Part shown: one piece after another, positions 1-47,047 of the stretch
Layout: every line of letters starts with the position of its first letter
Position numbering within the stretch: position 1 is the stretch's first letter
Assembly: GCA_944386015.1 (NCBI GenBank)
Contig: CALWZK010000012.1
Location: forward strand, 1 to 47,047
DNA from: an uncultured Faecalibacterium sp.
GTDB lineage: Bacteria > Bacillota > Clostridia > Oscillospirales > Ruminococcaceae
Length of the DNA stretch: 47,047 bases
Reading direction: 5' to 3'
Made by a program: the position numbers and the translations under genes
The notes under the pieces: generated by a model
What the model saw: the letters and a program-made list of their open reading frames with translations, nothing else
What the model was told of the DNA's origin: nothing
The model's database searches: none

Positions 1-396
1 GATAACAGCATTGTGGCTTACAAGACTGCAACACAGCAAACAGTGAATCTGGTTCTGGATACCATCCGCCAGGCAGTGCGCAGAGAAAAGAAGAAGGTCG
101 CCGCAGAGTTGCAGCTCCACAGCGACCAAGGCTTTCAATATACCTCACACGGATATTTTAAGCTGACTCAATCTTACGGCATTACACCTTCGATGTCAAG
201 ACGCGGAAATCCGTATGACAACGCAATGGCAGAAAATTTCTTCTCTATTCTCAAAACAGAGTGCATTTACCGCCACAAGCCTGCTACATTCTCCGAGGCC
301 AACGAGATGATTGACCGCTATATTCAGTTTTATAACCACGAGCGAATCCAAACAAAAACAGGAGTGGCGCCGCTGACGCTGCGCCACTCCGGCTGA
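1..396 (+). mobile_element. IS3-family transposase, C-terminal part (5' end outside window)
   Basis: The frame is open from the first base and ends at the TGA at 394-396, so the N-terminal part lies outside the window. What remains is the second half of a DDE integrase core (rve type): the Asp motif HSDQGFQYTS and, about 35 residues later, the Glu motif NAMAENFFSILKTE. The end, YNHERIQTKTGVAPLTL, is typical of IS3/IS150-group OrfB proteins. The enzyme would cut and join element ends during transposition. No inverted repeat can be assigned because the left end is missing; the right end probably lies in the 80 bases after the stop. A structured repeat (copy 1) begins 81 bases downstream. Confidence 0.9.
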
Positions 397-476
397 ATCC
401 TATTTACCCTACACTTGGGGCTTTTTTGTACTGTCCGCACAATCTGGACCGGTTCAAGCGCGGCAGGGCTTTTTTT

Positions 477-690
477 AGCGTGCCACAGCACGCTTTAGGG
501 GGGACCCATTTCTGCGCGCATTCGCGCGGCAGAAATCCTTCCCCCCTAATATCCCCCTTTTAGACAAAATTTGGCGCAGAACCGTGCACGTGCCGCTTGC
601 GGCCCGCACACTCTCTGCGCCAAATTTCCCTGTATGTGTCCCGGCCGGATGCGCATGTCATCCGGCTGGGACGTTTTGTTTTTTGCGTTT
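477..690 (+). repeat. Dispersed structured element, copy 1 (short form)
   Basis: This copy fills the gap between the transposase and the HD-domain gene. It has four hairpins. H1 is AGCGTGC/GCACGCT (477-494). H2 is TTTCTG-CGCGC/GCGCG-G-CAGAAA with one bulged base (509-535). H3 has a perfect 14-bp outer stem, 567-580 with 614-627, enclosing GCCGC/GCGGC. H4 pairs 638-651 with 659-672 around the heptaloop CGCATGT and is followed by a T-rich run (673-690), like an intrinsic terminator. The single-stranded linker CCCTAATATCCCCCTTTT (544-561) is shared with copies 2 and 3. The central insert present in the other copies is absent here. The function is unknown. Confidence 0.85.
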
Positions 691-694
691 GATT

Positions 695-1276
695 TTACCG
701 GACGCTGCTGGTGTGGTGTTCCATCAGATAGGTGGCGGTCAGGTCGGCGATGTGGAGCTTGATGGCCAGGGGATAGCGGTCGTAGGCCTCCGAGATGGCG
801 AAGCTGCCGCCCCGGGCGGCATCATCGAAGCCCCCCATGTGCCAGCGGATGGCCACCGCCTCCTCGGTTTTCAGCCGCATAAACCGCTCGATCAGGAATA
901 CGCTCTTCTCCCCGTGGCCGTAGGGGAACTGGTCCTCCACCGTGTAGTAGGGGACCTTCTCCCACTGGCCGGTGGCGTCGTTTTTCACGTTGCGGGTGGA
1001 GACTTTGTAGTAGTTGGCCTTGCACAGATCGTGGAGCAGGGCGCAGATGGCAAAGCTCTCCTCGCTGTCCCCCTCCTGGAAAAAGCGGTCGTGAAGGGCG
1101 TGGTAAACGTTGAGGCTGTGCATGCACAGGCCCCCCTCACAGGCCCCGTGAAACCGGGTGGAGGCCGGGCAGGTAAAGAAGTCGGTCTTGTTGTCCAGCC
1201 AGTCCAGCAGCCGCTCGGCCCCCGGCCGGGTGACGTGCTGGCGGAAGATGGACAGGAATTCTTCCCGCTGGGTCAT
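695..1276 (-). CDS. HD-domain phosphohydrolase-like protein
   Basis: This 193-residue protein shows the HD metal-binding pattern: His in GGLCMHSLNVYHAL, the His-Asp pair in CALLHDLCKANYY, and a later conserved His in AIRWHMGGFDD. HD proteins of this size usually hydrolyse phosphoester bonds in nucleotides, but the substrate cannot be read from the sequence. The gene starts one base after the stop of the YdbC-like gene, so the two are probably cotranscribed and translationally coupled. It has no signal peptide or membrane segment. Its stop lies in the T-rich end of repeat copy 1, which points towards it, so the two transcription units converge. Confidence 0.85.
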   Translation of the reverse strand: MTQREEFLSIFRQHVTRPGAERLLDWLDNKTDFFTCPASTRFHGACEGGLCMHSLNVYHALHDRFFQEGDSEESFAICALLHDLCKANYYKVSTRNVKNDATGQWEKVPYYTVEDQFPYGHGEKSVFLIERFMRLKTEEAVAIRWHMGGFDDAARGGSFAISEAYDRYPLAIKLHIADLTATYLMEHHTSSVR

Positions 1277-1277
1277 C

Positions 1278-1535
1278 TCATTCCTCCGGCAGCTCGGGCT
1301 CCTCGGGGACGGTGATCTCTTCCATGTCGGCCAGAATGCCCTTCAGGATGCCCATCTCCTCGGCGCTGAGGGAAATGCCCTTGCCCATCCGGCTGCCGTC
1401 GGGGGACCAGTCCCGGATGTCGTATTTGGGTTCGCCTTCGTTCCAGCTGATCAGGTTGAGCTGGCGCTCCCAGCCTCTGGGCCGCTGGGACAGGACCGCG
1501 ATTTTCTGGATGATGTCGTATTTGATTTCTGCCAT
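1278..1535 (-). CDS. ydbC: YdbC-family PC4-like ssDNA-binding protein
   Basis: The 85-residue product matches the YdbC family, bacterial relatives of the eukaryotic coactivator PC4 that bind single-stranded DNA as a dimer. Visible family features are the N-terminal strand MAEIKYDIIQKIAVLS, the GWERQLNLISWN segment, PKYDIRDWSPD, and MGKGISLSAEE before a C-terminal helix. The tail is acidic (EEITVPEEPELPEE). It is the first gene of a two-gene unit with the HD protein. A role in transcription, repair or ssDNA handling is inferred from the family only. Confidence 0.85.
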   Translation of the reverse strand: MAEIKYDIIQKIAVLSQRPRGWERQLNLISWNEGEPKYDIRDWSPDGSRMGKGISLSAEEMGILKGILADMEEITVPEEPELPEE

Positions 1536-1656
1536 GGTGCCATACCTGCTTTCTTTTTCAAATGGGGCGAATCAGATTCGTTCCTTCCCATAATAAAGGA
1601 AGCGGGCCAGGATTGCAACCGGTAAACCAAAATCTTTCACATTTTTTCAGGGCGGC

Positions 1657-1974
1657 TCAGCCGTAGGGGGCTTCCTGCCGCCAGCGGACCAGATCCCGGA
1701 CGGTGTCCTCGCTCTCCAGGGTGGGGATGTCCGAGCCCGGCTCCCGCTCCCCGCCGCCATAGGCGGCCATGATGCCGGGGGTGTCCCCGGCCAGAAAGCC
1801 GGCGGCGTTCTTCTGGCGGCAGGCCGCCGGTGTGCCGTCGGTCACCGGCACCCCCGCCTGGGGGGCACTGCCGGGCCCCGGGTGGGGGGTCTGGACGGTG
1901 GGGGTTGGGTCGGGCGCCGGCCGGGCCGGGGGAAGGTCCCCTTCCCGGCCGGACAGTTTTGCAGAATGTTCCAT
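1657..1974 (-). CDS. Small Pro/Gly-rich protein of unknown function
   Basis: The ORF encodes 105 residues. I chose the ATG at 1974 because GGAGGTGCAACAGT directly precedes it, a strong Shine-Dalgarno with a 9-base gap. The N-terminal half is low complexity, rich in Pro, Gly and Ala, and probably disordered. The C-terminal half (about residues 55-105) is more ordered looking and contains an acidic segment, ESEDTVRDLVRWRQEAPYG. There is no signal peptide or recognisable domain. It lies downstream of the peptidoglycan-binding protein and SpoIIR on the same strand and may be the last gene of that unit. Its coding status rests mainly on the ribosome site. Confidence 0.55.
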   Translation of the reverse strand: MEHSAKLSGREGDLPPARPAPDPTPTVQTPHPGPGSAPQAGVPVTDGTPAACRQKNAAGFLAGDTPGIMAAYGGGEREPGSDIPTLESEDTVRDLVRWRQEAPYG

Positions 1975-2062
1975 ACTGTTGCACCTCCGGTGCCAGTGTG
2001 CCCGGCCCGGCGGCGGAATATGTACCGGCCCCGGGCCGGAAAAGCCCGGGGCCGGGGCGGGC

Positions 2063-2536
2063 TCAGCTGTAGAGCCGGGCCCAGGTGACGCTGCCGATGG
2101 CGCCGTCCACCGTCAGGCCGCTGGCCTTCTGGAAGCTGACCACCGCAGAGTAGGTGGCATCGCCGAATTTGCCGTCGGCGGTGATGCGGGCACCCTTCAC
2201 ATTGAGCCGCTGCTGGGCGCTCTTGACGGTGGCGCCCTTCTGGCCGCTGCGGATGACGATGCCGGGGTACTGCTCCTGGCCGCCGTGGAGGGATGCGTAT
2301 TTTTCGTACAGGGCATCCCAGGTGACCCGGCCCACCTTGCCGTCAGCGGTGATGCTGACCGACAGCTGGAACTCCTGGACCGCCAGGGCGGTCGAGGAAC
2401 CAAAGATGCCGTCCACCGTCAGGACGGGGTAGCGGGTGCAGGTGCTGCGGATGCCGTTGAGCCAGGTCTGGATCAGGGCCACATCGGGGCCGCTGGAACC
2501 GGTCTGGCACAGGGAATAGTATGCGGGTTTAGCCAT
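2063..2536 (-). CDS. Peptidoglycan-binding protein with two PG_binding_1 repeats
   Basis: The protein has 157 residues and consists almost entirely of two peptidoglycan-binding repeats. The first (about 15-75) has the signature LTVDGIFGSSTALAVQEFQ; the second (about 95-155) has ITADGKFGDATYSAVVSFQ, followed by a final half repeat, LTVDGAIGSVTWARL. Such repeats dock proteins to cell wall or spore cortex. No catalytic domain or signal peptide is visible. The ATG at 2536 was preferred to an upstream GTG because AGGAGG lies 11 bases before it and inside the longer reading. It follows spoIIR by about 50 bases, so a role at the envelope during sporulation is possible but inferred. Confidence 0.85.
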   Translation of the reverse strand: MAKPAYYSLCQTGSSGPDVALIQTWLNGIRSTCTRYPVLTVDGIFGSSTALAVQEFQLSVSITADGKVGRVTWDALYEKYASLHGGQEQYPGIVIRSGQKGATVKSAQQRLNVKGARITADGKFGDATYSAVVSFQKASGLTVDGAIGSVTWARLYS

Positions 2537-2584
2537 AGTGTAATCCACCTCCTGGGCCACTGTATGCGGCCTGGCGGGGGAAGG

Positions 2585-3229
2585 TTACCCCAGGGCGATG
2601 AAGGTCTTGTCCCGGCGGGAGGCGGTGAGCTGCTGCCACAGCTCCACCACCCGGAACCGGAGGATGTACTGGCCGCAGATCAGGTCGGTCTGGGCGGGGT
2701 CGTCGTAGCCCCCGCAGGCCGCGGTGCACAGGCCGGGGTAGAGGACGCACCACCAGTTCCGGCCGTAGGTGCCGGGCTGGCCGATGTCCACCCGCACCGC
2801 GTCGTAGCGGCCGGCGGGGAGGGAGAAATCCCGGTAGTGGGTGGTGTCAAAGTACATGTTCACCAGGCTCACCTGCACCGGCCTGTCCTGGCCCAGCCGG
2901 TCCAGGGTCTGGCGGGCGGTCATCTGGAATTCGGGCAGGTGACGGGCGGCGATGGCGCGGGCTTCCTGGGCGCTGTGAGCCCCGGCGTACAGCCGGCTGG
3001 TCAGCTCCAGCAGGGCGTCCCGCACTGCCAGCTTGCAGGTCTGGTCCAGCACCGAGTCGCTGTCGGCCCGGACATGGAGCCGGATGGTGTCGGCCCGGAG
3101 GGCCTGGCCGGTCTGCTGCTGGGCGTCAAACCACCCGGCGGCCCCCGAGAGCACCAGCCCGCCCAGCAAAGCCAGGCAGACCGTCAGCATCTGGGTGCGG
3201 GTGAGAAGGGTATGGGCAGAGGAAAACAT
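2585..3229 (-). CDS. spoIIR: Stage II sporulation protein R
   Basis: SpoIIR is the signal made in the forespore and secreted into the intermembrane space, where it triggers SpoIIGA to process pro-sigma-E in the mother cell. The 214-residue product has a membrane/secretion segment at about residues 13-32 (MLTVCLALLGGLVLSGAAGW). The family core follows: IRLHVRADSDSVLDQTCKLAVRDALLE compressed over residues 49-75, then FSLPAGRYDAVRVDIGQP and GRNWWCVLYPGLC near the C-terminus. The motifs and length fit the family, so the gene looks intact. No other sporulation-specific gene is in the window apart from the possible partner immediately downstream. Confidence 0.93.
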   Translation of the reverse strand: MFSSAHTLLTRTQMLTVCLALLGGLVLSGAAGWFDAQQQTGQALRADTIRLHVRADSDSVLDQTCKLAVRDALLELTSRLYAGAHSAQEARAIAARHLPEFQMTARQTLDRLGQDRPVQVSLVNMYFDTTHYRDFSLPAGRYDAVRVDIGQPGTYGRNWWCVLYPGLCTAACGGYDDPAQTDLICGQYILRFRVVELWQQLTASRRDKTFIALG

Positions 3230-3293
3230 AGGGCGGCAGGCTCCTTTCGGTGGATTCGCCGGAAGTATGGGCCTGCCGCCCCTTCCTTATGCC

Positions 3294-3334
3294 AAAAAGC
3301 GGGCGGACCGGGAAAATTTTCCTGGTCCGCCCGC
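3294..3334 (-). terminator. Intrinsic terminator after ispE
   Basis: The arms GCGGGCGGACC (3299-3309) and GGTCCGCCCGC (3324-3334) pair perfectly, with a second self-complementary block GGAAAATTTTCC between them. Read on the minus strand, the hairpin is followed by CTTTTTGG. It sits about 20 bases after the ispE stop and separates this operon from spoIIR. Confidence 0.85.
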
Positions 3335-3355
3335 CATGTAACTGGGGCTGTTGTT

Positions 3356-4243
3356 TTACCGGATGGCCTTCACAATCCGGGCCCCGCCCCGGTCGGGGCG
3401 AAGGGTGAAGATCTGGCGGCCTGCCGCTGCCAGCGCCTCTGCGGCCCGGCGGGCCGGCTCTTCCGCCTCAAAGATGCCAAAGACGGCGGCGCCGCTGCCG
3501 GTCATCAGGGCGGTCCTGGCCCCCTGGTCCAGCAGGGCCTGCTTCAGGGCGGCGGTGTCGGCGCCCCCGGCGCAGACTTCCAGGGCGTTGCCTGCGGCGG
3601 CGCACAAGCCGCTCAGGTTCTCCGCCCGGATGGCCGCCTCCTGGGCGGCGCAGTCGGGGTGGGTGGGGGAGCCGATCTGGTCATAGGCCGCGAAGGCCGC
3701 CGGGGTGGAGATGCCGTAGCCCGGCATGATCACCGTGAACCAGCAGTCGGGGCAGGGGGGCAGGGCCTTGATCAGGTCCCCCAGCCCCTGGACCCGGCAG
3801 GTGCCTCCCATCAGGGCGAAGGGAACGTCAGCCCCCACCGAGGCCCCCAGGGCGCACAGCTCGGTCATGGACAGCCGGGCGCCGTAGAGGGCGTTGAGCC
3901 CCACCAGAACAGCGGCAGCGTCGGCGGAGCCGCCCCCCATGCCGGCCCGCACCGGGACGGTTTTGTGGATGGTGATGTCCACCCCGGCCAGCAGGCCGGT
4001 GTAATGGAAAAAGGCCAGGGCTGCCTTGTAAGCGGTGTTCTTGGGCCCGGGGGGCACCCGGCTGCCCGGCAGCCGGACCACCAGGTCGGCGCTCCGGCGC
4101 AGGGTCACCTGCTCATAGAGGCTGACCGCCTGCATGACCATGTCCAAAGCGTGGTAGCCCCCCGGCAGGGTGCCCACCACGTCCAGGGAGAGGTTCAGCT
4201 TGGCGGGGGCCAGCACACTGACCTTCTGCAAGGGTGATGCCAT
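3356..4243 (-). CDS. ispE: 4-diphosphocytidyl-2-C-methyl-D-erythritol kinase
   Basis: IspE phosphorylates CDP-methylerythritol with ATP in the non-mevalonate (MEP) isoprenoid pathway in the cytoplasm. The 295-residue product has the GHMP-kinase layout: substrate motif APAKLNLSLDVVG (12-24), the ATP-binding glycine loop PVRAGMGGGSADAAA (about 96-110), and the C-terminal GHMP motif LMTGSGAAVFGIF (about 246-258). Length and motifs match the family. It starts 12 bases after the aminotransferase stop and so is the third gene of an Lrp-aminotransferase-ispE unit, followed by a clear terminator. Confidence 0.95.
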   Translation of the reverse strand: MASPLQKVSVLAPAKLNLSLDVVGTLPGGYHALDMVMQAVSLYEQVTLRRSADLVVRLPGSRVPPGPKNTAYKAALAFFHYTGLLAGVDITIHKTVPVRAGMGGGSADAAAVLVGLNALYGARLSMTELCALGASVGADVPFALMGGTCRVQGLGDLIKALPPCPDCWFTVIMPGYGISTPAAFAAYDQIGSPTHPDCAAQEAAIRAENLSGLCAAAGNALEVCAGGADTAALKQALLDQGARTALMTGSGAAVFGIFEAEEPARRAAEALAAAGRQIFTLRPDRGGARIVKAIR

Positions 4244-4255
4244 AGCGCAGCCTCC

Positions 4256-5425
4256 TTACTGGGCGCGTTCCTGGAGGAAGGCCCGGATCCGCCGCAGCGC
4301 CTCCCGCAGGTGGTCCACCGAGTAGGCGTAGGACACCCGGCAGTAGCCCTCGCCCGAATCGCCAAAGGCGTCCCCCGGCACCAGGGCCACATGTTTCTGT
4401 TCCAGCAGGGTGGTGCAGAACTGCTGGCTGGTCATGCCGGTGGACTTGATGCAGGGGAAGGTGTAGAAGGCGCCCTGGGGCTCAAAGCAGGTGAGGCCCA
4501 TGTCGTTGAAGCCCTTGACCACCAGGCGGCGGCGCATGTTGTACTCTTCCCGCATCCGCTCGATCTCGTTGTCGCACTCCCGCAGGGCCACGATGGCGGC
4601 GTACTGGCTGGTGGTGGGGGCGCTCATGATGGCGCTCTGGTGGATCTTGGTCATCACCTTGAGGATGGGCTCGGGGCCGCAGGCATAGCCCAGCCGCCAG
4701 CCGGTCATGGCGTAGGTTTTGGAGAAGCCGTTCACCACCACCGTCCGCTCCCGCATCCCCGGCAGGGAGGCGATGGAGACATGGCGGGGGCCGTAGGTCA
4801 GCTCGGCATAGATCTCATCCGACAGCACAATGATGTCGGTGCCCCGCAGCACCTCGGCCACAGCCTCCAGATCCTCCCGGCCCATGACGGCGCCGGTGGG
4901 GTTATTGGGGAAAGGCATAACCAGCAGCTTGGTGCGGGGGGTGATGGCCTTCCGCAGGGCCTCGGCGTTGAGCTTGAACTGGTCCTCCTGGCGGCAGGGC
5001 AGATGCACCGGCACGCCCCCCGACAGGGTGGTGATGGGGTCATAGCAGACAAAGCAGGGCTCGGGGATGATCACCTCGTCCCCCGGGGAAACCAGGGCCC
5101 GGATGCACATGTCGATGGCCTCGCTGCCGCCCACCGTTACCAGGATCTCATGGATGGGGTCGTAGTGGAGGTCCAGCCGCCGCTCCAGATAGCGGGCAAT
5201 TTCCACCCGCAGCTCCTTCAGGCCGGCGTTGGAGGTGTATTTGGTGTGGCCCATTTCCAGGGAGTCGATGCCGGCTTCCCGGATGGCCCAGGGGGTCTTG
5301 AAGTCGGGCTCGCCCACACCCAGGCTGATGCACTCGGGCATTTCGGCGGCCAGGTCAAAGAATTTGCGGATGCCGGAGGGGCGCATGGCCGCTGCGGCGG
5401 GCGCAATCAGCTTATCATAGTCCAT
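4256..5425 (-). CDS. PLP-dependent class I/II aminotransferase
   Basis: This 389-residue enzyme belongs to fold-type I aminotransferases. The PLP lysine is in VNGFSKTYAMTGWRLGYACG, and other family landmarks are SLGVGEPDF near the N-terminus, FPNNPTGAV, the PLP-contacting Asp/Tyr in LSDEIYAELTYG, and the late YCRVSYAYS carboxylate-binding Arg region. The exact amino donor is unknown; relatives are often annotated as aspartate or aromatic aminotransferases. The ATG at 5425 overlaps the TGA of the upstream Lrp gene by one base (TGATG), so translation is coupled. A GTG start four codons upstream is possible but has no better ribosome site. Control by the adjacent Lrp protein is plausible. Confidence 0.92.
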   Translation of the reverse strand: MDYDKLIAPAAAAMRPSGIRKFFDLAAEMPECISLGVGEPDFKTPWAIREAGIDSLEMGHTKYTSNAGLKELRVEIARYLERRLDLHYDPIHEILVTVGGSEAIDMCIRALVSPGDEVIIPEPCFVCYDPITTLSGGVPVHLPCRQEDQFKLNAEALRKAITPRTKLLVMPFPNNPTGAVMGREDLEAVAEVLRGTDIIVLSDEIYAELTYGPRHVSIASLPGMRERTVVVNGFSKTYAMTGWRLGYACGPEPILKVMTKIHQSAIMSAPTTSQYAAIVALRECDNEIERMREEYNMRRRLVVKGFNDMGLTCFEPQGAFYTFPCIKSTGMTSQQFCTTLLEQKHVALVPGDAFGDSGEGYCRVSYAYSVDHLREALRRIRAFLQERAQ

Positions 5426-5901
5426 CACAGCACGCACTCTCTTTCGTCGATCTCTTCCAGCTGGTAGAACTTGCCCTCCCGCTTGTAGGTGCGGAGGACA
5501 AAGTGGGTGGCGGTGGACAGCACATCGTCCAGGGGGGCCAGGCGCTTGGCCACAAACAGGGCCACCTCCTGGAAGGTCTTGCCCTTGATGATCAGCTGCA
5601 GGTCGTAGCCGCCGCTCATCAGCAGCACGCTCTCCACCTCCTCGAAGGAGGCGATGGTGGTGGCGATCTCATCAAAGCCGCGGCTCTTCTTGGGGGAGAC
5701 GTGGAGCTCGATGACGGCTTCCACCTGGTCAATCCCCACCTTTTCCCAGTCCACCAGGGTCTTGTAGCCTTTGATATAGCCCTTGGCCGTGGCCTCGTCC
5801 ATCATGGCGGCCACTTCGTCCACAGACTTGTCCAGCATGGCGGCGATATCCTCCAGGGGGAGGCGGGCGTTGTTTTCCAGTAATTTCAAAAGCTGTTCCA
5901 T
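5425..5901 (-). CDS. Lrp/AsnC-family transcriptional regulator
   Basis: The 158-residue protein has a short N-terminal winged-helix part (about 1-55: LLENNARLPLEDIAAMLDKS and VAAMMDEATAKGYIKGYKTLVDW) and a C-terminal RAM/AsnC ligand-binding domain (about 65-145) with the typical EEVESVLLMSGGYDLQLII stretch. Such proteins form octamers that respond to amino acids. The ATG at 5901 is chosen because AAGGAG precedes it with a 9-base gap; an ATG 21 bases upstream lacks such a site. It overlaps the aminotransferase gene by one base and probably senses that enzyme's substrate or product. Confidence 0.9.
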   Translation of the reverse strand: MEQLLKLLENNARLPLEDIAAMLDKSVDEVAAMMDEATAKGYIKGYKTLVDWEKVGIDQVEAVIELHVSPKKSRGFDEIATTIASFEEVESVLLMSGGYDLQLIIKGKTFQEVALFVAKRLAPLDDVLSTATHFVLRTYKREGKFYQLEEIDERECVL

Positions 5902-5937
5902 ATCCTTGCACTCCTTCTTCATGAACAGATTAAATCA

Positions 5938-5943
5938 AGTATA
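5938..5943 (-). promoter_or_regulatory. Likely -10 element for the Lrp operon
   Basis: On the minus strand TATACT (5938-5943) is preceded by TGTGC, giving an extended -10 look, about 37 bases upstream of the Lrp start. No good -35 hexamer is visible at 17 bases. Confidence 0.5.
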
Positions 5944-6025
5944 GCACACCCCGGGCTGGAATGCACCTGCTTTTCCGCCATTTGGGAGAGGGGCGGGGGC
6001 GGTTTGCCTTTTTTTCTAAAAGGAG

Positions 6026-6054
6026 TGTTCAAAATTCGTCAAATCTGCTATACT
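6026..6054 (+). promoter_or_regulatory. Extended -10 promoter for the ACT/UPF0210 pair
   Basis: TATACT at 6049-6054 is preceded by TGC, an extended -10. The -35 region around 6026-6031 is weak. It lies 60 bases upstream of the ACT-domain gene and about 105 bases from the divergent Lrp promoter, so a shared regulator is possible. Confidence 0.55.
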
Positions 6055-6113
6055 AAATACGACAAGGGGCCCCGGCCCCGCCATTCGCCTGCAAGTGAGA
6101 AGAGGGACGGATT

Positions 6114-6383
6114 ATGAAAGCGTTTATTACAGTCGTCGGCAAGGACACCGTAGGCGTGGTTGCCCGGGTGTCGGGCCTGTGCAGTGAGCTGGGCATCAAC
6201 ATCGAGGACATCACCCAGAGCATCCTGCAGGGGATGTTCGCCATGATCATGCTGGTGGATATCGCCAACTGCAACGTCAGCCACGAGGAGCTGCGCCGCC
6301 GCATCGACGCCCTGGCCGGTGAGATGGAGATGCAGATCACCCTGACCCGGCAGGAAGTCTTTGACGCCATGCACACCATCTGA
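6114..6383 (+). CDS. ACT-domain protein, UPF0237 family
   Basis: The 89-residue protein is a single ACT domain. It starts MKAFITVVGKDTVGVVARVSGLCS and continues with GINIEDITQSI and a second strand MFAMIMLVDIA, which matches the small UPF0237 regulators that bind amino acids as dimers. It precedes the UPF0210 gene by 18 bases. This pairing recurs in many Firmicutes and suggests that the ACT protein senses a ligand for, or regulates, its partner; that role is inferred. Confidence 0.92.
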   Translation: MKAFITVVGKDTVGVVARVSGLCSELGINIEDITQSILQGMFAMIMLVDIANCNVSHEELRRRIDALAGEMEMQITLTRQEVFDAMHTI

Positions 6384-6401
6384 CCGGGAGGGAGTACATC
6401 A

Positions 6402-7769
6402 ATGAGTATGTTCAACACGGGGGATATCCTCGAGACCATCGAGATGTTCACCCAGGAGAACCTGGACGTTCGGACCGTGACCATGGGCATCAGCCTGCTG
6501 GACTGCATCGACCCCGACCCCGCCCGGGCCTGTGAGAAGATCTACCGCAAAATCACCACCCGCGCCGGCAAGCTGGTGCCCACCGTGGAGGCCATTGCCG
6601 CCGAGTACGGCATCCCCATCATCAACAAGCGGATCAGCGTCACCCCCATTGCCATGCTGCTGGGGGCCTGCCCCGACGCCGACCCGGTGGACTTTGCCAA
6701 AACCCTGGACGCCGCCGGCAAGGCGGTGGGGGTGAACTTTGTGGGGGGCTACACCGCCCTGGTCCACAAGGGCTTTTCGGCCGGCGACAAGCGGCTGATT
6801 GAGTCGATCCCCCGGGCCCTGGCCCAGACCGACATTGTGTGCAGCTCGGTGAACATCGGCGCCACCAAGGCCGGCCTGAACATGGACGCCGTCAAGATGA
6901 TGGGCCAGGCCGTCCGCAAGACCGCCGAGATGACCGCCGACCGCCAGTGCATCGGCGCCGCCAAGCTGGTGATCTTCTGCAACGCCCCCGAGGACAACCC
7001 CTTTATGGCCGGCGCCTTCCACGGCCCCGGCGAGCCCGACTGTGAGATCCATGTGGGCGTCTCGGGCCCCGGCGCCGTCCGCGCAGCCCTGGCCCGCCTG
7101 CCCAAGGATGCCCCCATCGACGAGGTGGCCAGCCTGGTCAAGCGCACCGCCTTCAAGATCACCCGGGTGGGCCAGCTGGTGGCCAACCTGGTGTCCCGGG
7201 AGCTGGGTGTCCCGGCGGGCATCATTGACCTGTCCCTGGCCCCCACCCCTGCCATCGGGGACAGCGTGGCCAACATCCTGGAGGAGATGGGCCTGGAGAC
7301 CTGCGGCTGCTGCGGCACCACCGCCTGCCTGGCCCTGCTGAACGACGCCGTCAAGAAGGGCGGCGTCATGGCCTCCAACCATGTGGGCGGCCTGTCGGGC
7401 GCCTTCATCCCGGTGAGCGAGGACGCCGGCATGATCCATGCCGCCGAGACCGGCTGCCTGACCATCGAAAAGCTGGAAGCCATGACCGCTGTCTGCAGCG
7501 TGGGCATTGACATGGTCATCATCCCCGGCGACACTTCCGCCGCCGTCATCAGCGGCCTGATCGCCGACGAAGCCGCCATCGGCATGGTCAACTCCAAGAC
7601 CACCGCCGTCCGCGTCATCCCCGCCATCGGCCGCCGCGCCGGCGAGGTGCTGGACTTCGGCGGCCTGCTGGGCCACGGCCCCATCATGCCCATCAACCAG
7701 AAGGACCCCTCGGTGTTCATCAACCGCGGCGGCCGTCTGCCCGCCCCCATGCAGTCTCTCAAGAACTAA
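6402..7769 (+). CDS. UPF0210 / PFL-family protein (DUF711)
   Basis: The 455-residue product belongs to UPF0210 (DUF711), distantly related to the pyruvate-formate-lyase fold; its reaction is unknown. Family features are the start [21 protein letters not shown], the segment [12 protein letters not shown], the glycine-rich [12 protein letters not shown], the cysteine-rich [16 protein letters not shown] at about 302-317, and the C-terminal [18 protein letters not shown]. The gene appears complete. It is the second gene of a unit with the ACT-domain protein. Its stop codon lies inside the first small hairpin of repeat copy 2, so the element forms the 3' untranslated region of this transcript. Confidence 0.93.
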
Positions 7770-8178
7770 AAGTTCTCCAGGGGGGGACCCATTTCTGCCC
7801 GCAGCCGCGGGACAGAAATCCTTGGTTGCGGTTCCCTGCTTTTGCGGCGGGCGTCGTGGCGCCCTTGCAAAAGACAGACCGCGTTCCTCTTGCGCTTGGC
7901 CGATTTTCGCGGCGCGGGGCGGTGCCCGCTTGCGAAAACCGGAGCGCTGCGCCAAACACAGCTCCCTGTTTCATCCACAGGATGCGGTCGCTGTGTTTGC
8001 CCCTGCTCCGCTTCGCCTGTTTCTGCCGCAGGCAGCGGCTCAGCTCCGCAGTCCCTAATATCCCCCTTTTAGACAAAATGGAGCACAGAACCGCGCACGG
8101 GGCCGGGCCCCGTACACTCCCGCCGGAACATTTCCCTGGATGTGTCCGGTCTGTACGCGCATGTCGTCCAGACCGGAC
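7762..8178 (+). repeat. Dispersed structured element, copy 2 (longest form)
   Basis: The element starts at the stop codon of the UPF0210 gene and runs for about 415 bases. H1 here is AGAACT/AGTTCT (7762-7776). H2 is TTTCTG-CCCGC/GCGGG-A-CAGAAA (7792-7818). A central hairpin CTTTTGC..GGGCG/CGCCC..GCAAAAG spans 7839-7873. The linker CCCTAATATCCCCCTTTT is at 8053-8070. H4 is GTCCGGTCTG/CAGACCGGAC with an inner ACG/CGT and the loop CGCATGT (8144-8178). The outer stem of H3 is degraded on its 3' side, but ACGGGGCC/GGCCCCGT can form inside. A block of about 130 bases in the middle is not found in copy 3. No T-run follows H4 and no coding frame is convincing. The function is unknown. Confidence 0.85.
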
Positions 8179-8260
8179 GGATTGAAACAATCCAAAGCCA
8201 TCGGGTATGTATAATCCCCCTTTCTGCCGGGTACAATGTGGGCAGGAAGGGGGTCTTTTT

Positions 8261-8464
8261 TTGCAGACCTTTTATAAAATTTGCCTGTGTCTGATGATCA
8301 TCGGCGGCATCAACTGGGGACTGATCGGACTGTTCCAGTTCGACTTCGTCGGCTGGCTGCTGGGGGGCAGCAGCTCCCTGTGGTCCCGCATCGTGTTCAC
8401 CCTGGTGGGCGCGGCTGCCCTGTGCGGCATCCCGGGCCTGTTCACCAACACGGCAGAAGACTGA
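8261..8464 (+). CDS. DUF378 small membrane protein
   Basis: The 67-residue product has the DUF378 pattern: a first membrane segment CLCLMIIGGINWGLIGLF with the diagnostic GxINWGLxG, then FDFVGWLLGG, and a second segment IVFTLVGAAALCGIPGLF. I place the start at TTG 8261 because GGAAGGGGG precedes it with a 7-base gap and the family is about 70 residues; a longer ATG reading would add unlikely residues. The role is unknown. It stands alone between repeat copy 2 and a shared terminator. Confidence 0.8.
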   Translation: MQTFYKICLCLMIIGGINWGLIGLFQFDFVGWLLGGSSSLWSRIVFTLVGAAALCGIPGLFTNTAED

Positions 8465-8467
8465 CAA

Positions 8468-8513
8468 AAAGGGCCTGCCCCGCCGCATTGCGGAGGGACA
8501 GGCCCTTTGTTTG
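8468..8513. terminator. Bidirectional terminator between DUF378 and asnA
   Basis: The arms AAAGGGCCTG (8468-8477) and CAGGCCCTTT (8499-8508) enclose a second pairing CCGC/GCGG. A-rich and T-rich sequence flanks the stem on both sides, so it can serve both converging genes. Confidence 0.85.
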
Positions 8514-8522
8514 GGTCAGATG

Positions 8523-9536
8523 TTACAGCAGGGGGATGCCGGCCTGGGCGCAGGCCTCACGGGTCTTGGCGTCCCAGACGCTGGCCTGGACTTCGCCGAT
8601 GTGGGCGCTGCCCAGCAGCAGCATGCACAGCCGGCTCTGGCCGATGCCGCCGCCGATGGTGTAGGGCAGCTCGCCGGCCAGCAGGGCCTTGTGGAAGGGC
8701 AGGGCGCGGCGGTCGTCGCAGCCGGCCTCGGTGAGCTGGCGGTCCAGGCTCTCGGGGCTGACACGGATGCCCATGCTGCTCAGCTCATAGCTGCAGGCCA
8801 GCGGGTCGTTCCAGAACAGCAGGTCGCCGTTCAGGTCCCAGTCGTCGTAGTCGGGGGCCCGGCCGTCGTGGGGCTTGCCGCTGCGCAGCTTGCGGCCGAT
8901 CTGCATCAGGAAGGTGGTGCCGTGCTCCTTGACAAAGGCGTTCTCCCGCTCCTTGGGGGTCAGGTCAGGGTACAGGTCTTCCAGCTCCTGGCTGGTGATG
9001 AACACCACGTTGGGGCTGTGGAGGGGCAGCTCCTGCAGCTGGGGGAACATGGCGTGGAGGTTCATCTCGGTGGCGCAGACCGCCGACACAATGGCCCGGA
9101 CCACGCTCTTTAAGTACTCCAGGTTCCGGTCTTCCTTGCTGATGACCTTCTCCCAGTCCCACTGGTCCACATACACCGAGTGGAGGTTGTCCAGCTCCTC
9201 GTCCCGGCGGATGGCGTTCATGTCGCAGTACAGGCCCTTGCCCACATGGAAGTCGTAGTCCTTCAGGGCTTTCCGCTTCCACTTGGCCAGGGACTGGACC
9301 ACCTCGGCGGTGACGCCGGTATCACGGATTTCAAAGGATACCTTCCGCTCCACGCCGTTCAGGTCGTCGTTGAGGCCGGTGGATGCCTCCAGGAACAGGG
9401 GGGCCGAGACCCGCCGCAGGTTCAAAGTGGCGGACAGGGTGTCGGCAAACAGACGCTTGATGGTGCCGATGGCCCGCTGGGTGTCGTAAAGGTTGAGGGC
9501 GGGCTTGTAGCCCGCAGGCAGGATGATGTTGCTCAT
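8523..9536 (-). CDS. asnA: Aspartate--ammonia ligase
   Basis: AsnA makes asparagine from aspartate, ammonia and ATP, forming AMP and PPi; it resembles class II aminoacyl-tRNA synthetases. The 337-residue product carries family segments in order: the N-terminal YDTQRAIGTIKRLFADTL, LRRVSAPLFLEASTGLNDDLNGVER (residues 41-65), FHVGKGLYCDMNAIRRDE, the YVDQWDWEK motif, and the C-terminal PYTIGGGIGQSRLCMLLLG ATP-binding motif 3. Length is as expected (about 330). It is transcribed divergently from cysS, and a promoter with 17-base spacing lies about 60 bases upstream. Confidence 0.96.
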   Translation of the reverse strand: MSNIILPAGYKPALNLYDTQRAIGTIKRLFADTLSATLNLRRVSAPLFLEASTGLNDDLNGVERKVSFEIRDTGVTAEVVQSLAKWKRKALKDYDFHVGKGLYCDMNAIRRDEELDNLHSVYVDQWDWEKVISKEDRNLEYLKSVVRAIVSAVCATEMNLHAMFPQLQELPLHSPNVVFITSQELEDLYPDLTPKERENAFVKEHGTTFLMQIGRKLRSGKPHDGRAPDYDDWDLNGDLLFWNDPLACSYELSSMGIRVSPESLDRQLTEAGCDDRRALPFHKALLAGELPYTIGGGIGQSRLCMLLLGSAHIGEVQASVWDAKTREACAQAGIPLL

Positions 9537-9594
9537 AATTACTTTCCCCTTTTTTCAAGCTGGCGCCGCACGCCGGCGCACAATGATATAACAA

Positions 9595-9623
9595 ATTATC
9601 GCACAACAAGGCCGGATTGTAAA
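9595..9623 (-). promoter_or_regulatory. asnA promoter
   Basis: On the minus strand TTTACA (complement of 9618-9623) and GATAAT (complement of 9595-9600) are separated by 17 bases. It lies about 60 bases upstream of asnA, and only 10 bases separate it from the divergent cysS promoter. Confidence 0.75.
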
Positions 9624-9632
9624 GGGGCAGGG

Positions 9633-9661
9633 TTGCAACAAAGGCCCGGCGGCGGTATAAT
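9633..9661 (+). promoter_or_regulatory. cysS promoter
   Basis: TTGCAA (9633-9638) and TATAAT (9656-9661) are separated by exactly 17 bases, and the leader before cysS is short (about 40 bases). There is no room for a T-box leader. Confidence 0.85.
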
Positions 9662-9703
9662 GAAGACAACACGCCATGCGCATCAAAAAAGGAGAGAGCT
9701 GCC

Positions 9704-11101
9704 ATGCAGATTTTCAATACCCTCACCCGGCAAAAAGAAGAGTTTATCCCCCAGGAGCCGGGGGTGTACCGCATTTACGTCTGCGGCCCCACCGTCTACA
9801 ACTACATCCACATCGGCAATGCACGGCCGCTGATCGTCTTTGACACCCTGCGCCGCTACCTGATGTACCGGGGCAACAAGGTGATCTATGTGTCCAACAT
9901 CACTGATATCGACGACAAGCTGATCACCCGGGCCAAGGAGGAGGGCACCACCATGCAGGCGGTGGCCCAGCGCTTTGAGGCCGAGTACAAGAAGGACGCC
10001 GAAGGCCTCAACTGCCTGGCCCCCACCGTCCAGCCCCGGGCCACCGAGCACATCCAGCAGATCCTGGACATTGTGGCCGACCTGGTGGCCAGCGGCCACG
10101 CCTATGTGGCCCGCAACGGCGACGTGTATTTCCGGGTCCGCAGCGACCCCAGCTACGGCAAGCTGAGCCACCTGAATCTGGACGACCTGGAGAGCGGCAA
10201 CCGCACCCTCCGCAGCCAGATGGACGACGACCTGAAGGAGGACCCCGCTGACTTCGCGGTCTGGAAGGCCGCCAAGCCCGGCGAGCCCGCCTGGAAGAGC
10301 CCCTATGGCATGGGCCGGCCCGGCTGGCACATTGAGTGCAGCGCCATGAGCCGCACCCACCTGGGCAAGACCATCGACCTCCACTGCGGCGGCCAGGACC
10401 TGATCTTTCCCCACCACGAGAACGAGATCGCCCAGAGCGAGTGCGCCAACGGCTGCACCTTTGCCCGTTACTGGATGCACAACGGCTTCATCAACGTGGA
10501 CAACCAGAAGATGTCCAAGAGCCTCCACAACTTCTTCACGGTGCGGGATGTGGCCAAGGTCTACGGCTACGAGCCCATCCGCTACTTCATGCTCACCGCC
10601 GGCTACCGGATGCCCCTGAACTACACGGTGGATCTGATCGAGAGCTGCAAGAACAGCCTGGAGCGGCTGTACACCTGCCGGGAGAACCTGGACTTTGTGC
10701 TGGGCCAGGGCAGCTTCGGCGCCGACGAGACCCTGAAGGAAAAGGCCGCCGAGGCCCGCCGGAAGTTCTGCGCCGCCATGGACGACGACCTGAACACCCC
10801 CGACGCCCTGGCCGCCCTGTTTGACCTGGTGAAGGAGATCAACACCCTGGCTGCCTCCTCCACCAAAGAGGCCCTGGAAACCGCTGCCGCCGCCTTTGAC
10901 GAGCTGGCCGGGGTGCTGGGCCTGCTGTACAACCGGAAGAAGGACGAGGTCCCCGCCGACGTGATGGAGCTGGTGGAAAAGCGGGCCGCCGCCAAGAAGG
11001 CCAAGGACTGGGCCACCGCCGACGCCCTGCGGGCCGAGATCACCGCCAGGGGCTGGGCTGTCAAGGACACAGCCCAGGGCCCCCAGCTGAGCCGGCTCTG
11101 A
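9704..11101 (+). CDS. cysS: Cysteine--tRNA ligase
   Basis: CysRS charges tRNA-Cys with cysteine. The 465-residue product has the class I features in order: the zinc/cysteine site [19 protein letters not shown] with the HIGH-type HIGN motif (about 25-43), the conserved [15 protein letters not shown] zinc-ligand region, [21 protein letters not shown], and KMSKSLHN (about 267-274), followed by the helical DALR region. The length fits bacterial CysRS. AGGAGAGAG lies just before the ATG. No T-box is present, so the gene is probably constitutively expressed. Confidence 0.97.
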
Positions 11102-11132
11102 TCTGGGAAAAACAGGCGGTATAATCCCGTCA

Positions 11133-11161
11133 TTGACCAAATCCACGGTTTGCTGTAAAAT
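11133..11161 (+). promoter_or_regulatory. Promoter of the secreted-protein gene
   Basis: TTGACC (11133-11138) and TAAAAT (11156-11161) are separated by 17 bases and lie about 57 bases upstream of the gene. A second TATAAT occurs at 11119-11124 without a clear -35. Confidence 0.7.
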
Positions 11162-11217
11162 AAGAGCGGGGCATGGCCCCTTACTATGCCTGCTTTCTGC
11201 AAGGAGGGACAACACCT

Positions 11218-12165
11218 ATGCTGAGAAAACGGATCGCCGCACTGGCGCTTGCAGCCGTCATGGCGTGCACAGCGGCTGTGCCGGCCCTGGCAGCGGGCGC
11301 CTCTGCACCTGCTGACCAGACCCAGACATTGGGGATGGACAACGCCCTGGTTTCCATCGCCATCGAAGCCACCGACAATGCCGTCTATGGTTCGCCGGTC
11401 AATGTGACCATCCGCGCCACCCCTGAGGACACCCAGTTCATCGCTGTGGTCCTGGGCATCGGCGGCGAGGCCAAGGGCTTTGTCACCCTGCTTCTGCCCG
11501 AGAAGGTCCGTATCCTCCTCGAGCTGATCCCCCTGCCTGCCTCGATGGCGGCAGACCCCGCCAACACCACCAACTTCAACCTTTACCGCTACCTCAAGCA
11601 GCTGATCGACGGCAACGACGTCAGCGTGCTGATCCGTGTGGCGGAGGAGCTGACCTCCCTGATGGCGGTACTGCAGTACTATGTGCCCGCCCTTCAGAAT
11701 GTGGTCACCGGCATGAACGATGCTTTGACCCTGATCCGCAAATACCTGCCCGAGAACCTGGTCACCCACATCTATCTGGATGAACAGCCGGTGGATTCGG
11801 GTACCTATGTGGCCGGCGCCGTCACCCTCAACAAGGGGGATGTGAACACCGGCGGCCTGGCCCTGTTCAAGGTGGCCCGCAAGAGCGAAGGCGTCCGCCA
11901 GTACTGGACCCAGCAGACCCCCGCCGCCATGACGGTGGAAGAAGCAAAGAACTTCAACTTCGCGGCAGTGGTGGAAGTGGACGGCGCCATTCTGGACAAC
12001 CCCACTGTCACCTACACCTACAAGAAGAAGGGCGGCTTCCTGGGCCTGGGCAGCACCACCAGCTCCGAGCCTCCCACCGAGCCGGGTGAATACACCCAGA
12101 CCGCAGTGGTGGGCGGCAACTACCAGACGGCCAACATCAGCCGCAGCTTCACCATCACCGGCTGA
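11218..12165 (+). CDS. Secreted protein of unknown function
   Basis: The 315-residue product starts with a typical signal peptide (RKR, then ALALAAVMACTAAVPALA, probably cut after ALAAG around residue 24). The mature part contains an ordered domain rich in aliphatic residues (about 60-200), including an amphipathic stretch KVRILLELIPLPASMA. It ends with a region that resembles a bacterial Ig- or adhesin-like strand pattern (YVAGAVTLNKGDVNTGGLALF ... EPGEYTQTAVVGGNYQ, about 200-315). The ATG at 11218 is preceded by AAGGAGGG with a 9-base gap. I recognise no family. It is monocistronic, with its own promoter and terminator. Confidence 0.8.
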   Translation: MLRKRIAALALAAVMACTAAVPALAAGASAPADQTQTLGMDNALVSIAIEATDNAVYGSPVNVTIRATPEDTQFIAVVLGIGGEAKGFVTLLLPEKVRILLELIPLPASMAADPANTTNFNLYRYLKQLIDGNDVSVLIRVAEELTSLMAVLQYYVPALQNVVTGMNDALTLIRKYLPENLVTHIYLDEQPVDSGTYVAGAVTLNKGDVNTGGLALFKVARKSEGVRQYWTQQTPAAMTVEEAKNFNFAAVVEVDGAILDNPTVTYTYKKKGGFLGLGSTTSSEPPTEPGEYTQTAVVGGNYQTANISRSFTITG

Positions 12166-12191
12166 AGCCACTGAGAACACAATCACAGAAC

Positions 12192-12227
12192 AAAACCCCG
12201 CCGGACCGGAAGGCCCCGCGGGGTTTT
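12192..12227 (+). terminator. Terminator after the secreted-protein gene
   Basis: AAAACCCCGC (12192-12201) pairs with GCGGGGTTTT (12218-12227). It follows the stop by about 26 bases. Confidence 0.85.
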
Positions 12228-12237
12228 CGTTTGCGCC

Positions 12238-12283
12238 AAAAAGCCCCGCCGCACCAGGGTGTTCCGGTGCGGCGGGGCCTTTT
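12238..12283 (-). terminator. Terminator after fba
   Basis: GCCCCGCCGCACC and GGTGCGGCGGGGC form a 13-bp stem; on the minus strand it is followed by a TTTT run. It lies 25 bases after the aldolase stop and may also act in the plus direction. Confidence 0.85.
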
Positions 12284-12308
12284 AAATCTGATTCAGTTGG
12301 GGAGGAAA

Positions 12309-13172
12309 TCAGCCCTTGCCGGCGCAGCCGAACAGCTCGATCTTCTCCTTGCACTTGTCGATGATGGCCTGGGAGCCGGGAGCCAGCAGCTTGCGGGGGT
12401 CGAAGCCCTTGCCCTGCTGATCCTTGCCGGCCTCGATGTACTTGCGGGTAGCCTCAGCGAAGACCAGCTGGCACTCGGTGTTGATGTTGATCTTGCACAC
12501 GCCCAGGCTGATGGCCTTTGCGATCATCTCGTCGGGGATGCCGGTGCCGCCGTGCAGGACCAGAGGAATGTTGTTGGTGGCCTTGTGGATGCGGTCCAGA
12601 GCCTCGAAGTCCAGGCCCTTCCAGTTGGCGGGGTAGACGCCGTGGATGTTGCCGATGCCGGCTGCCAGGAAGTCGATGCCCAGCTCGGTGATGCGAGCGC
12701 ACTCAGCGGGGTCAGCGATCTCGCCGGAGCCCACGACGCCGTCCTCGACGCCGCCGATGGAACCGACCTCAGCCTCGATGGACATGCCGTTGGCGTGAGC
12801 CAGAGCAACCAGCTCCTTGGTCTTCTCCACGTTCTCCTCGATGGGGTAGTGGCTGCCGTCGAACATGATGGAAGAGAAGCCGGCCTCGACGCAGGCCTTG
12901 CAGCCCTCGTAGGTGCCGTGATCCAGGTGCAGAGCCACGGGGACGGTGATGCCCATGGAATCGACCATGGCCTTGACCATGGCAGCGACGGTCTTGAAGC
13001 CGGTCATGTACTTGCCGGCGCCCTCAGAGACACCCAGGATAACGGGGCTCTTGGTCTCCTCGCAGGCAGTCAGGACTGCCTTGGTCCACTCCAGGTTGTT
13101 GATGTTGAACTGGGGCACGCCGTAGTGGCCGTCCCGTGCTTTCAGAAGCATTTCAGTTGCATTTACCAGCAT
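12309..13172 (-). CDS. fba: Class II fructose-bisphosphate aldolase
   Basis: This glycolytic enzyme splits fructose-1,6-bisphosphate into dihydroxyacetone phosphate and glyceraldehyde-3-phosphate using zinc. The 287-residue product shows the class II signatures: the N-terminal YGVPQFNINNLEW, the metal/active site VALHLDHGTYEGCKACVEAG (about 76-95), EAEVGSIGGVEDG (about 132-144), the zinc His in GNIHGVY, VLHGGTGIPDEMI (about 206-218), and INTECQLVF. The ATG at 13172 is chosen because GGAGG lies 8 bases upstream. Codon use is more strongly biased than in neighbours, as expected for high expression. Other sugar-bisphosphate substrates are possible but less likely. Confidence 0.95.
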   Translation of the reverse strand: MLVNATEMLLKARDGHYGVPQFNINNLEWTKAVLTACEETKSPVILGVSEGAGKYMTGFKTVAAMVKAMVDSMGITVPVALHLDHGTYEGCKACVEAGFSSIMFDGSHYPIEENVEKTKELVALAHANGMSIEAEVGSIGGVEDGVVGSGEIADPAECARITELGIDFLAAGIGNIHGVYPANWKGLDFEALDRIHKATNNIPLVLHGGTGIPDEMIAKAISLGVCKININTECQLVFAEATRKYIEAGKDQQGKGFDPRKLLAPGSQAIIDKCKEKIELFGCAGKG

Positions 13173-13254
13173 TGTTCTTACCTCCAGCATCTATTTTCCT
13201 ATGGAAAAACAAAATCAGCTTGTCCGCCTTCCAGGCGAATCCCTGCTCTGTACA

Positions 13255-13283
13255 AGTATAACCGAAACAGACATCAAAATCAA
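13255..13283 (-). promoter_or_regulatory. fba promoter
   Basis: On the minus strand TTGATT (complement of 13278-13283) and TATACT (complement of 13255-13260) are spaced by 17 bases. The -35 overlaps the stop codon region of the upstream glycosylase gene. The leader is about 75 bases. Confidence 0.75.
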
Positions 13284-14143
13284 TCGGCAGCCGGGTTTTT
13301 ATGTGTTTTTTTTGTCAAACCAGACGAGCGGGCCCAGGCAAAGATATATTGCTGGGCGATGCCGGCATGGCCGCCGGTCTTGCGGTTCAGGTAGGCGGCG
13401 GGGTCTTTCACCCGGCGGGTAAAGAGGGCCTGGTCTGCCCGGCGGATCCAGACGTCGATGGGGTAGGCCTCCCACCGGCCCAGGCCGTACAGCAGGGTGC
13501 AGTCGGCCACCTTGGGCCCCACCCCCTGGACCTCCATCAGCTTGGCCTTGGCCTGGTCCAGCGGCATGGCCCGGAGCCGGTCCTCTGCAAGATCGCCCCC
13601 GGCCACGCGGCGGGCAGCGTCCAGGATGTAGGCGCTGCGCCACCCCGCCCGCAGAAAAGCCAGGTCCGCCTCGGTGAGGGGGGCCAGCCGCTGGGGGGTG
13701 GGGAAGGCGTAGAAGGCGCCGCTGTCATCCAGCGGTTCCCCCAGCCCCCGGCACAGCCGGTCCACAATCCCCTTGATCCGGGGGATGTTGTTGTTCTGGC
13801 TGATGAGGAAGGTGATGAGGGCCTCGAAAAAAGGCTGCCGCAGCACCCGGATGCCGGGGGCGCAGCCGATGCAGCCGGCCAGCCCTTTATGGGCGGCCTG
13901 CATCCGGTCCAGCAGGGCGGGGTAGTCCAGGTCCAGGGCAAAATACCGGGCCCAGAAATCCTCCTCCGGCGCGCCGCCGGCCAGCCCGGTGAGGACCAGC
14001 CGGTCCCCCGGCGCTTCCTGCACCCGGACCGCCTGCCCTTCCACAACGCCGGTCCAGCTGCCGTCGGGCTGCATCTGCCAGCGGAAACACTGGCCGCAGT
14101 CCAGGGTCTGGGCCAGCGACAGGCCCTTTGCACACAGATCCAA
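13280..14143 (-). CDS. ogg: 8-oxoguanine DNA glycosylase / AP lyase
   Basis: The product (about 287 residues) excises 8-oxoguanine from DNA. The N-terminal OGG domain begins with TLDCGQCFRWQMQPDGSW, the family hallmark. The HhH-GPD domain follows (about 110-270), with FLISQNNNIPRIKGIVDRLC, the hairpin MEVQGVGPKVADC, which supplies the catalytic Lys, and PIDVWIRR, with the catalytic Asp. No iron-sulphur cysteine cluster is seen, as in the OGG1 group. The start is uncertain: GGGAGG precedes TTG codons at 14152, 14149 and 14143, and the last has the best 9-base gap. Confidence 0.9.
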   Translation of the reverse strand: MDLCAKGLSLAQTLDCGQCFRWQMQPDGSWTGVVEGQAVRVQEAPGDRLVLTGLAGGAPEEDFWARYFALDLDYPALLDRMQAAHKGLAGCIGCAPGIRVLRQPFFEALITFLISQNNNIPRIKGIVDRLCRGLGEPLDDSGAFYAFPTPQRLAPLTEADLAFLRAGWRSAYILDAARRVAGGDLAEDRLRAMPLDQAKAKLMEVQGVGPKVADCTLLYGLGRWEAYPIDVWIRRADQALFTRRVKDPAAYLNRKTGGHAGIAQQYIFAWARSSGLTKKTHKNPAAD

Positions 14144-14683
14144 AAGCAACAACCTCCCTGGGGCGGCGAAAAACCCCGCCCGGCTATTTTTTCACAGTCT
14201 TTTCAACAGTATATCACAGCCGTCAAAGGGTGTCGGCATTTTTTGCAAAGGAGGCCAAAATTTAAGCGCGAAAATGGTCAGCTTTCCATCTTGAAAAATA
14301 CAAAACGTAGCCGGGGCAGAAATGAACATCTTTTAAAAGCGGTGGAAAAGTCGGTGGAAAGAGTTGAATTCCACCCTGGAAAAAGGCTCTGAGGCTGGGA
14401 TTTTCAACTTTTTCCACGGGGTTTTCAACTTGTGGAAAAACCAGGACCCGGTTTACAACCCGTATATGGGCCAAAATGTTGAAAACTTGCCCCGGCGCAG
14501 CGGGCCCGGAATGGAAACCAAACACCCGGCCCATACTCTCTGAAACCGGGTTTTGAATGGCAAAAAATGGCTCTTTTATCCTGAAAATCAACCTGAAAAA
14601 TACGGCTGTGCGGACTTTTTGACAAAAGGGTGAACAAAGCGGGGCATTTCGGATATACCCTAGCAATACGGGGCGGCTTATGC
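14144..14683. other. Gene-free region with DnaA-box-like and GTTGAAAA motifs
   Basis: About 540 bases without a convincing gene, visibly richer in A+T than the surroundings. It contains two full matches to TTWTNCACA (TTTTTCACA at 14188-14196 and the complement of TGTGGAAAA at 14431-14439). Near matches are the complement of GGTGGAAAA at 14341-14349 and TTTTCCACG at about 14410-14418. TTTTCAAC recurs at 14201, 14401 and 14422. Such mixtures are typical of Firmicute replication origins but also occur by chance; no dnaA or dnaN gene is nearby. Confidence 0.4.
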
Positions 14684-14689
14684 TATAAT
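14684..14689 (+). promoter_or_regulatory. Extended -10 promoter of rlmB
   Basis: TATAAT at 14684-14689 is preceded by TATGC, giving the extended -10 TGC. The -35 at 17 bases (TAGCAA) is poor. The rlmB ATG is 60 bases downstream. Confidence 0.6.
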
Positions 14690-14749
14690 TTACCCTAGAT
14701 AATCATTTTGCCGCCGTATTTGGGGGCGGCAGACACAGGAGGACATACC

Positions 14750-15577
14750 ATGCAAGAAAACAAACCGCGCAGCCTCCGCCCGGACGACAGGGCAGACAAA
14801 ACCCGGCAGGGTCAGGACCCGCAGTCCAGCGAGCGCCTGGTCTATGGGAAAAACCCGGTGGCGGAGCTGCTGAAGAGCGGTTCCGGCGTGGATACCGTCA
14901 TGCTGGCCGAGGGGATGGCCCCGGCCGTGGCTTCGTATTATACCGCCCTGGCCAAAGAGGCCGGCGCCGCCGTCAAACGGGTGCACCCCAACAAGCTCCG
15001 GCTGCTCACCGGCACCGAGAGCCACCAGGGTGTGGCGGCCTTTGCCAGTGAGATCGCCTATGTGGAAGTGGAGGACATGCTGGAAGCAGCCCGCCAGAAG
15101 GGGCAGCCCCCCTTCCTGGTGATCAGCGACGGCATCGAGGACCCCCACAACCTGGGTGCTGTGATGCGCTCGGCCCTGCTGTGCGGGGCCCACGGCATCA
15201 TCATCCCCAAGCGGGGGGGCGCTTCGGTCACCCCCACCGTCATCAAGGCCAGCGCCGGCGCCGCCGAGCGGCTGCCGGTGGCTCGGGTGGTGAACATCAG
15301 CGAGACCATCCGCCGCCTGAAAGAGGAAGGGGTCTTCGTCTACTGCGCCGACATGGACGGCGTCTCTCTGCGGAAAAACAACCTCACCGGCCCCATTGCC
15401 CTGGTGCTGGGCAGCGAGGGCAGCGGTGTGTCGCAGCTGGTGAAAAAGCGGTGCGACGGGGTGCTGCGGCTGGAAATGGCCGCCCCCGGCACCGGCGTGG
15501 ACAGCTACAACGTCTCGGTGGCAGCCGGGATCATTCTCTACGAGATCCAGGCCCAGCGCGCCGGAACGAACCAATAA
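14750..15577 (+). CDS. rlmB: 23S rRNA 2'-O-ribose methyltransferase, TrmH/SpoU family
   Basis: The 275-residue SAM-dependent enzyme probably methylates a guanosine ribose in 23S rRNA. The substrate-binding domain comes first (about 27-105, starting at LVYGKNPVAELL). The SPOUT catalytic domain follows (about 115-270) with the three TrmH motifs: VISDGIEDPHNLGAVMRSA, IALVLGSEGSGVSQLV, and YNVSVAAGIILYE. These SPOUT motifs form the knot that binds SAM. The ATG at 14750 follows AGGAGG by 7 bases. The first 25 residues are charged and probably disordered. RlmB is the likely identity, but TrmH paralogues with other rRNA targets cannot be excluded. Confidence 0.9.
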   Translation: MQENKPRSLRPDDRADKTRQGQDPQSSERLVYGKNPVAELLKSGSGVDTVMLAEGMAPAVASYYTALAKEAGAAVKRVHPNKLRLLTGTESHQGVAAFASEIAYVEVEDMLEAARQKGQPPFLVISDGIEDPHNLGAVMRSALLCGAHGIIIPKRGGASVTPTVIKASAGAAERLPVARVVNISETIRRLKEEGVFVYCADMDGVSLRKNNLTGPIALVLGSEGSGVSQLVKKRCDGVLRLEMAAPGTGVDSYNVSVAAGIILYEIQAQRAGTNQ

Positions 15578-15613
15578 CCGGGGCCGGACAGCCTCGCAAT
15601 GGGAGGGACAAGG

Positions 15614-18442
15614 ATGCCAAAGGATTCCGACCGCCGGGAACTGACCCGGGAGGAAATCGAACAGAAACAAAAGGAAAAGTTCAACACGTTTTTCACCACC
15701 AGCGTGGCCCAGGTGCCGGAGGAGATGATCAACCCCACCCGGTCCTCGGAACAGCCCGACAGCAAGCACGGGCTGCTGGCCCGGTTTTTCGGCAAGAAGG
15801 AAAAGGCCAGCGGCGTGCCGCCCCAGGAGCAGGAGCCGGAAGACGACACCTTCTGGTCCGACACCCCCATCGCCCCGGCCCCCACCGGGGAGATTGTGCT
15901 GGACGGGTCGGCCCCCGAGGCCCCCGCTGAGCCGGGGCCTTCCCTGGAAGAGCTGACCCTGGAGCTGGAGGGGGGAGAGAAAGCTCCCGCCCCTGCGCCC
16001 CGGCAGCAGGAGCCTGCCCCCCAGCCTCCCAAGGCGGAGGAGCCGCCGGTCCGGGAGGAAGCGGGGCTGGAAGCAGCCAAGCTGGCAGCCAAACTGGAAC
16101 AGCCCTGGACCACCACCGCCGAAAAGTCCCAGGCCCGGCGGGCAGCGGCCCGTCAGGCAGCCCAGGCGGCCTATGCCGCCCAGGCCGCGGCCCTGAAATC
16201 GGTGGCCGCCCAGCATCCCCAGCCCGCCCCGGCGCCGCAGGAAGAGCCGGCGGCCCGGCAGACTGCAGCTGCACCCGAAGCCAAGGCTGAACCGAAAGTT
16301 GAACCAAAGCCTGAAACACCTGAAACAAAGGAAGAAAAGCCGGTCTCCCAGCGGGAAAAGCTCCAGATGATGCTGGACGGCGGCAAAGGTATTCCCACCT
16401 CCCGGAAAAAGAAACAGGCCAGGCCCGAGGAGGACAAGGAGATCACCCAGCAGGTGGGCGGTTTCCAGTTCTTTGGTGTAGGGGAGGACGAAGCGCCCCA
16501 CGGCGATGTGCTGCCCCAGGCCAATGAAGACACCATGAGCCTGGAACTCCACGAGGACGAGGAAGAGCCCGCCCCGGCGGAGGAAAAGGCCTCTGCCCCC
16601 GAGCATGCCGCCAAGGGGTGGCGGCTGGGCAAAAAGGCCAAAGAGCCAAAAGCCGAGGCCGAGCACGCCGCTGAGGCTGCCCCGGCCGAGCCGGAGCACG
16701 CAGAACAGCCCGGCGCCCCCGAGGCGCCCCAGACTGCCGAGGAGGCGGCCCAGGCCCTGAACCAGACGGTGGCCTCCCTCAACCTGCGGTGTGCCCTCAG
16801 CGGCATCCTGGCGGCGGCCCTGATCTGGGCCGGCTTCATCTATGAGGGCTTCCTGCCCGGCATGGCCGGCCTCAGCCCCGACACCGCCCCGGCGGCTTTC
16901 CTGGGGGCCAACCTGCTGCTGCTGGCAGCGGCCCTGGCGGTCTCCTACCACACCATGCGGGACGGCCTGCTGGGCCTGGTGAAAACCCCCTCCTTTGATA
17001 CCATGCCGGCCCTGGCCGGTGCAGCAGCGCTGCTGCAGGCGGTGGTGGCCCTGCTGAACCCGGCGGGCTACCACAGCACCACCCTCACCATCATGAGCGG
17101 TGCGGCGGCCCTGGGCCTGTTCCTGAACAACCTGGGCAGCCGGCTGCTGGCGGTGTCGGTGCGGGACGGCTACAAGATCGCCACCAGCGGGGTGCCCCAT
17201 GAGGGCGCCTACCGCTCCCAGGACAAGGAACTGATCCGTGACCTGGTGCCCGACCTGGAGGAAAAAGACCCCTGGATTCTGCTGAGCCGTCCCATGGAAG
17301 GGGACGGTTCCTTCCTGGCCCGGAGCTTTGGCCCCCACACCGGAGAAAAGCGGGTCCAGCTGCTGGCCCGGGTGCTGCTGGGCTGTGCAGCGGCAGGGGC
17401 TTTGCTGATGCTGCTGACCGGCAAGGGGATCAACGGGATGGCGGCAGCCCTGGCGGCTGTGCTCTGCCTGGGCGCGCCCCTGTCCTCCACCCTGATTGCC
17501 GGCCTCACCGCCCTGCGGACCGAGCGGACCGCCGGCGCCGTGGGGGCTGTGATCCCCGGCTGGGCCGGGGTGGAAGAGCTGAACGGCATCGACACCATCC
17601 GTGTGGACGCCGGGGACCTGTTCACCCCCGACAGCGCCCAGCTGGAGGATATCCGCATCTTCAAGGGCGGCCGGATCGACCGGGCCATCCTCTACACAGC
17701 CAGCGTCCTGAACCAGGGGTGCAACACCCTGAGCCGGCTGTTCCGCACCATCATTGCCGACCGCACCGACATCCTGCCCCCGGTGAAGGACCTGGAATGC
17801 CACACCGGCCTGGGCTTCTCGGCCTGGTGTGAAAACAACCGGATTCTGATCGGCACCCGGGCCTATATGGAGCAGGAAGGGGTGGCCCTGCCCGAGCTGA
17901 GCTATGAGGCCCAGCATTCCCGCAACGGGGAGATGCAGATCCTCTATCTGGCAGTGGCGGGGAATATGTACGCCATGTTTGTGCTCCGCTACATCGGCGG
18001 CAAGCACGCGGCCCGCTGCCTGTCCCAGCTCCAGAAGGAGAACATCCGGCTGCTGGTCACCTGCCAGGACCCCTCCCTCACCGCAGACAAGATTGCGGCG
18101 GCCTACCACATGCCGGAGGGGCTGATCCTGGTGCTGGACGAGAGCCAGGCCAAAGCCCTGGCCCCGGCGGTGGCCCCCGTCCAGGATGCCCCTGCCTGCA
18201 TGCTCCACCTCAAGGGCTTCACCAGCCTCACCGGCGGCCTCCGGGCCGCCCAGCAGGCCCAGGCCGCCGAGTCGGCGGGGGTGGCCATCCAGCTGGTGTC
18301 GGCGGGCTTCTCGGCCCTCATCGGCCTGCTGCTGAGCTATTCGGGCAGCGTGGGCACTTTGTCGCTGCTGGTGGTGCTGATGTACCAGGCCGCCTGGAGC
18401 GCCCTCAGCATCGCGGTGGCTGCCATGAAGCAGCACAGCTGA
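15614..18442 (+). CDS. Large membrane protein, apparent P-type ATPase pseudoenzyme with disordered N-terminus
   Basis: This 942-residue protein has a long Pro/Ala/Glu-rich, probably disordered N-terminal region (about 1-390). The rest follows the P-type ATPase plan: membrane segments near 390-412, 425-445, 460-480, 490-510, 583-603 and 608-630. VLCLGAPLSSTLIAGL stands where heavy-metal pumps have a CPC-type segment. Next, GIDTIRVDAGDLFT lies where DKTGTLT is expected, then an N-domain-like GFSAWCENNRILIGTRAYM, then RLLVTCQDPSLTA in place of the TGDN motif, and VAPVQDAPACML in place of GDGINDAPA. The Asp of the phosphorylation loop remains but the Lys-Thr-Gly-Thr is lost, so catalysis is unlikely. 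Two final membrane segments end the protein. It follows rlmB by 36 bases. The function is unknown. Confidence 0.75.
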   Translation: MPKDSDRRELTREEIEQKQKEKFNTFFTTSVAQVPEEMINPTRSSEQPDSKHGLLARFFGKKEKASGVPPQEQEPEDDTFWSDTPIAPAPTGEIVLDGSAPEAPAEPGPSLEELTLELEGGEKAPAPAPRQQEPAPQPPKAEEPPVREEAGLEAAKLAAKLEQPWTTTAEKSQARRAAARQAAQAAYAAQAAALKSVAAQHPQPAPAPQEEPAARQTAAAPEAKAEPKVEPKPETPETKEEKPVSQREKLQMMLDGGKGIPTSRKKKQARPEEDKEITQQVGGFQFFGVGEDEAPHGDVLPQANEDTMSLELHEDEEEPAPAEEKASAPEHAAKGWRLGKKAKEPKAEAEHAAEAAPAEPEHAEQPGAPEAPQTAEEAAQALNQTVASLNLRCALSGILAAALIWAGFIYEGFLPGMAGLSPDTAPAAFLGANLLLLAAALAVSYHTMRDGLLGLVKTPSFDTMPALAGAAALLQAVVALLNPAGYHSTTLTIMSGAAALGLFLNNLGSRLLAVSVRDGYKIATSGVPHEGAYRSQDKELIRDLVPDLEEKDPWILLSRPMEGDGSFLARSFGPHTGEKRVQLLARVLLGCAAAGALLMLLTGKGINGMAAALAAVLCLGAPLSSTLIAGLTALRTERTAGAVGAVIPGWAGVEELNGIDTIRVDAGDLFTPDSAQLEDIRIFKGGRIDRAILYTASVLNQGCNTLSRLFRTIIADRTDILPPVKDLECHTGLGFSAWCENNRILIGTRAYMEQEGVALPELSYEAQHSRNGEMQILYLAVAGNMYAMFVLRYIGGKHAARCLSQLQKENIRLLVTCQDPSLTADKIAAAYHMPEGLILVLDESQAKALAPAVAPVQDAPACMLHLKGFTSLTGGLRAAQQAQAAESAGVAIQLVSAGFSALIGLLLSYSGSVGTLSLLVVLMYQAAWSALSIAVAAMKQHS

Positions 18443-18492
18443 GCGGTCTGTGAAATAAATAAGAATTATTCCTAAAAAATGCCCTGGAACCC

Positions 18493-18521
18493 TTGCAATC
18501 CCCCGGTGGTTGAAGTATAAT
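18493..18521 (+). promoter_or_regulatory. Rubrerythrin promoter
   Basis: TTGCAA (18493-18498) and TATAAT (18516-18521) have an ideal 17-base spacer, about 95 bases upstream of the start. Confidence 0.85.
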
Positions 18522-18616
18522 ACAATCACAGCCCGGCATCCGGGCAGCGTAAGATGAATCCCAACGCAAACCAAAAGCGTTCAACAAAAAATCAATCAAC
18601 AAAGGAGAGACACACT

Positions 18617-19156
18617 ATGGAACTGAAGGGCAGCAAGACCGAGAAAAACCTGATGGAGGCTTTTGCTGGTGAGAGCCAGGCCCGCAACAAGTACACCTAC
18701 TTTGCAAGCCAGGCAAAGAAGGACGGCTATGTGCAGATGGCCAAGATCTTCGAGGAGACCGCCAACAACGAGAAGGAGCACGCCAAGATCTGGTTCAAGC
18801 TGCTGAACGGCGGCGAGATCCCCGATACCGCTACCTGCCTGAAGATGGCAGCCGGCGGCGAGCACGACGAGTGGACCGAGATGTACCCCCGTATGGCCAA
18901 GGAGGCCAAGGAGGAGGGCTTCAACCAGATCGCAGCCCTGTTCACCATGGTGGCCGGCATTGAGAAGGAGCACGAGGAGCGCTACCTGGCTCTGGCCGAG
19001 AACCTGGCCAACAATCAGGTCTTTGCCCGTGAGGAGCAGCAGGTCTGGCAGTGCTCCAACTGCGGCTACACCTATATCGGCAAGTCCGCACCTCTGAAGT
19101 GCCCCGTCTGCGCACATCCCCAGGATTACTTTGAGCTGAAGGTCAAGAACTACTAA
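18617..19156 (+). CDS. rbr: Rubrerythrin
   Basis: Rubrerythrin reduces hydrogen peroxide in anaerobes. The 179-residue product has an N-terminal ferritin-like diiron domain (about 1-135) with the ligand helices EAFAGESQARNKYTYFA, EETANNEKEHAKIWF and AGIEKEHEERYLALA. A C-terminal rubredoxin domain (about 145-179) has two CxxC knuckles, WQCSNCGYTYIG and KCPVCAHPQDYF. The ATG at 18617 follows AAGGAGAG with an 8-base gap. Strong promoter, strong ribosome site and biased codons suggest high expression; this fits a strict anaerobe. It is monocistronic. Confidence 0.96.
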   Translation: MELKGSKTEKNLMEAFAGESQARNKYTYFASQAKKDGYVQMAKIFEETANNEKEHAKIWFKLLNGGEIPDTATCLKMAAGGEHDEWTEMYPRMAKEAKEEGFNQIAALFTMVAGIEKEHEERYLALAENLANNQVFAREEQQVWQCSNCGYTYIGKSAPLKCPVCAHPQDYFELKVKNY

Positions 19157-19188
19157 TCTCTGACCGGGAGGCCCCCAAAGAACAGAGA

Positions 19189-19222
19189 ACGCCCCGGCGC
19201 CGCAAAGCGCCGGGGCGTTTTT
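19189..19222 (+). terminator. Terminator after rubrerythrin
   Basis: AACGCCCCGGCGC pairs with GCGCCGGGGCGTT, followed by a T-run, about 35 bases after the stop. Confidence 0.9.
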
Positions 19223-19279
19223 GGTTGTGCCGGGCAAAAGAAAAGCAGGGGCCTGCGCCGGCAGGCTCCTGCGGAAAGG

Positions 19280-19603
19280 TTACAGATCCAGTTTGCCTTC
19301 GACCTTGTTCACCACATAGTATGCGGCGCCGTCTTCGGGCTTGATATAAATCTTGCAGGACTGAACCCCCACCTTGTGGGTCAGGCGATAGTCCGCCTTG
19401 GCCCGCTCCACAATATCGGTGACATTGTACTGATGGCCGCCGGTTTCGATATAAATCTCAGGAGAAAGAGGCGGGCGGCCACGGCGCTGGGTCGGTTTTG
19501 CAGATTTCTGGGTTTTGTGCTTGGGCTCAGAAGCCGGAGCATCTTGCGCCGGGACTTCGGGCAAGGACGTATCGACGGATGCGGCAGCTTTCTTTGCGGA
19601 CAT
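19280..19603 (-). CDS. DUF6465-family protein
   Basis: The 107-residue protein has a basic and Pro/Ala-rich first half (SEPKHKTQKSAKPTQRRGRPP, about 28-49) and a compact C-terminal DUF6465 domain (about 52-107): IYIETGGHQYNVTDIVERAK, then VQSCKIYIKPEDGAAYYVVN and GKLDL. The basic RRGRPP resembles an AT-hook-like tract, so nucleic-acid contact is conceivable but unproven. The ATG at 19603 follows GGTGG; upstream starts lack a ribosome site. A 17-base-spaced promoter lies about 80 bases upstream. Confidence 0.8.
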   Translation of the reverse strand: MSAKKAAASVDTSLPEVPAQDAPASEPKHKTQKSAKPTQRRGRPPLSPEIYIETGGHQYNVTDIVERAKADYRLTHKVGVQSCKIYIKPEDGAAYYVVNKVEGKLDL

Positions 19604-19682
19604 TTCCAATCCACCTTTCTTTCGTATTTTATGGGAACCGCCGCGGCAATGCCGGCCGCGGGGCAAAAAACTGACTATCTAT

Positions 19683-19711
19683 ATAATATAAAGTTGTGGT
19701 TCATTTGTAAA
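19683..19711 (-). promoter_or_regulatory. Promoter of the DUF6465 gene
   Basis: On the minus strand TTTACA (complement of 19706-19711) and TATTAT (complement of 19683-19688) are 17 bases apart. Confidence 0.75.
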
Positions 19712-20036
19712 GTCTTTTTGAAAAAAAGTTGCCCCAGACCGCCCAGAAACAACTGGATAAATAGGACGGCGTCCCAGGCCGCCGGGGCGGGGCCGGGGGG
19801 TGCGGGGGGAGGATGTGAAATGAAAGGCGGCTTTGGGGCGGAGCGAAAATGGGGCCGGAACCACAAACAAAAAGGCCGTTCCTCCATGGCCGGCGCGGCC
19901 CCAAGCCGGCCCCGGCGGGGAAAGTCCGGGGGCCCGGGAAGGCGCCTGCCCGGCGGCCCCGGGCCACAAACAATCACCCCCCGCAGCCCGGGGAAGTCCG
20001 GGGCCCTGCGGACGGGGCGGCAGAGAAACTTTCCGC
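19712..20036. other. Very GC-rich gene-free region
   Basis: About 325 bases with no supported gene. They consist of G- and C-rich tracts able to fold in several ways. A near-identical direct repeat, CGGGGAAAGTCCGGGG at 19916-19931 and CGGGGAAGTCCGGGG at 19989-20003, occurs 73 bases apart. I see no tRNA, CRISPR or known riboswitch here. Confidence 0.5.
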
Positions 20037-20065
20037 TTGATTTTGCCCTCCAAATACGCTATAAT
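20037..20065 (+). promoter_or_regulatory. tRNA-Leu promoter
   Basis: TTGATT (20037-20042) and a perfect TATAAT (20060-20065) are 17 bases apart, 15 bases before the tRNA. Confidence 0.9.
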
Positions 20066-20079
20066 AACGTAGACGATAA

Positions 20080-20166
20080 GCCGGTGTGTCGGAATGGCAG
20101 ACGAGGGGGACTCAAAATCCCTTGTGCTAATCACACGTGTGGGTTCGACCCCCACCACCGGCACCA
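20080..20166 (+). tRNA. tRNA-Leu (anticodon CAA)
   Basis: The 7-bp acceptor stem GCCGGTG/CACCGGC (20080-20086 and 20156-20162) is followed by ACCA, so the 3' CCA is encoded. The anticodon stem GGGGA/TCCCT encloses the loop CTCAAAA, giving anticodon CAA for the UUG codon. A long variable arm (TGTG..CACA) marks a class II tRNA, as expected for leucine. The T-arm is GTGGG-TTCGACC-CCCAC. An ideal promoter and a terminator flank it, so it is a single-gene unit. Confidence 0.96.
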
Positions 20167-20173
20167 GACACCC

Positions 20174-20220
20174 AAATCCGAACCTTTCTTTCCCGGAAAA
20201 AGAGGTTCGGATTTTTCTTT
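20174..20220 (+). terminator. Terminator after tRNA-Leu
   Basis: AAATCCGAACCT (20174-20185) pairs with AGGTTCGGATTT (20203-20214), followed by a T-rich run. Confidence 0.9.
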
Positions 20221-20322
20221 TCCCCCTGGGGCCGGGCGCCGGGGCTGGTTTGCCATTTTGCCCGGCCCGTGATACAATAAAAGGACCTATGAGATTTTTT
20301 GCTGACGAGGTACGGGAAAGCA

Positions 20323-23130
20323 ATGGCAAGAAAGAGACGAAAATCCGGCGCCCGGGGCAAAAACGCCCGGGCCAGGCAGCAGACCCAGCGCCGTCTGCTG
20401 GCCAGCAGCATCACCCTCTTTGCGGGGATTCTGCTGGTGCTGTTGGCGTTTGTGGATGGCCAGTCGGTGTGGCACGCAGCCCACGATCTGCTGTTCGGGC
20501 TGTTCGGGGCCGGCAGCTTTGTGCTGGGGCCGGCGGTGTGCTACATGGCGGTGCGCACCGCCCGGGAAGAGCCCATCCTGGGCAGCGTGGTCAAGCTGGT
20601 GCTGGGGCTGATTTTCCTCAGCGGCGCGGCGGTGGTGTTCTCGGACATCCCCACCCGGGATATGAACTTTGTCCAGATGGGCCTGGCCTGCTACGACAAC
20701 GGGGTCAACGCCTGGTTTGGCGGCGGGTCGATGGGCGGCCTGCTGGGGGGCACCCTGCTGCTGCTGTGCGGCCGGCCGGCGGCCAACCTGATTGTGGTGG
20801 CCCTGGCTGTCTGCGTCAGCTGCTATATCTTTGATGTGACCCCCGCCGACATCTGGCAGTGGCTGTCGGGGGTGCTGGGCGGCGCCCGGGAAAAGGGCCT
20901 GGCGGTCTATGCCGACCGCCGCGCCGCCCATGAGGAGCGCCGGGCCGCCCGCCTGGCCGCCAAAGCTGAGGAAGAGGCCGAGGAGGAAGCAGAGGAAGAA
21001 GAGGACGACAGCTATCTGATGGACGACGGCCCCGAGGATGACTTCGACCAGGAGCCGGGGTTCCATATTGGGATGCCCGCCTGGCTGTCCAATATTCTGG
21101 GCCGGGGCCGTCTGCCCGATGAAGAGGGCAGCACCCAGGAGCCCGACCCCAAACCCGAGACGCCTTTGCAGTCGGCGGCGGTGAGCCACCCCCGGGCCCC
21201 CTTTGACATCGACCTGGGGCCCGACCCCGGGGCGGTATCGGAGGGCGGCAGCGAGCCCATCGAGCCCATCATCACCGGGCCGGGAGGCACCTTTGGCCTC
21301 AACCCCCTGCGGCCCGCCCATGCGGAGCCGCCGGCCCGGCAGCCCCAGCACGGGGCCTTCTATGACCAGGACAAGGACGATGGCACCTCCACCCTGGATG
21401 TGCCTTTCCAGGCCGCTGTGGAGCCTGAGGCCCCTGCTATGCCTGCTGCTTCTGCGGCAGCTCCGGCGCCGGCCCCCGCCTCTGCCGCCTCTCCCGAGGG
21501 CGAGGACGGCTGGATTCGGGTGGAGGAAGGCCAGGAGGTTGCTCCCTCCGGCAGCGGGGACATTGCCACCCTGGTGGCGGCAGCCATGGAAAAGCCCGCC
21601 GACGCCGAACAGGCGGCAGCAGCTTCGGGCCCTGCGGCAGAAGAAGCCGCCGTCCCTGCGGCCTACGAATATCCCCCCATCGAGCTGTTTGACAAGCCCG
21701 CCGAAGAGGGGGACGAGGGGGCCCAGAGCGAGCTCCAGGCCAACGCCCAGAAACTGGTGGACACCCTGGAGAGCTTCGGCGTCAAGACCCGGGTGCTGGA
21801 TATTTCCCGGGGCCCTGCGGTCACCCGGTATGAGGTGCAGCCCATGGCCGGCGTCAAGATCAGCCGGATCACCTCTCTGGCCGATGACCTGGCCCTGAAC
21901 CTGGCGGTGGCGGACATCCGCATGGAGGCCCCCATCCCCGGCAAGCCGGCGGTGGGCATCGAGGTGCCCAACCGCAAGCGGTCGGCGGTGAGCATCCGCA
22001 GCATCTTTGAGAGCCAGAGCTTCCGCCACATGACCAGCCCCCTGACCATCGCCCTGGGCAAGGACATTGCCGGCGTGGCCCAGGTGGCAGACCTGTGCAA
22101 GATGCCCCATCTGCTGATCGCCGGCAGCACCGGCAGCGGCAAATCGGTCTGCGTCAACAGCATCATCATGAGCCTGGTGTTCCGGTCGGGGCCCGAGGAC
22201 GTGAAGCTGATCCTGATCGACCCCAAGGTGGTGGAGCTGGCTGAGTATAACGGCATCCCCCACCTGCTGATGCCGGTGATCACCGAGCCCAAAAAGGCCG
22301 CCGGCGCCCTGAGCTCGGCGGTGGCCGAGATGGAGCGGCGGTACCGCCTCTTTGCGGACAACAACGTCCGTGACATCAAGACCTTCAACAAGCTGGCAGC
22401 CACCGACCCCATGCTGGAAAAGCTGCCCTATATTGCCATCATCATCGATGAGCTGGCCGACCTGATGATGGTGGTGGGCAAGGACGTGGAGGATTCCATC
22501 TGCCGCATTGCCCAGAAAGCCCGCGCCGCCGGCATGCACCTGATTGTGGCCACCCAGCGCCCCAGCGTGGACGTCATCACCGGCCTGATCAAGGCCAACA
22601 TCCCCAGCCGGATCGCCTTCGCCGTTTCCAGCCAGGTGGACAGCCGTACCATCCTGGACGGCGCCGGCGCTGAGAAACTGCTGGGCATGGGCGATATGCT
22701 GTTCATGCCGGTGGGCGCCCCCAAGCCCATCCGCATCCAGGGCACCTATGTGAAGGATGAGGAGATCAGCCGGGTGCTGACCTTCATCAAGGCCTCGGGC
22801 ACCGTCCAGTACGATGAGGCCATGATCAAGGCCATGGAGGAACACACCATCCAGGAGAAGGGCGGCGGCAAGGACGGCGGGGATGACGCCGGCGAGGCCG
22901 ACGATCCCATGCTGAAGGCCGCCGTGGAGGTGGTCATCGATGCAGGCCAGGCCTCCACCAGCCTGCTGCAGCGCCGGTGCAAGCTGGGCTATGCCCGGGC
23001 TGCCCGGATCATGGATGAGATGGAACAGAAGGGGATCATCGGCCCCTACGAGGGCGCCAAGCCCCGCGCTGTTTTGATCAGCCGCCAGCAGTGGCTGGAA
23101 ATGAATTTGAATCAGCCCGACAACCAGTAA
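20323..23130 (+). CDS. ftsK: DNA translocase FtsK/SpoIIIE
   Basis: This 935-residue, ATP-driven, membrane-anchored pump moves chromosomal DNA through the division or sporulation septum. Residues 1-25 are very basic. About four membrane segments span 28-190. A long Glu/Ala/Pro-rich linker follows (about 195-470). The motor (about 475-830) has the Walker A GSTGSGKSVCVNS and Walker B YIAIIIDELADLMMV, with the VATQRPSVDVITGLIKANIP segment. The gamma winged-helix domain (about 865-930, ending TSLLQRRCKLGYARAARIMDEM) reads orienting DNA repeats. The start ATG 20323 gives the usual basic N-terminus, though its ribosome site (GAGG, 12 bases away) is weak. Division (FtsK) versus sporulation (SpoIIIE) use cannot be separated by sequence. 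Confidence 0.95.
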   Translation: MARKRRKSGARGKNARARQQTQRRLLASSITLFAGILLVLLAFVDGQSVWHAAHDLLFGLFGAGSFVLGPAVCYMAVRTAREEPILGSVVKLVLGLIFLSGAAVVFSDIPTRDMNFVQMGLACYDNGVNAWFGGGSMGGLLGGTLLLLCGRPAANLIVVALAVCVSCYIFDVTPADIWQWLSGVLGGAREKGLAVYADRRAAHEERRAARLAAKAEEEAEEEAEEEEDDSYLMDDGPEDDFDQEPGFHIGMPAWLSNILGRGRLPDEEGSTQEPDPKPETPLQSAAVSHPRAPFDIDLGPDPGAVSEGGSEPIEPIITGPGGTFGLNPLRPAHAEPPARQPQHGAFYDQDKDDGTSTLDVPFQAAVEPEAPAMPAASAAAPAPAPASAASPEGEDGWIRVEEGQEVAPSGSGDIATLVAAAMEKPADAEQAAAASGPAAEEAAVPAAYEYPPIELFDKPAEEGDEGAQSELQANAQKLVDTLESFGVKTRVLDISRGPAVTRYEVQPMAGVKISRITSLADDLALNLAVADIRMEAPIPGKPAVGIEVPNRKRSAVSIRSIFESQSFRHMTSPLTIALGKDIAGVAQVADLCKMPHLLIAGSTGSGKSVCVNSIIMSLVFRSGPEDVKLILIDPKVVELAEYNGIPHLLMPVITEPKKAAGALSSAVAEMERRYRLFADNNVRDIKTFNKLAATDPMLEKLPYIAIIIDELADLMMVVGKDVEDSICRIAQKARAAGMHLIVATQRPSVDVITGLIKANIPSRIAFAVSSQVDSRTILDGAGAEKLLGMGDMLFMPVGAPKPIRIQGTYVKDEEISRVLTFIKASGTVQYDEAMIKAMEEHTIQEKGGGKDGGDDAGEADDPMLKAAVEVVIDAGQASTSLLQRRCKLGYARAARIMDEMEQKGIIGPYEGAKPRAVLISRQQWLEMNLNQPDNQ

Positions 23131-23145
23131 CCAGTGAGGAAGATT

Positions 23146-25179
23146 ATGAGCAATACGACCACGGCCGGGTATCCGGCATACACCGAATTTCTGCCCATCT
23201 GCCGGGAAGATATGGAAAAGCGGGGCTGGGATCAGCTGGACTTTGTGGTGGTGGGCGGTGACGCCTATGTGGACCACCCCAGCTTCGGCACCGCCATCAT
23301 CAGCCGCCTGCTGGAAGCCGAGGGCTACCGGGTGGGTGTGCTGGCCCAGCCCCGGTACACCGACTGCGAGGACTTCAAGCGGTTCGGCAAACCCAAATAT
23401 GGTTTCTTCATCGGCGGCGGCAATGTGGACAGCATGGTCAGCCACTACTCGGTGGCCAAAATCCCCCGGGCCGAGGATGAGTACTCTCCCGGCGGCAAGG
23501 CCGGGGGCCGCCCCGACCGCAGCGCCACCGTCTACACCCGGCTGGCCAAGGAGGCCTACCCCGACCTGCCGGTGATCCTGGGGGGCCTGGAGGCCTCCCT
23601 GCGGCGGTTCGCCCACTACGACTACTGGCTGGACACTGTCCTGCCCAGCATCGCCGAGGATTCGGGCGCCGACCTCATCAGCTTCGGCATGGGGGAGCAC
23701 CAGACGGTGGAGATCGCCCGCCGGCTGGCCGCCGGGGAGCCCGTTGACACCATCACCGATGTGAACGGCACCTGCTATATGACCGACTTTGACCACCTGC
23801 CCGCCCACTATGTGGAGTGCGCCGGCTACCGCAAGGTTGCCTCGGACAAGGTGGCCTACGCCAAAGCCTGCCGGATCCAGATGGACAACCAGGATGTGGT
23901 CAGCGGCCAGATCATCGTCCAGAAACAGAGCGAGAAGTACCTGGTCCAGAACCTTCCCGCCAAGCCCCTGGTCCGCTGGGAGCTGGACAAGGTCTACGCC
24001 CTGCCCTACACCCGGCGGTACCACCCCATCTATGAAGCCATGGGCGGGGTGCCCGCCATCCGGGAGGTGCAGTTCTCCATCATCCAGAACCGGGGCTGCT
24101 TTGGCGGGTGCAACTTCTGCGCCATCCAGCTCCACCAGGGCCGCCGGGTCACCAGCCGCAGCGCCGACAGCATTGTGGCTGAGGCCGAGCAGATGACCCA
24201 CGAGCCCGATTTCAAGGGCTACATCCACGACATCGGCGGCCCCACCGCCAATTTCCGGTTCCCCTCCTGCGGCCAGCAGATGAAGAAGGGGATGTGCACC
24301 GGCGGCAAGCACTGCCTGGCCCCCCAGCCCTGCCCCCATCTGATTGTGGACCACAAGGACTACCTGAACATCCTGCGCCGGGTGCGGGCGCTGCCGGGGG
24401 TGAAAAAGGTGTTTGTCCGCAGCGGCATCCGGTTTGATTACCTGATGGCCGACCCCGACGACACCTTCTTCCAGGAGCTGGTGGAATACCATGTGTCGGG
24501 CCAGCTGAAGGTGGCCCCCGAGCACTGCGCCCCCAACACCCTGGCCTATATGGGCAAGCCCCCCATCGAGGTGTTCAACAAGTTCAAGGATAAGTTCTAT
24601 GAGCTGAGCAAGAAGGCAGGGAAAAAGCAGTACCTGGTGCCCTACCTGATGTCCAGCCATCCCGGCAGCACCCTGAAGGATGCGGTCTATCTGGCCGAGT
24701 ACCTGTACAAAAACCACATGCGGCCCGAGCAGGTCCAGGACTTCTATCCCACCCCCGGCACCGTCAGCACCTGCATGTTCTACACCGGCCTCGACCCCTA
24801 CACCCTCAAGCCGGTGTTTGTGGAAAAGACCCCCGAGGGCAAGGCCCTCCAGCGGGCCCTGCTCCAGTACTATGAGCCCCGCAACGCCGAGAAGGTGGTC
24901 AAGGCCCTGCGGATGACCCATCGGGAGGATCTGATCCCCCTGCTGGTGCCCGCAGCGGGCCGCCGTGCGGTCCAGCGCGGGGCCAAACGGGCCGAAGCCC
25001 GGGATGTCACCATCCACCCGGACGGCACCTACACCGTCCATCCCAAAGGCGCAGGCCGCAGCCAGGAGGCTGCCGGCCGCAAGCCGGTGCCGGGGGCACG
25101 GTTCGCCCCCCGGACCGCACCCAAAAAGACAGCCAAAAAGGAGGGCGGGGGCCCCGGCTCCCGCAAGGGTAAGAAATGA
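23146..25179 (+). CDS. YgiQ-family radical SAM protein
   Basis: The 677-residue product belongs to the YgiQ family. The N-terminal half (about 1-290) is the YgiQ-specific region, with LPICREDMEKRGWDQLDFVVVGGDAYVD compressed at 12-40 and VILGGLEASLRRFAHYDYW. The radical SAM domain follows (about 295-570) with the iron-sulphur motif GCFGGCNFCAIQLHQGR (CxxxCxxC). The C-terminus is basic and Lys/Arg/Gly-rich. The reaction is unknown. GAGG lies 6 bases before the ATG at 23146. It is 15 bases after ftsK and overlaps the next gene by four bases (ATGA), so the three genes are probably one transcript. Confidence 0.93.
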   Translation: MSNTTTAGYPAYTEFLPICREDMEKRGWDQLDFVVVGGDAYVDHPSFGTAIISRLLEAEGYRVGVLAQPRYTDCEDFKRFGKPKYGFFIGGGNVDSMVSHYSVAKIPRAEDEYSPGGKAGGRPDRSATVYTRLAKEAYPDLPVILGGLEASLRRFAHYDYWLDTVLPSIAEDSGADLISFGMGEHQTVEIARRLAAGEPVDTITDVNGTCYMTDFDHLPAHYVECAGYRKVASDKVAYAKACRIQMDNQDVVSGQIIVQKQSEKYLVQNLPAKPLVRWELDKVYALPYTRRYHPIYEAMGGVPAIREVQFSIIQNRGCFGGCNFCAIQLHQGRRVTSRSADSIVAEAEQMTHEPDFKGYIHDIGGPTANFRFPSCGQQMKKGMCTGGKHCLAPQPCPHLIVDHKDYLNILRRVRALPGVKKVFVRSGIRFDYLMADPDDTFFQELVEYHVSGQLKVAPEHCAPNTLAYMGKPPIEVFNKFKDKFYELSKKAGKKQYLVPYLMSSHPGSTLKDAVYLAEYLYKNHMRPEQVQDFYPTPGTVSTCMFYTGLDPYTLKPVFVEKTPEGKALQRALLQYYEPRNAEKVVKALRMTHREDLIPLLVPAAGRRAVQRGAKRAEARDVTIHPDGTYTVHPKGAGRSQEAAGRKPVPGARFAPRTAPKKTAKKEGGGPGSRKGKK

Positions 25180-26312
25180 AACATGACACAATGATGGGGC
25201 GGCTGGCGCGCCGCCTGACCGCCCTGGCCCTGGCGGCGGCCCTGGCCTTTGGCCTGGCAGGCTGCCAGGACCTCACCGCCCTGCTGGGGGAGAGCAATAC
25301 CGCCCAGGCGGCCTCCCAGACCGCAGCCCCGGCGGCCGGCAGCAATTTTACCGTGAACTTCATCGACGTGGGCCAGGCCCTCAGCGTCCTGGTGACCTGT
25401 GACGGCCAGAGCATGCTGTACGACGGCGGCAACGTGGCGGACGGCAGCCTGGTGGTGTCCTACCTCCAGAGCGCCGGGGTGTCCCGGCTGGAGTGTGTGA
25501 TCTGCAGCCACGCCCACGAGGACCATGTGGGAGGCCTGGCGGCGGTGCTGGCCAAGTTCCCGGCGGGGCACGTCTACGCCCCCGTCATCAGCAACGACAC
25601 CCAGTGCTTCCAGGATTTTGTGAAGTACACCCAGCAGCAGGGCCTGTCGGTGGAGATCCCCCCGGTGGGCACCAGCTGGCAGCTGGGCAGCGCCACCGTC
25701 CAGGTGGTCGGCCCGGTGGCCCAGTACGATGACACCAACGACACCTCCCTGGTGGTGCGGGTGGACTACGGCTCCACCAGCCTCCTGCTGACCGGCGACA
25801 TGGAGCAGAAGGCAGAGGACGACCTGGTGGCCTCGGGGGCGCCCCTGGATGCGGATATCCTCCAGGTGGGCCACCACGGCAGCGAGACGTCCACCGGCTA
25901 TGTGTTCCTGAACGCAGTCCTGCCCGAGGTGGCGGTGATCTCGGTGGGGGCGGGCAACAGCTACGGCCACCCCAGTGAGGACACCCTCAGCCGCCTGCGT
26001 GATGCAGGGGCGGACGTCTGGCGCACCGACCTGGCGGGGACGGTGACCATCACCAGCAACGGCACCAACTACACCGTCTCCAGCGAGACTTACGTACCCC
26101 CCGAGCAGCAGAACCCCACCCTCACCGACGGCAGCGGCCAGCAGAGCAGCTCCACCCAGACCATCCAGGCCTATGTGGGCAACGTCAACTCCAAGAAGTT
26201 CCACCTGCCCAGCTGCGCCAACCTGCCCGACCCGGCCAACCAGGTGCTGTTCTCCAGCTACGAGGAGGCCATCCAGGCGGGCTACACCCCCTGCGGCAAC
26301 TGCCTGGGCTGA
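25176..26312 (+). CDS. Metallo-beta-lactamase-fold lipoprotein, ComEC-like, with C-terminal Cys/His module
   Basis: The 378-residue product has a lipoprotein signal ending in the lipobox LAGC (Cys at about 29). A metallo-beta-lactamase domain similar to the C-terminal part of ComEC follows (about 55-290): NFIDVGQALSVLV, the metal site CSHAHEDHVGGLA, LTGDMEQKAEDDL, LQVGHHGSETSTG and VGAGNSYGHPSEDTL. After a Ser/Gln/Thr linker there is a module, VGNVNSKKFHLPSCANLP ... GYTPCGNC (about 335-378), like the small Ada-type metal-binding domain found in secreted nucleases. It is probably a membrane-anchored extracellular hydrolase, perhaps acting on DNA; there is no ComEC channel. The start overlaps the radical SAM stop. 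Confidence 0.88.
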   Translation: MKHDTMMGRLARRLTALALAAALAFGLAGCQDLTALLGESNTAQAASQTAAPAAGSNFTVNFIDVGQALSVLVTCDGQSMLYDGGNVADGSLVVSYLQSAGVSRLECVICSHAHEDHVGGLAAVLAKFPAGHVYAPVISNDTQCFQDFVKYTQQQGLSVEIPPVGTSWQLGSATVQVVGPVAQYDDTNDTSLVVRVDYGSTSLLLTGDMEQKAEDDLVASGAPLDADILQVGHHGSETSTGYVFLNAVLPEVAVISVGAGNSYGHPSEDTLSRLRDAGADVWRTDLAGTVTITSNGTNYTVSSETYVPPEQQNPTLTDGSGQQSSSTQTIQAYVGNVNSKKFHLPSCANLPDPANQVLFSSYEEAIQAGYTPCGNCLG

Positions 26313-26333
26313 TCCGTTCATCCATTGCATCGG

Positions 26334-26370
26334 GGCCCACCTGTCTGTTCCCGGCGGGTGGGCCTGTATT
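26334..26370 (+). terminator. Terminator after the ftsK-ygiQ-MBL unit
   Basis: GGCCCACC (26334-26341) pairs with GGTGGGCC (26357-26364), followed by TGTATTTT. Confidence 0.75.
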
Positions 26371-26400
26371 TTGACCTATGCCCTAGAAGTATGGTAGGAT
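26371..26400 (+). promoter_or_regulatory. Candidate promoter of the amino-acid ABC operon
   Basis: TTGACC (26371-26376) and TAGGAT (26395-26400) are 18 bases apart. The leader of about 110 bases holds a possible GAGAGCC/GGGCTC hairpin at 26447-26467. No known riboswitch is recognised. Confidence 0.5.
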
Positions 26401-26513
26401 ATACGGCAGAAGCATTTGCCTTGCAGGCAGTTTGGTGCTATGCTATGAGAGCCCCCGGCTGGGCTCGGAGGCGATGTTTCCTGAAGATACCTTGAATCGG
26501 AAAGGAATCCATA

Positions 26514-27197
26514 ATGTTTGAAACACTGTTGCAAAACCGCACCCTACAGGTGCTGATCGAATCATTTCCCCGCATCCTGCTGCCGGGCCTGGCGGTGACC
26601 ATCCCCCTGACGGTGCTGTCCTTTGCCCTGGCGCTGGTGATTGCGGCGGCGGTGGCCCTGGTCCAGTTCGCCCGGGTGCCGGTGCTCCGTCAGCTGGCCC
26701 GGGTGTATATCTGGGTGGTCCGGGGCACCCCGCTGCTGGTCCAGCTGTTTGTGATTTTTTACGGCCTGCCCAGCATGGGCATTGTGCTGGACGCGTTCCC
26801 CACGGCGGTGATCGCCTTTTCCATCAACGAGGGCGCCTACTGCGCCGAGACCCTCCGGGCGGCGCTGGAGTCGGTGCCCGCGGGCCAGCTGGAAGCGGGC
26901 TACTGCGTGGGGATGTCCTGGTGGCAGGTGATGCGGCGGATCATCCTGCCCCAGGCCCTGCGCACCGCCTTCCCGCCCCTGTCCAACTCCCTGATCGGCA
27001 TGGTGAAGGACACCTCCCTGGCCTCCAATATCACGGTGGCCGAGATGTTCATGGCCACCCAGCGGGTGGCGTCCTATACCTACCAGTTCCTGCCGGTCTA
27101 CTGTGAGCTGGCGGTGGTCTATCTGCTCTTCTGCACCGTCCTGACCTGGGTGCAGAAGCAGGGCGAAAAGTACCTCAACGCCCACGGATTCAACTGA
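26514..27197 (+). CDS. Amino-acid ABC transporter permease (HisM/GlnP type)
   Basis: The 227-residue inner-membrane permease has the N-terminal HEQ-type segment LLPGLAVTIPLTVLSFALALV (about 21-41), several further membrane helices, and the EAA loop AGYCVGMSWWQVMRRIILPQ (about 127-146), which contacts the ATPase. RGTPLLVQLFVIFYGLP is typical of polar amino-acid permeases. It is followed by the ATPase after 14 bases and the binding protein; one permease type suggests a homodimer. The substrate is probably a polar amino acid or cystine, not determined. Confidence 0.93.
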   Translation: MFETLLQNRTLQVLIESFPRILLPGLAVTIPLTVLSFALALVIAAAVALVQFARVPVLRQLARVYIWVVRGTPLLVQLFVIFYGLPSMGIVLDAFPTAVIAFSINEGAYCAETLRAALESVPAGQLEAGYCVGMSWWQVMRRIILPQALRTAFPPLSNSLIGMVKDTSLASNITVAEMFMATQRVASYTYQFLPVYCELAVVYLLFCTVLTWVQKQGEKYLNAHGFN

Positions 27198-27211
27198 GGA
27201 GGGAATGTTCC

Positions 27212-27955
27212 ATGCCCATGCTGGAAGTACATCAGATCCACAAATCCTTTGGGGACCGGGAGGTCCTGAAAGGGGTTGACCTGTCGGTGGAAAAAGGCGA
27301 GGTGGTGGCCATCCTGGGCCCCTCGGGCTCGGGCAAAACCACCCTGCTGCGCTGCATCAACTTTTTGGAAAAGGCGGGCAGCGGCACCCTGGTCTTTGAC
27401 GGGGAGAGCTTTGACCTGGCCCATATTTCCCACAAGGATATTGCCCGGCTCCGCCGCAAGACCGCCTTTGTGTTCCAGAGCTACAACCTGTTCCGGAACA
27501 AGACGGTGCTCCAGAACGTCACCGAGGGGCTGATCGTGGCCCGCCGGATGCCCAGGGCCCAGGCGGAAGAGATCGCGGTCAGGATGCTGGAAAAGGTGGG
27601 GATGGCCGACCGGTGCAGCCAGTACCCCCACCAGCTGTCGGGGGGCCAGCAGCAGCGGGTGGCCATTGCCCGGGCCCTGGCCACCAGCCCCGAAATCATC
27701 TATTTTGACGAGCCCACCTCGGCCCTGGACCCCGAGCTCACCGGCGAAGTGCTGGACGTCATGCGCCAGCTGGCCGCCGAGGGGATGACCATGCTGGTGG
27801 TGACCCACGAGATGGCCTTTGCCCGGGATGTGTCCAGCCAGGTGATTTTCATGGAGGACGGCCGGGTCATTGAGAGCGCCCCCTCCGCCGAATTCTTTGC
27901 AAACCCCAAACAGGAGCGTACCCGCGCCTTCCTGAGCCGCATTGCCAACCGATAA
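27212..27955 (+). CDS. Amino-acid ABC transporter ATP-binding protein (GlnQ/HisP type)
   Basis: The 247-residue ATPase has the Walker [19 protein letters not shown] (about 35-52), the Q-loop FVFQSYNLF, the ABC signature [16 protein letters not shown] (about 138-153), Walker [15 protein letters not shown] and the switch His in [11 protein letters not shown]. It powers the permease encoded just upstream. Length and motifs match polar amino-acid importers (PAAT family). Confidence 0.95.
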
Positions 27956-27979
27956 CCCAAGAGAAAGGGGAAAATCCAG

Positions 27980-28843
27980 ATGAAAAGAAAGACCTTTATT
28001 TCGCTGATGGCCGTCATGGCCGCCGCCGGGGTCCTGCAGCTGTCGGGCTGCTCCTCCCGTTCCTCCGCTGCCGCCGGCAGCACCGCCGGTTCGGGCAGCG
28101 CTTCCAGCGCAGCCTCGGGGGCCTCTGCCGACCGTCTGGAGGCGGCCCGCCAGCGGGGCACCCTGATTGTGGCCATGGAGGGCGCCTGGTCCCCCTGGAA
28201 CTACCACGATGACACCGACACCCTGGTGGGCTACGATGTGGAGGTCTCCCGGGCCATTGCCGAGTACATGGGGCTGGAGCCCGAGTATGTGGAAGGCGAG
28301 TGGGACGGCCTGTTTGCAGGCCTGGACGCCGGCCGCTATGACATCGTCTGCAACGGCGTGGAGGTGACCGAGGAGCGGGAAAAGAGCTACGACTTCTCCG
28401 AGCCCTACGCCTACATCCACACCGCCCTGGCGGTGCGGTCGGACAACACCGACATCACCAGCTTTGAGGACCTGGCAGGCAAGACCACGGCCAACTCCAT
28501 CGCCAGCACCTACATGACCCTGGCCGAGAGCTACGGCGCCGAGGTGCTGGGGGTGGACACCCTGGATGAGACCATCCAGATGCTGCTGTCCGGCCGTGTG
28601 GACGCCACCCTCAACGCCGACGTCTCCTTCTACGATTACCTGAACGTCCACCCGGACGCCCAGTTCAAGATCGTGGCCCAGACCCCGGACGCCAGCCACG
28701 TCTGCATCCCGGTGAAGAACGACGGCAATTCCGACACCCTGCTGGCCGCCATCAACGAGGCCATCGAGTCCCTGCGGGCCGACGGCACCCTCACCGAGAT
28801 CTCTGAAAAGTACTTCGGCAGCGACATCGCCACCGAGGCCTGA
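27980..28843 (+). CDS. Amino-acid ABC transporter substrate-binding lipoprotein
   Basis: The 287-residue lipoprotein has a signal peptide ending in LQLSGC (Cys at about 20), a Ser/Ala/Gly linker (21-50), then a type 3 periplasmic-binding fold: LIVAMEGAWSPWNYHDD, LVGYDVEVSRAIAEYMGL, WDGLFAGLDAGRYDIVCNGVE and DFSEPYAYIHTALAVR. The domain captures an amino acid outside the cell and delivers it to the permease. It is the last gene of the operon and is followed by a strong terminator. The exact ligand is not readable. Confidence 0.93.
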   Translation: MKRKTFISLMAVMAAAGVLQLSGCSSRSSAAAGSTAGSGSASSAASGASADRLEAARQRGTLIVAMEGAWSPWNYHDDTDTLVGYDVEVSRAIAEYMGLEPEYVEGEWDGLFAGLDAGRYDIVCNGVEVTEEREKSYDFSEPYAYIHTALAVRSDNTDITSFEDLAGKTTANSIASTYMTLAESYGAEVLGVDTLDETIQMLLSGRVDATLNADVSFYDYLNVHPDAQFKIVAQTPDASHVCIPVKNDGNSDTLLAAINEAIESLRADGTLTEISEKYFGSDIATEA

Positions 28844-28855
28844 TTCTGACCTTCC

Positions 28856-28895
28856 AAGCCCCTTCCGGGTCCCCAAACCCGGAGGGGGCTTTTTT
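28856..28895 (+). terminator. Terminator after the ABC operon
   Basis: AAGCCCCTTCCGGGT pairs with ACCCGGAGGGGGCTT, followed by six T residues. Confidence 0.9.
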
Positions 28896-29010
28896 GGGTT
28901 GGGCATAGCTTTTTCCGCTGGCGCATACACTGTACCCAGACTGAGGGTGCATCTCGGTACACGGCATCTTTTTCAGATACACCCTGGCAGAAGGTAGGGG
29001 AGGCGGAACT

Positions 29011-29631
29011 ATGTTTGTGGTGACATTGAACCGGACGCGGCTGCGCCAGATCGGCGTGGGCGTCATGTGCTGCGCGGTGGTGGTATGCAGCGCCCTGCTG
29101 GGGCGGTACATCAGCAACCAGACAGTGACGGCGGCCGCCGGCACCGGCAGCAAAATCGAATCGGCCCAGGATATCCAGACCTGGTTCACCGGCTACGGCA
29201 TCGAGGTGGACGGGGCTTCCATCAGCGCCGACAAGGTCAAGATCCCCCGCAAGTGGGATGACAGTTTCTCGGCCTTCAACGAGGTGGTGGGCCAGAGCGG
29301 GCTGGATCTGGCCCGCTACAAGGGCAAGACGGTGGAAAAGTGGCAGGCGCTGATCCCGGCCGCCTCCAGCGGCGAGGAGACCCGGTACGCCGTGCTGCTG
29401 GTGTACAAGAAAAAGCCGGTGGGGGCCTATCTGCTGGCCAAACCCTCGGGGGTGGTGACAGGGCTGAAGGATGCCCAGGCCGCCATGGCCCAGGCCCAGG
29501 AGGAGGCGGTGGACGCCATCCCCATTGACCCGGCCCAGGAAACCAGCGGAGACCCCGGCGTCTATGCAGAGGAGAGCACAGCTCTCTATACCGACCTGCC
29601 TCTGGACGCGGAAGGCTATCCGGTGGAGTAA
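29011..29631 (+). CDS. DUF4830-like membrane-anchored protein
   Basis: The 206-residue product has one N-terminal membrane segment (about 14-33, IGVGVMCCAVVVCSALLG) and then an extracytoplasmic domain resembling DUF4830: IESAQDIQTWFTGYGIEVDG, KVKIPRKWDDSFSAFNEVVGQSGLDLARYKGKTV compressed at 72-105, and the strand YAVLLVYKKKPVGAYLL (about 128-144). The family is common in spore-forming Firmicutes and has no known function. The C-terminal 50 residues are acidic and likely flexible. It is a single-gene unit. Confidence 0.75.
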   Translation: MFVVTLNRTRLRQIGVGVMCCAVVVCSALLGRYISNQTVTAAAGTGSKIESAQDIQTWFTGYGIEVDGASISADKVKIPRKWDDSFSAFNEVVGQSGLDLARYKGKTVEKWQALIPAASSGEETRYAVLLVYKKKPVGAYLLAKPSGVVTGLKDAQAAMAQAQEEAVDAIPIDPAQETSGDPGVYAEESTALYTDLPLDAEGYPVE

Positions 29632-29640
29632 CTTGTTTAA

Positions 29641-29686
29641 ACCCGTTGGAGGTGCTAAAAGCACGATCCGACGGGATTTTTTGTGT
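29641..29686 (+). terminator. Terminator after the DUF4830 gene
   Basis: ACCCGTTGGA (29641-29650) pairs with TCCGACGGG (29667-29675), with an inner GTGC/GCAC stem, followed by six T. Confidence 0.85.
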
Positions 29687-29770
29687 TTTACAGACAGGTG
29701 ATGAAAAGGAAAAAAATGATTTTATGCAATAATCACAAAAATCGTCGTGAAAAATTGGCAAATTAAAATG

Positions 29771-29799
29771 GTGAAAAAATTCTGCGCAAGGATTATAAT
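29771..29799 (+). promoter_or_regulatory. HPr promoter
   Basis: A perfect TATAAT (29794-29799) has GTGAAA (29771-29776) 17 bases upstream, a weak -35. The leader is about 110 bases and contains no recognised riboswitch or RAT site. Confidence 0.6.
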
Positions 29800-29911
29800 A
29801 AGGTTATCGAAAAATGTGTGATATGTAGGTACAGGGTAACATGTCTGCACAGGATTTGACAGTGCAGCTGTGCGGCTGCAAGTTTACGTCGGATATAAGG
29901 AGAAATGATCT

Positions 29912-30169
29912 ATGAAGGAATTCCAGTATACCATTAAGGATGCCTGCGGCATCCATGCCCGTCCTGCAGGACTGCTCGTCAAGGTCGTCAAGGGCCATGC
30001 AAGCACCGCCACCCTCGAGAAGGACGGCAAAAGCTGCGATATGCGCAAACTGATGGCTCTGATGGGCATGGGTGTCAAGCAGGGTGACACCGTTACCGTC
30101 AAGGTTGAGGGCGACGATGAGGACGCCACTGCGGCTGACATCGAGAAGTTCATGACCGAGAACCTCTAA
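29912..30169 (+). CDS. ptsH: Phosphocarrier protein HPr (Lys46 variant)
   Basis: HPr carries phosphate from enzyme I to sugar-specific PTS enzymes II. The 85-residue product has the active-site His15 in CGIHARPAGLLV. At the position where Firmicute HPr usually has the HPr-kinase target Ser46 (motif KSIMGVMSLG), this protein reads RKLMALMGMG, with Lys46. It therefore cannot be phosphorylated there, and classical CcpA co-repressor control through HPr(Ser-P) is not expected from this copy. Ribosome site AAGGAG is 8 bases before the ATG. A small attenuator-like hairpin separates it from ptsI. Confidence 0.93.
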   Translation: MKEFQYTIKDACGIHARPAGLLVKVVKGHASTATLEKDGKSCDMRKLMALMGMGVKQGDTVTVKVEGDDEDATAADIEKFMTENL

Positions 30170-30190
30170 GTTTGGACAAACACTTCCTGT

Positions 30191-30221
30191 GCCCTCGCGG
30201 TAACCCTGCGGGGGCTTTTTT
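30191..30221 (+). terminator. Terminator or attenuator between ptsH and ptsI
   Basis: GCCCTCGCGG (30191-30200) pairs imperfectly with CCTGCGGGGGC, followed by six T. It could reduce enzyme I relative to HPr. Confidence 0.7.
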
Positions 30222-30280
30222 GGATGCAGCTGACCGGCAGCTCTGCGCAGAAGCTGCCGGCGAGGAGAAAGGACAAAATT

Positions 30281-32035
30281 ATGCAGGTAGGTACTGGCAA
30301 AAGCGTTTTGAACGGTATTGCCATCGGCAAGATTAAAGTTTACAAGAAGAAGGATACCACCATTTCCACCAAGCCTGTCACCGATACCGGCGCAGAACTG
30401 CTGCGGTTTGAAGACGCCCAGCAGAAGGCCATCCAGCAGCAGACCGCTCTGTATGAGAAGGCACTGGACGAGGCCGGCGAGGACATCGCCGAGGTGTTCA
30501 ACATCCACGCCATGATGCTGGAAGACGACGACTTTGTGGACGCCATCCGGGAGATCATCACCAAGCAGAAGATGTGCGCCGAGTACGCCATCAAGACCGC
30601 CGGCACCAACCAGGCTGCCGTCTTTGCCGCCATGGATGACCCCTATCTTCAGGCCCGCAGCGCCGACGTGATGGACATCGCCCAGGCCATGCTGGATATC
30701 CTCCAGGGCACCGATGTGGACAGCATGCAGGGCACCGAGCCCTCCATCCTGGTGGCTGAGGACCTGGCCCCCTCTGAGACGGTTCGGCTGGACAAGAGCC
30801 TGCTGCTGGGCTTTGTGACCCGGGAAGGCAGCACCAACAGCCACACCGCCATCCTGGCCCGCAGCATGAACATCCCTGCCCTGATCCAGTGCAAGGAGAT
30901 CGACGACACATGGGACGGCAAGATGGCTGTCATCGACGGCTACAACGCCTGCGTCTATGTGGACCCCACCCCCGACCTGCTCAAGAGCCTCCAGAAGCGC
31001 CAGCAGGAGGACAAGAAAAAGCAGGCCCTGCTCCAGGAGCTGAAGGGCAAGCCCAACACCACCCTGGACGGCACCACCATCAATGTCTACGCCAACATCG
31101 GCGGCATCGGCGATGTGGGTGCTGTGCAGCAGAATGACGCCGGCGGCGTGGGCCTGTTCCGCTCCGAGTTCGTCTACCTGAACAGCAAGGATTACCCCAC
31201 CGAGGAGTACCAGTTCGAGGCCTACAAGCAGGTGGTGGAGACCCTGGCCCCCAAGAAGGTCATCATCCGCACCTGCGACATCGGCGCCGACAAGACGGTG
31301 GATTACATGAAGCTGGACCACGAGGAGAACCCCGCCCTGGGCTACCGCGCCATCCGCATCTGCCTGACCCAGAAGGACTTCTTCAAGACCCAGCTGCGGG
31401 CCCTGCTGCGGGCTTCCGCCTACGGCAACCTGGGCATCATGTTCCCCATGATCACCAGCCTGCGGGAGCTCCATGACGCCAAAAACATCCTGGACGAGTG
31501 CAAGGTGGAGCTGGCCGCTGAGGGCAAGAAGATCGGCGACATCGAAGTGGGCACCATGATCGAGACCCCCGCCGCCGTCCTGATTGCCGACGACCTGGCC
31601 GAGGAGTGCGACTTCTTCTCCATTGGCACCAACGACCTGACCCAGTACACCTGCGCCCTGGACCGCCAGAACGCCAAGCTGGAGCCCTTTGCCAACCCCC
31701 ATCACCCCGCCGTCCTGCGTGAGATCAAGATGACGGTGGAGGCTGGCCACCGCCACGGCATCTGGGTGGGCATCTGCGGCGAGCTGGGCGCTGATATTGC
31801 CCTCACCGAGACCTTCCTGCGGATGGGCGTGGATGAGCTGTCGGTCAACCCCAAGAGCATCCTGCCGGTCCGCAAAAAGATCCGCAGCCTGGACCTGACC
31901 AAGCCCGCCGTTGGGGATGCCGATGTGGACAAGTGCTGCTGCGAGCGCAAGGCGGAGCCCAAAGCTGAGCCCAAGGCCGCAGCCAAACCCGAAGCCAAGC
32001 CCAAAGCCAAGGCCGCTGACAAGGCCAAGGCTTAA
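30281..32035 (+). CDS. ptsI: PTS phosphoenolpyruvate-protein phosphotransferase (enzyme I)
   Basis: Enzyme I takes phosphate from phosphoenolpyruvate and passes it to HPr in the cytoplasm. The 584-residue product has the HPr-binding helical domain (about 25-140), the phosphohistidine loop REGSTNSHTAILARSMNIPA with His at about 188, and the PEP-binding barrel (about 255-540). The barrel has GIGDVGAVQQNDAGGVGLFRSEF compressed at 275-297, FSIGTNDLTQY and the catalytic Cys loop GICGELGAD. Unusually, the last 40 residues hold CCC and a Lys/Ala/Pro/Glu-rich repeat tail (KAEPKAEPKAAAKPEAKPKA). The ATG at 30281 follows AAAGGA. Confidence 0.95.
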   Translation: MQVGTGKSVLNGIAIGKIKVYKKKDTTISTKPVTDTGAELLRFEDAQQKAIQQQTALYEKALDEAGEDIAEVFNIHAMMLEDDDFVDAIREIITKQKMCAEYAIKTAGTNQAAVFAAMDDPYLQARSADVMDIAQAMLDILQGTDVDSMQGTEPSILVAEDLAPSETVRLDKSLLLGFVTREGSTNSHTAILARSMNIPALIQCKEIDDTWDGKMAVIDGYNACVYVDPTPDLLKSLQKRQQEDKKKQALLQELKGKPNTTLDGTTINVYANIGGIGDVGAVQQNDAGGVGLFRSEFVYLNSKDYPTEEYQFEAYKQVVETLAPKKVIIRTCDIGADKTVDYMKLDHEENPALGYRAIRICLTQKDFFKTQLRALLRASAYGNLGIMFPMITSLRELHDAKNILDECKVELAAEGKKIGDIEVGTMIETPAAVLIADDLAEECDFFSIGTNDLTQYTCALDRQNAKLEPFANPHHPAVLREIKMTVEAGHRHGIWVGICGELGADIALTETFLRMGVDELSVNPKSILPVRKKIRSLDLTKPAVGDADVDKCCCERKAEPKAEPKAAAKPEAKPKAKAADKAKA

Positions 32036-33547
<1,512 letters not shown>

Positions 33548-33594
33548 TTCCGGCCCTTTTGTTATCTCATAAGCAAACAATCCTGAACGTATAA

Positions 33595-33631
33595 AAACAG
33601 GCGCCCGGCCTCACTGCCGGGCGCCTGTTTT
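33595..33631 (+). terminator. Terminator after bglA
   Basis: AAACAGGCGCCCGGC and GCCGGGCGCCTGTTT form a perfect 15-bp stem. Confidence 0.92.
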
Positions 33632-33686
33632 GCCCAGGGCTCCCCAGCCGGGAGGGCGATGGCAGGCGGAAATTTGCTGAAAATAC

Positions 33687-33715
33687 TTTCCAACAATAAA
33701 GCAAAATGCTATACT
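33687..33715 (+). promoter_or_regulatory. Promoter of the CDF-aminotransferase unit
   Basis: TATACT (33710-33715) with extended TGC; TTTCCA (33687-33692) is a weak -35 at 17 bases. Confidence 0.65.
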
Positions 33716-33802
33716 AAAAGAGTGCAGCTGCGGAAATGTGCCAATGCTGCCAACAAAAGGCAGTCAAGAGGGGCTGCCTGTATACGAAGGGAGATCCGCT
33801 TC

Positions 33803-35020
33803 TTGACACAGCTGCTGATACGCGCTTTCGTCAAAGATTATAAAAACCGCCAGGACCCCCAGGTCCGGGAGCGGTATGGCCGTATGGCCGGCATTGTGGG
33901 CGTATGCTGCAACCTGCTGCTGTTCGCCGGCAAGCTGATGGTGGGTACCCTGTTCGGGTCCATCGCCATCACCGCCGACGCCATCAACAACCTGTCCGAT
34001 GCATCCTCCAATATCGTCAGCCTGATCGGCTTCAAGCTGGCCGCCAAGGCCCCCGATGCCGAGCACCCCTATGGCCACGCCCGGTATGAGTATGTGGCGG
34101 GCCTGGCGGTGAGCACCATGATTATGGCCATCGGCCTGAGCCTGCTGAAGGAGTCGGCGGGCAAGGTCCTCCACCCTGAGGAGGTGGGCTTCAGCCTGCT
34201 GACGGTGGGGGTGCTGTGTGCCTCCATCCTGGTGAAACTGTGGATGAGCTTTTTCAACCGGCGGGTGGGCCTGATCATTGAGTCCGAGACCCTGATCGCC
34301 ACCGCCGCCGACAGCCGCAACGACGTCATCTCCACCAGCGCGGTGCTGGTGTCGTCGGTGCTGTGCAAGATCACCCACCTGAACATCATCGATGGCATCA
34401 TGGGCCTGGGTGTGGCCGTGTTCATCCTGTGGTCGGGCTGGGGCCTGGTGCGGGATACCCTGAGCCCCCTGCTGGGCGAAAGCCCCTCCCCCGAGCTGGT
34501 GGAAAAGCTGGAGAAAAAGGTACTGTCCTATCCCCGGGTGCTGGGGGTCCATGACATGATGGTCCACGACTACGGCCCCGGCCGCCAGTTCGCCTCCCTC
34601 CATGTGGAGTTCCCCACCGAGGTGGACCCCCTGGAAGCCCACGACCTGATCGACAACATCGAGCATGATGTGTGGGAAGAGCTGCACCTGCTGCTGACCA
34701 TCCACTATGACCCCATCGTCACATCCGATGCCCGGGTGGGGGTGCTGCGGGCCCGACTGAACGAGGAGATCCACCGGCTGGATCCCTCCCTGTCCATGCA
34801 TGACCTGCGGCTGGTGCCCGGGTCCACCCACACCAATGTCCTGTTTGACCTGGTATTCCCGGCGGGGTACAGCGGCGACAAGCAGGCTGTCCGGCAGAAG
34901 CTGGAAGCCTTTGCCAGCCAGCAGGACCCCACCTACATCTGCAAAATCAAGGTGGAGCAGAGCTACATCGCAGCTCCCGCCGCCCAAGCGGCCCAGACGG
35001 CCAAGAAGGGGGAATCCTGA
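33803..35020 (+). CDS. Cation diffusion facilitator transporter
   Basis: The 405-residue CDF exporter probably moves zinc, manganese, iron or similar cations in exchange for protons. Membrane helices include AGIVGVCCNLLLFAGKLMVG and the metal-site helix AITADAINNLSDASSNIVSL; the HPYGHARYEYV loop and the second site ATAADSRNDVISTSAVLV (two Asp pairs) follow. The cytoplasmic domain (about 245-320) resembles the usual CDF C-domain, and there is an extra C-terminal stretch of about 85 residues. I take TTG 33803 as start because GAAGGGAG lies 9 bases upstream; an ATG reading further upstream gives an unlikely leader. It overlaps the next gene by one base. Confidence 0.88.
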   Translation: MTQLLIRAFVKDYKNRQDPQVRERYGRMAGIVGVCCNLLLFAGKLMVGTLFGSIAITADAINNLSDASSNIVSLIGFKLAAKAPDAEHPYGHARYEYVAGLAVSTMIMAIGLSLLKESAGKVLHPEEVGFSLLTVGVLCASILVKLWMSFFNRRVGLIIESETLIATAADSRNDVISTSAVLVSSVLCKITHLNIIDGIMGLGVAVFILWSGWGLVRDTLSPLLGESPSPELVEKLEKKVLSYPRVLGVHDMMVHDYGPGRQFASLHVEFPTEVDPLEAHDLIDNIEHDVWEELHLLLTIHYDPIVTSDARVGVLRARLNEEIHRLDPSLSMHDLRLVPGSTHTNVLFDLVFPAGYSGDKQAVRQKLEAFASQQDPTYICKIKVEQSYIAAPAAQAAQTAKKGES

Positions 35021-36204
35021 TGCTGAATGAAATGTACCGCCGGATGCTGGCCCACAAGAGCGTCATCCGGGAAACCGCCGCCTACGGCCACCAGCGGGCC
35101 GCCGAGATCGGCTATGAAAACGTGTTCGACTACTCCCTGGGCAACCCCAGCGTCCCCTGCCCGCCGGAATTCACCCAGGCCATGGAGGATCTGCTGGCCC
35201 ACGAGGACCCGGTGGCCCTCCACGGCTACTGCCCCAACCAGGGTGACCCCGGCTTCCGCACTGCGGCGGCAGCCCACCTGAAAAAGGTGTTCGGCCTGCC
35301 CTATGAGCAGAAGGACATCTTCCCCGCCACCGGCGCCGCCGGCGCCATCGCCCACGCCCTGCGGGTGGTCACCGTCCCGGGGGATGAGGTGCTGACCTTT
35401 GCCCCCTACTTCCCCGAGTACGGGCCCTATGTGGCGGGCACCGGCGCCGCCCTGAAGGTGGTTCCGCCCCAGGCCCCGGCCTTCCAGCCCAACCTGGAAG
35501 CCTTTGAGGCCATGCTGACCCCCAGCGTCACGGCGGTGCTGATCAACACCCCCAACAACCCCTCGGGCGTGGTATACTCGGCCGAGACCCTGACCCGGAT
35601 GGCCGAAATCCTCACCGAAAAGAGCAAGGCCTACGGCCATGTGATCTACCTGATCAGCGACGAGCCCTACCGGGATATCGTCTTTGACGGCAAGACGGTG
35701 CCCTATCCGGCGGCCTTCTATCCCCACACCCTGACCTGCTTCTCCTTCTCCAAGAGCCTGAGCCTGCCCGGCGAACGCCTGGGCTATGTGGCTGTGCGGC
35801 CCGGCTGTGAAGGGGAGGAGGTGCTGGTGGACATGATGGCCCAGGTGTCCCGGTTCACCGGCCACAACTGCCCCCCCAGCATCATCCAGAAGGCGGCGGC
35901 CCGGTGCCTGGACGTCACCAGCGACCTGTCGGTGTACGAGACCAACATGAACATCCTGTACGACGCCCTCACCAGCCTGGGCTTCGAGGTGGAGCGCCCC
36001 GGCGGCACCTTCTACATCTTCCCCAAGGCCCTGGAGGCCGACGCCAACGCCTTCTGCCGCCGTGCCCGGGACTATGACCTGCTGCTGGTGCCCAGCGACA
36101 CCTTCGGCGTGGAAGGGTATGTCCGGCTGGCCTACTGCATCGAAACCGAAAAGGTCCGCCGCAGCCTGCCTGCCCTGGAAAAGCTAGCTGCATCCTACCG
36201 GTAA
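35020..36204 (+). CDS. PLP-dependent aminotransferase
   Basis: The 394-residue enzyme is a fold-type I aminotransferase of the aspartate type. Markers are FDYSLGNPSVPCPPEF near the start, GYCPNQGDPGFR, NTPNNPSGVVYS (PLP contacts), LISDEPYRDIVF, and the PLP lysine in CFSFSKSLSLPGERLGYVA. The C-terminal domain has the substrate-binding Arg in EGYVRLAYC. Its ATG overlaps the CDF TGA by one base, so translation is coupled; a functional link to the cation exporter is not obvious. The substrate is unknown. Confidence 0.92.
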   Translation: MLNEMYRRMLAHKSVIRETAAYGHQRAAEIGYENVFDYSLGNPSVPCPPEFTQAMEDLLAHEDPVALHGYCPNQGDPGFRTAAAAHLKKVFGLPYEQKDIFPATGAAGAIAHALRVVTVPGDEVLTFAPYFPEYGPYVAGTGAALKVVPPQAPAFQPNLEAFEAMLTPSVTAVLINTPNNPSGVVYSAETLTRMAEILTEKSKAYGHVIYLISDEPYRDIVFDGKTVPYPAAFYPHTLTCFSFSKSLSLPGERLGYVAVRPGCEGEEVLVDMMAQVSRFTGHNCPPSIIQKAAARCLDVTSDLSVYETNMNILYDALTSLGFEVERPGGTFYIFPKALEADANAFCRRARDYDLLLVPSDTFGVEGYVRLAYCIETEKVRRSLPALEKLAASYR

Positions 36205-36251
36205 CAAGCGCCGCGCCGCGGCGCAGCATGATAGAGAGGAAGGAATCGACC

Positions 36252-37466
36252 ATGGAAAAGATCAAGATGACCACCCCCCTTGTGGAAATGGACGGCGACG
36301 AGATGACCCGCATCCTGTGGCGGAGTATCAAGGACGAACTGATCCTCCCCTTTGTGGATCTGAAAACCGAGTACTATGACCTGGGCCTGCCCAACCGTGA
36401 CGCCACCGGCGACCAGGTGACCATGGACGCCGCCCTGGCCAACAAGAAGTACGGCGTGTCGGTCAAGTGCGCCACCATCACCCCCAACGCCCAGCGGATG
36501 GAGGAGTACAAGCTCCATGAGATGTGGAAGAGCCCCAACGGCACCATCCGGGCTGTGCTGGACGGCACCGTGTTCCGGGCGCCCATCATGATCGATTCCA
36601 TCAAGCCGGTGGTCCGCAACTGGAAAAAGCCCATCACCATTGCCCGTCACGCCTATGGTGACGTGTACAAGTGCACCGAGTTCCGGGTGCCGGGCCCCGG
36701 CCGGGCCGAGCTCCGGTTCACCGGGGAGGACGGTTCCAGCCAGGAAGCGGTGATCTATGACTTCGAGTGCCCCGGCGTGCTGCAGGGCTCCTACAACAAG
36801 GACAGCTCGATCGCCAGCTTTGCCCGCAGCTGCTTTGCCTACGCCCTGGACGCCAAGCAGGACCTGTGGTTCGGCGCCAAGGACACCATCTCCAAGAAGT
36901 ACGACCACACCTTCAAGGACATCTTCCAGGAGATCTACGACGCCGAGTACAAGGAGAAATTCGAGGCCGCCGGCATCACCTACTTCTACAGCCTGATCGA
37001 CGACATCGTGGCCCGCGTGATCCGCAGCGAAGGCGGCTTTATCTGGGCCTGCAAGAACTACGACGGCGACGTGATGAGCGACATGGTGTCCACCGCCTTC
37101 GGCTCCCTGGCCATGATGACCAGCGTCCTGGTGAGCCCCGACGGCAAGTACGAGTACGAGGCCGCCCACGGCACTGTGACCCGCCACTACTACCGCTGGC
37201 TGAAGGGGGAGAAGACCTCCACCAACCCCATGGCCACCATCTTTGCCTGGTCGGGAGCCCTGAAAAAGCGGGGCGAGCTGGACAACCTGCCCGACCTGGT
37301 GGCCTTCGGCGAGGCTCTGGAAGCTGCCAGCATCCAGACCCTGAACGACGGCATCATGACCAAGGACCTGTGCGCCCTGGCGGAGGGGATTACCCCCACC
37401 GCTGTGGACAGCGAGGAATTTATCAAGGCCATCCGCCAGCGGCTGGAAGCCAAGCTGTCGGCTTGA
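36252..37466 (+). CDS. icd: NADP-dependent isocitrate dehydrogenase
   Basis: Isocitrate dehydrogenase converts isocitrate to 2-oxoglutarate and gives NADPH for glutamate synthesis. The 404-residue product is of the dimeric, eukaryote-like type: PLVEMDGDEMTRILWRSIK, the isocitrate-binding KSPNGTIRAVLDGTVFRAPI (about 95-114), CKNYDGDVMSDMVSTAFGS (about 268-286) and EAAHGTVTRHY. It is much closer to the 400-residue NADP group than to the Bacillus citC type. The ATG at 36252 follows GAGGAAGGA by 7 bases. It ends at a terminator. Confidence 0.95.
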   Translation: MEKIKMTTPLVEMDGDEMTRILWRSIKDELILPFVDLKTEYYDLGLPNRDATGDQVTMDAALANKKYGVSVKCATITPNAQRMEEYKLHEMWKSPNGTIRAVLDGTVFRAPIMIDSIKPVVRNWKKPITIARHAYGDVYKCTEFRVPGPGRAELRFTGEDGSSQEAVIYDFECPGVLQGSYNKDSSIASFARSCFAYALDAKQDLWFGAKDTISKKYDHTFKDIFQEIYDAEYKEKFEAAGITYFYSLIDDIVARVIRSEGGFIWACKNYDGDVMSDMVSTAFGSLAMMTSVLVSPDGKYEYEAAHGTVTRHYYRWLKGEKTSTNPMATIFAWSGALKKRGELDNLPDLVAFGEALEAASIQTLNDGIMTKDLCALAEGITPTAVDSEEFIKAIRQRLEAKLSA

Positions 37467-37491
37467 TGGCGCTGCTTTGATTGAACAATTT

Positions 37492-37523
37492 GGGACCGTC
37501 CCCGGGAGGGGAGGTCCCTTTTT
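37492..37523 (+). terminator. Terminator after icd
   Basis: GGGACC (37492-37497) pairs with GGTCCC (37513-37518), with an inner CCCC/GGGG pairing, then TTTTT. Confidence 0.85.
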
Positions 37524-38108
37524 GATGCCCATGCAATTACTGTTTGTATAATATGCGTGTATGATTCCTTTTTAAGGGAATGTATCTTTGATTGATTATC
37601 TAAACCCACCCACCGCCCATAGCGGTGCCCCCTGCGGCCTGCGGCCGCGCCCCCCTGTGGGGGGCTTGCTTGCCGTTGGTTGATATCTTCTTCTTTTAGC
37701 TGTGCTGCAGCTTTCGGGCCAGCGATTAGCGGCTGCTGCGCTGCCTATACCCAGAAGGAGCAGTCTGTGGTTCAGAGCCCCGGCAGGGGCGGCGACGCAG
37801 CCGCGGGGGTTCCGCTAAAGGGGCGGGTGGGCGGGTCAAAATCATCCCCTGGATCGAGCGTCAAACCTTCCGGCAGGGCATCCGCCGTGCGGGTTGGCCG
37901 TTGCAGGAAAGTATTCGGCTATCAGAGAAACCCGCCGGACCAGATGCAAAATAAAAATCCCCATTCCTGAAAACAGGAACAGGGATTTTGCATCACCTTG
38001 GACTCACAGGGCCGCAGGCCGGGAGCCTGAAAAAGAGAGCAGGACTTTACCGCCGGCAGGGCTTTGTGAGGACTAGGCAGTCAGTGGTACCAGTTGAAAA
38101 GTCTTTTG
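37524..38108. other. Gene-free region between icd and the phosphate-transport genes
   Basis: About 585 bases without a supported gene. The region mixes GC-rich repeats (the palindromic GCGGCCTGCGGCCGC at about 37634-37648, and CCCCCCTGTGGGGGG next to it) with a hairpin that looks like a terminator, AAAAATCCCCATTCCTG / CAGGAACAGGGATTTT (about 37951-37990). The function is unknown; the region may be a remnant of mobile or structured sequence. Confidence 0.4.
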
Positions 38109-38133
38109 CTTACTTTTCTTCCAGAAAAGTAAG
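38109..38133 (-). terminator. Hairpin after the DUF47 gene
   Basis: CTTACTTTTCT and AGAAAAGTAAG form an 11-bp stem directly after the stop codon on the minus strand. The following run (CAAAAGACTTTTC) is not a clean T-tract. Confidence 0.6.
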
Positions 38134-38757
38134 TTAGGAGTTTTTCATGACGACGTATTCGACGCTGTCGGCGATGGCCTCGCAGGCGTCGGCGCACTTT
38201 TCCAGATAGGTGTAGATCTCGCCCCAGGCGATCACCTCGGCAATGTCCGATTTGTTGACGTGGAGATCCCGCATGTTGGCGATGTAGAGACGGTCACACT
38301 CCTCTTCCAGGGAGTTGATGCGGATGATGTCCTCCTTGAGCTTTTTGGAGTGCTTGAAATCTGCGAACTCCTCCAGCAGCCGGCAGACCTGGTCACAGGC
38401 GCGGATCACTACCTCCAGCATGTTGAGGGCCCCGGGATGGATGGTCTGGACGTTGTGCATGTAAACCCGGATGCAGACCTCCTCCAGCTTGTCGGTGAGA
38501 GTGTCGATCCGGGTGCTGAGGGCCGAGATGTCCTCCCGCTCGATGGGGGTGATGAAGGCGTGGGCCAGCTGGTCGGTCATGGCGTGGCGCTTTTTGTCGG
38601 CGGTGTGCTCGATGGTGTGGATCTGCTCCATCCAGGCGGGCATCTGGGCCGGGTCAAAGTTGCGGAAGATATCTTTCAGCAGCTGGGCCGCCTGGCTGGC
38701 GTAGCCGGCGCAGGCGATGAAATTGTCAAAATACATGGCGTCCTGTTTTTTCGACAT
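38134..38757 (-). CDS. DUF47 / PhoU-like phosphate transport regulator
   Basis: The 207-residue all-helical protein belongs to DUF47 (TIGR00153), related to PhoU. It has charged heptads, EQIHTIEHTADKKRHAMTDQLAHAFITPIEREDI compressed at 44-77, and LEEECDRLYIANMRDLH. These proteins partner Pit transporters and are thought to control their activity. Here it follows pit by 42 bases on the same strand, fitting that role. Confidence 0.93.
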   Translation of the reverse strand: MSKKQDAMYFDNFIACAGYASQAAQLLKDIFRNFDPAQMPAWMEQIHTIEHTADKKRHAMTDQLAHAFITPIEREDISALSTRIDTLTDKLEEVCIRVYMHNVQTIHPGALNMLEVVIRACDQVCRLLEEFADFKHSKKLKEDIIRINSLEEECDRLYIANMRDLHVNKSDIAEVIAWGEIYTYLEKCADACEAIADSVEYVVMKNS

Positions 38758-38799
38758 GGGTTTTCCTCTCCTTTGTCACTGAGGCAAAGCCGCAGGGCC

Positions 38800-39852
38800 T
38801 TACCAGATCTGCATGAAAATCTTGGCCATCACAAAACTGATGAGTCCGCACCCGGGGAAGGTGAAGATCCAGGTCAGCATCATGTCCTTGACAACGCCGA
38901 AGTTGATGGCCGACAGCCGCTTGACGGCGCCCACGCCCATGATGGCGCTGGTCTTGGTGTGGGTGGTGGATACCGGGATGCCGAACAGGCTGGAATAGAG
39001 CAGGCAGATGGCGCCCGCCACGTCGGCACAGAAGCCCTGGTACCGCTCCAGCTTGACCATGTCCATGCCCACCGACTTGATGATCTTTTCGCCGCCGACG
39101 CTGGTGCCCAGGGCCATCACCACGCTGCACAGCAGCATCAGCCAGACCGGGATCTCCATCCCCACCACCGAGCTCTGGCCGCTGGAAAAGGCCAGCCCCA
39201 GGAACAAAACGCCGATGAACTTCTGGCCGTCCTGGGCGCCGTGCATGAAGCTCATGGCGGCGGCGCCGGCAATCTGAGCCAGGCGGAAAAACCGGTTGGC
39301 GGCCTGGAGCTCAATGTTGTAGCACAGGATGGTGACCAGCTTGCAGATGACCCAGCCGGTGGCAAAGCCCAGCAGCAGGCTGAGGGCCAGGCCGTAGAGC
39401 ACCTTGCTCCACTCGCCGAAGTTGATGCCCCCGACGCCCCCCTGGATGGCGATGGCCGCGCCGGACAGGCCGGCGATCAGGCTGTGGCTCTCGCTGGTGG
39501 GAATGCCAAAAATCGAGGCCCCCACACTGTACACCACAATGGACAGCAGGGACGCACACAGGGCGATGAGGGCGCTGGAAGTGTCGGTGCCGAAATCCAC
39601 CATGTTGCTGATGGTGGAGGCCACCGAACTGTTGATCTGGGTCATGACAAAGACACCCAGAAAATTGAACACCGCGCTCATCCAGATGGCCTGGCGCACC
39701 CCCAGACAGCGGGTGGTGACGCAGGTGGCGATGGCGTTGGGGGCGTCGGTCCAGCCGTTGACAAAGATGACCCCCAGGGTGAAAACCACCGTGATGATGA
39801 GGATCGGGTTGCCGGCCAGCTGCCCCCAGAATGAGGTAAATGACAGATCCAT
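38800..39852 (-). CDS. pit: Low-affinity inorganic phosphate transporter (Pit/PHO4 family)
   Basis: The 350-residue membrane protein takes up phosphate with metal ions and protons. Pit signatures are seen near the N-terminus (IFVNGWTDAPNAIATCVTTR) and in the second repeat (AAAMSFMHGAQDGQKFIGVLF), the two inverted PHO4 repeats. The family-typical loop GVPVSTTHT-like IPVSTTHTKTSAIMGVGAV occurs at about 308-326. About nine membrane segments. The gene starts 42 bases before the DUF47 gene (same operon). A promoter and a 24-base imperfect palindrome lie upstream. Confidence 0.95.
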   Translation of the reverse strand: MDLSFTSFWGQLAGNPILIITVVFTLGVIFVNGWTDAPNAIATCVTTRCLGVRQAIWMSAVFNFLGVFVMTQINSSVASTISNMVDFGTDTSSALIALCASLLSIVVYSVGASIFGIPTSESHSLIAGLSGAAIAIQGGVGGINFGEWSKVLYGLALSLLLGFATGWVICKLVTILCYNIELQAANRFFRLAQIAGAAAMSFMHGAQDGQKFIGVLFLGLAFSSGQSSVVGMEIPVWLMLLCSVVMALGTSVGGEKIIKSVGMDMVKLERYQGFCADVAGAICLLYSSLFGIPVSTTHTKTSAIMGVGAVKRLSAINFGVVKDMMLTWIFTFPGCGLISFVMAKIFMQIW

Positions 39853-39925
39853 AAAGCTGCAATAGACTCCTTTCGGCAGGTCGGACGGGGCAGGGCCCCG
39901 GGACGAAAATCACCAGACGCAGAGT

Positions 39926-39949
39926 GATGCACGGTGCACACCATGCATC
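39926..39949 (-). promoter_or_regulatory. Palindromic operator candidate upstream of pit
   Basis: A 24-base imperfect inverted repeat (GATGCA.GGTG / CACC.TGCATC) lies 15 bases downstream of the -10, near the likely transcription start, and 74 bases before the pit ATG. A repressor binding here would block the promoter; the protein is unknown. Confidence 0.5.
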
Positions 39950-39963
39950 AGAATCTTACCATC

Positions 39964-39992
39964 ATTTTACTAAATTTATATCTGTTTTTCAA
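39964..39992 (-). promoter_or_regulatory. pit promoter
   Basis: On the minus strand TTGAAA (complement of 39987-39992) and TAAAAT (complement of 39964-39969) are 17 bases apart. Confidence 0.75.
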
Positions 39993-40050
39993 GAAGAATG
40001 TCGGATTCCATCCCGGCCCCAGGGCAGCAAACAGCCTTGCAAATTAATAA

Positions 40051-40366
40051 AAAAATCCCAGCCGGACGACATGCGCGTACGGCTGGGATACATACATGGA
40101 AATGGAGCACAGAGAGTGTGCGGGACGCGAAGCGGCACGTGCGCGGTTCTGTGCTCCATTTTGTCTAAAAGGGGGATATTAGGGACTGCGGAGCTGAGCC
40201 GCTGCCTGCGGCAGAAACAGGCGAAGCGCAAGAGGAACGCGATCTGTCTTTTGCAAGGGCACCATGATGCCCGCCGCAAAAGCAGGGAACCGCAACCAAA
40301 GGATTTCTGCCGCGCGCCTGCGCGCAGAAATTGGTTCCCCCTAAAGCGTGCCGTTTTCGGCACGCT
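40051..40366 (-). repeat. Dispersed structured element, copy 3 (minus strand)
   Basis: Read on the minus strand, the element starts about 40 bases after the cupin-protein gene. H1 is AGCGTGCC/GGCACGCT (40345-40366). H2 has the same bulged stem as copy 1 (40304-40330). The central hairpin CTTTTGC..GGGCA/TGCCC..GCAAAAG is at 40248-40282. The linker CCCTAATATCCCCCTTTT follows. H3 is a perfect 14-bp stem (40100-40113 with 40148-40161). H4 is ATCCCAGCCG/CGGCTGGGAT with inner ACG/CGT and loop CGCATGT (40055-40089), followed on the minus strand by TTTTTTTATTAATTT, a terminator-like end. The central insert is nearly identical to part of copy 2. Confidence 0.85.
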
Positions 40367-40369
40367 GAA

Positions 40370-40388
40370 ACGGCCCCCGGAGGGGCCG
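40370..40388 (-). terminator. Hairpin after the cupin-protein gene
   Basis: CGGCCCC and GGGGCCG pair closely after the gene end; on the minus strand a short TTTC follows. It is a weak terminator, with the repeat element just beyond. Confidence 0.5.
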
Positions 40389-40405
40389 CCCGCTGCGTTT
40401 CTATG

Positions 40406-41146
40406 TTACCGAAGCTTTCCGTATGCCTCGTCGGAGACCGGCTCGCACCACTCGTTGCTGGCGTTCTCGCCGGGGACCTCGATGGCCACATGGGAGAACC
40501 AGCTGTCACAGGCTGCGCCGTGCCAGTGCTTGACTTCCGCGGGGATGGTGACGGCGTCGCCGGGGGCCAGGGGCTGGGGCTCCTTGCCCCACTCCTGGTA
40601 CCAGCCCCGGCCGGCGGTGCAGAGCAGGATCTGCCCGCCGCCCTTGGAGGCGTGGTGGATGTGCCAGTTGTTGCGGCAGCCCGGCTCAAAGGTGACGTTG
40701 GCAGCGCTGACGCCGTTTTCCCCGGCCAGCATTTTGAGATAGCTGCGGCCCACAAAATACTGGGCGTAGGCGTCGTTGGGGGCGCCCAGGCCGAAGATGC
40801 CGCCGCAGGGCTCCTGGGCGGTGTCATCGGCCCAGACCTCCTTGGCCATCCGGAAGGCGGCCCAGGCTTTGGGCCAGCCTGCATAGAAGGCCGCATGGGT
40901 GATGATTTCAGCAATCTCCTCCCGGGTGATGCCGTTTTTCCTGGCGGTGGCCAGGTGATACTGGAAAGAGCTGTCCACCAGGCCCTGGGCCAGCAGGGCC
41001 ACCACCGTCACCAGGGAGCGGTCTCGCAGGGAGAGCTTGTCCTCCCGGCTCCACACCTCCCCAAAAAGCACATCGTCGTTCAGCCGGGCAAATTGGGGGG
41101 CAAAATCCCCCAGCTGGTCCCGTCCTGCCGTCTGTTTCACTGCCAT
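40406..41146 (-). CDS. Carboxymuconolactone decarboxylase / cupin two-domain protein
   Basis: The 246-residue protein joins two domains. The first half (about 25-100) resembles the carboxymuconolactone-decarboxylase/AhpD-like helical fold (SLRDRSLVTVVALLAQGLVDS, then ITREEIAEIITHAAFYAGWPKAW). The second half (about 130-225) is a cupin barrel with the His motif WHIHHASKGGGQILL and PAEVKHWHGAACDSW. The enzyme activity is unknown. The ATG at 41146 follows GGAGG by 8 bases. It has its own promoter and stands alone between repeat copy 3 and the foldase gene. Confidence 0.88.
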   Translation of the reverse strand: MAVKQTAGRDQLGDFAPQFARLNDDVLFGEVWSREDKLSLRDRSLVTVVALLAQGLVDSSFQYHLATARKNGITREEIAEIITHAAFYAGWPKAWAAFRMAKEVWADDTAQEPCGGIFGLGAPNDAYAQYFVGRSYLKMLAGENGVSAANVTFEPGCRNNWHIHHASKGGGQILLCTAGRGWYQEWGKEPQPLAPGDAVTIPAEVKHWHGAACDSWFSHVAIEVPGENASNEWCEPVSDEAYGKLR

Positions 41147-41212
41147 ATCTTCTGCCTCCGTTTCCATGGGGCCGCAGCTTTCTGCGGCCATTGCACTCGT
41201 TTTGACACCCCC

Positions 41213-41242
41213 ATTGTAACGCCGGAGCGCTGAAATGTCTAA
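41213..41242 (-). promoter_or_regulatory. Candidate promoter of the cupin-protein gene
   Basis: On the minus strand TTAGAC (complement of 41237-41242) and TACAAT (complement of 41213-41218) are 18 bases apart, about 67 bases upstream of the start. Confidence 0.5.
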
Positions 41243-41291
41243 TACCTATCCGGAATCATGCAGCATGCTCAAAATGCATGCATCCCCCAAC

Positions 41292-41319
41292 AAAAAGGGC
41301 CCGGAACCAGGTCCGGGCC
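41292..41319 (-). terminator. Terminator after the foldase-like gene
   Basis: GGCCCGG and CCGGGCC pair; on the minus strand TTTTTG follows. Confidence 0.85.
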
Positions 41320-41339
41320 GCAGGGCTGCTGATGGAATA

Positions 41340-42416
41340 TCAGGCGTTCATCTTGATCTTGGAGGCGGGGAGCCTGGCCATGGCGCTGGAGTCCAGATTG
41401 GTTTCCAGGGCGGCGCCGGCCTCCTTCATGTCATTGTCCACCATGGGGGTGGCCATGTCGGACAGGATGGTGGAGCGGAGGATATCCAGGCTCATGGTCT
41501 CCAGGGGGTCCATCCGCATGGCGATCAGGATGGAGGTGCTGGAGTAGGTGACGGCGCAGGCGTCACCGTACTGGAGGCCCCGCAGGGTGGCGGCGTCCTC
41601 CTCCGAGAAGGAGCTGTCCAGCTGGTCCTGGCTCAGGAAGCTGGAGCTCAGCTGGCTGGCGGCGTCCTCGGCGGACAGCTCGGAATCCAGCACAGCGTAG
41701 ATGTCGGGCAGGGCAGCGGCCACCGTGTCATCGAAGGTGTCGGGGGTGCTGGCTGCGGCGGCATCCTGGGCCAGCTGCAGCATCTGGCTGGTCTGGTCCT
41801 CGTCGGCAAAGGCGTAGGTGGAGGTGTTGTACAGGGGCACCGTGACGTAGCGGATGTAGAGCATCTCGTTTTCCAGGTGGTCGGTGAGCTGGTCATCGGT
41901 GAGGGGGGTCTCGCCGCCGATGCCGTAGATCAGATTGACCAGGGCAGCCTGCTTGGCCAGGTTGTACTCGTACTGGCGGATGGTGTCCTCGCCGATGCCG
42001 TTGGCCTTGTACAGGTCGCCGTAGCTGTCCATCAGCTGGTCGGTGTAGCTGTCGGCCTGGCTGGTGTAGTCATCGGTGAGGCCGTCGGACAGCTGGCTGA
42101 AGCGGTCCTCCACAGCCACATAGCGCTGGAGGTCTTCCTGGGTGGTCTGGGCCACAAAATCGCTGACGGTGATGCTCTCGCCGTCATCGGTGGTGATGGT
42201 CTCTTTCAGGAAGGACTTGACCTTGGAGGGGTCCTGATCCTCGCCGGCGTACTGGGCGGCCTGCTGGTAGGCGTCGAACTGGGCCAGCAGGTAGAGGCCC
42301 GAGCTGATCTCCTGGCCGCCGATGGTCCCCACCGTGTCGGGGGTGGAGATGGTGCAGCCGGCCAGGGAGAAGCAGAGCGCCAGCACAGCGGCCAGCGCGA
42401 GCAGTTTCTGTTTCAT
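41340..42416 (-). CDS. PrsA/SurA-like foldase lipoprotein
   Basis: The 358-residue lipoprotein has a signal peptide and lipobox SLAGC (Cys at about 21). After it comes TVGTIGGQEISSGLYLLAQ, the usual start of SurA/PrsA N-domains, and a helical region (about 30-190). A possible parvulin-like part follows (about 195-300), but I cannot see clear rotamase motifs. It probably assists folding of secreted proteins outside the membrane. It follows mfd by 78 bases on the same strand, as PrsA-like genes often do in this lineage. Catalytic isomerase activity is uncertain. Confidence 0.75.
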   Translation of the reverse strand: MKQKLLALAAVLALCFSLAGCTISTPDTVGTIGGQEISSGLYLLAQFDAYQQAAQYAGEDQDPSKVKSFLKETITTDDGESITVSDFVAQTTQEDLQRYVAVEDRFSQLSDGLTDDYTSQADSYTDQLMDSYGDLYKANGIGEDTIRQYEYNLAKQAALVNLIYGIGGETPLTDDQLTDHLENEMLYIRYVTVPLYNTSTYAFADEDQTSQMLQLAQDAAAASTPDTFDDTVAAALPDIYAVLDSELSAEDAASQLSSSFLSQDQLDSSFSEEDAATLRGLQYGDACAVTYSSTSILIAMRMDPLETMSLDILRSTILSDMATPMVDNDMKEAGAALETNLDSSAMARLPASKIKMNA

Positions 42417-42494
42417 TGCGGTATGCTCCTTTGATGAATTTGGAACGGGTGGGTCAGATAACCCTCCCAGTATAACCCCGGCGGGCCGGGTGCG

Positions 42495-45400
42495 TCAAGG
42501 GTTTTGGGGCGCAGAGCCGGCGTTTTTGTCCTGAATGTCGGCCATGGCCTGGAGCAGCTGGCTCAGCAGGTTCAGGGGCTTTTCGTCGGCCCGGAGGGTC
42601 ACCGAGAGATAGGGCCGGGCCCCGGCGCCCGCCGTCACCCGGCCGTTGAAGGCGGTGAGCAGGCCCCGGATCATGGGCAGTTCCAGCTTCTCCAGGGAGA
42701 GGGTCAGCAGGTCCTTTTTCTGGGTGACCTCGTAGACCCCCACCGCGGCAGCCTGGACCCGCACCAGCGAGACGTTCACCAGGTCGCTGACCGAGGCCGG
42801 CGGGTCGCCGTAGCGGTCGATCAGTTCGTCCAGCACGTCGGCGGCGTCGGCGGCATTCTGGATGGCGGCAATCCGGCGGTAAGCCTCGATCCGGCCGGGG
42901 CCGTCGGGGATGTACCGCTCGGGGATATAGGCGTCCACCCGCAGGTCCACCAGGCACTCGCTCTTGTCCCGCTGGACCGGCTCGCCCCGGGCCTGGGCGA
43001 TGGCCTGGTTCAGCATCTTCATATACAGGTCGTAGCCCACCGCCTCCATGTGGCCGTGCTGGCTGTGGCCCAGCAGGTTGCCGGCGCCCCGGATCTGCAG
43101 GTCCCGCATGGCAATCCGGAACCCCGAGCCGAAGGCGGTGAACTCCCGGATGGCAGACAGACGCTTCTGGGCGATGTCGGAGAGGGTTTTGTCCCGGCGG
43201 AAGGTAAAGTAGGCGTAGGCCTTGCGGCCGCTGCGGCCCACCCGGCCCCGCAGCTGGTACAGCTGGGCCAGGCCCATCCGGTCGGCGTCCTCGATGATGA
43301 GGGTGTTGCAGTTGCGCACGTCGATGCCCGTCTCGATCAGGGTGGTGCAGACCAGGACGTCCAGCTCGCCGTTCAGCAGTTTCTGCCAGACGGGGTTCAG
43401 TTCCTCCTCGGTCATTTTGCCGTGGGCGATGCCTACCCGGGCCCCGGGGGCCATCCGCTGGACCCGGGCGGCGGTCGATTCGATGTTGTCCACCCGGTTG
43501 TGCAGGTAGTAGACCTGCCCGCCCCGGGCCAGCTCCTTTTTGATGGCCTCGGCCAGGATGACCTCGTTGTACTCCAGGACGAACGTTTCCACCGGCTGCC
43601 GCTCAAAGGGCGGCTCCTCGATGGTGGACATATCCCGGATGCCGCTCATGGCCATGCTGAGGGTGCGGGGGATGGGGGTGGCGGACAGGGTGAGCATATC
43701 CACCCCGATGAAGTTCTGTTTCAGTTTTTCCTTGTGGCGGACGCCGAAGCGCTGTTCCTCGTCGATGATGACAAGGCCCAGGTCGTGGAAGCGGACGTCC
43801 TTGGACAGCAGGCGGTGGGTGCCCACCACGATGTCCACGCTGCCGGCCTGCAGGCCCCGCAGGGCCTCTTTCTGCTGCTTGGCGGTGCGGAAGCGGCTGA
43901 GCAGCTCCACCTTGACGGGGAAAGCCTCCATCCGGGACAGGATGGTGTTGTAGTGCTGCCAGGCCAGCAGGGTGGTGGGGGCCAGGATGGCGCACTGCTT
44001 GCCCCCCATCACGCACTTGAAGGCGGCCCGCAGGGCCACCTCGGTCTTGCCCACCCCCACGTCGCCGCAGAGCAGCCGGTCCATGGGCCAGGTGTGCTCC
44101 ATGTCGTTCTTGATCTCGGCGGTGGCGGCCAGCTGGTCTTCGGTCTCGTCGTACTCAAACCGGGCCTCAAAGTCCTGCTGCCACTCGCCGTCGGGGGGGA
44201 AGGCATAGCCTTTGGCCTGTTTGCGCCGGGCGTACAGCTCGATCAGCTCCTGGGCCATCTCCTCGGTGGCCTTCTTGACCCGGGCCCGGGTACGCTGCCA
44301 CTCGGCGCCCCCCAGCTTGGCCAGCTTGACTTTGTCCTCGTCTCCCGGCGGGGTGTAGCGGCTCAGCAGATCCAGCTGGGTCACCGGCACATACAGCACG
44401 TCCGAGCCGGAATACTGAATCTTTAAATAATCCTTGGTGGCGCCCTGGACTTCCAGACGCTGGATGCCGGCATACATGCCGATGCCGTGGCTCTGGTGGA
44501 CCACATAGTCCCCCGGCTTGACGTCGGCCAGGCTGGACAGGGCGTTCTTGTTCTTCTTGCGGCGCTTGGCGCCGGCGTCGGCCTCGTCCACCCCGTGGCG
44601 CCGGCTGGTGAGGACGGCGCAGCGGGCAAAGGGCAGGCTGCACCCGGCGTTCAGATGGCCTGGCAGCACCTGCACCAGGCCGGGGGAAGGCCGGATGTCC
44701 CGGCTCATGCTGACGGTGTAGCCCTTGTCGGTCAGGTCCCGGGTGAGGGCGGCGGCGCCCTTGGGGGTGCCGCTGTAGAGGGTGACGGCGTAGCCCTGCT
44801 GGACCAGGGGGTCCAGGTCTTCCAGCAGGCTCCGCAGTTCCCCGTTCCAGGTGGGGGAGACGTGGGCCTCGGCGTTGATCAGGTCCTTGAGCTTGAACTC
44901 GTTCATCCCCCGCAGGAAGTTCTCGCACAGGAGGGCGGGCAGCTTGCCCGCCGTCACCGCCAGATCCGCCATGGTCTGGTACAGCACGTCCAGCCCGGCG
45001 CAGACCACCCCTTCTTCCAGCAGGCCGGTGAGCTCTTCGCCCCGGCGGTACTCGGCGGCCTTCATGGCGTCCCGGATGCCCCCCACCTCGTCCAGGATCA
45101 GGATGGGTGCATCCATGTGATCCAGCAGCGTGGCGGGCTGGGGGTACCGCAGGCCATAGTATTTGTCCATGGCTTCGGGCATCTGGCCGGCGTCCAGCTG
45201 GGCCAGGTCGGGGGCCATGGCGGTTTCCAGGGCGGTGCGGTGCTTGCCCCGGGCCTTCTTCACCGCCTCCCGCAGGGCGGCAGCGGTCTCTTCACAGCTG
45301 CCGAACAGCACCTCCCGGGCGGGGGAGAGATAAATCTTGTTCAGGGAGGCGTCCCGCCGCTGGCTCATCAGGTCGAAGGAGGCAATGGAATCGATCTCCT

Positions 45401-45980
45401 CATCCCAAAATTCCAGACGGGCAGGGGACTGCATGTCGGGGGGATAGATATCCACAATGTCGCCCCGGACGCTGAACTGGCCCGGGCCCTCCACCTGGGA
45501 GCGGCGGACATAGCCGGCGGCAAAGAGCCGCTGGATCAGGGCGTCCCGGGCAAAGGTCATCCCCGGCTTGAGGGTCAGGGTGTTGGCCATGAATTCCGCC
45601 CGGGGGACGGTGTACTGGGTCAGCGCTTCGGCGGGGACGCAGACGGCCTGGAGCCGCCCGCCGGCCAGGCCTCCCAGCACCGACAGCCGGCGGTATTCGT
45701 ATTCCCGGCCGGCCCCTTCCACCGGCCGCAGCATGAAATCCCGGGGCGGGAAGACGGCAGCGCTGACCCCCAGGGCCTTCAGGTCGTCGGCAAAGTGGGT
45801 GGCCTCGGCCTCCCCGGGGGTGACGATGCAGAGGGGATGCCCCAGGTCCCGGGCCAGCAGGGCATAGACCAGCACCCGCCCGGCGGGGGGCAGGCCAAAG
45901 AGGGCCGCGGGCCCCGGCGATGCAAGGCTGGCGGCAATTTTCTGGTATTCAGGGGTTTGCTTCAGCAGTGCCTCGTACAT
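42495..45980 (-). CDS. mfd: Transcription-repair coupling factor
   Basis: Mfd removes RNA polymerase stalled at DNA damage and recruits the UvrABC system. The 1161-residue product has the UvrB-like N-terminal region (about 1-340), the RNA-polymerase-interacting domain KPGDYVVHQSHGIGMYAGIQRLE compressed at about 485-507, and the motor with Walker A LLCGDVGVGKTEVALRAAFK (about 636). The DEEQ helicase motif IIDEEQRFGVRHKEKLK and QLRGRVGRSGRKAYAYF follow. The C-terminal TRCF domain (about 1010-1120) binds the N-terminus to autoinhibit. It lies 27 bases after pth on the same strand. Confidence 0.97.
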   Translation of the reverse strand: MYEALLKQTPEYQKIAASLASPGPAALFGLPPAGRVLVYALLARDLGHPLCIVTPGEAEATHFADDLKALGVSAAVFPPRDFMLRPVEGAGREYEYRRLSVLGGLAGGRLQAVCVPAEALTQYTVPRAEFMANTLTLKPGMTFARDALIQRLFAAGYVRRSQVEGPGQFSVRGDIVDIYPPDMQSPARLEFWDEEIDSIASFDLMSQRRDASLNKIYLSPAREVLFGSCEETAAALREAVKKARGKHRTALETAMAPDLAQLDAGQMPEAMDKYYGLRYPQPATLLDHMDAPILILDEVGGIRDAMKAAEYRRGEELTGLLEEGVVCAGLDVLYQTMADLAVTAGKLPALLCENFLRGMNEFKLKDLINAEAHVSPTWNGELRSLLEDLDPLVQQGYAVTLYSGTPKGAAALTRDLTDKGYTVSMSRDIRPSPGLVQVLPGHLNAGCSLPFARCAVLTSRRHGVDEADAGAKRRKKNKNALSSLADVKPGDYVVHQSHGIGMYAGIQRLEVQGATKDYLKIQYSGSDVLYVPVTQLDLLSRYTPPGDEDKVKLAKLGGAEWQRTRARVKKATEEMAQELIELYARRKQAKGYAFPPDGEWQQDFEARFEYDETEDQLAATAEIKNDMEHTWPMDRLLCGDVGVGKTEVALRAAFKCVMGGKQCAILAPTTLLAWQHYNTILSRMEAFPVKVELLSRFRTAKQQKEALRGLQAGSVDIVVGTHRLLSKDVRFHDLGLVIIDEEQRFGVRHKEKLKQNFIGVDMLTLSATPIPRTLSMAMSGIRDMSTIEEPPFERQPVETFVLEYNEVILAEAIKKELARGGQVYYLHNRVDNIESTAARVQRMAPGARVGIAHGKMTEEELNPVWQKLLNGELDVLVCTTLIETGIDVRNCNTLIIEDADRMGLAQLYQLRGRVGRSGRKAYAYFTFRRDKTLSDIAQKRLSAIREFTAFGSGFRIAMRDLQIRGAGNLLGHSQHGHMEAVGYDLYMKMLNQAIAQARGEPVQRDKSECLVDLRVDAYIPERYIPDGPGRIEAYRRIAAIQNAADAADVLDELIDRYGDPPASVSDLVNVSLVRVQAAAVGVYEVTQKKDLLTLSLEKLELPMIRGLLTAFNGRVTAGAGARPYLSVTLRADEKPLNLLSQLLQAMADIQDKNAGSAPQNP

Positions 45981-46007
45981 GGAGACTCCTCCTCCCGGGC
46001 AAAAGAC

Positions 46008-46586
46008 TTACCGGTTGTACTTGTTCTGGGCCTCGGACAGCTTGCCCGCCATGATCAGCCGGGCAGCGGCCTCCACATCGGCGTGGCGGCCGTTGACGGC
46101 CTTGGCCTCCTCCTCCGAGAAATGGCCCAGCACCCAGTCGGCCAGGTCGTAGTCGGGCCGGGGCTTTTCTCCCACCCCGATCCGGATCCGGGGGAACTGG
46201 TCGGTGCCCAGCCGGGCGATGATGCTCTTGAGGCCGTTGTGGCCGCCGGCCGAGCCGGAGGGACGGATCCGCAGCTTGCCGGGGGCCTGGGTGATGTCGT
46301 CGCACAGGACGATCACATGGTCGGCGGGAATCTTGAAAAAGGCTGCCAGGGGGGCGATGGAGTCCCCCGACAGATTCATATAGGTAAGGGGTTTCAGCAG
46401 GCAGACCTTGTGGCCCTCCACTTCGGTCTGGCCCCACAGGCCCTGGAATTTTGCCTTGGACACCGACACCCCCCACTTGTCCGCCAGGTAATCCAGGGCG
46501 GCAAAGCCGGTGTTGTGACGGGTCCCGTCGTATTTGGCCTCGGGGTTGCCGAGGCCGGCGATCAGCCAAATGTCATTTGTTATCAT
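46008..46586 (-). CDS. pth: Peptidyl-tRNA hydrolase
   Basis: Pth rescues tRNA from peptidyl-tRNA released by stalled ribosomes. The 192-residue product has GLGNPEAKYDGTRHNTGF with the catalytic His, KPLTYMNLSGDS, VLCDDITQAPGKLRIRPSGSAGGHNGLKSI compressed at about 89-118, and FPRIRIGVGEKP. The ATG at 46586 is taken as start; the ribosome site is weak (AAGG only 3 bases away), so a nearby TTG could be used instead. It lies between glmU and mfd, the common Firmicute order. Confidence 0.93.
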   Translation of the reverse strand: MITNDIWLIAGLGNPEAKYDGTRHNTGFAALDYLADKWGVSVSKAKFQGLWGQTEVEGHKVCLLKPLTYMNLSGDSIAPLAAFFKIPADHVIVLCDDITQAPGKLRIRPSGSAGGHNGLKSIIARLGTDQFPRIRIGVGEKPRPDYDLADWVLGHFSEEEAKAVNGRHADVEAAARLIMAGKLSEAQNKYNR

Positions 46587-46684
46587 AAACCTTATTGTGT
46601 GTCGATTTTCCGCAGACAAACAGAGAAGGCCGCACAGCCGTTGCGCAGCCTTGAGTCAAATCCGGGTTTTGGGTGGATGGTCGG

Positions 46685-47047
46685 TTACTTGGTTTGGGCC
46701 GCGTCCGCAGCGGCCTCAGCGGCCCGCTGGGTCTGTTCCAGAGCCGTCTTTTTCTGGATATAGGCCTCCATCTTGGGGACAGCCCAGTCTTCCAGGTTGG
46801 TCTGGCGGTCCCGGGCGATGGCCAGGGCCCCGGCGGGGACGTCCTTGGTGACGGTGCTGCCGGCGGCGGTGTAGGCGCCGTCCCCCACCTTGACGGGGGC
46901 CACCAGGTTGGTGTTGCAGCCGATGAAGCAGTAGTCCCCGATGGTGGTGCGGAACTTGTTCTGGCCGTCATAGTTGCAGGTGACGGTGCCGCAGCCGAAG
47001 TTGCAGTACTTGCCCACGTCGCTGTCCCCGATGTAGGTCAGGTGGCT
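46685..47047 (-). CDS. glmU: Bifunctional UDP-GlcNAc pyrophosphorylase/GlcN-1-P acetyltransferase, C-terminal part
   Basis: Only the last 120 codons are in the window; the frame is open to the right edge. The visible part is the left-handed beta-helix acetyltransferase end: [58 protein letters not shown] and [13 protein letters not shown], with hexapeptide repeats. A charged helix ([20 protein letters not shown]) forms the tail. GlmU makes UDP-N-acetylglucosamine for peptidoglycan. It is upstream of pth by about 100 bases on the same strand. Confidence 0.92.

Follow-up and report, generated by a model that had tools for sequence, protein, structure and literature searches.

A short terminator-associated repeat of Faecalibacterium with IS1182-type ends and a conserved minus-strand fold

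Short intergenic repeats in the genome of an uncultured Faecalibacterium sp. are, in our judgment, probably copies of a non-autonomous IS1182-type element that homes to transcription terminators and whose minus strand carries a conserved fold, probably as RNA. Comparison of copies reveals IS-type ends, a terminator hairpin as the target, sites that lack the element in a relative, and, for a subset, duplication of the target hairpin. Without inserted modules, the element measures ~205-265 bp by our own count and contains no transposase gene. Its copies were followed from a window of 47,047 nt (GenBank assembly GCA_944386015.1, contig CALWZK010000012.1, forward strand), in which an initial annotation had described three segments, 477-690, 7762-8178, and 40051-40366, as sharing one order of hairpins. 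The positions, the common linker CCCTAATATCCCCCTTTTAGACAAAAT, and the flanking hairpins were confirmed; the identical hairpin order is limited to the outer element, and the "central hairpin" of that description proved to be part of a block of inserted modules in copies 2 and 3 that copy 1 lacks. The family is also larger than the three copies first described, as a covariance model (R1, built on hairpins H3-H4) finds 18 in this genome, and grouping by hand gives about the same number.

Copy 1 displays the outer element in its simplest form. It opens with H1, a left-end hairpin (AGCGTGCC..GCACGCT; 477..494, plus strand) that by its sequence is a degenerate IS1182-type left end (consensus of full copies, AGCGTGTCG..CGACACGCT). 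H2 follows (TTAGGGGGG..CCCCCCTAA, inner stem CGCGC/GCGCG; 495..549, minus strand), delimited by sequence and covariation, and then the remainder of the conserved linker (550..565; sequence and consensus). H3 (566..627, minus strand) lies within an R1 match at 564-672; read as minus strand, it is a nearly uninterrupted helix in which G-U pairs are conserved. H4 (638..672, minus strand; sequence and R1) has a conserved loop that reads GCGCATGTC on plus, and a T-rich tail (673-685, plus strand) gives the copy a terminator-like end. To the left, window positions 1-396 hold the 3′ part of a transposase frame, presumably IS3-like by its look, with ~405-476 perhaps its end, and what may be the right half of a terminator stands directly before copy 1. 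The insertion of this transposase sequence could be what removed the copy's left flank.

Copy 2 (7779..8180, minus strand; R1 match 8073-8178, 85 bits) has no IS1182-type ends and starts, at 7779, ~10 nt past the stop codon of the upstream gene (7767-7769). Its H3 is damaged, the arms being unpaired by eye. Between H2 and the linker lies the inserted block, ~230 nt long, which repeat searches resolved into four hairpin modules (7822..8051, no strand assigned) common to another repeat family. Copy 3 lies in the opposite orientation, with H1 (AGCGTGCCGAAAACGGCACGCT) at 40345..40366 on the minus strand and H2, a module block of ~115 nt (40185-40300), linker, H3, and H4 at 40055..40344; R1 matches the minus strand at 40055-40164, and the folded strand is window plus. 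Immediately to its left stands a terminator-type hairpin (CGGCCCCTCCGGGGGCCG; 40371..40388, minus strand), which by the general rule drawn from other copies is a target-type site. None of the three copies retains both ends, and the IS-like or MITE-like nature of the element is for this reason not visible from the window alone. Folded as plus strand, all three are more stable than dinucleotide shuffles (z of -10.2, -6.9, and -5.0 for copies 1, 3, and 2).

The modules of the inserted block also occur in a separate repeat family that starts ATCTATACCC..GGGTTGCGG. The hairpin cassettes concerned (GGGTTGCGG.., GGCCGATTTT..AACCGGAGCGC, CACAGCTCCC..TGTTTG, and CCGCTTCGCC..) form a second family, itself modular, represented in the window at 7822-8051 and 40185-40300 and elsewhere at L017, L019, L021, L023, and L026. 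They are shuffled between the element and separate long repeat arrays that start ATCTATACCC.

A DNA search of the own genome returned 70 partial matches, which by hand correspond to ~18 copies of the outer element and many copies of inner modules. From 249 loci, we obtained 121 distinct full-length copies; 76 of these have both ends and are shorter than 230 nt, and 64 were left for analysis after rows more than 95% alike were dropped. Within the genus the element is present in 11 of 31 genomes, and among the own genome and 60 relatives 11 of 61 match, all within the genus; per-genome copy counts in the genus and order scans are lower bounds, as at most 13 and 10 candidates per genome, respectively, were scored. 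A pattern scan of named genomes gave at least 113 matching stretches, and the 80 listed come with one exception from Faecalibacterium or Gemmiger, some of them with chicken-derived names; Faecalibacterium sp. An121 and An122 both carry copies. One Faecalibacterium-type copy (L154) sits on a 3.3-kb contig in a genome labelled as another lineage, the record Pullilachnospira stercoravium; the contig is possibly misbinned. Two pattern scans of viral contigs yielded no match, and a phage origin was rejected on that result.

The H3-H4 core extends further than the complete element. R1 found it in other genera of the family (G371 and G444, with a weak match in G440) and, more weakly, in other families. 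A second model, R2, to which distant copies were added, gave matches at E ≤ 0.001 (E-values rough) in 35 of the 394 genomes sampled from the order; these 35 belong to 21 of 168 genera and to nine anonymous families. Rows used in building either model match that model by construction. The matches in the weakest families, f3 and f21, may be due to chance. In a phylum-wide sample that included members of the order, 2 of 398 genomes matched, both of the same order. At one locus (G180:C35:49668-50105) three weak R2 matches stand exactly 183 bp apart, possibly as a tandem array.

Flanking sequences bear directly on how the element moves. Direct repeats at its ends score at least 24 in 25 of 80 two-ended copies, compared with 0.6% of 6320 mismatched flank pairs; they are 18-42 bp long and mostly comprise a whole terminator hairpin, in a few copies only part of one. 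The other 55 two-ended copies have no clear flanking repeat. Of 79 left edges, 51 coincide with the end of a hairpin (score of at least 22), and of 76 right edges, 17 coincide with the start of one; the frequency at 3000 random places is 3.4%. Empty sites were sought across the genus with two joined-flank models. In the relative G001, the first site holds a single hairpin with 32 identical bases, whereas the own genome reads hairpin-element-hairpin there; a second site in G001 has one diverged hairpin and no element. Terminator hairpins on both sides of the element recur in genome G220 of another family (f14), where eight of eight fetched copies begin CAGCGTGTCG, end GACAG(A/T/C)CTG or a near form, and by eye have a terminator hairpin on both sides. 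Copies from G220 and Faecalibacterium share the motifs CGCGCAC..GCACAC and GCRCATGTC despite different stems. These data indicate that a subset of copies has moved by a route that duplicates the terminator. In one G220 copy (L353, by eye) and one IS1182-type locus (L251, genome G049), the right hairpin is the reverse complement of the left, which suggests a flipped hairpin.

The ends and the target habit are what lead us to assign the element to the IS1182 family. Its left end, CAGCGTGTCGCAAAAG, and its right end read inwards, CAGACTGTCAAAAAAG, are of the CAGnnTGTC type found in IS1182-family insertion sequences. Very similar terminal inverted repeats bound the IS1182-family CAGnnTGTC ISs of other families of the order (L251, L282, L283, L287, L288, L294, and L298-L300), as in L287, whose end CAGTCTGTCAAAAAAG may be compared with CAGACTGTCAAAAAAG. 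Like the element, these ISs insert at terminator hairpins and have a hairpin on both sides; unlike it, they encode a transposase of ~470-510 aa, span ~1.5-1.6 kb, and have no conserved loop motifs that we could find. Among 32 loci with IS1182-type transposases, 13 have a CAGnnTGTC pair, one of which (L297) looks spurious. Of the remaining 12, five of which represent a single IS of genome G234, nine are flanked by the same hairpin left and right, two by different hairpins, and one by a weak hairpin on one side. The two with different hairpins (L284 and L285) may have brought a donor hairpin with them or arisen by recombination between copies. Copies that retain their ends thus resemble MITEs of IS1182 in their terminal inverted repeats, in their small size without a transposase gene, and in the shared target and its duplication (25 of 80 copies, all eight from G220, and nine of 12 ISs). 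A match to an IS end or MITE, which the initial annotation had set against its own reading, therefore exists for many copies in the form of IS1182-like ends and a duplicated terminator, and not for all.

We infer from these features that an IS1182-type transposase is the mover. In the genus, IS1182 transposases above the cutoff were found in six genomes, five of which carry the element, many of the genomes being incomplete drafts. Against the inference, none of the six full-length IS1182 transposase loci in these five element-bearing genomes has matching ends. One CAGACTGTC-ended IS of the genus (L257) lies in a genome without the element. Strong IS1182 matches occur in 17 genomes, four of them among the 35 that are R2-positive. 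The own genome contains a 183-aa IS1182-like frame that looks like an N-terminal relic. Derivation from an IS by simple internal deletion was rejected, as the loop motifs of the element are absent from 15 IS1182 loci.

The core may instead be an old chromosomal RNA that IS1182-type ends captured and spread in some lineages, such as Faecalibacterium and G220; this is possible, though we doubt it. Distant cores often lack recognizable ends, and in 23 of 26 distant loci no end pair was found by motif. In Faecalibacterium and its kin, 40 of the 121 copies have no full left end, for a few of them owing to the limit of the locus; several of the 40 lie, like copy 2, directly behind a stop codon. Two end-less copies, L117 and L126, even stand behind the same gene in two species. 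Set against this are the ease with which ends decay and the presence of a left end and a repeated terminator in three families: f1, including L327 and L329, f14, including L364, and f13, with L362. L327 and L329, from other genera of the family, have by eye a terminator hairpin on both sides; repeated terminators can also be read in L359, L362, and L364; and an end pair was found by motif in three of the 26 distant loci, one of them with a high repeat score. Copies without IS-type ends, such as copy 2, may on the element reading be older or decayed.

The second part of the main finding concerns the fold. When pairs are derived from the plus strand, double changes occur at 36 of 64 pairs across the 64 copies; double-change cells number 372, compared with 117.5 after shuffling. 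The covariation score of 0.238 (0.084 when shuffled, 0.026-0.045 when slid) was reached in none of 500 shuffles, and compensatory changes exceed both kinds of control, which remove the relatedness of rows and the bias from structure choice only in part. The exchanges first described for the H2 stem are real and recurrent, pair 47-58 being GC in 39 and CG in 24 of the 64 copies. Selection on a folded single strand, as originally proposed, is thus strongly supported, with the strand reversed: the maintained fold is that of the complement, which is window minus for copies 1 and 2 and window plus for copy 3.

Departures from Watson-Crick pairing distinguish the strands. In the plus-derived set of 64 pairs, 17 of 3994 cells are G.U and 47 are A.C on plus. 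An A.C on plus is a G.U on minus, so on this set the strands pair almost equally well (94.4% on plus, 95.1% on minus). A tree of 169 distinct H3-H4 stretches gave 67 single-step departures that make A.C (G.U on minus) against 21 that make G.U, and 69 against 21 under other tie rules, whereas unpaired columns of the same stretch, taken as a control, gave 88 against 102. The p-value of 9e-7 for 67 against 21 treats events as independent and is indicative, since one data set supplied both the tree and the events, and there is recombination among copies. H2 alone, in 93 stretches, had no strand bias (9 against 10).

Folding energies point the same way. Under RNAalifold, the consensus of the 64 copies has an energy of -105.3 kcal/mol for minus, compared with -78.0 for plus; folded singly, the copies average -121.3 (minus) and -105.1 (plus), with minus the more stable in 64 of 64. 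For distant cores, minus is more stable in 26 of 27, by a mean margin of 9.7 kcal/mol, where the two strands of random stretches from these loci are separated by a mean of 5.2, whichever is the more stable (95th percentile 12.0). Among 36 sequences no more than 93% alike, 37 H3-H4 pairs taken from the minus fold, a choice that favors minus, hold in 98.1% of 1328 cells on minus and in 85.9% of 1330 on plus. The apparent conserved internal loop of plus is helical on minus, where G-U pairs are either fixed or alternate with other pairs (GU/AU/GC in one case, UG/UA in a second); next to this helix, G faces A at one position and A faces G at another, each in 29 of 36 rows. These comparisons reveal minus-strand pairing with covariation and spread, and indicate that the minus-strand fold is the one under selection.

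No Rfam 15 family matched the window on either strand, and six further loci gave only sub-threshold, unrelated matches. The earlier view that no known RNA family is involved therefore stands, both for the window at gathering score and for the six loci, which lack a credible weaker match. We conclude that the element is neither a chance pattern nor a known Rfam family.

Genomic context was assessed with gene calls that are codon-based and trained on third-position GC rather than taken from annotation. Among copies with an upstream call, 82 of 106 follow a gene on the same strand, and 41 of 96 copies lie between convergent genes, compared with 64 of 328 neighboring gene pairs generally. On plus, H4 and the T-run behind it resemble a terminator. 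Of 78 left flanks, 49 contain four or more consecutive A and 21 a run of T (figures without a random control), as would suit bidirectional terminators. A simple promoter search, which began 8 bases past the end of the model and mostly omits the terminal TTGACA, found no inward, minus-strand promoter scoring at least 9 of 12 in 109 right flanks, and outward promoter-like matches of at least 9 of 12 in 14 of them. As this search found no inward promoter, our guess is that the minus strand would be expressed by read-through or processing from the right-hand gene. The right end of full copies (TTTTTTGACAGTCTG) reads TTGACA outwards. Three copies (L015, L059, and L060) start 3-4 bases after a TATAAT-like box, not a terminator, and their plus strand might be transcribed from the first base.

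We consider the folded molecule most likely to be RNA. Strand-specific wobble argues for a single-stranded active form, RNA or single-stranded DNA, and a serious alternative, though one we think unlikely, is that the minus strand folds as DNA, for example as a transposition or replication intermediate recognized by the transposase. Such a molecule would leave the same strand-specific signal; the search for inward promoters came back empty; the target is itself a hairpin; and DNA hairpins too tolerate G.T pairs and tandem G-A mismatches. RNA is favored by the G.U content of the RNAalifold consensus (428 of 4092 cells on minus), since about 10% G.U is ordinary for RNA, and by GNRA-type loops, which account for 21 of 29 four-base loops on minus and none on plus, mostly through shared descent of one loop. 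We also know of no single-stranded step in IS1182 transposition.

An ordinary, functionless MITE in which DNA-level correction between arms preserves the hairpins would be short, gene-less, and repeated, as the element is, and could account for the shuffling of modules and for the high ratio of double to single changes. We nevertheless regard it as improbable, as arm correction and cruciforms treat the strands alike and would not yield a minus-strand wobble bias, and the retention of loop motifs between families with different stems would go unexplained. That the plus strand is the structured RNA or a cis-regulatory terminator, as first suggested, is very improbable: the terminator-like H4 and T-run, the location of most copies behind a same-strand gene, the stability of plus folds relative to shuffles, and the near-equal fit of plus-derived pairs are in its favor, but the excess of A.C over G.U on plus, the parsimony counts with their unpaired control, and the poorer survival on plus of pairs that hold on minus all speak against it.

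A terminator-homing IS1182-type element with a minus-strand fold could operate as follows. An IS1182-type transposase supplied in trans would recognize the CAGnnTGTC-type ends and direct insertion at the base of a Rho-independent terminator hairpin. Duplication of that hairpin, seen in a subset of copies, would let the upstream gene retain a terminator, and H4 with its T-run would add a further terminator-like hairpin that keeps the neighboring gene terminated. The minus strand carries the fold H4′, H3′, H2′, and H1′, in which compensatory changes and G-U pairs maintain pairing; minus RNA, if made, would be transcribed from the right and end at the left target terminator acting bidirectionally. 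The conserved H4′ loop (GACATGYGC) and the G-U/tandem G-A helix of H3′ are putative binding sites that may aid persistence or movement.

We propose only tentatively, and with more doubt than confidence, that these RNAs or single-stranded DNAs form a new structured bacterial class found across an order and travelling in IS1182-type elements, with the target terminator doubling as the 3′ end of the minus RNA, and the H4′ loop and H3′ helix recognized by the transposase or a host factor. If this is true, target choice and RNA production would be coupled, since the target terminator would be the 3′ end of the minus-strand RNA. Bacterial MITEs are usually viewed as cut-down leftovers; here a gene-less element appears with a strand-specific fold in several bacterial families. 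Landing at gene ends and duplicating the terminator would be expected to do little harm. The idea of a noncoding mobile element that depends on an RNA of its own becomes testable.

The element recalls several known systems. Correia, NEMIS, RUP, and BOX are bacterial MITEs or foldable repeats that are, like it, short, noncoding, intergenic, and repeated. We know of no MITE or repeat that combines a strand-specific covarying core across families with terminator-duplicating insertion. Pneumococcal repeats are treated in PMC3049150, and PMC8040213 is a screen of structured RNAs in human microbiomes. Among the titles and abstract openings searched, mainly from the open literature, none described the element, and an unnamed earlier prediction is possible. 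Group IIC introns insert next to terminators, and in this they resemble the element; the element differs in that its target is duplicated, and the whole Rfam library, run against the window and six loci, gave no covariance-model match to a group II intron core.

The closest comparison is within the IS1182 family. According to Furi et al. (2016; PMC4923244), IS1272 targets hairpins, often those of terminators, and IS1272 and TnSha1 of staphylococci make a blunt deletion of part of the stem without target duplication; for palindrome targeting by other members of the family, the same paper cites a review. Structure-directed insertion is thus already known for the IS1182 family. The difference lies in the fate of the target: IS1272 and TnSha1 and the present element all target hairpins, but IS1272 deletes where the element duplicates. 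Recognition and duplication of a whole hairpin by an IS1182-type transposase, unlike the deletion described for IS1272, can now be put to the test.
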